Program-made: the position numbers and the translations under genes
Shown: piece by piece, positions 1 to 42,412 of the stretch
Layout: each line of letters begins with the position of its first letter
How positions within the stretch are numbered: position 1 is the stretch's first letter
NCBI GenBank assembly: GCA_020341815.1
Contig: CP070837.1
Coordinates: 1,432,195-1,474,606, forward strand
Source: Candidatus Omnitrophota bacterium
Lineage (GTDB): Bacteria > Omnitrophota > Gorgyraeia > JAFGHF01
Reading direction: 5' to 3'
DNA length: 42,412 nucleotides
The notes under the pieces: generated by a model
The model's input: only the letters and a program-made list of their open reading frames with translations
Databases searched by the model: none
What the model was told of the DNA's origin: nothing

Positions 1-699
1 GTAACTTTACTTATCCCTACGCTCAATGAAATAGGGGCAATGAAAGAGATTATGCCCAGGATTAAAAAGGAATGGTATAGCCAGCTTTTAATCGTCGATG
101 GTAAATCAAATGACGGCACAACAGAATATTGCAAAGAAAAAGGGTATCCTTTTTTTGTCCAGAAAAGACAGGGTATCCGCTACGCATATATAGAGGCATT
201 GCCGTATATCGAGGGAGACGTGGTAATTACCTTCAGCCCTGACGGCAACTCTATCCCCGAACTTATCCCGGACCTGATTCGAAAAATGGAAGAAGACTAC
301 GATATGGTTATCGTCTCCCGTTATGCCAAAGGGGCAAAAAGCTACGACGACGGCCCGATTACCTCTTTCGGTAATTGGATGTTTACCAACCTGATAAATC
401 TTCTTTATGGGGCCAGATATACCGATGCCATGGTAATGTTTCGAGCCTGGAAAAAAAGGATTTTTAAAGAACTGGATCTGGATAAAGAAGACAGTTATGC
501 ATTCGAAGAAAAGCTTTTTCGAACGAAAATAGGCGTGGAGCCGTTATTATCTGTGAGGGCGGCGAAAAAAAAGTTAAAATGCGCCGATATTCCGGGCGAT
601 GAACCTCCGAGGATAGGCGGGGAGAGAAAGCTGAAAGTCTTTCAGTGGGGCGGAGCTTATCTTGTCGAAGTCTTTAGAGAATTATTTCTCTGGCGTTAA
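1..699 (+). CDS. Family 2 glycosyltransferase, 5' end cut off
   Basis: The reading frame is open from base 1 (first visible residues VTLLIPTLNE), so the true start lies just upstream of the window and the ATG at 40 is internal. The visible protein is a GT-A-fold family 2 glycosyltransferase. It shows the N-terminal strand and PTLNE motif, then DGKSNDGT, which is the nucleotide-binding region, and SPDGNS, which sits where the metal-binding DxD normally is. A SRYAKGAKSYDDG segment resembles the GSR region of dolichyl-phosphate-mannose-synthase-like members. No transmembrane tail is visible. It probably transfers a sugar from a nucleotide donor to a lipid-linked acceptor on the cytoplasmic face. 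The acceptor and sugar cannot be told from sequence. A sugar SDR follows after 19 bases. Confidence 0.85.
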   Translation, partial: VTLLIPTLNEIGAMKEIMPRIKKEWYSQLLIVDGKSNDGTTEYCKEKGYPFFVQKRQGIRYAYIEALPYIEGDVVITFSPDGNSIPELIPDLIRKMEEDYDMVIVSRYAKGAKSYDDGPITSFGNWMFTNLINLLYGARYTDAMVMFRAWKKRIFKELDLDKEDSYAFEEKLFRTKIGVEPLLSVRAAKKKLKCADIPGDEPPRIGGERKLKVFQWGGAYLVEVFRELFLWR

Positions 700-718
700 A
701 AAATAGAGGAGTTAAGCA

Positions 719-1651
719 ATGAAGATATTGGTTACAGGAGCAGCGGGCTACATAGGCTCGGTATTGGTGCCGGAACTCTTAAAGAGCAATCACCAGGTCA
801 TCGCTTTGGATAATTTTATGTACAGGCAGACTTCCTTACTGGACTGTTGTTCCGATATTAACTTGAAGATTATCCGCGCCGATGCGCGGGATAGGGAATT
901 AATTTCCCGGCAGCTTAAAGATGTTGACGCCATTTTTCCTCTGGCCTGTCTCACCGGGGCTCCGCTTTGCTCATTTGACCCCTTTAGCGCCAAGACAGTC
1001 AATTTTGATGCGGTTAAGATGATTTTGGAGCTACGCAGACCTGAGCAATTGATAATCTTTCCCACCACCAATAGCGGATACGGCATCGGGCAAAAGGGTA
1101 TTCATTGTACGGAACAGACTCCCTTAAGGCCCGTTTCTTTTTATGGAAAGCTGAAGGTGGAAATAGAAAAGGAAATCTTAGATAGCAGAAATTGCATTAC
1201 CTTAAGGCTCGCCACTGCCTTTGGAATCAGCCCGCGCATGCGTCTTGACCTTTTAGTAAATGATTTTACCTATCGCGCCCTCACGGATAAGTATATCGTC
1301 CTTTTCCAGGCGCATTTCAAGAGAAATTACATCCACGTGCGCGATGTAGCCAGGGCTTTTATCCACTGCCTGGATAATTTCGAGAGGATGAAGAATGAGC
1401 CTTACAATGTGGGCTTAAGCGACGCTAATTTAAGCAAATGGGAGCTGTGCGAGGAGATTAAAAAGCAGGTTCCCGATTTTTATTTTCGCGAAGCGGAAAT
1501 AGGGGAAGATCCCGATAAGAGGGATTATATCGTAAGCAATGAAAAGATCGAGAAAACAGGATTTAAGCCGCGCTTTCACCTTGAGAGAGGCATCGGCGAA
1601 TTAATAAAGGGCTATCAGGCCCTAAGAAGAAATCAGTTTTCCAACATTTAA
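719..1651 (+). CDS. NAD(P)-dependent nucleotide-sugar epimerase/dehydratase (extended SDR)
   Basis: This 310-residue protein has the extended-SDR layout. The Rossmann motif GAAGYIG lies at residues 7-13, the catalytic pair Y142 and K146 in SFYGKLK, and the substrate-binding half follows. The usual Ser/Thr of the triad is within PTTNSGYG near 115-122. Such enzymes oxidise, epimerise or dehydrate the hexose of a nucleotide sugar in the cytoplasm. A GAGG-type Shine-Dalgarno site stands just before the ATG. It lies between a glycosyltransferase and a membrane glycosyltransferase, so a role in the same glycan is likely. The exact reaction is not recognisable; UDP-glucose 4-epimerase-like and dTDP-glucose dehydratase-like relatives both fit. 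Confidence 0.85.
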   Translation: MKILVTGAAGYIGSVLVPELLKSNHQVIALDNFMYRQTSLLDCCSDINLKIIRADARDRELISRQLKDVDAIFPLACLTGAPLCSFDPFSAKTVNFDAVKMILELRRPEQLIIFPTTNSGYGIGQKGIHCTEQTPLRPVSFYGKLKVEIEKEILDSRNCITLRLATAFGISPRMRLDLLVNDFTYRALTDKYIVLFQAHFKRNYIHVRDVARAFIHCLDNFERMKNEPYNVGLSDANLSKWELCEEIKKQVPDFYFREAEIGEDPDKRDYIVSNEKIEKTGFKPRFHLERGIGELIKGYQALRRNQFSNI

Positions 1652-1669
1652 GTAACGGCCTTAACTTAT

Positions 1670-3415
1670 ATGTCAAAAATAAAAGATTTTTGCATACGGA
1701 ATAAGACATATTTAATCATTTTTGCCGTGATGGCGTTGTATTATATACAGCGGCTGATAAGTTTTCGCTTAGGCGTGAATTATGAAGAAGGCCGCGACGC
1801 GAACGCCTACCTCCTGGCGATGCAGGGCTATATTCCCTATAGAGATTTTGACTGGATACACGGCCCGTTTTCTTTCTTTATCTACCCGTTTATTATGAAG
1901 GTATTCGGCGATACTTTAGTTGTTTTAAGGCTCAGTTATATTGTATTTGCCTCTTTGGCTATACCGCTTAGTTATTTTTTAGCCAGAAGAATAATGCCGC
2001 ATTTTTGGGCCGGCATAGCCGCCTTTTTATCCGTTCTCTTTTTAACTGTGCCATATTATACATTCAATCATGTCTTTGTTGTCCTGGGGGCCCTGGTTTG
2101 TCTATTGATGATTTGCAGATTTATTGAAAAAGATAAAAAAATATTGAATCTTTTTTTGGCGGGTATTTTTGCCGCCATTGCGTTATTGGCAAAGCCTCTA
2201 TTGTTAGGAGCTTGTTTATTTGCCGGCATTTCCGCATATCTGGTGTTAACTAAAGATTTAGGACTGCTACGGAGGAGATTTAAGAATTATTCGATTTTTG
2301 TCATGGGCGTAAGTTTTTTGGTTTCGATATACTTCATATATTTCTATTTCCAAACTGCATTCAGGAATCACGTTATATCCTATCCTTTTTTTGCCCGGGA
2401 TTCACTGGTCATTATCGAGCATATACACAGAATGAAAGGATATACGCTTTCATTCGCGGCATTGTTTGAAAGAATTAAAAGTATAATGCCAATAGGCGGA
2501 ATATTGAATGCAGCTTCATTTAATGAGCTCAAACAACTATCGGTTATTTCCTTTGATAACTTTATCTTTTTTCTGCCTTTCCTGGCGTCTGCCGTAATCC
2601 TTCTTATTATTTACAGGAGCTCTAAATTTAATATGGTTAGGGCGGAACTTAAAGAGAAGATTTTACAGGATAAAAAGTTCTTATGGCCATTTGTGATTTT
2701 CTCTGTCTTTATTTCTCTGGAAGGCGTAAGAATAGCTCATGTCTATGGACGGGCCTTTACTATGCAGGTCCCTTTTATCCTTACCGTATACATACTTTTT
2801 CTTATAAAAACAATTTATTTCCGCAGATCTAAAGTTAGCACAACCTTTATCGTATTGTTTTTATTTTATCTCAGTTTTTTGCATTTTTTCCGTTATCCTT
2901 ATTCGATGATTAGGAAATACACCAAACCTTTAAATCTTGACCGCGCTAAGGGGATATGCGTTACTTCCGCCGAGAAAGAATTTTATGAGTCATTGACATC
3001 TTATATGTCCGCCAATTTCGAAAAAGAGGATAAAATGGTGGTTATCAACTCCGGTTATATCCCCCATCTTAGCTTCTTGACCGGAAGAACGAATATCTTC
3101 GCAGTCAATGAATTTATGTTTAAAAAACTTAGCGATATAGTAAACGTATACGATAAAAGAAAAGATTTAAAGCCTCTGCTGGTTTTGCTCGAAGATAAAA
3201 TAATATCTAGAATGAACAAAGAAAAACCGAAGATTATTTTAATTATAACCGATGATTTCCTGCGGGATTTGCAGGATTATAGATTTCTGTCCCCGAGGAT
3301 AAAGGGCTATATAGGGAAAAATTACTCCTTAAATAAAGTATTCGGCCCGGCAGATGTCCATGGGCTGGGCGCTTTCACGAGCTGGGTTAACCTGTATAAA
3401 ATGGAGGGAGCATAA
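1670..3415 (+). CDS. GT-C type membrane glycosyltransferase (PMT/ArnT-like)
   Basis: The 581-residue protein has roughly ten to twelve hydrophobic segments in the first 420 residues, then a soluble C-terminal part of about 150 residues. The first loop carries acidic residues (NYEEGRDANAY) followed by DWIHGP, as expected for GT-C enzymes of the dolichyl-phosphate-mannose protein mannosyltransferase/ArnT superfamily. These use polyprenyl-phosphate sugars as donors on the outer side of the cytoplasmic membrane. It starts 18 bases after the SDR, and its stop is two bases before the next start. The substrate is unknown. A hypothetical membrane protein of other function cannot be ruled out, but the loop pattern and context favour a glycosyltransferase. 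Confidence 0.75.
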   Translation: MSKIKDFCIRNKTYLIIFAVMALYYIQRLISFRLGVNYEEGRDANAYLLAMQGYIPYRDFDWIHGPFSFFIYPFIMKVFGDTLVVLRLSYIVFASLAIPLSYFLARRIMPHFWAGIAAFLSVLFLTVPYYTFNHVFVVLGALVCLLMICRFIEKDKKILNLFLAGIFAAIALLAKPLLLGACLFAGISAYLVLTKDLGLLRRRFKNYSIFVMGVSFLVSIYFIYFYFQTAFRNHVISYPFFARDSLVIIEHIHRMKGYTLSFAALFERIKSIMPIGGILNAASFNELKQLSVISFDNFIFFLPFLASAVILLIIYRSSKFNMVRAELKEKILQDKKFLWPFVIFSVFISLEGVRIAHVYGRAFTMQVPFILTVYILFLIKTIYFRRSKVSTTFIVLFLFYLSFLHFFRYPYSMIRKYTKPLNLDRAKGICVTSAEKEFYESLTSYMSANFEKEDKMVVINSGYIPHLSFLTGRTNIFAVNEFMFKKLSDIVNVYDKRKDLKPLLVLLEDKIISRMNKEKPKIILIITDDFLRDLQDYRFLSPRIKGYIGKNYSLNKVFGPADVHGLGAFTSWVNLYKMEGA

Positions 3416-3416
3416 T

Positions 3417-4421
3417 ATGGTTATAAGCAGGACTCCCTTTCGTATTTCTTTTTTCGGCGGAGGCACGGATTATCCGGTTTGGTACAGGGAAAACGGCGGC
3501 GGGGTACTGGCAACGACGATAAATAAATACTGCTACCTGACCTGCCGGCAGCTGCCGCCATTTTTTGAACACAAGTCCCGGATTATCTGGTCTAAGATAG
3601 AATATATCAGGGATGTATTGGAGATAGAACACCCTTCCGCGAGAGAGTGCCTTCGGTTTATGAATATAGATAAAGGGGTGGAGATTCATCATGACGGAGA
3701 CCTGCCCGCCAGGACAGGGATGGGCTCGAGCTCCTCTTTTACGATAGGCCTGCTTCACGCCCTTTATGCCCTGAAAGGGATTATGCCGACAAAGAGACAG
3801 CTTGCGCTCGATGCTATCCATCTGGAGCAGGAAATAATGAAGGAAAATGTCGGCTCCCAGGACCAGGCGCAGGCCGCCTTCGGCGGATTTAATTTTATAA
3901 AGTTTGGCGGAAAAGAGCATATTCAGGTATCTCCCGTTACTATAAATTCCCAGAGATTGGAATCGTTGCAGTCGCATTTGATGTTATATTTTACCGGCTT
4001 CTCCAGAACTGCTTCGGAGATTGCGCAAGAGCAAATAAAAAAGACACCGTCTAAAAAGAAAGAGCTGGGAATGATGTTTCAGATGGCCGAGGAAGCCCTG
4101 CAGATTCTTAAAAGTAATAATGATTTATCGGATTTCGGGAAGCTCTTGCATGAAAATTGGCTGATTAAAAGCAGCTTGTCCGATAAGATAACCACACCCC
4201 AAATCGATGAGATATATTCTGCCGCCAGGGAAGCGGGTGCCCTGGGCGGAAAATTATTAGGCGCCGGGGGCGGGGGGTTTATGTTAATCTTTGCCAAACC
4301 GGAGATTCAGCCAAAAATAAGAGAAAGCTTGAAAAGGTTGCTGTATGTGCCTTTTCAATTTGAAAATCTGGGCAGCCAGATTATCTTTTACAGCCCGGGA
4401 GATTCCCCGGTAGATTTATGA
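3417..4421 (+). CDS. hddA: GHMP sugar kinase, D-glycero-D-manno-heptose 7-phosphate kinase-like
   Basis: I choose the ATG at 3417 because a strong GGAGGGAG site lies at 3403-3410; a longer upstream frame runs back into the previous gene and is not needed. The 334-residue protein has the GHMP signatures in order: RTPFRISFFGGGTD near residues 5-18, the phosphate loop PARTGMGSSSS at 97-107, and the C-terminal GAGGGG loop. This pattern matches HddA, which phosphorylates C1 of heptose 7-phosphate on the way to GDP-heptose. The next gene is an HddC-like nucleotidyltransferase, supporting the call. The partners GmhA and GmhB are not in the window. Fucokinase-like GHMP enzymes are the main alternative. 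The stop codon lies inside the first copy of a 117-base repeat. Confidence 0.8.
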   Translation: MVISRTPFRISFFGGGTDYPVWYRENGGGVLATTINKYCYLTCRQLPPFFEHKSRIIWSKIEYIRDVLEIEHPSARECLRFMNIDKGVEIHHDGDLPARTGMGSSSSFTIGLLHALYALKGIMPTKRQLALDAIHLEQEIMKENVGSQDQAQAAFGGFNFIKFGGKEHIQVSPVTINSQRLESLQSHLMLYFTGFSRTASEIAQEQIKKTPSKKKELGMMFQMAEEALQILKSNNDLSDFGKLLHENWLIKSSLSDKITTPQIDEIYSAAREAGALGGKLLGAGGGGFMLIFAKPEIQPKIRESLKRLLYVPFQFENLGSQIIFYSPGDSPVDL

Positions 4422-4532
4422 ACCCCACCCTTCCAAACATTATGTCTTGCATAAGAGATATGGGCGAAGGCAATAGAAGGAAGGACAGGGAATAAAGACT
4501 TGGCATTAGGAAGAAAGGAAGAGCGGGGTGAA
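4416..4532 (+). repeat. 117-bp intergenic repeat, copy 1
   Basis: This segment matches 17853-17969 at about 106 of 117 positions with no gaps; I counted 11 differences, nine of them transitions. It begins at the stop codon of the hddA-like gene and ends just inside the hddC-like gene, so it supplies the stop of one and the ribosome site plus GTG start of the other. The ends are near-complementary: bases 4422-4434 pair with 4517-4529 at 11 of 13 positions. It could be a short mobile repeat with terminal inverted repeats or an RNA hairpin that covers the start site. I do not recognise it as a known family. Confidence 0.85.
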
Positions 4533-5250
4533 CAATACCTTAAAGGCAGAAGATATAGACGTTGTTTTGCTTTGCGGAGGAGAAGGCAGGCGCCTCAAGC
4601 CCGTCCTGAACGGACGCCCCAAGGCCCTGGCAGATATTAACGGCAGGCCTTTTCTGGATATCCTGATTGCTCAACTGGAGGGGGCCGGGTTTCGCCGCTT
4701 TGTTCTCTGCACGGGACACAAGGCCGAGCTAATCAGCAGGTATTGTAAGGACAAAGAGACATCCGTAGAGATTATTTTATCCGAAGAGAAAGAACCCCTG
4801 GGGACCGCAGGGGCGATAAAAAATGCCCAGAGCTATATAAAGAGTGAGCCTTTTATGGTTATGAACGGGGATTCACTCTGCAGCCTGGATTTCGCGGATT
4901 TTATCAATTACCATACCGATAAAAAGGCCTTGTCTTCGATAGTGCTGATTAATAGTTGCGAGGCCTGCGAATACGGCTTGGTGAATCTCTCGAACAGCGG
5001 TGAGATTACGGGCTTTCATGAGAAGACAGACGTAAAAAAAGGGAATTTGGTAAGCGCGGGAATCTATCTTTTTGAACAGGGTATATTTTCTATGATTGCT
5101 TCCGATAAAACTGTTTCTTTGGAATATGAATTATTTCCCCGGATTATCGATAAGGGATTTTACGGATACAGGACAGAAGGAAAATTTATCGACCTGGGAA
5201 CCCCGGATAGATATAAAGAAGCACAGGTGTCTTTGAAAGGGTGTTTATGA
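4528..5250 (+). CDS. hddC: Sugar-1-phosphate nucleotidyltransferase, HddC-like
   Basis: The start is the GTG at 4528, preceded by AGGAAG at 4516-4521; both lie inside the 117-base repeat. The 240-residue protein has the nucleotidyltransferase signature LLCGGEGRRLKPV near residue 14, followed by RPKALADI and MNGDSL, the metal-binding Asp region. Its short length and motif order match HddC, which joins GTP to D-glycero-alpha-D-manno-heptose 1-phosphate. The preceding hddA-like kinase makes that substrate class, so the two genes probably give GDP-heptose. A mannose-1-phosphate or glucose-1-phosphate specificity remains possible. The gene overlaps the next one by four bases (ATGA), implying translational coupling. 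Confidence 0.78.
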   Translation: MNNTLKAEDIDVVLLCGGEGRRLKPVLNGRPKALADINGRPFLDILIAQLEGAGFRRFVLCTGHKAELISRYCKDKETSVEIILSEEKEPLGTAGAIKNAQSYIKSEPFMVMNGDSLCSLDFADFINYHTDKKALSSIVLINSCEACEYGLVNLSNSGEITGFHEKTDVKKGNLVSAGIYLFEQGIFSMIASDKTVSLEYELFPRIIDKGFYGYRTEGKFIDLGTPDRYKEAQVSLKGCL

Positions 5251-6719
5251 GAAAGAATCCGGATCTATTGTTAATTAACCCCGGCAATCGGGCTCAATGT
5301 TATGGCAAGCTGGCCGGCTCGCTTGCCGGGATCGAGCCGCCTCTGTGGTGCGGCTTAATTGCCGGATTCGTCCGAAAATACGGCTATTCCGTAGAGATAA
5401 TCGATGCCGATGCCGAAAATTGGTCGCCCGAATATACGGCAGAGAAAATCGCCGAATGCAATCCTCTTCTGGCCGGCGTAATTGTTTTCGGGACTAATCC
5501 TGCCGTGTCCGCAACTCCCAAAATGGCCGCTGTCAGGGAAACTCTGAAGGAATTGAAAAATAAGGCGCCAAATATCACAACAATTCTTGGCGGGCTTCAT
5601 CCTTCGGCCCTTCCGGAGAGGACGCTGAGAGAGGAAAAGGTCGATTTTGTATGCAAGGGAGAAGGCTTTTTCACATTCCTTGCGCTTTTAGATATATTAA
5701 AATCGGGTAAAAACCCGAAAGAATATGAAATAGAGGGTCTCTGGCATATTCGCGACGGCAAGGTAATATCGAATCCCGCACCCGCTCCGGTTAGAAACCT
5801 GGATGAGCTCCCCTTTGCTGCCTGGGATTTGCTTCCCATGCACAAGTACAGAGCTCATAATTGGCACTGTTTCGAAGATTTGGATAAAAGAGAGCCTTAT
5901 GCGGTTATCTATACAAGTATAGGCTGCCCCTTTAATTGCAGTTATTGCCCTATTCATATAGTATATGGCTCCCCGGGCATTCGTTTTGCCAGCCCCGAAA
6001 GGGTAATAGGGGAAATAGATCTGCTTGTGAATAATTATAATATAAGAAATATTAAGATTATCGATGAATTATTCGTCATTAAAGAAGAGCGCGTCATGCG
6101 TCTTTGCGAGCTGATTATCCAGAGAGAGTATAAATTGAATATATGGGCATACGCCAGGGTTGATACGGTTAACGAGCGTATGTTGAAAAGGATGAAAGAA
6201 GCCGGCATCAACTGGCTTTGTTACGGGGTTGAGTCGGGAAGCCGAAGAGTGCGTCAGGGTGTTTCTAAAAGGATTACCCAGGAGAAAATAAAAAAGGCGG
6301 TTGAGATGACCCGCGCCGCCGGTATTTATATTCTGGGAAATTTCATATTCGGTCTTCCTGACGATGACCTTCAGACGATGCAGGAAAGCCTGGATCTGGC
6401 AAAGGAGCTTAATTTTGATTATGTAAATTTTTATGTGGCCATGGCCTATCCGGGTTCTCGATTATACAAGGATGCCTTGAAGCAGGGCATCAGGCTGCCT
6501 GAAGCGTGGCAGGATTACGGGCAGTATACGGAAAATCTTTTGCCTTTGCCGACAAATTATGTATCGGCCCAAGAGGTCTTGCGTTTTCGGGATAATGCCT
6601 TTGAGGAATATTTCAGGAACCCAAGATATATGGAAATGGTAGAGCAGAAATTCGGGCCAAAGGCGGCAGAACACATCGAAGGCATGCTCAGGCATAAAAT
6701 CCAGAGGAAATTTACCTAA
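5247..6719 (+). CDS. B12-binding domain radical SAM protein (first)
   Basis: I choose the ATG at 5247, which overlaps the previous stop as ATGA and has GAAAGG at 5235-5240; an in-frame GTG at 5241 would add two residues. The 490-residue protein has an N-terminal cobalamin-binding Rossmann domain (about 1-190, with GGLHPSALPE and the KGEG turn) and then a radical SAM barrel with C227, C231 and C234 in CPFNCSYC. These Cys bind the [4Fe-4S] cluster that cleaves SAM. I see no DxHxxG, so cobalamin would bind without a His ligand. Members methylate unactivated carbons or do ring and deoxygenation chemistry. Its place after hddA/hddC suggests a sugar substrate, but this is inference. Confidence 0.9.
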   Translation: MRKNPDLLLINPGNRAQCYGKLAGSLAGIEPPLWCGLIAGFVRKYGYSVEIIDADAENWSPEYTAEKIAECNPLLAGVIVFGTNPAVSATPKMAAVRETLKELKNKAPNITTILGGLHPSALPERTLREEKVDFVCKGEGFFTFLALLDILKSGKNPKEYEIEGLWHIRDGKVISNPAPAPVRNLDELPFAAWDLLPMHKYRAHNWHCFEDLDKREPYAVIYTSIGCPFNCSYCPIHIVYGSPGIRFASPERVIGEIDLLVNNYNIRNIKIIDELFVIKEERVMRLCELIIQREYKLNIWAYARVDTVNERMLKRMKEAGINWLCYGVESGSRRVRQGVSKRITQEKIKKAVEMTRAAGIYILGNFIFGLPDDDLQTMQESLDLAKELNFDYVNFYVAMAYPGSRLYKDALKQGIRLPEAWQDYGQYTENLLPLPTNYVSAQEVLRFRDNAFEEYFRNPRYMEMVEQKFGPKAAEHIEGMLRHKIQRKFT

Positions 6720-6730
6720 GAGGAGCTTGT

Positions 6731-8281
6731 ATGTCCAGTAAGGAAGAAAAGACGCAGGTATTATTATTGTATCCGAAGACCGGCATGGATTTTGGCTCAA
6801 CAGTGGCGCCGCCGCACGCATTACTGGCCGTGGCCGCACCGATATTGAAGGCCGGCTACAAAGTTAGAATTTTAGACCAGCGAGTCGAGCCGATTACCGA
6901 AGAAATTCTCAAGAAAGAGCTTTCGGGCGAGCCTATATGCGTGGGCATTTCTACCATGGTCGGATCTCAGATTTATTTTGCTCTATCTCTTGCAGAGACG
7001 GTTAGAAGGATTACGAACGGAAAGGTCCCCATTGTCTGGGGCGGGTGCCAGCCGAGCGTTGTTCCCGAGCAGACCCTTGAGAACGAGAATGTCGATTATG
7101 TTGTCATAGGCGAGGGCGATCGGACTCTCCTGGAGATGGTCAGGGCCTGGGAGCACAAACAGCCTTTGGCAGAGGTTGCCGGTATTATGTTTAAAAACGG
7201 CAGAGAGATTGTCAGGACTCCGCCCCGCTCGCTGCTGGATGTGGAGGAGCTTTTGCCGGTTCCCTGGGAATTGGTCAATATAGAGAGTTATATCCACCGT
7301 GATATGTATATCTCTGACAGAAGGCGTGTCCTGGATATCGGCCAGACCAGCCGGGGCTGCCCCTTCAAATGCGGTTTCTGCAGCAGCGCTACTATCCGTC
7401 AGCGCAAGTGGCGGGCTATGTCCGTTGATAAATCCCTTAACCTGATCGTGGATACGGTAAAGCGTTTTAAACTGGATGGTTTCTGGCTCAGGGATGATGA
7501 GTTTTACATTAACCGCAAGCGCGCAAATGCAATCTTTAAAGGTATCATCGATGCAAAGATAGATGTCCGTTTTTATACATCGGGGACTCGCTGCGATGTG
7601 TTTACGCAGGCCGGGGAAGAGGAGATAGCGCTTATGAAACGCGCCGGGGCGCACACGCTTAAGTTTGGCGCCGAATCCGGCTCACAGCGCATACTTAATC
7701 TTATGCAGAAGGGAATTACGGTTGAGCAGACGATTGAATCTAACCTTCGCTGTAAAAGGCACGGTATTATTCCGGTGTTTGCTTTTATAGTCGGCTATCC
7801 CACCGAGACATTCGAAGATATGAATAAGACAATAGATGTTCTTTATCAGCTAAAGCGAGACAACTCTCAGGCGAAGTTTGAAACGATAGCAATATTTACG
7901 CCGCTTCCGGGAACGCCCAGCTGGAATTTGGCAGTTGAGCATGGTTTGGTTTCTCCGGAGAGCTTCTCGGATTGGATACACTGGCTTTTTGACGATTATG
8001 ACCTTGAGGGGGCGAAGATGCCCTGGTTTAAGACACGAAAAGAGCGAATGTGGGTGGGCAATATATCATATATGAGCGTATTGGGCAATAGCCTCCAGCA
8101 CGTAGTCGGTAGCGTTGGCAACCCTGCTCTTCGTTGCCTGTTTAAGGCTGCCTCGAAGCCGCTTAGCGCCTACTATAGAACTATGTTGTCAAACAAGAAA
8201 TACCGCTTCATGCCGGATTTGACCTTCGTTCGCTATTTACGTAACAAGATATTTTATAAAAGCGACTATACATTTAAATAG
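6731..8281 (+). CDS. B12-binding domain radical SAM protein (second)
   Basis: The 516-residue protein follows the first B12-radical SAM gene by 11 bases and has its own AGAGGAG site. Residues 1-190 form the cobalamin-binding domain (GGCQPSVVPE, IGEGD). The barrel carries C210, C214 and C217 in CPFKCGFC, then GAESGSQRI, a SAM-contacting region typical of the class. The C-terminal 110 residues beyond the barrel are helical and basic. The two adjacent enzymes are clearly diverged from each other, so they probably catalyse successive, different steps rather than being a recent duplicate. Placement directly before the E1 alpha/beta pair hints at work on the same intermediate. The reaction is unknown. 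Confidence 0.9.
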   Translation: MSSKEEKTQVLLLYPKTGMDFGSTVAPPHALLAVAAPILKAGYKVRILDQRVEPITEEILKKELSGEPICVGISTMVGSQIYFALSLAETVRRITNGKVPIVWGGCQPSVVPEQTLENENVDYVVIGEGDRTLLEMVRAWEHKQPLAEVAGIMFKNGREIVRTPPRSLLDVEELLPVPWELVNIESYIHRDMYISDRRRVLDIGQTSRGCPFKCGFCSSATIRQRKWRAMSVDKSLNLIVDTVKRFKLDGFWLRDDEFYINRKRANAIFKGIIDAKIDVRFYTSGTRCDVFTQAGEEEIALMKRAGAHTLKFGAESGSQRILNLMQKGITVEQTIESNLRCKRHGIIPVFAFIVGYPTETFEDMNKTIDVLYQLKRDNSQAKFETIAIFTPLPGTPSWNLAVEHGLVSPESFSDWIHWLFDDYDLEGAKMPWFKTRKERMWVGNISYMSVLGNSLQHVVGSVGNPALRCLFKAASKPLSAYYRTMLSNKKYRFMPDLTFVRYLRNKIFYKSDYTFK

Positions 8282-8292
8282 GCCTAAATTAT

Positions 8293-9309
8293 ATGGAAAA
8301 ATATAATTCAATCCAGTTTGAATCAAATCCAAGAGATATTACAAGCCATGTACTGATTGACCTCTACAAGACAATGCTGAGGATAAGAAGGGTGCAGCTC
8401 AAAATCGAAGCAGAATATCCCAAGGATGAGATGAAAACCCCGGTTCACCTTTGCCTGGGCCAGGAGGCGATACCGGCAGGGGTCTGCGCGCATTTAGAGA
8501 AAGAAGATTATGTTTTCAGTAACTACAGAGGCCATGGCCATTATCTTGCCAAGGGCGGCAATTTGAAGGCATTGATTGCCGAGCTATACGGCAGGACAAC
8601 GGGCTGCTCAGGCTCGCGCGGCGGCTCCATGCATATAATCGATACCTCAGCGGGATTCTTAGGCACCTCTTCAATCGTGGCCGGGTCTATCCCTATCGCA
8701 ACGGGGGCGGCCCTGGGGTTTTTGCTTGAGGGAAGAGCGAATGTATCCTGCGTATTCTTTGGCGATGGGGCCGTGGATGAAGGTGTATTATATGAAAGCA
8801 TCAATTTTGCCATGCTTAAGAAATTGCCCGTTATCTATATCTGCGAAAACAATTTTTATGCAGTGTGTTCGGCGCAAAAGAATAGACAAGCCCTGGATAA
8901 TATCCATCAGCGTTTCGCCGGCTGCGGCATACCGGGTTACAGAGCCGACGGAAATAATGTAGTCGAGGTCTGGCGCACGGCGAAAGAAGCAATTGAGAAT
9001 GCGCGTAACGGAGGAGGCCCTTCTTTAATAGAGTTCAGGACATACCGCTGGCGGGGCCATTCCGGGGGCGATAACGACGTAAGCTTAGGGTACCGGACGC
9101 AGGAAGAGCTGGATGAGTGGATGAATAAGTGCCCGCTTAAAAACTTTGAGCAATTCTTGCGCGCTGAAAACCTGATAACCGAAGAAGAAATCCGGGATAT
9201 GGAAATAGCTATCGACCGAGAAATAGAAGAGGCTTTTACCTTTGCTCAAGCGAGCCCTCTTCCCGATGAGAAAGACTTGTTGAAACACCTTTATAAAGAC
9301 GGAAAATGA
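8293..9309 (+). CDS. Thiamine-diphosphate enzyme, E1 alpha subunit-like
   Basis: This 338-residue protein belongs to the alpha subunits of 2-oxoacid dehydrogenase E1. It has YRGHGHYLAKG (residues 78-88), GCSGSRGGSMH (104-114) and the thiamine-diphosphate motif beginning GDGA at 157-160 and closing at N186/N187. The beta subunit follows one base later. There is no E2 acyltransferase or E3 lipoamide dehydrogenase in the window, so a standard pyruvate dehydrogenase complex is unlikely. Established precedent: the E1 alpha/beta-like pair AviB1/AviB2 is implicated in adding a two-carbon branch to a sugar in avilamycin biosynthesis. By analogy I infer transfer of a pyruvate-derived two-carbon unit to a keto-sugar. 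This specificity is not shown by sequence. Confidence 0.88.
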   Translation: MEKYNSIQFESNPRDITSHVLIDLYKTMLRIRRVQLKIEAEYPKDEMKTPVHLCLGQEAIPAGVCAHLEKEDYVFSNYRGHGHYLAKGGNLKALIAELYGRTTGCSGSRGGSMHIIDTSAGFLGTSSIVAGSIPIATGAALGFLLEGRANVSCVFFGDGAVDEGVLYESINFAMLKKLPVIYICENNFYAVCSAQKNRQALDNIHQRFAGCGIPGYRADGNNVVEVWRTAKEAIENARNGGGPSLIEFRTYRWRGHSGGDNDVSLGYRTQEELDEWMNKCPLKNFEQFLRAENLITEEEIRDMEIAIDREIEEAFTFAQASPLPDEKDLLKHLYKDGK

Positions 9310-9310
9310 A

Positions 9311-10375
9311 ATGGCAAAGATAAGCTTTGACTGGGATAGCAAGAGTATAGAGCGCGAAGAATCGGGCTTTGAGCATGCGGTAGAGCAAAAGAAAAGAAAA
9401 ATCTCTTATGCCGCGGCCTTATATGAGACCTTTGATGAACTGCTCAGGCTTGATGAGCGTATTTTTATTATGGGCCAGGGGGCGGATGACCCCTTTGGCA
9501 TGTTCGGTGCGACCCTTAACCTGCATAAGAAGCACGGGGCAAAAAGAGTCTTCGATACACCTTTATCCGAAGAAGGCCTGACCGGTATTGCAATAGGCGC
9601 GGCCCTGGCGGGAAGAAGGCCCATTTATATGCATAATCGTCCCGACTTTCTGCTTTGCGCAATGAATCAGCTTGTCAATCACGCCTCAAAATGGAGTTAT
9701 ATGTTTGGCGGAAAGACCAATGTGCCCTTGGTAATCTGGGCGGCTATCGGCCGCGGCTGGGGCTCGGGGGCGCAGCATTCCCAGAGCCTGCAGGGGTTGT
9801 TTATGCATATTCCGGGCCTGAAGCTTGTTATGCCCAGCACCCCTTATGACGCCAAGGGGCTTTTGGTCTCCAGCGTGCTTGATGAGAACCCGGTAATAAT
9901 ACTGGAGCACCGCTGGCTGCTTAAGCATACCGGATACGCACCCGATAACTTATACAGCATACCCTTCGGTAAAGGCGTAATCAGGAAAAGCGGGCGCGAC
10001 CTGACTATTGTCGGGGCCTCCTATATGATTATAGAGGCCCAGAGGGCGGCTGAGGAGCTTGAGAAAAAAGGCGTAAGTGTCGAGGTTATAGACTTAAGGA
10101 GTCTTAAGCCTTTGGATGAGGAGCTGATTTTAAGCTCGGTTAAGAAAACCGGCAGGCTGCTCATCGTGGATACCGGCTGGAAGACGGGCGGTGTGAGCGC
10201 AGAGATTGCCGCAGTAGTAGCCGAAAAAGGCTTAAACTACCTAAAGGAGCCGATTAAGCGCCTTAGCTCACCCGACGTACCCACCCCGGCAGGTTATGTC
10301 CTGGAGAAGAAGTTTTATCCGGAAGCTAATGAAATTATAAAAGCAGCAACGGAATTAGCGGGAGAGAAGTCATGA
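9311..10375 (+). CDS. Thiamine-diphosphate enzyme, E1 beta subunit-like
   Basis: This 354-residue protein is the transketolase-type beta partner of the preceding gene. After a charged N-terminal extension of about 28 residues, the family motif DTPLSEEGLTGIAIG (82-96) contains the Glu that activates thiamine diphosphate (E87). The C-terminal half is the transketolase C domain. Together the two would form an alpha2beta2 enzyme in the cytoplasm. It overlaps the DegT-family gene by four bases, so the three are translationally linked. That coupling is my main reason for placing the pair in deoxysugar chemistry. The N-terminal extension is longer than in typical pyruvate dehydrogenase beta subunits and may aid pairing. 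Confidence 0.88.
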   Translation: MAKISFDWDSKSIEREESGFEHAVEQKKRKISYAAALYETFDELLRLDERIFIMGQGADDPFGMFGATLNLHKKHGAKRVFDTPLSEEGLTGIAIGAALAGRRPIYMHNRPDFLLCAMNQLVNHASKWSYMFGGKTNVPLVIWAAIGRGWGSGAQHSQSLQGLFMHIPGLKLVMPSTPYDAKGLLVSSVLDENPVIILEHRWLLKHTGYAPDNLYSIPFGKGVIRKSGRDLTIVGASYMIIEAQRAAEELEKKGVSVEVIDLRSLKPLDEELILSSVKKTGRLLIVDTGWKTGGVSAEIAAVVAEKGLNYLKEPIKRLSSPDVPTPAGYVLEKKFYPEANEIIKAATELAGEKS

Positions 10376-11583
10376 CCAAGACTAAAAAAAGGATTTCCTT
10401 CGGCACTGTATCCATAACCGATGAAGCCAAGAGGCTTATCAAAGAGATACTTGATTCAAACCGAGTCTCCAGCGGCAAGTATGTGCGCGCCTTTGAGAAG
10501 GACTTTGCCGAGGTTATCGGAACCAAAGAGGCAATTGCGGTCAGTTCGGGAACAGACGCCGATTGCCTGGCGCTGGCCGTTCTTTATGACTTTGGCGCAA
10601 AGCGGGGGGATGAGGTTATCATACCGGCTCTTTCCTTTGTGGCTACGGGCAATGCCGTGCTTCAGGCCGGCTTTGAGCCGGCTTTTGTGGATATTGATAA
10701 AAAGACATTGAATATCGATCCGGCCGGGATTGAAGGAGCCATAACAAAGAAGACCAGGGCCATAATGCCGGTCCACCTGATGGGAAAACCTGCGGATATG
10801 GACGCGATTAATGCCATCGCCAGGAAACATAACCTCTTTGTTATTGAAGATGCTGCCGAGGCCTATGGGGCGGTATATAAGGGAAGGCCCGTAGGCACTC
10901 TTGGCGACATGGCCGCCTTCAGTCTATATGTGGCGCATATGATAACCACGGTAGAAGGAGGAATGGTGGTTACCGATAGAGCAGACTTTGCCGAGGTTTT
11001 GCGTTCCCTGCGTTCGCACGGAAGGGCCTGTAAGTGCGAAAGCTGCGTATTGAATACCTCTTCCGGTTATTGCGATAAGAGGTTCAGCCACGGCGGCAAC
11101 AGGGACATAAGGTTTATGTTTGAGCGCATAGGCTTTTCCACCAAGATGAACGAGCTTGAGGCCGCAGTGGGCCTGGGCAATATCAAGACCTATCCCGATA
11201 TCCTCAAGAGAAGACGTAAAAATATTCTGTATATGATAGATAAGTTCAAGGAATTTGCGCCTTACCTTTATACGATTGAAGAAGGCGAGAATGAGGAAAT
11301 CGGGCCGCATGCCTTCGCCATCATAATTGACGAAGGAGCTCGCTTTAGGCGCGATGAGCTCGTTTATTTCCTGGAACAGCACGGTATCGATACGCGTAAC
11401 CTCTTTTTATCGATGCCTACGCAGTGTGCCGGCTTTGAATATCTGGGTAAAAAAATAGGCGAATTCCCCAATGCCGAGTATATGGGCGATAAGGGCCTGC
11501 ATATCGGCATCCATCAGGATATGGATAGGGAAGAACTTGATTATGCGCTCGATGTAATAAGAGACTTTTTGGCAAAACAATGA
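10372..11583 (+). CDS. DegT/DnrJ/EryC1/StrS family, Lys-to-His variant with Cys cluster (putative sugar 3-dehydratase)
   Basis: The 403-residue protein has the aspartate-aminotransferase fold of sugar aminotransferases: D160 in VIED for the cofactor ring nitrogen and TVEGG at 193-197. In the segment SLYVAHMITT the Schiff-base Lys is replaced by H189. That replacement is known in 3-dehydratases (RfbH/E1 and ColD), which remove the C3 hydroxyl from a 4-keto-6-deoxysugar instead of aminating it. A compact cluster C220, C222, C225 and C234 lies where RfbH has three of its four [2Fe-2S] ligands, but the distant first ligand is alanine here. An iron-sulfur or zinc site with a rearranged ligand set is therefore possible. 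I infer a 3-deoxygenation, not an amination. Confidence 0.82.
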   Translation: MTKTKKRISFGTVSITDEAKRLIKEILDSNRVSSGKYVRAFEKDFAEVIGTKEAIAVSSGTDADCLALAVLYDFGAKRGDEVIIPALSFVATGNAVLQAGFEPAFVDIDKKTLNIDPAGIEGAITKKTRAIMPVHLMGKPADMDAINAIARKHNLFVIEDAAEAYGAVYKGRPVGTLGDMAAFSLYVAHMITTVEGGMVVTDRADFAEVLRSLRSHGRACKCESCVLNTSSGYCDKRFSHGGNRDIRFMFERIGFSTKMNELEAAVGLGNIKTYPDILKRRRKNILYMIDKFKEFAPYLYTIEEGENEEIGPHAFAIIIDEGARFRRDELVYFLEQHGIDTRNLFLSMPTQCAGFEYLGKKIGEFPNAEYMGDKGLHIGIHQDMDREELDYALDVIRDFLAKQ

Positions 11584-12515
11584 TGAAAAAGAACTCGCGG
11601 ATATTCATTGCCGCTCACCATAGTTTAATAGGACAAGCCCTCTTGCACAGACTGAAAAGAGAAGGCTTTACCAATTTAATTACCAGGTCTCGCTCACAGC
11701 TTGACCTTACCAGAGAGCAGGCAGTGCGTTCGTTCTTCAATAAAGAAAGACCCGAATATTGTTTTTTGACTTCTATAAAAGAGGGGGGTATCGGCGCAAA
11801 TATCAGCTACCCGGCAGAGTTGATTTATGAAAACCTCAGCGCACAGACCAATGTAATCCATTCTGCGCGCCGGTTTAAGGTAAAGAAGCTTATGTTTTTC
11901 GCCTCTTCCTGCGTCTATCCCAAACAGTGCCCTCAGCCGATGAAGGAGGAGTATCTCTTAACAGGGCTGTTTGAGCCGACCAATGTCCCTTACGCTACGG
12001 CCAAGGCCGCCGGAATAAAGATGTGTCAGGCATATAACAGCCAGTATGATACCAGATTTATTTCGGTGATACCGGCTACGGTCTTTGGGCCGGGAGATAA
12101 CTTTGACCTCAACAATTCTCATGTTATACCTGCCCTGATGCATAAATTTCATCAGGCTAAGCTTAAGAAGAGCGCGGATGTCGTTATCTGGGGCTCAGGG
12201 ACAGCGCTGCGAGAGTTTATCTATATAGATGAAGTGATTGAGGCCTGTTTATTCCTGATGCGCAGTGATAACTGCAGAGACCTTATCAATGTGGGTACGG
12301 GTGAGGATATTTCCATTAAGGAATTGGCCGAGTTGATAAAAAAGGTCGTGGGTTTTAAGGGAAAGCTGAAATTTGACACTAAAAAGCCGGACGGGGTGCT
12401 GCGAAAACTGCTTGATGTGTCCATTTTGAGCTCTTTGGGCTGGAAGGCAAAGTTAAATCTGGAGTCGGGACTTAAGGATACTTATCGCTGGTATGAGAAA
12501 AAATCTATCTCTTAA
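11580..12515 (+). CDS. GDP-L-fucose synthase-like SDR (GMER family)
   Basis: The 311-residue protein follows the GDP-fucose synthase pattern closely: ASSCVYP (S109/S110, C111), Y138 and K142 in VPYATAK, LLTG, PGDNFD, and NSHVIPAL with H181. The Cys/His pair used for C3/C5 epimerisation and the Ser-Tyr-Lys triad are all present. The N-terminal nucleotide motif is unusual: the GHRGMVG of the family reads AHHSLIG. Both the first glycine and the Arg that contacts the NADPH phosphate are changed. The gene overlaps the DegT-like gene by four bases. A role as final reductase or epimerase-reductase on a GDP-linked deoxy- or heptose sugar, as for ColC or DmhB-type enzymes, fits. GDP-fucose itself is less likely because no gmd gene is nearby. 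Confidence 0.8.
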   Translation: MMKKNSRIFIAAHHSLIGQALLHRLKREGFTNLITRSRSQLDLTREQAVRSFFNKERPEYCFLTSIKEGGIGANISYPAELIYENLSAQTNVIHSARRFKVKKLMFFASSCVYPKQCPQPMKEEYLLTGLFEPTNVPYATAKAAGIKMCQAYNSQYDTRFISVIPATVFGPGDNFDLNNSHVIPALMHKFHQAKLKKSADVVIWGSGTALREFIYIDEVIEACLFLMRSDNCRDLINVGTGEDISIKELAELIKKVVGFKGKLKFDTKKPDGVLRKLLDVSILSSLGWKAKLNLESGLKDTYRWYEKKSIS

Positions 12516-14802
12516 CATAAACAGCACAATAAGGCTTATTTATATCTCTATCGGTGTTTTTCTATCCGCTTTATTTATAAAAATTCTTTATTCCCAAATA
12601 ATAAATAGTTTTTTTGAAGAAGACCTGCTCTGGTTTGTGCTCAGAGTTGTTCAGGATACAGAAGGATTGTCCGGCATAAAATTGATTGGTTATTTTTTGA
12701 GCCCCTCGCCTGTATGGCTTTTAATAGTATGGCAGAAGGTCTATACCTTTTTTATCCTGTCATTATTCGGACCCTTGGTTAAAAACTTTATCTTTGTTTC
12801 GATATTATTCCATTTCGGGTGCTCTATTTTATTGTTCCTCGTAAGTAAAAAACTTAATTTAAGTTCCCGAATCAGTTTTTTCACTGCCCTGATGTATTTT
12901 ACGCTTTTTGCCCATTATCGGGCCTATATGTGGCCGATGGCCTTTATGCACCTTATAATCGTCTTTTTTATTCTATTGACGCTGAATTTTTATTTAAAAA
13001 CAGACAGTCTTATTAGTAGGGGGCAGAATTATCGCGGTTTTTTCATTTTAACTTTATTAATCAGTATATTCGCTTCTTTTTGCCGTCTCACTATATTGAT
13101 ATTGCCGGCAATGGTAATTACGCATATCCTGTTTTGTTCAAAGGATAATGAGGAGAGAGTCAGAAAATTCGATATTTGGCTGCCTCTGTTTATAATTTTC
13201 CTTATTTATCCATTAGTTATAATTGCCGCCGGCGATTTAAGATTAAGGGCCCTTTTTCGTCCGCTTGTTAATAGTGTTATCGCGCCCGATATGCTTATGG
13301 ATAAAATCAATATGCCGATAAGATTCTCAATTTTGTTTTTATTAGGACTATCCGTCCTTTTCACCTTTAGGATAATGCTGGCTATCTACCAGAGATATAA
13401 CCTGAGGAGAGTTTTTAAATGGATAGTGGCAGGCGCGGCAGTTGCTCTGGCGATATTATTAATCGCTTTTGGAGGCCCAAAGAGGCTTTTAATACCATAT
13501 AACTTTACTGCCCCTTTTATAGGTATTCTGGCATCTTTTATGCATCCGCTTCAAAATGCATTATTAATCGATTCTGCGCGGCCTTATCATTATATACCAC
13601 TGCAGCTTGACGTTTTCAATTTTATCCTTGGCCTTTTGATAATATTTATTTTTATCAGGAAATTTATCTTTAAAAATAAGTCTCTTATAATATTAGGAGT
13701 CTGGTATGCCGTTAGTATAGGATATCTCTATCTGCGCAATCCTCTTGTTTCCCGATATTTTATTTATCTCTCTCCGGTTTTTTGTATTATATTCTGCGCT
13801 GTATTAGACTATTCGATAAAGTTAACAAAATTTAAAATAATAACTAAAGAGATTATTTTGAGTTTTATATTTGTCGCTTTGTGCATCCCTAATTTAATGG
13901 CGATAAAATTAGCTTTGTTTAAAGGAAAAATGGTAAATAATTTTATAACATACGATTATATAAGAGCCGCAAATTTGATAAAGCAGGATTTCCTTAAGCA
14001 GGATAACATCGAGCAGGGCAAGGCGAAGAATATTTATCTTAAAAATGTTATGCCCGTGGTTTTTACGGAGCGTGTCGAACTTTCTGCTTCAGACCCGCAC
14101 AATGATAATCTACGCTTTGTTTTTATGCAGGCGTTTAACAACGCTTCTATTAACATCAAATCAAATCAGGCTCCCGAAGAGGATAAAGCATTTGCAGCTT
14201 ACTCTTTTGACGGCGACAGGGTACTTAACGGGCAGGGGGTAAATATAAGCCCTTTTTCTCAACTTTTTGATGAAGCAATAGGACAGTTAAGGCGCAATCG
14301 CCACAAAGAAGCTATGGAGTTGTTTATTAAGGCGCAGGAAGAGAGACCCTTCTTGCTCAACTACGTATTGTCCGATTTTAGATTAGATGATAAGGGATGG
14401 ATTACAAATGGAAGTGATCTGCGCAGTTGGATTAATGAAATAATATGTTTTTATAACGCAAATTTCGGGAGTGAAGAACTCGAAAGAATCGGATATGTTT
14501 CTACTATTACGAATAAAGAAATCGATGATTATATCCAATGCCTGTTCTATATAGCATATTTAAAACATATTTCCGGAAATGCAGAAGAAAGCAAATATTG
14601 GTTTGCCAAAATCGGATTTCTGGAGAGCGATTACAATAGATTGTCTTCCTGGTTAAGCCAGGTTTCCTTAATAAAATCGGATAGCAGAATGTTATCTTTT
14701 TTGAATAAGCTTGATAATACTTCGTTATATACCAGATATTACGATTATGCAAATAGATATAAATTTGAACGGTTTATGTTTGGCCTGATATTTAAAATAT
14801 AA
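12493..14802 (+). CDS. Large multi-span membrane protein with soluble C-terminal domain
   Basis: The ATG at 12493 lies 23 bases inside the end of the preceding gene. The 769-residue protein has about ten or more hydrophobic segments up to roughly residue 475. It then has a soluble part of about 290 residues with helix-rich stretches (RRNRHKEAMELFIKAQEE resembles a TPR helix pair). The topology fits a GT-C glycosyltransferase or an O-antigen polymerase-like protein with an external helical domain. No diagnostic motif is visible, so I give no function. It is AT-rich and rich in Ile, Phe and Lys compared with the genes before it. It could be the missing Wzy-type polymerase, but this is speculative. 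Confidence 0.7.
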   Translation: MRKNLSLNINSTIRLIYISIGVFLSALFIKILYSQIINSFFEEDLLWFVLRVVQDTEGLSGIKLIGYFLSPSPVWLLIVWQKVYTFFILSLFGPLVKNFIFVSILFHFGCSILLFLVSKKLNLSSRISFFTALMYFTLFAHYRAYMWPMAFMHLIIVFFILLTLNFYLKTDSLISRGQNYRGFFILTLLISIFASFCRLTILILPAMVITHILFCSKDNEERVRKFDIWLPLFIIFLIYPLVIIAAGDLRLRALFRPLVNSVIAPDMLMDKINMPIRFSILFLLGLSVLFTFRIMLAIYQRYNLRRVFKWIVAGAAVALAILLIAFGGPKRLLIPYNFTAPFIGILASFMHPLQNALLIDSARPYHYIPLQLDVFNFILGLLIIFIFIRKFIFKNKSLIILGVWYAVSIGYLYLRNPLVSRYFIYLSPVFCIIFCAVLDYSIKLTKFKIITKEIILSFIFVALCIPNLMAIKLALFKGKMVNNFITYDYIRAANLIKQDFLKQDNIEQGKAKNIYLKNVMPVVFTERVELSASDPHNDNLRFVFMQAFNNASINIKSNQAPEEDKAFAAYSFDGDRVLNGQGVNISPFSQLFDEAIGQLRRNRHKEAMELFIKAQEERPFLLNYVLSDFRLDDKGWITNGSDLRSWINEIICFYNANFGSEELERIGYVSTITNKEIDDYIQCLFYIAYLKHISGNAEESKYWFAKIGFLESDYNRLSSWLSQVSLIKSDSRMLSFLNKLDNTSLYTRYYDYANRYKFERFMFGLIFKI

Positions 14803-14807
14803 AAAAT

Positions 14808-16850
14808 ATGGAAAGCAAATTGAAGCATAAAACGATCATATATTTGGCAGACCTTGCTAATACTAAATTTGGCTGCAGCCCTGCAACAGTTCCCCTGGCC
14901 ATAGGCTATATTAAGGCTTATGCAGTATCCCAATTACCCGAGAAAGTCGATATCCAATTATTCAGGACGCCTGAATCGCTTTTTAAAGCGATTCAGACCA
15001 GGGAGCCCGATATCGTTGGATGTGCCTGGTATGGCTGGAATCGCTGGCTTACTATTAGCGCCTTAACATATATAAAACGCTTTTTTCCCGATGTGATAAC
15101 GGTTGTGGGAGGGGCGAATGTTCCCGAAAGAATTCAGGATTCCCTTAGGGATTTCAAAGAGTTCCCCTGTATAGATATTATGATTCCAAATGAAGGAGAA
15201 ATCCCTTTTGTCAATTTATTAAAGATTTTTATTCAAGGGGGGAAGAAGCAGACTTTTAAAATTCCTATCGATGGAGCCTTCTATTTATCGGAATCCGGCG
15301 AAGAAATAATTACGGGAAAGCCTCTTGGCCTGGTGGAAGATGTTAACATTTTTCCTTCGCCTTATTTAAGCTCCTGCCTCGACCAATTTTTAGATGGAGA
15401 GCTGATGCCGGTATTGCAAACACTCAGAGGCTGCCCGTTTCATTGTTCTTTTTGTGTCTCGGCAAGAGATTCCTGGAACAGAATACGCTCATTTGAATTA
15501 GAGAGAGTAAAAGCAGAAATTAAATATTTAGAGGCCAATGCCAGAAACAGAACGATTCGTTTTGCAGATGAAAATTTCGGCATCATCCCCAGAGATTTAG
15601 AAATAGCAAGATTTATAACAAAGAATCGAATTGAGACCAATTATCCTGCTGCGGTTCGTGTGTACACCCATAAAAATATCAATAGCCACGTAAAAGAAAT
15701 AACTTTGTTATTGAAAGATTTAATCCCAATGAATATTAGCTGTCAAACATTGACAGAGCCGGTAGTAAAAAATATTAAACGAAAAAATATAAGCTTAGAT
15801 ACATTTCAAGACGCGGTAAACTGGGCGCACAATAATAATATTAATGCGACCACCGAAATTATATTTGGTTTGCCCGGAGAAACTTATAGCTCGTTTATGG
15901 AGGTAATAAATCAACTTGTCCAATTACGCCTTGATAGCGTTTCGACGGGAACGTTGATGATGCTTAAAGAAACCGAGATAAATCGACCGGAGATAATCGA
16001 AGAATACGGTTACGAGATATTATATAGCGTTGCCGAACGGGGTTACACAAAATTCGGCGATTTTGAGAACGTAGAGATAGATGCCTGGGCAGTAAAAAGC
16101 AATTTTTACAGTTTTGAGGAGTATATTAGAATAAATTTATTTCTCTTGGTTTACCGCCTCTTTATGTTTTGGGGATATTTCAAGGAAATGGTTTATATGT
16201 GGGAGAACAGAGGGATAAAAATCGGAGATGTTATTTTGGAATTCCTCGAGAGCCCTGCTGATTATCCTCTTTTTTCGCAGCAGATCGAGCGGCTTAAAAA
16301 ATGTCTTCAAGATAATTTATTCCATACAAAAGAAGAGGTTCGCAGGATTTTTGGCCAGCGTTTTTCGAAGGGTAGCGATGCAGACAATTATATCGGCTTT
16401 ATGTCGCCTTTCATCTTGTCTAAGATTATAAAAGGCGAGATGCTTTATATATCGAATCAAGAAAAGACGGTCGATGAGGTTATCAAGGCCTCTACGGCAG
16501 TGTTTAATAGATGCGGCAGAGGTAATTTATCTGAATTCTTGGAAGAAATGCGTTTTGCGAAAACCCTTACGCAGAGCATTGTTATATCATTTTGGGAGAC
16601 GCCTCAAGAGACAAAAATTCTCTCAAGCCCGTATGATTTAATATCCTGGCGCAATCAAGACTATCGCGGAGAGCTTTCTAAATTTACTTTGGAACAACCG
16701 ATAGAATATCAATACAGGATTAATTCTTTTAATGAGTATAAAAATTTTATCCGTGAAAACTCCAAAAGGCCTTTCCACATACAGTCTGAATTTTTCTTTC
16801 GTACATTTCGCAGTAATAACGTTAGGCGTTACATAAGTTCAAAAATATAG
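14808..16850 (+). CDS. B12-binding domain radical SAM protein (third), with long C-terminal extension
   Basis: At 680 residues this is the longest of the six B12-radical SAM proteins. Residues 1-190 form a cobalamin-binding-like domain with GGANVPERIQ and PNEGE. C209, C213 and C216 in CPFHCSFC bind the [4Fe-4S] cluster, and the barrel continues to about residue 400, with FGLPGET near its end. The last 270 or so residues form an extension I cannot place, rich in aromatic and charged residues. The gene is AT-rich like its upstream neighbour, from which it is separated by five bases. Substrate unknown; a sugar, lipid carrier or peptide substrate are all possible. Confidence 0.85.
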   Translation: MESKLKHKTIIYLADLANTKFGCSPATVPLAIGYIKAYAVSQLPEKVDIQLFRTPESLFKAIQTREPDIVGCAWYGWNRWLTISALTYIKRFFPDVITVVGGANVPERIQDSLRDFKEFPCIDIMIPNEGEIPFVNLLKIFIQGGKKQTFKIPIDGAFYLSESGEEIITGKPLGLVEDVNIFPSPYLSSCLDQFLDGELMPVLQTLRGCPFHCSFCVSARDSWNRIRSFELERVKAEIKYLEANARNRTIRFADENFGIIPRDLEIARFITKNRIETNYPAAVRVYTHKNINSHVKEITLLLKDLIPMNISCQTLTEPVVKNIKRKNISLDTFQDAVNWAHNNNINATTEIIFGLPGETYSSFMEVINQLVQLRLDSVSTGTLMMLKETEINRPEIIEEYGYEILYSVAERGYTKFGDFENVEIDAWAVKSNFYSFEEYIRINLFLLVYRLFMFWGYFKEMVYMWENRGIKIGDVILEFLESPADYPLFSQQIERLKKCLQDNLFHTKEEVRRIFGQRFSKGSDADNYIGFMSPFILSKIIKGEMLYISNQEKTVDEVIKASTAVFNRCGRGNLSEFLEEMRFAKTLTQSIVISFWETPQETKILSSPYDLISWRNQDYRGELSKFTLEQPIEYQYRINSFNEYKNFIRENSKRPFHIQSEFFFRTFRSNNVRRYISSKI

Positions 16851-16868
16851 CAAAAGGTTCATAGCTTG

Positions 16869-16875
16869 AAGGAGG
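16869..16875 (+). promoter_or_regulatory. Strong Shine-Dalgarno site deciding the pseB start
   Basis: AAGGAGG lies five bases before the ATG at 16881. An in-frame TTG at 16866 would add five residues but sits before the site, so the ATG is the start. This strong site opens the pseudaminic acid block after the AT-rich pair of genes. Confidence 0.8.
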
Positions 16876-16880
16876 AAAAG

Positions 16881-17849
16881 ATGTCTTTAGAGGGAAAAAC
16901 AATATTGTTAACGGGCGGCACAGGTTCGTTCGGGCAGAAATTTACGGAAATAATACTGAAGAAGTACAATCCGGAGGTGATAAGGATTTTTAGCCGCGAT
17001 GAATTAAAGCAATGGGAGATGGAAAAAAAGTTCGGAAGCGATGAGCGCTTAAGATTTTTTATCGGCGACGTAAGGGATAAGGAAAGGCTGGAGCGGGCAA
17101 TGGACGGGGCCGATATTGTGGTGCACGCCGCCGCCTTAAAACAGGTGCCTTTGTGCGAATATAATCCCTTTGAGGCGGTAAAGACAAATATTCTGGGGGC
17201 GCAAAACGTAATCCAGGCCGCTATCGACCATAATATAGAAAAGGTCCTCGCCATAAGCAGCGATAAAGCGGTAAACCCGGTAAATCTATACGGCGCTACC
17301 AAGATGTGCATGGAGAAGCTCTTTACTGCCGCAAATGCCTATGTAGGCAAACACAGGCAAACCAGGATGTCCTGCGCCCGTTATGGGAATGTAGTGGGAA
17401 GCAGGGGCAGTATCATCCCCTTGATTAAACAGCAGAAGCTGCAGGGTGAAATTACCATCACCGATGAGAGGATGACGCGCTTCTGGATTACATTGGATCA
17501 GGGGGTGGAATTTGTCATAACATGCATAGACGTTATGCAGGGGGGAGAGATATTTGTCCCCAAGATACCGAGCATGAAGATTACCGATTTGGTCCATGCC
17601 CTGGCCCCCGAGTGCAAGGTCAAGTTTATCGGCATCAGGCCGGGTGAGAAGATTCATGAGTGTTTGCTGACCGAAAATGAAGTAAGGCACTCCTTGGAAC
17701 TTGATGGTTTCTTTCTTGTTCAGCCGGAACACGAGTTTCGACAGGTAAAAAACTATAAAGGCGGCAAGGCTTTGCCTAGCGGCTTCCGATATACAAGCGA
17801 TAAGAACGAGGACTGGCTGACAACAGAGAAGCTGAAAGAGATGATGTAA
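16881..17849 (+). CDS. pseB: UDP-GlcNAc 4,6-dehydratase (inverting), PseB
   Basis: The 322-residue protein begins MSLEGKTILLTGGTGSFGQ, the PseB/FlaA1 signature. SSDKAVNP (126-133) and Y137/K141 in NLYGATK supply the catalytic Asp, Lys and Tyr of inverting 4,6-dehydratases. It converts UDP-GlcNAc to UDP-2-acetamido-2,6-dideoxy-beta-L-arabino-hexos-4-ulose, the first step of pseudaminic acid synthesis. The following genes pseC, pseF, pseG-pseH and pseI complete the route. Length and motifs are normal for the family. A second copy of the 117-base repeat begins four bases after the stop codon. Confidence 0.95.
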   Translation: MSLEGKTILLTGGTGSFGQKFTEIILKKYNPEVIRIFSRDELKQWEMEKKFGSDERLRFFIGDVRDKERLERAMDGADIVVHAAALKQVPLCEYNPFEAVKTNILGAQNVIQAAIDHNIEKVLAISSDKAVNPVNLYGATKMCMEKLFTAANAYVGKHRQTRMSCARYGNVVGSRGSIIPLIKQQKLQGEITITDERMTRFWITLDQGVEFVITCIDVMQGGEIFVPKIPSMKITDLVHALAPECKVKFIGIRPGEKIHECLLTENEVRHSLELDGFFLVQPEHEFRQVKNYKGGKALPSGFRYTSDKNEDWLTTEKLKEMM

Positions 17850-17852
17850 CGG

Positions 17853-17969
17853 TTATGAACCCCGCCCTTCCAAGCATCACGGCTTGCATAGGAGATACGG
17901 GCGAAGGCAATAGAAGGAAAGACGGGGAATGAAGAATTGGCATTAGGAAGAAAGGAAGAGCGGGGTGAA
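17853..17969 (+). repeat. 117-bp intergenic repeat, copy 2
   Basis: This is the second copy of the element at 4416-4532, ungapped and about 90 percent identical. It fills the whole gap between pseB and pseC and supplies the AGGAAG ribosome site (17953-17958) and GTG start of pseC. End complementarity is better here: 17859-17871 pairs with 17954-17966 at 12 of 13 positions. A small inner stem CAAGC/GCTTG (17871-17875 with 17882-17886) is present in this copy but broken in copy 1. The last 33 bases are identical in both copies, the stretch that carries the ribosome site. Confidence 0.85.
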
Positions 17970-19149
17970 AAAAATACCTTACGGCCATCAACGTATCGAA
18001 AAAGATGACATTCAGGCAGTAGTTGAGGTCCTTGAATCCCCCTGGATTACCCAGGGGCCGATGCTAAAGCGGTTCGAAGACGCCCTCTGTAAATATACGG
18101 GCGCCAAATATGCCCTTTGCGTATCCAGCGCAACGGCAGCCTTGCATATAGCATGTCTGGCTGCCGGGATAAAGGCGCAGGATGAGGTAATTACCTCATC
18201 CCTAACCTTTGTTGCTTCGGCAAATTGTGTTTTGTATTGCGGAGGCAGGCCGGTCTTTGCCGATATTCACAAGGATAGAGCCAACATCGATGCGGAGAAA
18301 ATTGAGGAGAAGATAACCGCAAAGACCAAGGCTATAATTCCCGTCCATTACGCCGGCGGGCCCTGTGATTTAAAAAAGATTGCCGCTATTGCCGGAAAGC
18401 ATAATTTACTGGTGATCGAAGACGCCGCCCATGCCCTGGGGGCAGAATATAACGGCTCGAAGGTCGGTTCCTGCAGGTATTCCGATATGGCGGTCTTCAG
18501 CTTCCATCCCGTCAAGCATATAACCACGGGAGAGGGAGGGGCAGTTCTAACTAATAAAAAAAACCTGTACGAGAAACTTCTCAAACTGCGCAATCACGGT
18601 ATTACCAAAGAAAACTCAAAATTCAGGATTCGCAATTCCCGCACATCCGGCGGCTGGTTTTATGAAATGCAGGAGCTGGGATTTAATTACCGCCTGACGG
18701 ACTTTCAGTGCGCTTTGGGATTGAGCCAGCTTAAGAAGCTCGATAATTTTATCAAAAGAAGACGGGAAATAGCGGGTATTTATAATCAAAAATTGGCCGC
18801 AGTTTGCGGGATTGATTTACCCCGCCAGAACCTTGAGTGTTCCTGGCACCTCTATTCTATAAGGCTAAAGGAACCCAAGAGAAGAAGGGATATTTTTGAA
18901 AAACTGCACCGTGCCGGTATCGGCGCTCAGGTGCATTATATCCCGGTGTATTTTCACCCCTATTACCGGAAATTAGGATATAAAAGGGGTCTGTGCCCGA
19001 ATGCCGAGGACTTTTATCGCAGACAGATAAGTATTCCTCTCTATCAGTCTATGACTGAGCAAGACGTTAACTGTGTAATCGATAGTATTTACAAAATATT
19101 CAACGAATTAGAAAAATCTCCGGAAAAAATAAGAAGAAAGCGAGAATAG
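17965..19149 (+). CDS. pseC: PseC aminotransferase (UDP-4-amino-4,6-dideoxy-AltNAc forming)
   Basis: The 394-residue DegT-family protein starts at a GTG inside the repeat; MKKIPYGHQRI is the normal PseC beginning, so the start is sound. K184 in FSFHPVKHITTGEGG is the intact Schiff-base lysine, unlike the two His variants elsewhere in the window, and IEDAAHALGA gives the cofactor Asp. It transfers the amino group of glutamate to C4 of the PseB product. Context between pseB and the rest of the Pse genes makes the assignment firm. It ends one base before the amidotransferase gene. Confidence 0.94.
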   Translation: MKKIPYGHQRIEKDDIQAVVEVLESPWITQGPMLKRFEDALCKYTGAKYALCVSSATAALHIACLAAGIKAQDEVITSSLTFVASANCVLYCGGRPVFADIHKDRANIDAEKIEEKITAKTKAIIPVHYAGGPCDLKKIAAIAGKHNLLVIEDAAHALGAEYNGSKVGSCRYSDMAVFSFHPVKHITTGEGGAVLTNKKNLYEKLLKLRNHGITKENSKFRIRNSRTSGGWFYEMQELGFNYRLTDFQCALGLSQLKKLDNFIKRRREIAGIYNQKLAAVCGIDLPRQNLECSWHLYSIRLKEPKRRRDIFEKLHRAGIGAQVHYIPVYFHPYYRKLGYKRGLCPNAEDFYRRQISIPLYQSMTEQDVNCVIDSIYKIFNELEKSPEKIRRKRE

Positions 19150-19150
19150 A

Positions 19151-20281
19151 ATGCGTTACTGCAAAAAATGTCTGATGCCCGATACCAGGCCGGGTTCTAT
19201 TTTCAGCGAAGAGAATATCTGTCAGGCTTGCTCTAACTATGAAAGACGAAAGACAATCAACTGGGGCCAAAGGAAAGAAGAATTAAAGAAGCTCTGTGAT
19301 AAATATAGAAGGCAGGACGGCTATTATGACTGCATTATACCGGTCAGCGGAGGCAAAGACAGCCATTTCCTTGTCCATACGATAAAGAAGGAAATGGGGA
19401 TGAATCCGCTCCTTGTGACAGTGGGGGATCCCTTCACCAAGACCCAGGCCGGATTGAATAATTTCAGGAATTTGGGAGATGCCTTTGGCTGCGACCATAT
19501 CGTATTTAATCTGAGCATTGACCTGTTCAGGAGGGTGACCAGGATAGCCTTTGAAGAATTGGGGGAGCCTTTGCGCTTTGTGGAGGCGGCAATCTACACC
19601 GTTCCCTTAAAGATGGCTATAAAGCTTGAGATACCTCTGGTCGTATTTGGGGAATATTCGGGATATGAATACGGCGCTACCGGAAAGGACAACTATTCGG
19701 CGTTTACCTATATCCTGCAGATATTTAAGGCGATTGACATTGATTTCTGGCTGCAAAGAGGGGTATCGAGAAAAGAAGTTAATGCCATTACCCCGCCTAC
19801 AGAAGAGGAGCTTAAGAAATTGAGGCCGGAAGTGATTTTTATGAGTTATTTCAGTCCCTGGAGCAGCCTGAGGCACTTGGAGATTGCAAAGAAATACGGC
19901 TTCAGGGGTTTAGGCGATGAATGGCAGAGGGAAGGCTGCATTGAAGACTTTGAGCAGATAGATTCCATTGCCTATATAGTCCATCTCTGGCTGAAATACC
20001 CCAAATTCGGCTTTCAGAGAACTTCGGATATTGCCAGCCGGCGCGTTCGGGAAGGCAGGCTTGATTTGCCGGAGGCCCAAAGGCTGATTGAAGAATGCGA
20101 CCATAAGCTGGACCCGAGGGCAATGGAAGACTTTATCCGCTTCTTAAAATATACGCCGGAGGAGTTCTGGGGTGTAGTTGAGCGTTTCTGGAATCGCGAC
20201 ATATTTGAAAAAGTTGAGGGAAAATGGCGCCTGAAAGACCCTGCGGGCGCAGGCTTGATTAAAGGAGCTAAAGATGCTTAA
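19151..20281 (+). CDS. pseA: N-acetyl sugar amidotransferase (PseA/WbpG-like)
   Basis: The 376-residue protein opens with a four-Cys zinc-ribbon-like site (C4, C7, C24, C27) and then the PP-loop SGGKDS at 66-71, which binds ATP for adenylation. This is the layout of the N-acetyl sugar amidotransferase family, including PseA and WbpG, which turn an acetamido group into an acetamidino group with ammonia from a glutaminase partner. In a Pse cluster it suggests the product carries an acetamidino group (Pse5Ac7Am or similar). No separate HisH/HisF-type glutaminase gene lies in the window, so the ammonia source is unknown. It overlaps the methyltransferase by eight bases. Confidence 0.85.
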   Translation: MRYCKKCLMPDTRPGSIFSEENICQACSNYERRKTINWGQRKEELKKLCDKYRRQDGYYDCIIPVSGGKDSHFLVHTIKKEMGMNPLLVTVGDPFTKTQAGLNNFRNLGDAFGCDHIVFNLSIDLFRRVTRIAFEELGEPLRFVEAAIYTVPLKMAIKLEIPLVVFGEYSGYEYGATGKDNYSAFTYILQIFKAIDIDFWLQRGVSRKEVNAITPPTEEELKKLRPEVIFMSYFSPWSSLRHLEIAKKYGFRGLGDEWQREGCIEDFEQIDSIAYIVHLWLKYPKFGFQRTSDIASRRVREGRLDLPEAQRLIEECDHKLDPRAMEDFIRFLKYTPEEFWGVVERFWNRDIFEKVEGKWRLKDPAGAGLIKGAKDA

Positions 20282-20930
20282 GGCTACTTTTCAACTGGAG
20301 AGGTGGGAAGGTGATTTCGGTAAGGAATACACCGACAGAAATGCGCTTTCTCCGGATGGGCTGGAAAAGTTATATAAGGATCACTACGGGATAACCAGGA
20401 CAGAGCTGAATAACTTATTTTTGCAGGGGATGGAGCGCTCTTTGCGTATCCTTGAGGTTGGCTCCAATGTCGGCAATCAGCTGCTTTGCCTGCAGAAAAT
20501 GGGCTTTAATAATTTATACGGAATTGAGCCGCAGGATTATGCGGTCGAGCTTTCCAAGAGAAGAACCGAGCATATTAATATTATCAGGGGCAGCGCTTTC
20601 GATATTCCCTTTAAGGACGGATATTTTGACCTTGTTTTTACCTCAGGGGTGCTCATACATATCAACCCCAAAGATATAGGCCGCGCTTTAAGGGAAATCT
20701 CCAGGTGCAGCAATAAATATATCTGGGGATTAGAGTATTATGCGGAAAAATACGAAGAAATCGTATATAGGGGAGAAAAAAACCTGCTCTGGAAAACAGA
20801 TTTTGCAAAGCTGTATCAGGAGACATTACCGGCTTTTGAGCTGGTTAAAGAACAGAAGTTTAAATACCTGAGTAATGACAAGATAACTACGGGATTTCTC
20901 CTTAAAAAGAAAGACAAGCCGGAAATATGA
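20274..20930 (+). CDS. SAM-dependent methyltransferase, pseudaminic-acid-associated type
   Basis: The 218-residue class I methyltransferase has motif I EVGSNVGNQ at 61-69, an acidic IEPQ after strand two, and the FDIPFKDGYFDLVFTSGVLIHI core. The N-terminal WEGDFGKEYTDRN segment matches the group of small methylases found with pseudaminic acid genes. It probably methylates a Pse intermediate or the finished sugar, but the atom methylated is unknown. It overlaps the amidotransferase by eight bases and the following radical SAM gene by four, so all three are likely co-translated. A role on another nucleotide sugar is possible. Confidence 0.8.
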   Translation: MLKATFQLERWEGDFGKEYTDRNALSPDGLEKLYKDHYGITRTELNNLFLQGMERSLRILEVGSNVGNQLLCLQKMGFNNLYGIEPQDYAVELSKRRTEHINIIRGSAFDIPFKDGYFDLVFTSGVLIHINPKDIGRALREISRCSNKYIWGLEYYAEKYEEIVYRGEKNLLWKTDFAKLYQETLPAFELVKEQKFKYLSNDKITTGFLLKKKDKPEI

Positions 20931-22291
20931 AAATACTTTTGATAAACCCGCCTATCAGAGAATGGGCCAAGCCCAATGTTTTACCCTTGGGGTTGGGGTA
21001 TATAGCCTCTATATTAAAGAGATCCGGCTATGAGGTTGAGATGATGGATATTAATGCCCGGAGGTTCTCACCCGTAGAAGTGGAAGATAGGCTTAAAACG
21101 GCGGATTTTGACGCAGTGGGCATCGGGGCGATCGTAACAGTTTACAAGTATGTTAAATGGCTGATAGCGAAGTTAAAAAAATATCACCCTGATAAAAAGA
21201 TTATAATAGGCGGAAGTATAGGCACTTCTATCCCGCATATTATACTTGAGAAGACAGAGGCCGATATTGTCTGTATAGGCGAAGGCGAAGTTACGGTAGT
21301 TGAGCTTATGCAGGCCTTGGAGCAGAAGAGGGATTTATCTGCTGTAGAAGGGATATGGTTCAGAGATAAAGATGGCAGAATTTGCCACAATAAAGAAAGA
21401 GCTCCCATTAAGAATCTGGATGACATCTCTTTTCCTGCCTGGGACCTTTTCCCTATGGAAATCTATCTCAAGAATCCGGTTGGTGCGCCCAACAGAAATA
21501 AATGGATAGACGGCGCCTCCGATAAAGAGGCTGTATTGTCAATGAATTTAAGCGGCTCCAGGGGGTGTCCCTACAAATGTATTTACTGCTATCATGATTT
21601 CATGGGCCAGAGATACAGGCACCGCTCTGCCCGGAGCATAATAGATGAAATGAGGATTTTGAATGATAAATATAAGGTCGAGTATTTTCATTTTATAGAT
21701 GATGAATTTTGCCTGAATAAGAACTTTGTCTATGATTTTTGCCGGGCGAAAAAGAAAGCATTTGGTAACAAGATAACCTGGGGGTGCACCGGCAGGGTAA
21801 ATCTGATGACGGAGGATTTGATTGCCGAAATGGCCGATGCAGGATGCGTCCTGATCGGTTACGGTATTGAGTCGGGAAGTCAGAAGATTCTGGACGTCTT
21901 GAAAAAAGACTCAACTGTCGAGCAGGCAAAGGAAGCGGTAAGATTGACGATTAAACACCTTGGCTGGGCGGACTGCTCCTTTATGATCGGCTCGCCCGGA
22001 GAAAACTCCGAGACTATCAAGGAAACGGTTGATTTCTGCAAAGAGTTGGACTTGACGCCTGAGGTAATATTTTTTGTTACGCCCTATCCGGGCACGGAAT
22101 TATATTCGATGGCCTTGTCTCAGGGAAAGATTAAAGACGAAGAGGAATATCTCCTGGGAATGGGCGAGCAGGGCGAGAAGATAAGGGTTAACTTCTCCGA
22201 GCTCTCCGATACAGAACTAAAAAAGATTCAGGATAGGATGATTAAAAAACTGAATGCCTGGAATAAAATAAAGCACCCCGAGAGCAGATAA
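20927..22291 (+). CDS. B12-binding domain radical SAM protein (fourth), inside the Pse block
   Basis: The 454-residue protein has the short two-domain form. The cobalamin-binding part occupies residues 1-185 (LINPPIREW, GGSIGTSIPH, IGEGE). The radical SAM barrel has C214, C218 and C221 in CPYKCIYC and ends in TPYPGTELY. Its start overlaps the methyltransferase stop as ATGA, and pseF follows one base after its stop. This tight linkage suggests it acts on pseudaminic acid or a precursor, for instance by C-methylation or another radical change. That is inference; characterised Pse pathways contain no such enzyme. Confidence 0.9.
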   Translation: MKILLINPPIREWAKPNVLPLGLGYIASILKRSGYEVEMMDINARRFSPVEVEDRLKTADFDAVGIGAIVTVYKYVKWLIAKLKKYHPDKKIIIGGSIGTSIPHIILEKTEADIVCIGEGEVTVVELMQALEQKRDLSAVEGIWFRDKDGRICHNKERAPIKNLDDISFPAWDLFPMEIYLKNPVGAPNRNKWIDGASDKEAVLSMNLSGSRGCPYKCIYCYHDFMGQRYRHRSARSIIDEMRILNDKYKVEYFHFIDDEFCLNKNFVYDFCRAKKKAFGNKITWGCTGRVNLMTEDLIAEMADAGCVLIGYGIESGSQKILDVLKKDSTVEQAKEAVRLTIKHLGWADCSFMIGSPGENSETIKETVDFCKELDLTPEVIFFVTPYPGTELYSMALSQGKIKDEEEYLLGMGEQGEKIRVNFSELSDTELKKIQDRMIKKLNAWNKIKHPESR

Positions 22292-22292
22292 G

Positions 22293-23018
22293 ATGAATAT
22301 ATTATGCCTTATACCGGCAAGAGGAAAAAGCAAGAGAATACCGAATAAGAACCTCAGGAAGCTGTTGGGAAAGCCGCTGATCGGCTACACAATAGAAAAG
22401 GCCTTGAAGAGTAAGCTCTGCACCAGAGTTGCTGTCTCTACGGATGAGGCGGATATTGCTGCGGTTGCCAGAGAATACGGCGCAGATATTGTTATGAGGC
22501 CGGATAATCTTGCGCAGGACGAATCCCCTATTGATGATGCGCTTCGCCATGCCTTGAGACATTTTGAGAAGAAGGATGGCCGGAGAATCGAGATAGCAGT
22601 GCTTCTTCAGGCAAATGTGCCCGTAAGGAAAGACGGAGAGATTGACGAGGTTATAAATAAATTGATAGAAAATAAGGATGCCACAGCTACTACTACAGTA
22701 TATGCGGTGGATCAGCGGCCGGAATGGGCCAAGACTATTGAAGGGGAGACGGGTATTATCAGGCCCTTTATGGAGCCGACGGAGCTGTATAGGAAACAAA
22801 CTCTCGCAGACCTCTATTTATTGGACGGGGCGATTACCGCCGTTAGACGGGAGGCGCTCCTCGCAACAGAAGGCATGAGGAAGATTCATGCCTATATGGG
22901 CGAGAGGGTCTATCCCCTCAGGCACGCCAGGAAGTACGCCACAGAGGTTGATGAAGAGGAAGACTTCGAGCTGGCAGAGTATTACCTGCTTGGAGAAAAG
23001 AAGCAGGCAATGGTCTGA
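22293..23018 (+). CDS. pseF: CMP-pseudaminic acid synthetase, PseF/NeuA family
   Basis: The 241-residue cytidylyltransferase begins MNILCLIPARGKSKRIPNKN. The family usually has ARGGSKRIP; here a Lys replaces the second Gly, a small departure in the nucleotide-binding loop. VLLQANVPVRKDGEID near residues 107-122 is the sugar-binding region. It joins CTP and the nonulosonic acid to give the CMP-activated donor, normally the last cytoplasmic step. It follows the fourth radical SAM gene by one base and precedes the PseG-PseH fusion by 11 bases. NeuA-type activity on another nonulosonic acid is possible, but the complete Pse set favours PseF. Confidence 0.9.
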   Translation: MNILCLIPARGKSKRIPNKNLRKLLGKPLIGYTIEKALKSKLCTRVAVSTDEADIAAVAREYGADIVMRPDNLAQDESPIDDALRHALRHFEKKDGRRIEIAVLLQANVPVRKDGEIDEVINKLIENKDATATTTVYAVDQRPEWAKTIEGETGIIRPFMEPTELYRKQTLADLYLLDGAITAVRREALLATEGMRKIHAYMGERVYPLRHARKYATEVDEEEDFELAEYYLLGEKKQAMV

Positions 23019-23029
23019 GAAAGCGTTCT

Positions 23030-24430
23030 ATGGATGTGAAGACTTTGATAATTACAGAAGGCGGAAACAAACTGGGTTTTGGGCATGTTACCAGGTGCCT
23101 TTCTTTGTATCAGGCATTTGAGGAGAAAGGAATATCTGCCGGGATTATCGTAGGCGGCGATAGAAGTGTTAAGAAGGCGCTTAAGAGAAAGAAAGCCAAT
23201 ATCTTTAATTGGTTGAAAGAAGAAAAGAAGCTCCTTTCTCTGGCAAAAGATAAGGATATTGTCATTATAGATTCTTATTTAGCGCCTAAAGCTTTGTATG
23301 AAAAATTATCTTCACTGCTTAATGGCGGGATTTTAGTAATGATAGATGATAACAAAAGAATAAATTATCCCCAGGGCGTTGTAATCAACCCTTCGATTTA
23401 TGCAGAAAGGCTTAATTATCCTCAAAAAGAAGGATTGCATTACCTTTTGGGAAAAGACTATATAATTTTACGCAGGGAATTCCGGAATATTCATAAAAAA
23501 AAGATTAATAAGCAATTAAAGAATGTTTTAATTGCTCTGGGGGGAAGTAATTATTCTGAATTGTCCCGTAGAATAATCGGTTATCTTAAAGATAAGTTCG
23601 ATTTTAATTTTTATGCGGTTGAACCGAAAAAAAATATGCTCAGCGCCAGAGCAATGATTAAATTAATGCGCGGAACCGACACCTGTATCTCGGGCGGAGG
23701 TCAGACCACTTATGAGCTGGCAAGATGCGGTGTGCCTGCAATTGGCATTTGCCTGGCGGATAACCAGCTGTCGAATTTAAAGAGCTGGGCTGCTTTGGGT
23801 TTTCTGGAGTTTGCCGGATGGTTTAATGAAAAAAAATTATTTGAGAATATAGAAAAAGCTTTGAGGGCGCTGGATTATAAAAAACGCCTTAAGATGAGTG
23901 AGGTTGGCCGGGATTTGGTTGACGGCCGGGGGGCGCAAAGGTCTATTGAGGAGATCCTGCGGATTAAGCAGGGTATAACCTTGAATGCGGCGTGCAAAAG
24001 TGATTGTGAGGATATCCGCATCTGGAGAAATCATCCCCTGGCGCGGAGAAACTCCTTTAATGAAAGGCCTGTGTCAAAACAGGAACATATAAGATGGTTT
24101 AATTCAAAGATGAAAGATCGCAATACAAAGATATATATCGCCAGGCGGGGGAAGGAAAAACTGGGAGTTATCAGATTTGCCCTGGCGGGAGATTCTGCCA
24201 CGGCAAGCGTCAACTTAAACCCCGATTTCTTCGGCAGGGGCCTGGGGACGAGGCTTATCAGGCAGGGTACAGAGAAGCTTTTTCAGGAGGCAAAGACTCT
24301 CAAGAGGGTGATTGCGGAAATAAAAAGGGGTAATATTGCTTCACAAAAGGCCTTCCTGAAAGCCGGATATGAACCTCGGGGAGAGACAGAAGAAAAATTA
24401 ATTTATAAAAAGGAAATATCTCATGTTTGA
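23030..24430 (+). CDS. pseG-pseH: Fused PseG hydrolase and PseH acetyltransferase
   Basis: The 466-residue protein joins two enzymes. Residues 1 to about 310 are PseG, the hydrolase that removes UDP from the diacetamido sugar: TEGGNKLGFGHVTRC includes H19, and the GT-B-like domain has ISGGGQTTYELARCG. Residues about 320-466 are a GNAT acetyltransferase equivalent to PseH. It opens with ITLNAACKSDCEDIRIWRNH and has the acetyl-CoA loop GRGLGTRL, and it acetylates the 4-amino group before hydrolysis. Fusion places consecutive steps in one chain. The gene overlaps pseI by eight bases. Stop and frame are clean, so the fusion is not a sequencing artefact that I can see. Confidence 0.92.
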   Translation: MDVKTLIITEGGNKLGFGHVTRCLSLYQAFEEKGISAGIIVGGDRSVKKALKRKKANIFNWLKEEKKLLSLAKDKDIVIIDSYLAPKALYEKLSSLLNGGILVMIDDNKRINYPQGVVINPSIYAERLNYPQKEGLHYLLGKDYIILRREFRNIHKKKINKQLKNVLIALGGSNYSELSRRIIGYLKDKFDFNFYAVEPKKNMLSARAMIKLMRGTDTCISGGGQTTYELARCGVPAIGICLADNQLSNLKSWAALGFLEFAGWFNEKKLFENIEKALRALDYKKRLKMSEVGRDLVDGRGAQRSIEEILRIKQGITLNAACKSDCEDIRIWRNHPLARRNSFNERPVSKQEHIRWFNSKMKDRNTKIYIARRGKEKLGVIRFALAGDSATASVNLNPDFFGRGLGTRLIRQGTEKLFQEAKTLKRVIAEIKRGNIASQKAFLKAGYEPRGETEEKLIYKKEISHV

Positions 24431-25460
24431 CCGGGTTTTTATCGTAGCGGAGATTTCAGCCAATCATGCCCAGGATTTCGAAAAGGCCGTTAGGATGATA
24501 AAGAAGGCCAAGGCCTGCGGGGCAGATGCGGTCAAATTCCAGACCTATACTCCCGATACCTTGACCATAAATAGCAACAATAGCTTCTTCAGGATAAAGC
24601 ATCCTAACTGGAAAGATGCGACCTTGTATCAGCTTTATAAGAGGGCCCATACCCCCTGGGAGTGGTTTAAGAGGCTGAAAAAAGCCGCCGATGAGGCAGG
24701 AGTTATGTTTTTCTCAACCTCCTTTGACAGGCGTGCGGTGGATTTATTGGAAGAATTAAACGTCCCTGTGCATAAAATTGCCTCCTTTGAACTGGTGGAT
24801 CTGCCTCTGATAGAGTATGCGGCTGCCACAAGGAAACCGTTAATTTTATCTACAGGCATGGCAACGAAAGCCGAGATTAAAGAGGCGGTAAACACGGCAA
24901 AGGCGGCCGGGGCGGCCGAGATAGTCTTATTAAAATGCGTGAGCGATTATCCGGCCAGGATTGAGGAGATGAATTTAAAGACAATTCCGCATATGCAAAA
25001 GACATTTAAATGTCCCGTAGGGCTTTCGGACCACACCCTGGGCACAAGTGTGCCAATAGCTGCGGTTTCCCTGGGTGCGGTTATGATTGAGAAGCACCTT
25101 ACTTTATCCCGGAAGCTTAAGACCCCCGACAGTTTCTTCTCCATTGAACCGGGTGCTTTCAAAGAATTGATAAAGAGTATAAGGTGCGCGGAGAAGGCCT
25201 TAGGGCACATCCATTACGGCCTGACAGAGGGAGAGAAGAAAAATCGTATTTTCAGGCGTTCTCTGTTCGCCGTTAAAGATATAAAAAAGGGCGAGAGGCT
25301 CAGCGAAGAAAATATAAGCTCCGTAAGGCCGGCTTACGGGCTTTCTCCCAAATATGCCAGGGATATTCTGGGAAGAACAGCAAAAAAAGATATCGCAAGA
25401 GGAACTCCTCTTGAATGGAAGTTGATCTCGAGCCCTCGGCTTCGCCGAAAGGCGAGTTAA
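24423..25460 (+). CDS. pseI: Pseudaminic acid synthase PseI
   Basis: The 345-residue NeuB-family protein has the TIM-barrel start FIVAEISANHAQDFE and VKFQTYTPDTLT, the PseI/NeuB signatures, and a C-terminal SAF (antifreeze-like) domain from about residue 280. It condenses phosphoenolpyruvate with the six-carbon acetamido sugar to form pseudaminic acid. It overlaps the PseG-PseH fusion by eight bases. The last residues are encoded by a short GC-rich hairpin (25436-25448) just before the stop, and the next gene starts five bases after it. Legionaminic or sialic acid synthase is the alternative, but PseB and PseC settle the route. Confidence 0.93.
   Translation: MFDRVFIVAEISANHAQDFEKAVRMIKKAKACGADAVKFQTYTPDTLTINSNNSFFRIKHPNWKDATLYQLYKRAHTPWEWFKRLKKAADEAGVMFFSTSFDRRAVDLLEELNVPVHKIASFELVDLPLIEYAAATRKPLILSTGMATKAEIKEAVNTAKAAGAAEIVLLKCVSDYPARIEEMNLKTIPHMQKTFKCPVGLSDHTLGTSVPIAAVSLGAVMIEKHLTLSRKLKTPDSFFSIEPGAFKELIKSIRCAEKALGHIHYGLTEGEKKNRIFRRSLFAVKDIKKGERLSEENISSVRPAYGLSPKYARDILGRTAKKDIARGTPLEWKLISSPRLRRKAS
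25436..25448 (+). other. Small GC-rich hairpin at the end of pseI
   Basis: TCGGC pairs with GCCGA around a TTC loop, with a possible outer CTCG/CGAG pairing reaching 25456. It sits inside the last codons of pseI, 18 bases before the next start. No U-run follows, so it is not an intrinsic terminator. It lies at the point where base composition turns AT-rich. It may affect coupling of the next gene or be a palindromic repeat fragment. Confidence 0.4.
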
Positions 25461-25465
25461 AGCTT

Positions 25466-27298
25466 ATGGATAATAAATTCGGAAGCCTGATTCTGGTTAA
25501 AGACCGCTCGCAATTAAACGAAGCTTTTAAGCTGCATGAAGAGCTTTCTCAAGTCGGTAAAAATCCTTTAATTTTGACTGCATACGGTAAGGAAATTATC
25601 GATAAGAAGTATTCAGTCAGAGACTTAGATTATTATCAAAAAGTCAGCAAGCTCACTTATTCCTATATTGAACAGGAAAGATATAATTTATTTTATTCCT
25701 TGGCTGATCAGAAGCTTAATGAACACATGTCTCTTAACAGTCTAATAACTTATGAGGGAGTATCTTTATGGCAGTTATCTGCGCAGTATATATTTTCGGA
25801 GCTGGGAATTATCCTCTATAACATCAATATAATGGAAGCAATATTAGACTTTGAAAAACCAAAAGAAGTGCATATTATAAACGACTCAAGCAATTTGGAA
25901 AAAATAGTCAGATTACTCTGCCAGAAGAGGAAAATCCCCTCTTTTCTGCATAGAAAGACTCGCTATCGGATTCTATCGTTAAACAAGGCATCGGGGAGGA
26001 GTTTAATCTTTTTTAGAAAGATAAAAAGGACGTTATTAAGCGCGTATTTCCTTTTCATTAATTTAAAAAAATCCATAAGATTTAAAAATAGGGAATATAA
26101 GATTATATTTTTTACTCATCTTGAGAGGTTTTTTGATTCGATGCTTCCGGTGGCGCTTAAGTATAATGACAACGAGCGGTTGGTAATCAATACTTATCAA
26201 TCGGGATGTTCCAAGAAAATGAACAAAAATAGACTTTCTTTTATGGATTTTTATGGGTACAGCCTGTACAATCCATTCGCTGTAAAAACTAAGAACTTCC
26301 TAAAAAAAACCAGATCCGCAATTCTTAATAACAGTTCATTTTTTTCTAAAATATTATATAAAGGATTGCCCCTCGGTTCTTTATTAACAGATATGTTCGA
26401 AAAAACAATTTATGAAATATTTCCGGAAAAAATAAGAGAGATAGATATTACAAGAAAAATCATTTTATCCCATAGGCCGAAAGTAATTGTAGTAAATCAT
26501 TCTTTCGAGCTCATTTTAATTGCAAAAAGTTTATCTATAACGATTGTAGCTATACAAGCCGGCCATCCCGATGAATTTATTCTTTATGGCCCTGTTGATG
26601 TAGATGCTATTACAGTCGAAGGCAATTATTGGAAAGAGTATTTGTTGTCCAAGAAAGCCATTGCTCCGGATAAGCTCTGGGTTGCCGGGCTGCCTAAATT
26701 CGATTTTAAAAGATATGACGATTTAGCGCTTATGCGCGATAAATCAAAAAAGATAGTTGTTTTTGCCAGTGATTATGCTACGGCGGCCCTGGGTATGTTA
26801 GAATCTGAAAGGATTGCACAGATTTATGCGCTGTGTAATGCGATGAAAAATATAAAAGACGCACATTTAATCATAAAGTTACACCCGTATGAAAAGGACT
26901 CAAATACTTATAGAAAAATAGCCAGAGAAACAGGCCTCTCAAGCTTTACTATCGTCAGGAATATAGATACATTAAAACTGTTAAATATTTGCGATTTACT
27001 TATAACCCATTTTTCCCATGTTGCTTATACAGCGGTTTTAATGGGTAAAAATGTCATAGTCTCTTCCTATAGCTCTGATTTCTTTCCTGCCGATAGCTGG
27101 GATTTTAAAAGATACGGCGTTGTCATAGCCGTTAACGATCTTAAAGAATTAGAAAATCATATACGCAATGCACTATTTGATTCAGAGATAAAATCCAGAC
27201 TTAAAATAAATAGTGAAAGATATATCTTCGATCATGCTTATAAGATAGATGGTAAGGCAACAAAGAGAGTTAAGGATGTTATCGATCAATTTATATAA
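25466..27298 (+). CDS. Putative GT-B fold glycosyltransferase, possibly for pseudaminic acid
   Basis: I start at the ATG at 25466, five bases after pseI; an in-frame ATG at 25415 would read through the hairpin and add 17 low-complexity residues. The 610-residue protein shows no signal peptide. Its C-terminal third resembles GT-B transferases of the CDP-glycerol glycerophosphotransferase/capsule type. VIKLHPYEKD is followed by NICDLLITHFSHVAYTAVL and a late helix, the nucleotide-binding half of that fold. The N-terminal half is unlike anything I recognise. Being directly behind pseI, it is a candidate to use CMP-pseudaminic acid. It is clearly more AT-rich than the pse genes, so it may have a separate origin. 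Confidence 0.65.
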   Translation: MDNKFGSLILVKDRSQLNEAFKLHEELSQVGKNPLILTAYGKEIIDKKYSVRDLDYYQKVSKLTYSYIEQERYNLFYSLADQKLNEHMSLNSLITYEGVSLWQLSAQYIFSELGIILYNINIMEAILDFEKPKEVHIINDSSNLEKIVRLLCQKRKIPSFLHRKTRYRILSLNKASGRSLIFFRKIKRTLLSAYFLFINLKKSIRFKNREYKIIFFTHLERFFDSMLPVALKYNDNERLVINTYQSGCSKKMNKNRLSFMDFYGYSLYNPFAVKTKNFLKKTRSAILNNSSFFSKILYKGLPLGSLLTDMFEKTIYEIFPEKIREIDITRKIILSHRPKVIVVNHSFELILIAKSLSITIVAIQAGHPDEFILYGPVDVDAITVEGNYWKEYLLSKKAIAPDKLWVAGLPKFDFKRYDDLALMRDKSKKIVVFASDYATAALGMLESERIAQIYALCNAMKNIKDAHLIIKLHPYEKDSNTYRKIARETGLSSFTIVRNIDTLKLLNICDLLITHFSHVAYTAVLMGKNVIVSSYSSDFFPADSWDFKRYGVVIAVNDLKELENHIRNALFDSEIKSRLKINSERYIFDHAYKIDGKATKRVKDVIDQFI

Positions 27299-27358
27299 TA
27301 TCGGCAATGCGATTAATAAAGATAATTTTATTTTATATTAAAATAGGATAATAAGACT

Positions 27359-28831
27359 ATGAGTAAAAAAATATTGTTATTAAAAATCGAGAATAAATTT
27401 GTTTACAATCCTTTAGGATTGCTCTATGTCGGTTCTTACTTAAAAAACAACGGTTACGATGTAGAGTTAGAGATAGTCCCTTTAAAATCTTTTACGGAAG
27501 ATTCTTTTGTGGAACGCAAGGCAAAAAAGATAGCGGAAGGAAACTATCTTTTTGTCGGTTTTTCGGTTTTAACAGGCCCGCAAACAAAATTCTCGGCAAT
27601 TTTATCGAAAAAGATAAAAGAGTTTGATAATAAACTCCCGATTGTTTGGGGCGGAGTTCACCCTTCCCTTGTACGTGAACAGACGCTAAAAGAGCCGTAT
27701 GTAGATATTATTGTGATGGGGGAGGGCGAAAAGACCGCCCTGGAGCTTGCCAGTGCTTTATTATCGCAGGATAGAGACCTTAGCTTAGTCCGGGGTATAG
27801 GTTATAAAAAGACCGGTGAGCTTATCTTCAATCAGGGGCGGGAACTTATTAAGGATTTAGACGAAATTCAGCTGGATTGGTCGCTCGTAGATATGAAAAA
27901 GTGTTTGCTGGATGTTCCCGGGAAGAACGTAAAGGATTTCTCATATATAACATCAAGAGGATGCCCTCATTTTTGTTCTTTTTGTTATAATAAAACTTTC
28001 CATAAAAGAAAATGGCGGACTCATTCTTTGGAGAGAATCATATCCGATATAAAGCAGCTTAAGAAAAATTATGGGATGAAGACCGTTTCATTTCTTGATG
28101 ACCATTTTTTCGTAAATAAGAACAGGTCTTTCGAAATACTTTCCAGATTAAAGGATATAGATGTTAACTGTACGGGATTTCTTCTCAGAATCGATGAAAT
28201 TACCGAAGATTCGGTAAAAAGGCTTTATGATTTGGGAGTGAAAAGCCTTTTTATAGGCATAGAGTCGGGCAATGATAGAATCCTTTCTCTTATGAATAAA
28301 AATACAAATAAAAAGATGATATTAGAGAAATTTTCCATCCTTTCACAGTATAAAGATATAGCAATAGGGGCCAACAAGATAATAGGATATCCAACCGAGA
28401 CAATGGAAGAAATAGAAGATAGTTTGGACTTAAGTATAAAATTATCCGAACTTATTCCGGGAATAGTCGTGACATACAATACATTTTTACCTTATCCCGG
28501 GACAGAGGCATATCAGCTTGCTCTGCAGGAAGGTTTCAGGCCGCCCCTTACGACGGAAGATTATGAAATCTATGATACATTTGGAGGTTCGATGCCTATC
28601 TCATGGTTACCATGGCAGAACAAAAATACACGCGAGCTCTTTTTCAGGATAGATAAATATGCAAAACTTTTGACACGCTCAAAGAGTACCTCCGCCTTAA
28701 GGACTTTAGGAAAGAACCTTTTTCATAATATGGCAAAATTCAGGCTTAAACACAGATTCTTTGCGTTTCCATTCGAGATATTTGTTTTATTCAGATTCAA
28801 CAGATACTATAACCCGGATTGTAAAATTTAA
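27359..28831 (+). CDS. B12-binding domain radical SAM protein (fifth)
   Basis: The 490-residue protein has the cobalamin-binding domain (GGVHPSLVREQ and MGEGE) and the cluster Cys C202, C206 and C209 in CPHFCSFC. DDHFFVNKNR and GIESGNDRI follow in the barrel. A basic C-terminal 90 residues extends past it. A 60-base gap before it, AT-rich, is one of the larger ones in the window. It sits between a putative glycosyltransferase and the flippase, so its substrate could be a lipid-linked sugar as easily as a nucleotide sugar. No closer assignment is possible. Confidence 0.9.
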   Translation: MSKKILLLKIENKFVYNPLGLLYVGSYLKNNGYDVELEIVPLKSFTEDSFVERKAKKIAEGNYLFVGFSVLTGPQTKFSAILSKKIKEFDNKLPIVWGGVHPSLVREQTLKEPYVDIIVMGEGEKTALELASALLSQDRDLSLVRGIGYKKTGELIFNQGRELIKDLDEIQLDWSLVDMKKCLLDVPGKNVKDFSYITSRGCPHFCSFCYNKTFHKRKWRTHSLERIISDIKQLKKNYGMKTVSFLDDHFFVNKNRSFEILSRLKDIDVNCTGFLLRIDEITEDSVKRLYDLGVKSLFIGIESGNDRILSLMNKNTNKKMILEKFSILSQYKDIAIGANKIIGYPTETMEEIEDSLDLSIKLSELIPGIVVTYNTFLPYPGTEAYQLALQEGFRPPLTTEDYEIYDTFGGSMPISWLPWQNKNTRELFFRIDKYAKLLTRSKSTSALRTLGKNLFHNMAKFRLKHRFFAFPFEIFVLFRFNRYYNPDCKI

Positions 28832-28834
28832 CCT

Positions 28835-30310
28835 ATGAAGCTTTATAATGTTTTAAAAAACTCTTCGTTTTATACTTTTGCAACTGCCTTGCAGGGAATG
28901 GTAAGCTTCTTTTTATTGCCTATTTATACAAGGTATCTCAGCCCTAAGGATTATGCCATTCTGGCTCTGGTAACATCTTTTGTGGGTATAATTTCATCGA
29001 TAATAACATTCCAAATCCATACCGGGATTCCTCGTTTTGTAAATAAGTTTTTCAAAGATACAGACAGGGCAAAGATATATTTCAGTAATATCTTTATTTT
29101 GCTTTTTGCTGTTTTACTTTTTGGCTGTATTGTGATTAATATTTTCGGAGAAAGAATTATAAAGATTTTGTTTTCGGATAAAAACGGCATTGCCTATTCG
29201 CCATTTTTTCTAATCGCAACCTGGACTTTATTGCCGACTTTGTTAATCGGCTGCGGAATGACATTGCTTCAGACATTAGAAAAAGGAAGTAAGTTTTTCC
29301 TGGTAACTCTGATTCAGGTTGTTGCCAATGTTAGCTTCGGTTTATTCTTCGTAGTTTTCTTAAAAACAGGTCCGATTGGCGTTTTGTGGGCTCAGCTTAT
29401 AAGTGCTGCCTGCGGGTTAATCTTTATTACCTGGATGATACGCGATTGGCTGGGATTTATGTTACCAAAGTTCTCAAAGGACATAAGCAATTCTCTGCGG
29501 TATAGTTTACCGATAATTCCCCATATATTAAGTATATATATTTATATGTATTCAGACAGATTAATCTTGCAGCGATTTGTGCCGCTTTCAGAAATTGGAA
29601 TTTATTCTATAGCAGATACCTTTGCCTGCATTTTGTTGATTATAGTTAACGCTACAACCACCGCATACAATTTTCGTTTTTTAAGAATTGGCGTAGAAGA
29701 TAGGTCTAAAGCCCAGGAAGAAAGAAGAAAGTTTATAGAGATATGGTGGTTTGGAATTATGGTTATTTTTATGGGGTATCTTCTTTTGTCAAATTATGTT
29801 GTAAAGCTTATGACTCAACCTTCATTTTATCCTTCCATTGCGCTTATTCCGATTCTTGCCATTGCCTATATTTTTAGAGGATTGTATTGTTTTGGCGCAA
29901 ACAATCTCTTTTTCCTTGAAAAAACTAAATTTATTCCCGTTATTACGATTACGGCTGCCATAATAAATGTCGTGCTTAATCTGATTTTTATACCGAAATT
30001 CGGCATTTTTGCCGCAGCATGGACTACCGTAGTTTCTTATTTCATTACATTTCTTTTAGCGTATATTTTTTCCCAAAAATATCTCCCGGGCACTTACCCA
30101 TGGAAAAATATACTAAAAGTAATTTCTTTAGCTTTATTAGTATATATGGGCGCAAAAATTTTTGATAGAATGATACCTTTGGGTGCTTTATACAAATTTT
30201 CTTTCAATATTATGATGGTGATGTTGTTTGGCGCGCTCACGGCATTTACTTTGTATCGCGAATATTCTATTAAGGCCGTAAGAGTCGTTGTGAATTTCTT
30301 TAAGGCTTAG
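28835..30310 (+). CDS. Wzx-type oligosaccharide flippase
   Basis: The 491-residue protein has about 12-14 hydrophobic helices through its length and the polysaccharide-transporter pattern (LPIYTRYLSPKDYAILALV near the start). It belongs to the MATE-like MOP superfamily of Wzx flippases, which move undecaprenyl-diphosphate-linked repeat units from the inner to the outer face of the cytoplasmic membrane. It is the only export component I can see, implying Wzy-type assembly. No Wzz chain-length regulator, ligase or ABC transporter is in the window. It follows the fifth radical SAM gene by three bases. Confidence 0.88.
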   Translation: MKLYNVLKNSSFYTFATALQGMVSFFLLPIYTRYLSPKDYAILALVTSFVGIISSIITFQIHTGIPRFVNKFFKDTDRAKIYFSNIFILLFAVLLFGCIVINIFGERIIKILFSDKNGIAYSPFFLIATWTLLPTLLIGCGMTLLQTLEKGSKFFLVTLIQVVANVSFGLFFVVFLKTGPIGVLWAQLISAACGLIFITWMIRDWLGFMLPKFSKDISNSLRYSLPIIPHILSIYIYMYSDRLILQRFVPLSEIGIYSIADTFACILLIIVNATTTAYNFRFLRIGVEDRSKAQEERRKFIEIWWFGIMVIFMGYLLLSNYVVKLMTQPSFYPSIALIPILAIAYIFRGLYCFGANNLFFLEKTKFIPVITITAAIINVVLNLIFIPKFGIFAAAWTTVVSYFITFLLAYIFSQKYLPGTYPWKNILKVISLALLVYMGAKIFDRMIPLGALYKFSFNIMMVMLFGALTAFTLYREYSIKAVRVVVNFFKA

Positions 30311-30323
30311 TCAATATAAGAAA

Positions 30324-32363
30324 ATGACCAAAATATTATATTTATACGAAACTCTCAATTTAGGCGGGGCGGAACAGCTGTTTTTGACAACGTTAAAGCG
30401 CTTAGACCGGACAAGATTCCATCCCGTTGTCTGTTGTATTGGACAGAAAGGCGAAATCGGCAAAGAAATAGAAGAAATGGGAATTACCGTCAAATCCTTA
30501 AATAAGAAGACATATTTACGGGGCATACCGGTTATTTACGATTTAATACGTATTTTTAGGGAAGAAAAGCCCCACATTGTGCATACCCATCTTTTCTTCG
30601 CCAATATTTACGGAAGGATAGCCTCTAAGATAGCGGGAATAAAGACTATAATTACAACCCTGCATAACCCCGATTATACATATGAAGATAACGGCAGATG
30701 GACCTTTAAAATACGTAAAATCATAGATAAATACTCGGGCAAAATATGCAATACGGCTTTTATCGCCGTATCGGACTATGTTAAGCAGGATTTCGAAAAA
30801 CAGCTTGGTTTTAGAAATATAAAGGTTCTTCATAACTGTATAGACAGCTCGCGATTCAAAAAGCCCGATACAGGCATGGTCAGGGAAAAAAGGAATGTCC
30901 TGGGGCTGGAAAACGACGATATCGTTATTTTAAATACCGGCAGACTCCATCCTCAAAAGGGGCAAATATATCTTATAGAGGCGTTTAATTTAATTCGCAA
31001 AGATAATCAGCGATATAAACTGCTTATAATCGGCAAGGGGACTATAGAGGCCGAATTGAAGAAAAAAGTAAATGATTTAGGCCTTGGGGATAGCGTCATA
31101 TTCTTAAAAGACAGGAAAGACGTTCCGGAGATAATGAGCGCCTGTGACATTTTTGTCTTTCCCTCGCTATATGAGGGCTTTGGCATAGCGCTGGTGGAAG
31201 CTATGGCCAGCAGCATGCCTGTCGTCGCATCAGACATCGCTCCCTTAAGAGAAATTGCAAGGAATAATACGGAGGCAATTCTGGTAGAAAAAGAGAATCA
31301 TAGAATGTTGGCGCAGGCTATCTCCGAACTAATGGCGAATAAGGAAAAGAGAGCTTATTTAGGTGAAAATGCAAGAAAAAGGGCAATAGCGGCATTTGAC
31401 GCAAGCATTCATGTGAGAAATCTGGAGAATATTTATCAGGAATTGATCCATGATAGATGCATTGTTTGCGATGGAAGAGCTTTTGCGCATACAATATATG
31501 GTGGTTATCGTTACGAGAATAGAATATATAGTATAGTTAAATGTTCCGGATGCGGATTTATGTTTTTAAACCCTCTTCCGACTAAGGAGACCCTGGATAA
31601 CATATATAAAGGAGACGATTACTTCGATAATTATTATGCCACGGCATCCGGGATAAAGAGTTACACAGAGGCTATGGCAGATTCTGCCGGTTGCGATAAA
31701 GATGTGATCGGAATTATAAAAAAATATAAGGAATCGGGAAGGCTCTTGGATGTAGGTTGCGCCGGAGGGCATTTTTTAACAAATGCCAGAAGTTCGGGAT
31801 TTGAAGTGTCTGGAGTGGAGCCAAATCAAAAAATGGCCGAATATGCCAGAGATGCTCTTAGATTAAATGTCGTTTGCGGAACCCTGGAAGACATAAAATT
31901 TGATGAGAATTGCTTTGATGTAATTCACGCAGGCGATGTTTTGGAACACATTCCCGCTCTTAAGAAAAATATAGAAATCATAAAAGGATTGCTGGCAGAT
32001 GAGGGAATATTGATAGTAAATCAACCGTTAATGTATAATAAATCACTCTTTAATCTATTTCTGAAAACAAATATGCTGCTTAAGAAAAATAGATATAGCC
32101 TGAATCCCCCCTCGCATTTATGGGAATTTAATTCAATTACTCTAAAAACATTTTTGAAAAATATGGGTTTTGAGATTGTTTATTATAGAATATCGGAAGC
32201 CAGGGCAAAACCTTTGGCTATATATGAAAAACCTACGATAAGAAATACGCTTGGATATCATATGAAGAATTTATCCAGCGTTATTTCGAATAGCCCCGCA
32301 CTGGAAAGATTTAAGATCGGAGACAGGGCTATTGTGGTTTGCAGAAAGAGATGCCAGATTTAA
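30324..32363 (+). CDS. Fusion: GT4 glycosyltransferase plus SAM methyltransferase
   Basis: The 679-residue protein has two clear halves. Residues 1 to about 370 are a GT-B family 4 glycosyltransferase: LNLGGAEQLF near the start and the EX7E motif from E284 to E292 in YEGFGIALVEAM. From about residue 379 comes a zinc-ribbon-like pair, C379/C382 and C407/C410. A class I methyltransferase follows with motif I LLDVGCAGG near 474-482 and GDVLEHI, a type often acting on sugars in glycan clusters. The chain could transfer a sugar and then methylate the product, perhaps capping it. There is no stop or frameshift between halves. Which sugar is used is unknown. Confidence 0.88.
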   Translation: MTKILYLYETLNLGGAEQLFLTTLKRLDRTRFHPVVCCIGQKGEIGKEIEEMGITVKSLNKKTYLRGIPVIYDLIRIFREEKPHIVHTHLFFANIYGRIASKIAGIKTIITTLHNPDYTYEDNGRWTFKIRKIIDKYSGKICNTAFIAVSDYVKQDFEKQLGFRNIKVLHNCIDSSRFKKPDTGMVREKRNVLGLENDDIVILNTGRLHPQKGQIYLIEAFNLIRKDNQRYKLLIIGKGTIEAELKKKVNDLGLGDSVIFLKDRKDVPEIMSACDIFVFPSLYEGFGIALVEAMASSMPVVASDIAPLREIARNNTEAILVEKENHRMLAQAISELMANKEKRAYLGENARKRAIAAFDASIHVRNLENIYQELIHDRCIVCDGRAFAHTIYGGYRYENRIYSIVKCSGCGFMFLNPLPTKETLDNIYKGDDYFDNYYATASGIKSYTEAMADSAGCDKDVIGIIKKYKESGRLLDVGCAGGHFLTNARSSGFEVSGVEPNQKMAEYARDALRLNVVCGTLEDIKFDENCFDVIHAGDVLEHIPALKKNIEIIKGLLADEGILIVNQPLMYNKSLFNLFLKTNMLLKKNRYSLNPPSHLWEFNSITLKTFLKNMGFEIVYYRISEARAKPLAIYEKPTIRNTLGYHMKNLSSVISNSPALERFKIGDRAIVVCRKRCQI

Positions 32364-32379
32364 ATAAAAGGAGAAACCA

Positions 32380-33153
32380 ATGAAAGTAGTTATCCTTGCA
32401 GGAGGCGTCGGTTCAAGATTAAGCGAAGAGACAGATTCTAAACCTAAACCCATGGTCGAAATAGGCGGCAAGCCTATATTATGGCATATTATGAAAATTT
32501 ATTCCCATTTTGGGTTAAATGATTTTATTATTTGTCTCGGGTATAAAGGGTATATGATTAAAGAGTATTTCGCGAATTATTGGCTGCATATGAGCGATGT
32601 CACATTTGATATGAAAAACAACAAAAGCGAAATTCTTCAGAATTATGCAGAACCCTGGAAGATAACATTAGTGGGCACGGGGCATGATACAATGACGGGA
32701 GGAAGGATTAAAAGAATTAAGCCGTATATCGGTAATGAAACGTTTATGCTGACATATGGAGACGGTCTGGGGGACATAAATTTAAAAGAACTTTTGGAAT
32801 TTCATAAAAGCCAGGGCAAATATGCTACTATTACATCGGTTCAGCCTCCCGGGAGATTCGGCGCATTAAAAATAGACGACAAAGATAATGTTATTCGCTT
32901 TTTAGAGAAACCCAAAGGCGACGAATCGTGGATCAATGGAGGTTTTTTTGTTCTTGAGCCGGAAATTTTTGATTATATAGACGGAGACGATACGCTTTGG
33001 GAGAGAGAGCCTCTTGTTAACCTAACAAAAAGCGGCCAATTAGTAGCATATAGGCATTTTGGCTTTTGGAAGGCCGTAGATACTTTAAGAGATAGAAGAG
33101 AATTTGAATCTTTATGGCATTCGCAAAATGCACTATGGAAGATATGGGATTAA
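32380..33153 (+). CDS. rfbF: Glucose-1-phosphate cytidylyltransferase
   Basis: The 257-residue enzyme has the RfbF/DdhA pattern: LAGGVGSRLSEETDSKPKPM, then WHIMKIYSHFGLNDFIICLGYKG and YFANYWLHMSDVTFDM. Length equals that of known CTP:glucose-1-phosphate cytidylyltransferases. It makes CDP-glucose in the cytoplasm, the entry to 3,6-dideoxyhexoses. Its partners rfbG and rfbH follow at 36322 and 37428, separated by a glycosyltransferase, a radical SAM gene and an SDR. A clear AAAGGAG site precedes the ATG. Confidence 0.94.
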   Translation: MKVVILAGGVGSRLSEETDSKPKPMVEIGGKPILWHIMKIYSHFGLNDFIICLGYKGYMIKEYFANYWLHMSDVTFDMKNNKSEILQNYAEPWKITLVGTGHDTMTGGRIKRIKPYIGNETFMLTYGDGLGDINLKELLEFHKSQGKYATITSVQPPGRFGALKIDDKDNVIRFLEKPKGDESWINGGFFVLEPEIFDYIDGDDTLWEREPLVNLTKSGQLVAYRHFGFWKAVDTLRDRREFESLWHSQNALWKIWD

Positions 33154-33185
33154 ATATTTATTTTGAATATTCAGGAAATTAATTT

Positions 33186-33926
33186 ATGAAAGTATTAATT
33201 TATATGCCTACATACAATACATCAAAAACATTAGTTCAGACTATTTCAAAAATTCCGAAAAATCTGGATTGCGAATATATTGTAGTCGATAACGGCAGCA
33301 AAGACAATTCCGTCCAGCTAGCTAAGTCTTTGGGCTTAAGAGTGATAAGGCATTATCACAATCGCGGATATGGAGGGTCTCAGAAGACAGCTTATATATA
33401 CGCAATTGGCAGTAAGGCAGATGTAGTTGTAATGCTTCATTCCGACGACCAATATGATCCGACCTTACTTAATCAGATCCTAAAACCGATTAAAGACGAT
33501 GAAGCCGATGTTGTATTCGGATCAAGAATTTTAGGAGCAAAAGCTCTGGAAGGCGGTATGCCCAGGTATAAATATGTTTCAAATCGTTTCCTCACCCGGC
33601 TTGAAAATTCAGCTTTAGGCACAAACATTTCTGAATTTCATTCCGGATACAGGGCATTTAGAATAAAAGCGCTGGAGAAGATACCTTTTCTTTTCAATTC
33701 AGATAGTTGGTTATTCGACTCTGAAATTATATTTCAGCTTGTCCTGGCCAGGTTAAGAATAAAAGAGATTTCAATCCCTACAAAATATCATGCTACGGCA
33801 TCTTCTATTCCGTTCTTCGAATCCATTATCTATGGGCTTGGAGTTCTTAAGTTGATTATACGCTTTTACCTGTATCGTTTAGGGATACTGAAGTCAAAAC
33901 AATTTATATTTTCCGCGAGGGGCTGA
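33186..33926 (+). CDS. Family 2 glycosyltransferase (DPM1-like)
   Basis: The 246-residue GT-A protein begins MKVLIYMPTYNTSK. It has VVDNGSKDNS for the nucleotide and HSDDQYDP as the DxD-type metal site, followed by FGSRILG. This arrangement is the dolichyl-phosphate-mannose synthase-like branch. Hydrophobic residues near the C-terminus may tether it to the membrane. It could make a polyprenyl-phosphate sugar for the GT-C enzymes or add a sugar to the repeat unit. It stands four bases before a radical SAM gene, inside the dideoxyhexose block. Confidence 0.88.
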   Translation: MKVLIYMPTYNTSKTLVQTISKIPKNLDCEYIVVDNGSKDNSVQLAKSLGLRVIRHYHNRGYGGSQKTAYIYAIGSKADVVVMLHSDDQYDPTLLNQILKPIKDDEADVVFGSRILGAKALEGGMPRYKYVSNRFLTRLENSALGTNISEFHSGYRAFRIKALEKIPFLFNSDSWLFDSEIIFQLVLARLRIKEISIPTKYHATASSIPFFESIIYGLGVLKLIIRFYLYRLGILKSKQFIFSARG

Positions 33927-33929
33927 TTT

Positions 33930-35384
33930 ATGCGAGTACTTTTAATTTCGCCGCCAAATGTGGAACCCATACGAGCCGGGATACCTTTGGAAATCGATGA
34001 AGAGATAGGCGCGATACCAAGTTTAGGGCTTATGTATTTAGCACAAGCAGTTCACGACCAAAAGAAGCATGAAGTCAGCATATTAGACACCAGGATTGAA
34101 GATTTAAGCTATGAGGAATATACAGATAGAATAGTAACATTTAAGCCGGATTTAGTCGGTATTACGACCATGTCCTTTACCCTTAATAATGTAATTAATA
34201 CAGTACAGTTTATAAATAAAAAACTCCCAAAGACGTTAATTTGTCTGGGAGGACCCCATCTAAAAAATTATTCGGAGGAAACCCTCAAGTTAAAAAATAT
34301 TCGCGTGGATTACATTGTGAAAGGAGAAGGAGAAAAGACCTTCCCTCAGCTTTTGGATAGGATAGAGACGGGAGAGTCCCTTGAAGATATAGAAGGAATC
34401 GGCTACAAAAAAGATGGAAAAATATTTATCAATCCAACGACATCTCTTATTGATTCCCTGGATTCTATCCGATGGCCGGACCGCAGATTAGTGCCTTATA
34501 AGCTCTGTTATTCTATTTTAGGTAACGGAGAAATTATGACTACAATACAAACCAGCCGAGGATGTCCCTATAATTGTATCTACTGCCATGAAGCGCGCTC
34601 AAAATATCGCAGAAGGAATGTGTATGACGTAATAGATGAAATAGAACATTGCGTTTCACTGGGCATAAAAGACTTTTTCTTTATTGACGATCTATTCACG
34701 CTTAACAAACAATGGATTTTAACTTTTTGCAGGCTTTTGATAGAAAAAGGATTAAAGATTAAATTCAAAATCAGCGCAAGGGTCAACACTATAGATGGAG
34801 AGATTCTTCAATGGCTAAATAAAGCGGGATGTTATAGAATCCATTATGGTATAGAGAGCGCCAGTCAACGCGTGTTAGATGTTTTACAAAAGAAGATTAC
34901 TCTTAGGCAGCAAAAAGAAGCTGTGTTTTTGACAAAAAAAGCCGGTATCCGCACTTTTTGTTATTTTATACTTGGTTCGCCAAGCGAGACAAAAGAAGAA
35001 ATCCTAAAGACTATCGATTATGCTATAGAATTAGACTCCGACTATGCCCATTTTGCCATAGCCGTTCCTTATCCCGGCACTCAACTATATAAAGATGGTA
35101 TAAAAGAGGGGATTTTTAGCTGTGATTTTTGGCGTGAATTCGCAGAAAATCCACATAGAGATTTCAAACCCCAGTTATGGCTTAGTCTGCCGAAAAATGA
35201 GTTAGCCGGACTTCAAACATACGCCAATAAAAGGTTTTATAACAGACCGAAGGTCTTTTTGCGGGAACTTTTAAATACAAATAGCATGCAGCAGCTTTGT
35301 CGCAAGATAAGGGTAGCTTTGAAATTATTATTTCCCGGCAGGCATGACCGGAGACACGGTTCACTAGAAAAGCAAAAAATATGA
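33930..35384 (+). CDS. B12-binding domain radical SAM protein (sixth), in the dideoxyhexose block
   Basis: The 484-residue protein has the cobalamin-binding domain (GGPHLKNYSEE, KGEGE) and cluster Cys C212, C216 and C219 in CPYNCIYC, then YGIESASQRVLDVLQKK. The usual GxHP after the GG is GPHL here, within family variation. The C-terminus is basic and extends about 70 residues past the barrel. It overlaps the following SDR by four bases and sits between rfbF and rfbG, so action on a CDP-sugar is a reasonable inference. The reaction is unknown. Confidence 0.9.
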   Translation: MRVLLISPPNVEPIRAGIPLEIDEEIGAIPSLGLMYLAQAVHDQKKHEVSILDTRIEDLSYEEYTDRIVTFKPDLVGITTMSFTLNNVINTVQFINKKLPKTLICLGGPHLKNYSEETLKLKNIRVDYIVKGEGEKTFPQLLDRIETGESLEDIEGIGYKKDGKIFINPTTSLIDSLDSIRWPDRRLVPYKLCYSILGNGEIMTTIQTSRGCPYNCIYCHEARSKYRRRNVYDVIDEIEHCVSLGIKDFFFIDDLFTLNKQWILTFCRLLIEKGLKIKFKISARVNTIDGEILQWLNKAGCYRIHYGIESASQRVLDVLQKKITLRQQKEAVFLTKKAGIRTFCYFILGSPSETKEEILKTIDYAIELDSDYAHFAIAVPYPGTQLYKDGIKEGIFSCDFWREFAENPHRDFKPQLWLSLPKNELAGLQTYANKRFYNRPKVFLRELLNTNSMQQLCRKIRVALKLLFPGRHDRRHGSLEKQKI

Positions 35385-36325
35385 AATCCGAGAAAAAAGT
35401 CTTAGTTACGGGAGCAACGGGTTTTATCGGTTCGCATCTCGTGAAAAAACTTGTATCTACGGGCTCGAATGTGCATATTTTTGCACGCAGGAATAGTAAA
35501 TTTTGGCGTATCGATGATATTGCGTCTAAAATTCATGTTCATACTATAGACCTGAATGAGTCTAGCAAATTGCATAGAGAGGTTTTGGATATAAGGCCCG
35601 ATATTGTTTATCATTTGGCAGCATACGGCGTTAATTATAATGAACGAGAGCCTCAATTATTATTTAATACCAATGTAAGCGCCACCGTATCTCTTTTAGA
35701 AGCCTTAAGTGAATGCAATGTATCTAAGTTGCTGATTGCCGGCTCTTGCTTTGAGTATGGCAATATCTCCGGAAGCATTGATGAGGGCATGCCTTTAGAT
35801 CCCGTTAATCTTTATGGCGTGTCAAAGGCAGCTGAGGCGATGGTTACAAAAATAATAGCTAAAAAATACGGAATTCCCTATATTGTTTGCAGGCCTTTTG
35901 GAGTTTACGGGCCATATGAATCGCCAAATCGAATTATTCCTTATGTGCTTCTGTCAATCATGGATGGAAAGCCTCTTAAATTGACCGGCGGTAAGCAGCT
36001 TCGCGATTATACTTATGTGGAAGATATTGCAGAAGCTTTTATTAAAGCAAGCGCCAGTAAGGCAGAAAATCAGATAATAAATATTTGCTCCGGCATTCCT
36101 ATTGAATTGAAGAAATTAGTCAATAAGGCAATAGAGGTTGCAGGGGTTGAGCCTGATATAGAATGGGGCGCCCTGTCGTATCGTCCGGATGAGACGTTGA
36201 GCCTGGTAGGGGATAATTTATCTGCGAAGACTATTTTAAAGTGGGAGCCGAAGACCCCTCTTAGGGAAGGCCTGAATAAAACCTATGAATGGTTTAAAGA
36301 CAACAGAGGGCTTTATAATAAATGA
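35381..36325 (+). CDS. NAD-dependent epimerase/reductase (extended SDR), possible 3,6-dideoxyhexose 4-reductase
   Basis: The 314-residue SDR has GATGFIGSHL at 11-20, Y145/K149 in NLYGVSKAAE and GPYESPNRIIPYVL. Located between rfbF and rfbG, it is the best candidate for the final step of the dideoxyhexose path: reduction of CDP-4-keto-3,6-dideoxyglucose, as done by paratose or abequose synthases, or a 2-epimerisation as for tyvelose. Sequence alone cannot choose among these. It overlaps the radical SAM gene before it and rfbG after it, both by four bases. Other sugar epimerase roles remain possible. Confidence 0.8.
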   Translation: MKSEKKVLVTGATGFIGSHLVKKLVSTGSNVHIFARRNSKFWRIDDIASKIHVHTIDLNESSKLHREVLDIRPDIVYHLAAYGVNYNEREPQLLFNTNVSATVSLLEALSECNVSKLLIAGSCFEYGNISGSIDEGMPLDPVNLYGVSKAAEAMVTKIIAKKYGIPYIVCRPFGVYGPYESPNRIIPYVLLSIMDGKPLKLTGGKQLRDYTYVEDIAEAFIKASASKAENQIINICSGIPIELKKLVNKAIEVAGVEPDIEWGALSYRPDETLSLVGDNLSAKTILKWEPKTPLREGLNKTYEWFKDNRGLYNK

Positions 36326-37431
36326 CCAAACTCGATTTTTATAAAAATAAGAGAGTATTGATTTCAGGGCATACAGGTTTTAAAGGTGCGTGGCTGTCCT
36401 TATGGTTAAAAGAGCTTGGAGCAAATGTTACGGGATATGCCCTGGAGCCGCCTAGTAAACCAAATCTTTTTGAAGCGATAGGGCTTGAAGATAAGATTAC
36501 CCATATTATTGGGGATATCCGCGATCAAGACAAGCTTACTTCCGTTTTTCATGATTTTAAACCAGAATTTGTTTTTCATTTGGCCGCTCAACCTCTGGTA
36601 AGATTCTCTTACAGGGAACCAAGATTGACTTATGAAACGAATATAATAGGCACGGTTAATTTGCTGGAAGCGGTGCGAAAAACCAGTTCTGTTAGAGTTA
36701 CTATAAATATTACCAGCGATAAATGTTATGAAAATAAAGAAGTGGCATATGGCTATAAAGAAACCGATCCGGTCGGAGGTTACGATCCCTATAGTTCCAG
36801 CAAGGGTTGCGCGGAACTGGTAACCACAACCTATAGGCGCTCGTTCTTTAACCCCGATAAGCATAATGAACACAAAGTTGCGCTTTCATCTGTGCGTGCT
36901 GGAAATGTAATAGGAGGCGGAGACTGGGGCCAGGACAGAATTATTCCTGATTGCATTAAATCTCTTTCGGAAAATAAGACTATTTTAATTCGTAATCCAA
37001 AAACAGTAAGGCCGTGGCAGTATGTGTTGGAGTGCTTATCGGGATACCTGTGGCTGGGAGTTCTCATGCATAACGATGGGAGATTATATAGCAGCGCATG
37101 GAATTTCGGGCCGGATGATAAGGAGATATTAACGGTAGAAGATATTGTAAGTTCGGTGATAAAACACTGGGGAAACGGAGATTATTCCGTAGATAAATCC
37201 ATACATCCCCATGAAGCCGGGCTTCTGAAACTCGATTGCACCAAGGCATCCACTTTTTTGAAATGGAAGCCCATATATGATGTGCATACAGCTTTAGAGG
37301 AAACAGTAAAGTGGTATAAGGAATATCACAACTCTAACGATAGCGAACAAATGTATGCCGCCGTCCTTAATTATTTAACCCGCTATATCGAACATGCTAA
37401 GAAGAAGAAAATTGAATGGAGTATCGGATGA
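36322..37431 (+). CDS. rfbG: CDP-glucose 4,6-dehydratase
   Basis: The 369-residue SDR shows the RfbG/DdhB pattern: RVLISGHTGFKGAWLSLWL, FHLAAQPLVRFSYREP and ITSDKCYENKE, and the catalytic Tyr-Lys in YDPYSSSKGCAE. It oxidises C4 and removes the C6 hydroxyl of CDP-glucose, giving CDP-4-keto-6-deoxyglucose for RfbH. It is slightly longer than typical members (about 357-360 residues), mostly at the C-terminus. Start and stop overlap both neighbours by four bases, so rfbG and rfbH are translationally coupled. Confidence 0.95.
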   Translation: MTKLDFYKNKRVLISGHTGFKGAWLSLWLKELGANVTGYALEPPSKPNLFEAIGLEDKITHIIGDIRDQDKLTSVFHDFKPEFVFHLAAQPLVRFSYREPRLTYETNIIGTVNLLEAVRKTSSVRVTINITSDKCYENKEVAYGYKETDPVGGYDPYSSSKGCAELVTTTYRRSFFNPDKHNEHKVALSSVRAGNVIGGGDWGQDRIIPDCIKSLSENKTILIRNPKTVRPWQYVLECLSGYLWLGVLMHNDGRLYSSAWNFGPDDKEILTVEDIVSSVIKHWGNGDYSVDKSIHPHEAGLLKLDCTKASTFLKWKPIYDVHTALEETVKWYKEYHNSNDSEQMYAAVLNYLTRYIEHAKKKKIEWSIG

Positions 37432-38741
37432 AAGGAAATAATCCGGAATCCATAAAAAGAGATATTTTTAAAAAGGCAAAACTTTATTATCAATTGGCGC
37501 ATGAAATAAAGCAGAAGGAGGATTTTACCCCAGGCGTATCTAAAATAAACTATGCCGGCCGCGTTTATGACCATAGAGAGATAATAAACCTCATAGATTC
37601 AGCCTTCGACTTCTGGCTTACGGCTGGACGGTATGCTAAGGAATTTGAAAAAAAGATGTGCAGGTTCTTTAAGACAAAAAAGTTTTATCTTGTAAATTCA
37701 GGTTCTTCCGCCAATCTCGTCATGGTTTCTGCACTTGCCTCATCCCACTTCAAAAATCGGTTGCAACCGGGGGATGAGATAATTACCCCGTCGATTACTT
37801 TTCCTACAACCGTCACTCCTATTATTCAAAATCAACTTGTTCCTGTTTTTGTGGATTGCGAGATAGGAACATATAATATCGATCCCAATCGGATAGAGGA
37901 CGCTATAGGCCCTAAAACAAAGGCAATTTTCATTCCCCATACCCTGGGAAATCCATGCAATATGGATATTATTATGGATGTTGCAAAACGAAAAAGCATG
38001 ATAGTCATTGAGGATGTCTGCGATGCGCTTGGGGCGAGTTATGATGGGAAATTAGCTGGAACCTTTGGTTCCATGGCGTCATTAAGTTTTTTTCCCGCGC
38101 ATCATATAACCATGGGTGAAGGTGGCGGGATAGCCGTTAATGACCAGAGATTTACAAAAATTGCCCTTTCTATAAGGGATTGGGGACGGGATTGCTGGTG
38201 CGAACCGGGTAAAAATGATACTTGCAGCCAAAGATTTAACGGTCGATTTGGAAATCTCCCCTTTGGTTACGATCATAAATATGTTTATTCCAATCTTGGC
38301 TACAACTTCAAAATTACAGAAATGCAGGCAGCTATTGGCGTGGCTCAATTCGAGAAGCTTAATCAATTCATAGAATCAAGAAGGAATAACTTTAATTATT
38401 ACTACGAACATCTAAAGCCTTTTCAAGATAAAATAGTTCTTCCAAGGTGGGAGAAAAAAGCCAATCCTTCGTGGTTCGGTTTTCCGATAACGGTGAAACC
38501 GGGTATAAATGTGCATAGTCTTATAAAGCATTTGGAAGAAGCAAAGATTGAGACAAGGAGGATATTTGCCGGGAATATATTAAAACAACCCGGCTTTATG
38601 AACGTAAAGCATAGAATTAGCGGTGATTTGAAAATTGCAGATATGATAATGGAGAGAACATTTTTTATCGGAGTATATCCCGGCCTGACGGATAAAATGA
38701 AAGACTTTGTGCTTGCTCGTTTTAAGCATTTTCTTAAATAA
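37428..38741 (+). CDS. rfbH: CDP-4-keto-6-deoxyglucose 3-dehydratase
   Basis: I choose the ATG at 37428, which overlaps the rfbG stop as ATGA and has GGAG at 37418-37421; an upstream in-frame ATG at 37416 lacks a good site. The 437-residue length is that of RfbH/DdhC (E1). The cluster Cys C198, C256, C258 and C266 give the exact C-X57-C-X-C-X7-C spacing of its [2Fe-2S] site. The PLP Lys is replaced by His in FFPAHHITMGEGG (H225). It removes the C3 hydroxyl with PMP and two electrons. The reductase partner (RfbI/DdhD) is not in the window. Confidence 0.95.
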   Translation: MKGNNPESIKRDIFKKAKLYYQLAHEIKQKEDFTPGVSKINYAGRVYDHREIINLIDSAFDFWLTAGRYAKEFEKKMCRFFKTKKFYLVNSGSSANLVMVSALASSHFKNRLQPGDEIITPSITFPTTVTPIIQNQLVPVFVDCEIGTYNIDPNRIEDAIGPKTKAIFIPHTLGNPCNMDIIMDVAKRKSMIVIEDVCDALGASYDGKLAGTFGSMASLSFFPAHHITMGEGGGIAVNDQRFTKIALSIRDWGRDCWCEPGKNDTCSQRFNGRFGNLPFGYDHKYVYSNLGYNFKITEMQAAIGVAQFEKLNQFIESRRNNFNYYYEHLKPFQDKIVLPRWEKKANPSWFGFPITVKPGINVHSLIKHLEEAKIETRRIFAGNILKQPGFMNVKHRISGDLKIADMIMERTFFIGVYPGLTDKMKDFVLARFKHFLK

Positions 38742-38768
38742 AACCAAAGAATTAATGTCTTAACTTGT

Positions 38769-38775
38769 AAGGAGG
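38769..38775 (+). promoter_or_regulatory. Shine-Dalgarno site that decides a TTG start
   Basis: AAGGAGG lies five bases before the TTG at 38781. No ATG in frame is as well placed, so translation of the Gfo/Idh/MocA gene very probably begins at TTG, giving MINIGIIGCGHWG. Confidence 0.8.
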
Positions 38776-38780
38776 AGAAT

Positions 38781-39791
38781 TTGATTAATATCGGCATAAT
38801 CGGTTGCGGGCATTGGGGTAGTAATCATATCAGAGTCTTTAGCATGTCCGGAAGGGCAAAGGTGAGGATTTGCTGCGATAGCAATCAGGATAGATTAAAG
38901 GCGCTGCGTAAGATATATCCCGATTTAATTACTACTTCAGACTATACTAAAGTAATAAACGATAAAAACATAGACGCGATAATAGTGGCAACTCCTACGG
39001 CAGCGCATTATCGGCTGGTTAAATCCGCATTGCTTAGCGGCAAACATGTTTTATGCGAGAAACCCCTGACAATTAAGAAGCGGGAAAGCGAAGAATTGAC
39101 ATTACTGGCGAGAAAGAAGCTAAGAAATCTGATGGTCGGCTATGTTTTCTTATATAATAACGGAATCGTTTCCTTAAAAGACTATATAAAAAATAAAGAG
39201 CTGGGAAGGATTCAATATTTGCATTTCGCTAGAACTAATTTAGGCCCTATCAGGGATGATGTAGATGTAATATACGATTTGGCTTCGCACGACATATCTA
39301 TTGCTTCATTTATATTAGGCGCCTGGCCAAGGGGCGTTTCTGCAAGCGCCGGTTTTTTCTTGAGGAAAAAAATCGCAGACACAGCTTTTATTACTTTATA
39401 CTTTCCGGATAATATTCTGGTCAATATCCTTGTCAGCTGGTTAGATCCTAAAAAAGTTAGAAGGATTACTTGTGTCGGAGATAAAAAAATGGCGATATGG
39501 GATGATTTGAACACCTCTGAGCCCATAAGGATATTTAATAAGGGAGTGGCAAAAGAAGCTTTTTATTCTGACTACGGTGAATTTCACCTATTGCCTAAAG
39601 AGGGCGAAGTCATCAGCCCTTTAGTTAAGTTAACGGAGCCATTAAAAAAGCAGAACCTCTATTTTTTAGATTGCATAGATAAAAGAAAAAAACCGTTTAC
39701 CGATGCTGTATTCGGCCATAAAATAACCGAAATCTTAGAGGCTGCACAATTATCGATAAAAAATAAAGGATGTATTCAAAAAATAGGGTGA
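38781..39791 (+). CDS. Gfo/Idh/MocA family oxidoreductase
   Basis: The 336-residue protein starts at TTG behind a perfect Shine-Dalgarno site. It has the N-terminal Rossmann motif GIIGCGHWG (5-13), the Gfo/Idh/MocA catalytic signature EKP at 93-95, and YDLASHDISI near 168, where the active-site His lies. These enzymes oxidise or reduce hydroxyl/keto groups of sugars or nucleotide sugars with NAD(P). It follows rfbH by 39 bases and is followed by a formyltransferase. It might make the keto group needed for an amino sugar that is later formylated, but no aminotransferase with an intact Lys is adjacent. Confidence 0.88.
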   Translation: MINIGIIGCGHWGSNHIRVFSMSGRAKVRICCDSNQDRLKALRKIYPDLITTSDYTKVINDKNIDAIIVATPTAAHYRLVKSALLSGKHVLCEKPLTIKKRESEELTLLARKKLRNLMVGYVFLYNNGIVSLKDYIKNKELGRIQYLHFARTNLGPIRDDVDVIYDLASHDISIASFILGAWPRGVSASAGFFLRKKIADTAFITLYFPDNILVNILVSWLDPKKVRRITCVGDKKMAIWDDLNTSEPIRIFNKGVAKEAFYSDYGEFHLLPKEGEVISPLVKLTEPLKKQNLYFLDCIDKRKKPFTDAVFGHKITEILEAAQLSIKNKGCIQKIG

Positions 39792-39796
39792 AGATA

Positions 39797-40801
39797 ATGA
39801 TTGAGAGAGAAAAGGATAAAGGAAATAGCGTATTATACTTTGGAGGAAATAGCGTATTATACTTTGGAGGAAATCGCGCGGGGGTTGAATGCCTGAGCGA
39901 TTTATTGGCTTGGGGTATTAACATCAAATCTGTCGTAGTTCGCTCATCCGATAGCGGCGTGGATACCTGGGCTCCATCTTTGAAAAAGTTTGCCAGAGAG
40001 AAAAAGCTCCATATTTTCCAACCCGAAGACCCGAATGACCGGCAATCTATAGAATTTTATAGATCGCTTCACTTTGATTATATAGTATCGGTTCAATACG
40101 ATAAGATTTTAAAGAATGCCGTATTGTCCTTGGCAAAAGAAGGCGCGATAAATTTACATTTTGCGCCATTGCCGAGATACCGCGGCTGTTATCCGATATC
40201 CTGGGCTATAATAGAAGGGGATGCCGCAGGCGTAACGCTTCACTGGATGGATAAGGGAATTGATACAGGCGATATAATTTGTGCAAGAGAAATTCCAACC
40301 GAACCAAATAAAACAGCAAGAGAGGTTTATCGAGTTGCCACGGACTTAGGCAGAGAAATATTTCGGGAAATGGTGCCAAAAATATTTAAAGATAAATCAA
40401 TTCGTTGCCCGCAGGATAATAAAAAGGCATCCTATCATCCTCGGGGAGAACCGTATAACAGAATTATCGATTGGTCCTGGCCGTCAAAAGCAATAGATAG
40501 ATTTGTGCGGGCATTCACTTTTCCGCCCTATGCCGCCGCCCGTACTTATTGCGGAGCCTATGAAATCGAAATTATGCATCCTTTGCATAATGAGAGGGTT
40601 CCTCAAGAAGAAAAGCACCCTTCGGGGACCATTCTAAACATAGATAGCAATAAAGCTTTTACGGTTCAATGCGGCGATGCCGCATTGAAAATACCGTATT
40701 ATAGATTAAAGCTCGATGACAGATATATAGATTCCTATAGTGAGATTTTAGAATTAACGGGGCTAAAGGAAAATTGCATATTGGGAGGCAGCCTTGTATA
40801 A
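39797..40801 (+). CDS. Sugar N-formyltransferase (Fmt-like) with duplicated N-terminal strand
   Basis: I start at the ATG at 39797, five bases after the previous stop; an ATG at 39770 would overlap it and adds nine residues. The 334-residue protein has the formyltransferase core: NLHFAPLPRYRG with N119 and H121, then HWMDKGIDTGDI with the DTGD segment at 156-159. This is the Asn-His-Asp triad of enzymes using 10-formyltetrahydrofolate. In this locus it most likely formylates an amino sugar, not initiator tRNA. Residues 9-16 and 17-24 are identical copies of GNSVLYFG, made by a perfect 24-base tandem repeat. This doubles the first strand of the fold. Confidence 0.85.
   Translation: MIEREKDKGNSVLYFGGNSVLYFGGNRAGVECLSDLLAWGINIKSVVVRSSDSGVDTWAPSLKKFAREKKLHIFQPEDPNDRQSIEFYRSLHFDYIVSVQYDKILKNAVLSLAKEGAINLHFAPLPRYRGCYPISWAIIEGDAAGVTLHWMDKGIDTGDIICAREIPTEPNKTAREVYRVATDLGREIFREMVPKIFKDKSIRCPQDNKKASYHPRGEPYNRIIDWSWPSKAIDRFVRAFTFPPYAAARTYCGAYEIEIMHPLHNERVPQEEKHPSGTILNIDSNKAFTVQCGDAALKIPYYRLKLDDRYIDSYSEILELTGLKENCILGGSLV
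39821..39868 (+). repeat. Perfect 24-bp tandem repeat, two units, inside the formyltransferase gene
   Basis: Unit one is 39821-39844 and unit two 39845-39868, with no mismatch; six more bases of a third unit (GGAAAT) follow. The unit length is a multiple of three, so each unit adds GNSVLYFG and the frame is kept. It probably arose by slippage and could change copy number. Confidence 0.95.
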
Positions 40802-41513
40802 AGGGAAAAAGATAATAGTAGTTATGTCCTCTCTGAATGAAGAAGCTAAGATTGCCAACGGTGTCCGCAGGGTCCCCAGGGATTTCGTCGATGAGGTTGT
40901 TGTGGTCGATGATGGCTCTACCGATAATACGGCAAGGCAGGCAGAATTGGCCGGCGCTAGCGTTATCAGGCATAAGAGTAATTTAGGGGCGGGCGCAGGA
41001 TACAGAAGCGGTTATTTTTATGGTTTTGAGAAAGGCTACGATATTATCGTTGAACTCGCAGGCGACGACCAGGATGACCCGAAGGAGATCCCTAGATTAT
41101 TAGACCCAATCATTGATGAGGGCTATGATTATGTTCACGGATCCCGCTGGCTTAAAGGGGGAGTTAGAATAAATCATCCTCTTTACCGCATAATAGCGAC
41201 CAAATTTTATTCTTTCTTATTCAGAATCCTGATAGGATTTCCATCTACCGATGCAACGAATGGTTTTCGTGCCTTCAGGGCTCAAATTTTGAAGAATAAG
41301 AATATCGATCTTTGGCAGAATTGGTTGAATAAATATGAATTGGAACCATACTTTTTTGCTAAAGTCGTAAAGAACGGATATAAGATTAAGGAAGTCCCCG
41401 TTACGAAAGAATACCATTCCGAAAAGAAAGGCTATACCAAAATGATCCCTATCTTTAGCTGGTGGAGTATATTAAGGCCGATTATTCTGTTAAGGTTAGG
41501 CATAAAGAAATGA
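40794..41513 (+). CDS. Family 2 glycosyltransferase (DPM1-like)
   Basis: Translation starts at TTG 40794, supported by GGGAGG at 40783-40788, and overlaps the formyltransferase stop by eight bases. The 239-residue GT-A protein has MSSLNEE, VVDDGSTDNT, ELAGDDQDDP as the metal site and HGSRWLKGG. The motif order is that of polyprenyl-phosphate sugar synthases. It overlaps the following GT-C gene by four bases (ATGA). That pairing suggests it makes a lipid-phosphate sugar donor which the next enzyme uses outside the membrane. Direct transfer to the repeat unit is the alternative. Confidence 0.88.
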   Translation: MYKGKKIIVVMSSLNEEAKIANGVRRVPRDFVDEVVVVDDGSTDNTARQAELAGASVIRHKSNLGAGAGYRSGYFYGFEKGYDIIVELAGDDQDDPKEIPRLLDPIIDEGYDYVHGSRWLKGGVRINHPLYRIIATKFYSFLFRILIGFPSTDATNGFRAFRAQILKNKNIDLWQNWLNKYELEPYFFAKVVKNGYKIKEVPVTKEYHSEKKGYTKMIPIFSWWSILRPIILLRLGIKK

Positions 41514-42412
41514 ACATCTCAGGAGAAAATAGAAAAAAGATTATATTTATAATTATAGGCATTTTTGTAATTGCCCTGTTGCCCAGACTTCTGGTAGCTC
41601 TTCATTCTACTCAGGCGCCGTTGAGCGATGCCATCGGTTATGATGATTGGGCCGTGAATATCCTTGAAGGCAGGGGATTTATAGACGGGCAAGGGCAGGC
41701 AACTTCCTGGAAAGAGCCGTCTTATCCGTTCTTCCTGGCTTCGGTTTATTACTTTTTTGGACACAACTATAAGGCCGTAAGGGTTATTCAGGCTATCCTG
41801 GGGGCTCTAATCTGCGTTGCCATTTTCTTTATTGCCGGGAGAACCTTTGATATAAAAACAGGTTTTATCGCTGCTTTAATTGCCTGCTTTAACCCCAGTC
41901 TTATTAAAATAAGCGAATATCTGTTAACAGAAAATCTTTTTACATTTTTACTTATAGCGGCAATATTTTTTCTATTGAAACAGATGCAAGAGCAAGATTA
42001 CAAAAATCTGATTTTTCTGGGATTTGCATTAGGGATAGCCACTCTTACCCGTTCTGCCATAATTTTGTTTCCGTTATTTATCCTGTTATTTACGGGAAAG
42101 AGGTTAGTTTCACGCAACCCCGATACTAAAATATATATATCCAGCGTACTTATTCTTGTTTTTTCCTTCATTTTGACTGTATCGCCATGGACTTTAAGGA
42201 ACTGGTGGGTGCATCATAAATTCGTACCCGTTGTCAGCAGGATGGGGCTGGGCATATATTCGTCATTTGTTCCTAAGGATGGTAAATTTTTTGGATTTGA
42301 TGCCAGCGATGAGACTACGCAAAAGTCAGAATTGATTCATTCGGAGGTGGAGCGAAGCAGTTTTTTGGTTAAGGAGACCTTAAAATATATAAAAGACAAT
42401 CCCCTTCAGGTT
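41510..42412 (+). CDS. ArnT/PMT-like membrane glycosyltransferase, 3' end cut off
   Basis: The frame is open from the ATG at 41510 to the window edge, giving 301 codons, so the gene continues beyond. It begins with a membrane segment, then SDAIGYDDWAVNIL, the acidic first-loop motif of GT-C enzymes. KEPSYPFFLASVY, LTRSAIILFPLFIL and SPWTLRNWW follow, all typical of the ArnT/PMT family that uses polyprenyl-phosphate sugars on the outer face of the inner membrane. It overlaps the GT2 gene by four bases, forming a likely donor-synthesis and transfer pair. The acceptor could be a glycan, lipid A or protein; not decidable here. Confidence 0.85.
   Translation, partial: MNISGENRKKIIFIIIGIFVIALLPRLLVALHSTQAPLSDAIGYDDWAVNILEGRGFIDGQGQATSWKEPSYPFFLASVYYFFGHNYKAVRVIQAILGALICVAIFFIAGRTFDIKTGFIAALIACFNPSLIKISEYLLTENLFTFLLIAAIFFLLKQMQEQDYKNLIFLGFALGIATLTRSAIILFPLFILLFTGKRLVSRNPDTKIYISSVLILVFSFILTVSPWTLRNWWVHHKFVPVVSRMGLGIYSSFVPKDGKFFGFDASDETTQKSELIHSEVERSSFLVKETLKYIKDNPLQV

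Follow-up and report, generated by a model that had tools for sequence, protein, structure and literature searches.

Gene organization of the cluster

The analysed window, a 42,412-nucleotide stretch of a Candidatus Omnitrophota genome, carries a co-directional cluster of pseudaminic acid (Pse)-type genes in the order pseB-pseC-amidotransferase-methylase-radical SAM-pseF-pseGH fusion-pseI, all located on the + strand. The genes of the cluster, together with two further B12-radical SAM genes of the window, are as follows.

14808..16850, +, second B12-radical SAM protein, 680 aa, KedN5-like (KedN5 model 191 bits, below the cut-off of 700)
16866..17849, +, pseB, UDP-GlcNAc 4,6-dehydratase (inverting) (TIGR03589 490 bits, cut-off of 408 passed)
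17965..19149, +, pseC, UDP-4-keto sugar aminotransferase (TIGR03588 520 bits, cut-off of 424 passed)
19151..20281, +, WbuX/PseA-type N-acetyl sugar amidotransferase, acetamidino-forming type (TIGR03573 316 bits, cut-off of 203 passed)
20274..20930, +, Pse-associated SAM-dependent methylase (TIGR03587 178 bits, cut-off of 112 passed)
20927..22291, +, B12-binding radical SAM protein, 454 aa, the focus of this study (Pfam B12-binding 65 bits, Radical_SAM 90 bits, both above cut-off)
22293..23018, +, pseF-like CMP-nonulosonate cytidylyltransferase (TIGR03584 128 bits, below the cut-off of 206)
23030..24430, +, PseG-PseH fusion, UDP-sugar hydrolase and N-acetyltransferase (TIGR03590 at residues 5-249, TIGR03585 at residues 323-456, both below cut-off)
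24423..25460, +, pseI, pseudaminic acid synthase (TIGR03586 477 bits, cut-off of 340 passed)
27359-28831, third B12-radical SAM gene (profile scores best to BchE/HpnJ)

The first-pass annotation had reported a complete set of pseB, C, H, G, I and F. All of these genes are present, and PseB, PseC and PseI score above the NCBIfam equivalog cut-offs (TIGR03589, TIGR03588 and TIGR03586), but pseG and pseH form one fused open reading frame, and PseF, PseG and PseH are best matches to their families at scores below the curated cut-offs (128/206, 111/154 and 50/93, respectively). The cluster resembles the CMP-pseudaminic acid pathway of Campylobacter and Helicobacter (PseB-C-H-G-I-F) in its PseB, PseC and PseI equivalogs and its homologues of PseG, PseH and PseF, and differs from it by the PseG-PseH fusion, the divergence of PseF, PseG and PseH and the extra gene for a B12-radical SAM protein that lies between pseC and pseF.

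As described earlier, the pseA-like, methylase and radical SAM genes lie between pseC and pseF and are linked by overlaps, which comprise exactly 8 bases for amidotransferase and methylase (20274-20281) and exactly 4 bases for methylase and radical SAM gene (20927-20930); a single base separates the end of the radical SAM gene from pseF. Upstream, pseB starts 15 bases after the end of the second B12-radical SAM gene (14808-16850), and in another locus (L030) a 68% homologue of its 680-aa product is encoded immediately upstream of the radical SAM gene with a 4-base overlap. The KedN5-like protein is a probable extra member of the cluster. No hisH or hisF adjoins the amidotransferase gene (19151-20281) in the cluster; the single HisF-HisH fusion of the genome is located elsewhere, next to a second wbuX. 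Scanning for promoters and terminators yielded the same promoter count as in shuffled sequences.

Distribution of the radical SAM gene

Close relatives of the 454-aa protein (56-75% identity) are spread over at least seven phyla, among them Omnitrophota, Nitrospirota and Planctomycetota. Seventeen of their 19 loci are situated inside clusters with at least two Pse-type genes, compared to none of eight wide control loci whose encoded relatives share 33-38% identity (Fisher p = 2e-5), which argues that the arrangement is not due to chance. Most of the genes directly follow pseC and precede a cytidylyltransferase gene. The main cluster type is pseC-radicalSAM-pseF, and a second one consists of pseC-radicalSAM-Gfo/Idh-cytidylyltransferase-class III aminotransferase. 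Two of the 19 relatives (L037 and L038) have no pseB or pseC nearby, and for L038 a nonulosonate gene is absent among the neighbours; one further relative adjoins a Maf-type transferase with a nonulosonate synthase near. The family forms a clade (SH-aLRT 97), the branching of which is not parallel to the organism phyla and thus indicates horizontal spread; viral or plasmid carriage of the relatives was looked for and not found. A sister protein (L081, 38% identity) carries the NPPIREW signature as well, and its gene occupies a pseC-X-pseF slot. The radical SAM gene recurs as a conserved, widely transferred part of Pse-type clusters across many phyla.

Among 384 Omnitrophota genomes, the radical SAM gene was detected in five and PseF-like proteins in 123, ruling out that a PseF-type cytidylyltransferase as such signifies the presence of the radical SAM gene. 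In the source genome, the region of 1.43-1.54 Mb is crowded with many relatives of this protein, and other B12-radical SAM genes are also found in surface loci. The protein might have a carrier or a different portion of the glycan as its target and travel with Pse genes only as surface-polysaccharide loci of these bacteria are rich in B12-radical SAM genes, an explanation that this crowding and the further genes in surface loci would favour. Nevertheless, the clade holds the pseC-X-cytidylyltransferase slot across unrelated phyla despite differing flanking glycan genes, and the other relatives lack this slot (0/8 wide loci), so that we regard a target outside the nonulosonate as improbable.

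Methylase and amidotransferase

The three overlapping genes had initially been proposed to work as one functional series, acting on one position. Besides the overlaps in the window, the order methylase-radicalSAM-pseF in one other locus (L034) speaks for this proposal. However, the methylase occurs without the radical SAM gene in 18 of 19 methylase-bearing Omnitrophota genomes, the source genome being the sole exception, and is absent from 15 of 16 genome records of the radical SAM relatives. A methylase-radical SAM unit was therefore ruled out, as the genes nearly never co-occur (1/19 methylase genomes, 1/16 radical SAM records), and a series on one position is very improbable. Of the gene order whose recurrence elsewhere was to be checked, pseC-radicalSAM-pseF does recur in many phyla, whereas the combination with the methylase is repeated in L034 alone. 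Absence of the radical SAM gene from other Pse clusters with the same methylase, named at the outset as evidence against the proposal, was observed nearly throughout, save for L034; the pairing, though, proved to be the wrong test.

In the nearest cluster containing both methylase and amidotransferase (L084), another cytidylyltransferase takes the place of radicalSAM-pseF, as though this pair behaved like a cassette. In Campylobacter, PtmG is the acetamidino synthase and PtmH the N-methyltransferase acting on legionaminic acid, and methyltransferases are also described in Pse clusters of Clostridium (PMC13317340). These systems provide a precedent for an amidotransferase plus methyltransferase in a nonulosonate cluster yielding an N-methyl-acetamidino group; they are likened here by gene roles, and a radical SAM gene is unmentioned in that report, the text of which lacks the word 'radical'. 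Amidotransferase and SAM methylase probably carry out a separate modification here, an acetamidino group that would be N-methylated, and the final sugar would probably contain this modification as well as that of the radical SAM enzyme.

Family, motifs and predicted fold of the radical SAM protein

The CX3CX2C motif (C214/C218/C221) is invariant in 17 relatives, and the PF02310 B12-binding domain was detected with 65 bits (cut-off 32). In the AF2 model (pLDDT 87), strands 2-7, 36-41, 63-68, 91-95 and 114-116 followed by a hairpin (143-146/152-154) correspond to a class 1 Rossmann fold plus hairpin. Class 1 is defined by a five-stranded Rossmann B12-binding domain with a C-terminal hairpin (PMC13331322), and the B12-binding domain as predicted by profile and model is canonical. 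According to the sequence alignment, an invariant Ile69 occupies the column of TsrM Arg69 and OxsB Asn186 beneath the cobalt. With the residue roles given in PMC13331322, a hydrophobic cap under the cobalt is found in the methylase TokK; Ile69 would be a comparable cap and was therefore counted in favour of a methylase. Structural matches of the model include MgmA and TsrM, both of which are methylases. The family shares with the cobalamin-dependent radical SAM methylases (MgmA, TsrM, TokK and CysS) the domain order, the Rossmann B12 domain with its C-terminal hairpin, the CX3CX2C motif and a non-coordinating lower-face residue. It is set apart from them by 16-22% identity in structural alignments, by N-terminal signatures of its own (NPPIREWxxPN and CYHDFMG) and by scores below the equivalog cut-offs. 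None of the NCBIfam equivalog cut-offs was passed by the 454-aa protein, including those of the methyltransferases HpnR, KedN5, PhpK, Sden_1168, MgmA-type (MJ_0865) and Trp C2-MT.

The best NCBIfam profile scores were obtained for HpnJ (TIGR03471, 186 bits, cut-off 577.6) and BchE (184 bits), far below the cut-offs at approximately a third to two fifths of them. These scores, the unmet methylase cut-offs and the action of HpnJ on hopanoid-linked glucosamine, described as ring contraction (PMC8590665), might indicate a non-methylating cobalamin radical SAM enzyme of the OxsB, HpnJ or BchE kind, which would rearrange, contract, cyclise or oxidise the ring or side chain and produce a skeleton-altered nonulosonate. 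HpnJ has an amino-sugar-bearing lipid as substrate. Membership in HpnJ or BchE is, however, ruled out by the cut-offs, and for HpnJ additionally by a tree with five HpnJ sequences, in which the HpnJ sequences group apart from the family rather than as its sister; they also lack the GG and GEGE motifs. The Asn of OxsB under the cobalt is replaced by the invariant Ile, and the generic paralogue encoded at 27359-28831 scores best to BchE/HpnJ as well, so that these profile scores say little. Since non-methylases are also few in the class (PMC13142503), a non-methylating enzyme appears unlikely. Somewhat less likely still is the bolder idea that the enzyme rebuilds the nonulosonate skeleton by ring contraction or carbocycle formation (cf. 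OxsB or HpnJ), which would create a new class of nonulosonic acids activated by a dedicated cytidylyltransferase, with a radicalSAM-cytidylyltransferase cassette being traded across many phyla.

AprD4, a radical SAM diol dehydratase, is of equal length, acts on an amino sugar and gave the top whole-length TM-score (0.73-0.74, normalised to the query) with a strong match to the radical SAM domain. The protein could thus be a radical lyase or dehydrogenase of the AprD4/DesII kind that has no working cobalamin and would eliminate an OH or NH2 group of Pse or of the PseC product. To our knowledge, however, neither Pse nor its precursors, as established structures, contain a vicinal diol. The N-terminal domain of AprD4 fails to align to the family profile, unlike those of B12 enzymes, and the AprD4 model NF033070 scored 93 bits against a cut-off of 500. 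DesII does deaminate the analogous TDP-4-amino-4,6-dideoxyhexose (PMC11434129), but deaminating the PseC product would strip the group used by PseH, yet PseH is kept. We consider such a reaction doubtful.

Proposed function

We infer that the 454-aa protein uses cobalamin, acts on a Pse-type intermediate and transfers a methyl group, i.e., that it tailors a Pse-type nonulosonate by cobalamin-dependent radical SAM chemistry, with C-methylation as the most likely reaction; we put the probability of this reading at about 50%. C-methylation is favoured as the commonest chemistry of the enzyme class, in which the majority are methylases with few non-methylases (PMC13142503). PseB and PseC would generate a 4-amino-6-deoxy-L-altro sugar nucleotide, PseH, PseG and PseI would convert it to the nine-carbon acid, and the cytidylyltransferase would then activate it. 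The radical SAM enzyme, representing a distinct family dedicated to Pse-type nonulosonic acid synthesis, would alter the carbon skeleton of one intermediate before or at CMP activation. The most likely change would be a methyl group placed onto an unactivated carbon, with methylcobalamin as methyl donor and hydrogen abstraction by the 5'-deoxyadenosyl radical.

The candidate interval for this step extends from the PseC product to the free nonulosonate. Cytidylyltransferases adjoining the radical SAM gene fall into two subclades apart from the enzymes of other clusters (4 changes in the tree compared to 13.5 in shuffles), one of which, linked to the radical SAM gene, includes the enzyme at 22293..23018. 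The PseC tree exhibited weak clustering (5 changes compared to 9.0), and no clustering was observed for PseI and PseB (7 changes compared to ~8). Timing the step by co-evolution was nevertheless dropped, as the clustering genes, pseC and that of the cytidylyltransferase, are exactly the neighbours of the radical SAM gene. Linkage explains their clustering equally well, and it could reflect plain co-transfer.

Significance

The literature searched contains nothing relevant on radical SAM enzymes taking part in the synthesis of nonulosonates, in agreement with the original remark that a radical SAM step lies outside the known Pse routes; a search for anammox nonulosonates gave nothing. As the radical SAM gene is conserved in Pse clusters and the literature searched describes no such step, it is fair to infer an unusual Pse derivative. 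Nonulosonic acids serve as sugars of the cell surface in cell recognition and in flagellar and S-layer glycosylation. Their diversity known to us (acetyl, formyl, amidino, N- and O-methyl groups, and epimers) concerns substituents or configuration, never the carbon skeleton. The presence of the radical SAM gene in Pse clusters suggests that these sugars undergo a chemical modification not described so far, perhaps the addition of a carbon branch. If the B12-radical SAM enzyme is indeed built into these clusters, bacteria would alter the nonulosonate skeleton too, and a specific mass shift together with a gene marker (NPPIREW/CYHDFMG, pseC-X-pseF) would become available for anammox, Nitrospirota and Omnitrophota samples.

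The pseudaminic acid cluster and other B12-radical SAM genes

The genome carrying the window (at 1,432,195-1,474,606) is a single contig of 1.55 Mb. Omnitrophota account for its relatives and for two of the named hits nearest to it. Two neighbouring features are considered here.

16866-25460, every gene on the + strand: pseudaminic acid (Pse) cluster with pseB, pseC, a WbuX-type amidotransferase, the Pse-associated methylase, a B12-binding radical SAM protein, a pseF-like cytidylyltransferase, a pseG-pseH fusion and pseI
14808-16850: second B12-radical SAM protein (680 aa, KedN5-like), its gene ending 15 bases ahead of pseB

In profile searches PseB, PseC, PseI, WbuX and the methylase passed the curated cut-offs; for PseF, PseG and PseH these families were the best match, with scores below the cut-offs. 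The gene content described in the first-pass annotation was confirmed, as were its overlaps of exactly 8 bases between amidotransferase and methylase and exactly 4 bases between methylase and radical SAM gene, but the G and H genes listed there separately are a single fused gene. The amidotransferase lacks a HisH/HisF partner nearby; a HisF-HisH fusion (552 aa) stands beside a second WbuX amidotransferase at about 1396000-1398500 of the genome (G000:C1, locus L113). A precedent for the amidotransferase and methylase is provided by PtmG and PtmH, through which legionaminic acid gains an N-methyl-acetamidino group, and Clostridium Pse clusters contain methyltransferases (PMC13317340).

In L030 a 68% homologue of the KedN5-like protein is encoded immediately ahead of the Pse radical SAM gene, with a 4-base overlap. 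The protein turned up in none of the other genomes among 145 sampled Omnitrophota. About 15 B12-radical SAM homologues are crowded in a 110-kb surface-polysaccharide region including the window (G000:C1 1426657-1539369). Outside the window there is a frame of 45,379 codons without a stop (G000:C1 around 1248227-1249390 and 1170000-1189999); it includes a segment of B12-radical SAM type (E 4e-31) together with HEAT-repeat-like stretches. Two samples of 20 kb, L155 from within the frame and L156 from some 60-80 kb upstream, each have one frame without stops and without N. Giant genes and Omnitrophota are named together in published papers; an enzyme domain inside such a gene is odd.

A radical SAM family linked to Pse genes

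The 454-aa radical SAM protein was used to scan some 85,000 species genomes, which yielded 17 loci, 15 with 56-75% identity and two less closely related. They come from Omnitrophota, Nitrospirae, Brocadiaceae and other planctomycetes, Margulisbacteria, an actinomycete bin, a CPR bin and a deltaproteobacterium (placed in Myxococcota). Whole-genome searches added three further close members. The gene is rare (5/384 Omnitrophota, 3/246 Nitrospirota and 2/246 Planctomycetota genomes). The close set formed a clade (SH-aLRT 97) within which phyla are mixed, and the gene has thus spread horizontally. Over 17 aligned members column identity averages 73%, CX3CX2C is invariant, and NPPIREWxxPN and CYHDFMG are signatures.

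At least two Pse-type genes lie in the clusters of 17 of the 19 close members (window counted), compared with a pseB/pseC cluster at none of eight wide control loci around 33-38% relatives (Fisher p = 2e-5).

Gene orders around the radical SAM gene
Type A (window, L026, L027, L030, L034, L035, L036, L039, L047; with variations): pseB-pseC-(amidotransferase/hisH/hisF/methylase)-radicalSAM-pseF-pseG(H)-pseI
Type B (L028, L029, L031, L032, L033, L040, L048, L094): pseB-pseC-radicalSAM-Gfo/Idh oxidoreductase-cytidylyltransferase-class III aminotransferase

Several type B clusters contain a PseI/NeuB-like synthase. In L037 a Maf-type protein is encoded directly 3' of the radical SAM protein, and a nonulosonate synthase nearby; no nonulosonate gene was found near the radical SAM gene of L038. 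The nearest sister, L081 (38%), carries the family's N-terminal signature and occupies a pseC-X-pseF slot, and L041 (36%) stands ahead of a type B cluster.

The gene combination of type B suggests an additional amino group on a nonulosonate. In the Pse-type clusters of L027 (13099-13710), L072, L074 and L079, a gene resembling formyltransferases adjoins pseG or pseI, which suggests N-formyl Pse. In the Brocadiaceae cluster L029, a further radical SAM enzyme, of SPASM type, is encoded between pseB and pseC (1689-2744).

Of 384 Omnitrophota genomes, 19 have the TIGR03587 methylase, almost always inside Pse clusters, and only the window's genome among them carries a close member of the radical SAM family. 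The radical SAM search led to 16 genome records, of which only that of L034 has the methylase. Among methylase clusters L084 is the nearest; gene for gene it matches the window (pseB 69%, amidotransferase 70%, methylase 63%, pseI 68%), with a different cytidylyltransferase directly 3' of the methylase at the place of radicalSAM-pseF. The radicalSAM-pseF pair has the appearance of an exchangeable cassette.

Predicted chemistry and pathway step

The B12-binding domain scores above the Pfam cut-off, and the confidently predicted structure (pLDDT 87) includes a five-stranded Rossmann fold with a hairpin, the defining feature of class 1 cobalamin radical SAM enzymes (PMC13331322). Structurally it matches MgmA, TsrM and AprD4, followed by OxsB and CysS. 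Ile69, the same in all aligned members, lines up with TsrM Arg69 and OxsB Asn186, residues under the cobalt, and resembles the hydrophobic residue in this position of the methylase TokK (PMC13331322). Cobalamin radical SAM enzymes are mostly methylases (PMC13142503). We give C-methylation a probability of about one half.

It counts against methylation that the top-scoring NCBIfam profiles, HpnJ and BchE, describe non-methylases, but their scores are far below cut-off, an unrelated paralogue in the window behaves likewise, and HpnJ is not sister to the family in a tree. Other cobalamin chemistry is rather unlikely. A lyase is improbable, since DesII-like deamination would take away the group acetylated by PseH, and AprD4-like dehydration needs a vicinal diol, which Pse does not have. 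An unrelated role appears equally doubtful.

When tree tips were marked for whether the radical SAM gene is present, PseI and PseB showed no clustering, PseC clustered weakly and the cytidylyltransferase strongly, in two subclades made up entirely of proteins encoded beside that gene or a distant relative of it. Activation could thus be specialised for the modified sugar, in which case the radical SAM enzyme would act before CMP transfer. Linked transfer explains the clustering equally well, because pseC and the cytidylyltransferase gene are the radical SAM gene's direct neighbours. The pathway enzymes that both cluster types share are PseB and PseC, so the PseC product is another possible substrate.

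A search of non-subscription papers returned none that links radical SAM chemistry in a relevant way to the synthesis of pseudaminic or nonulosonic acids. The Pse pathway and the radical SAM superfamily are each known already; a radical SAM enzyme as a conserved step of the Pse pathway is, as far as could be tested, an undescribed combination.
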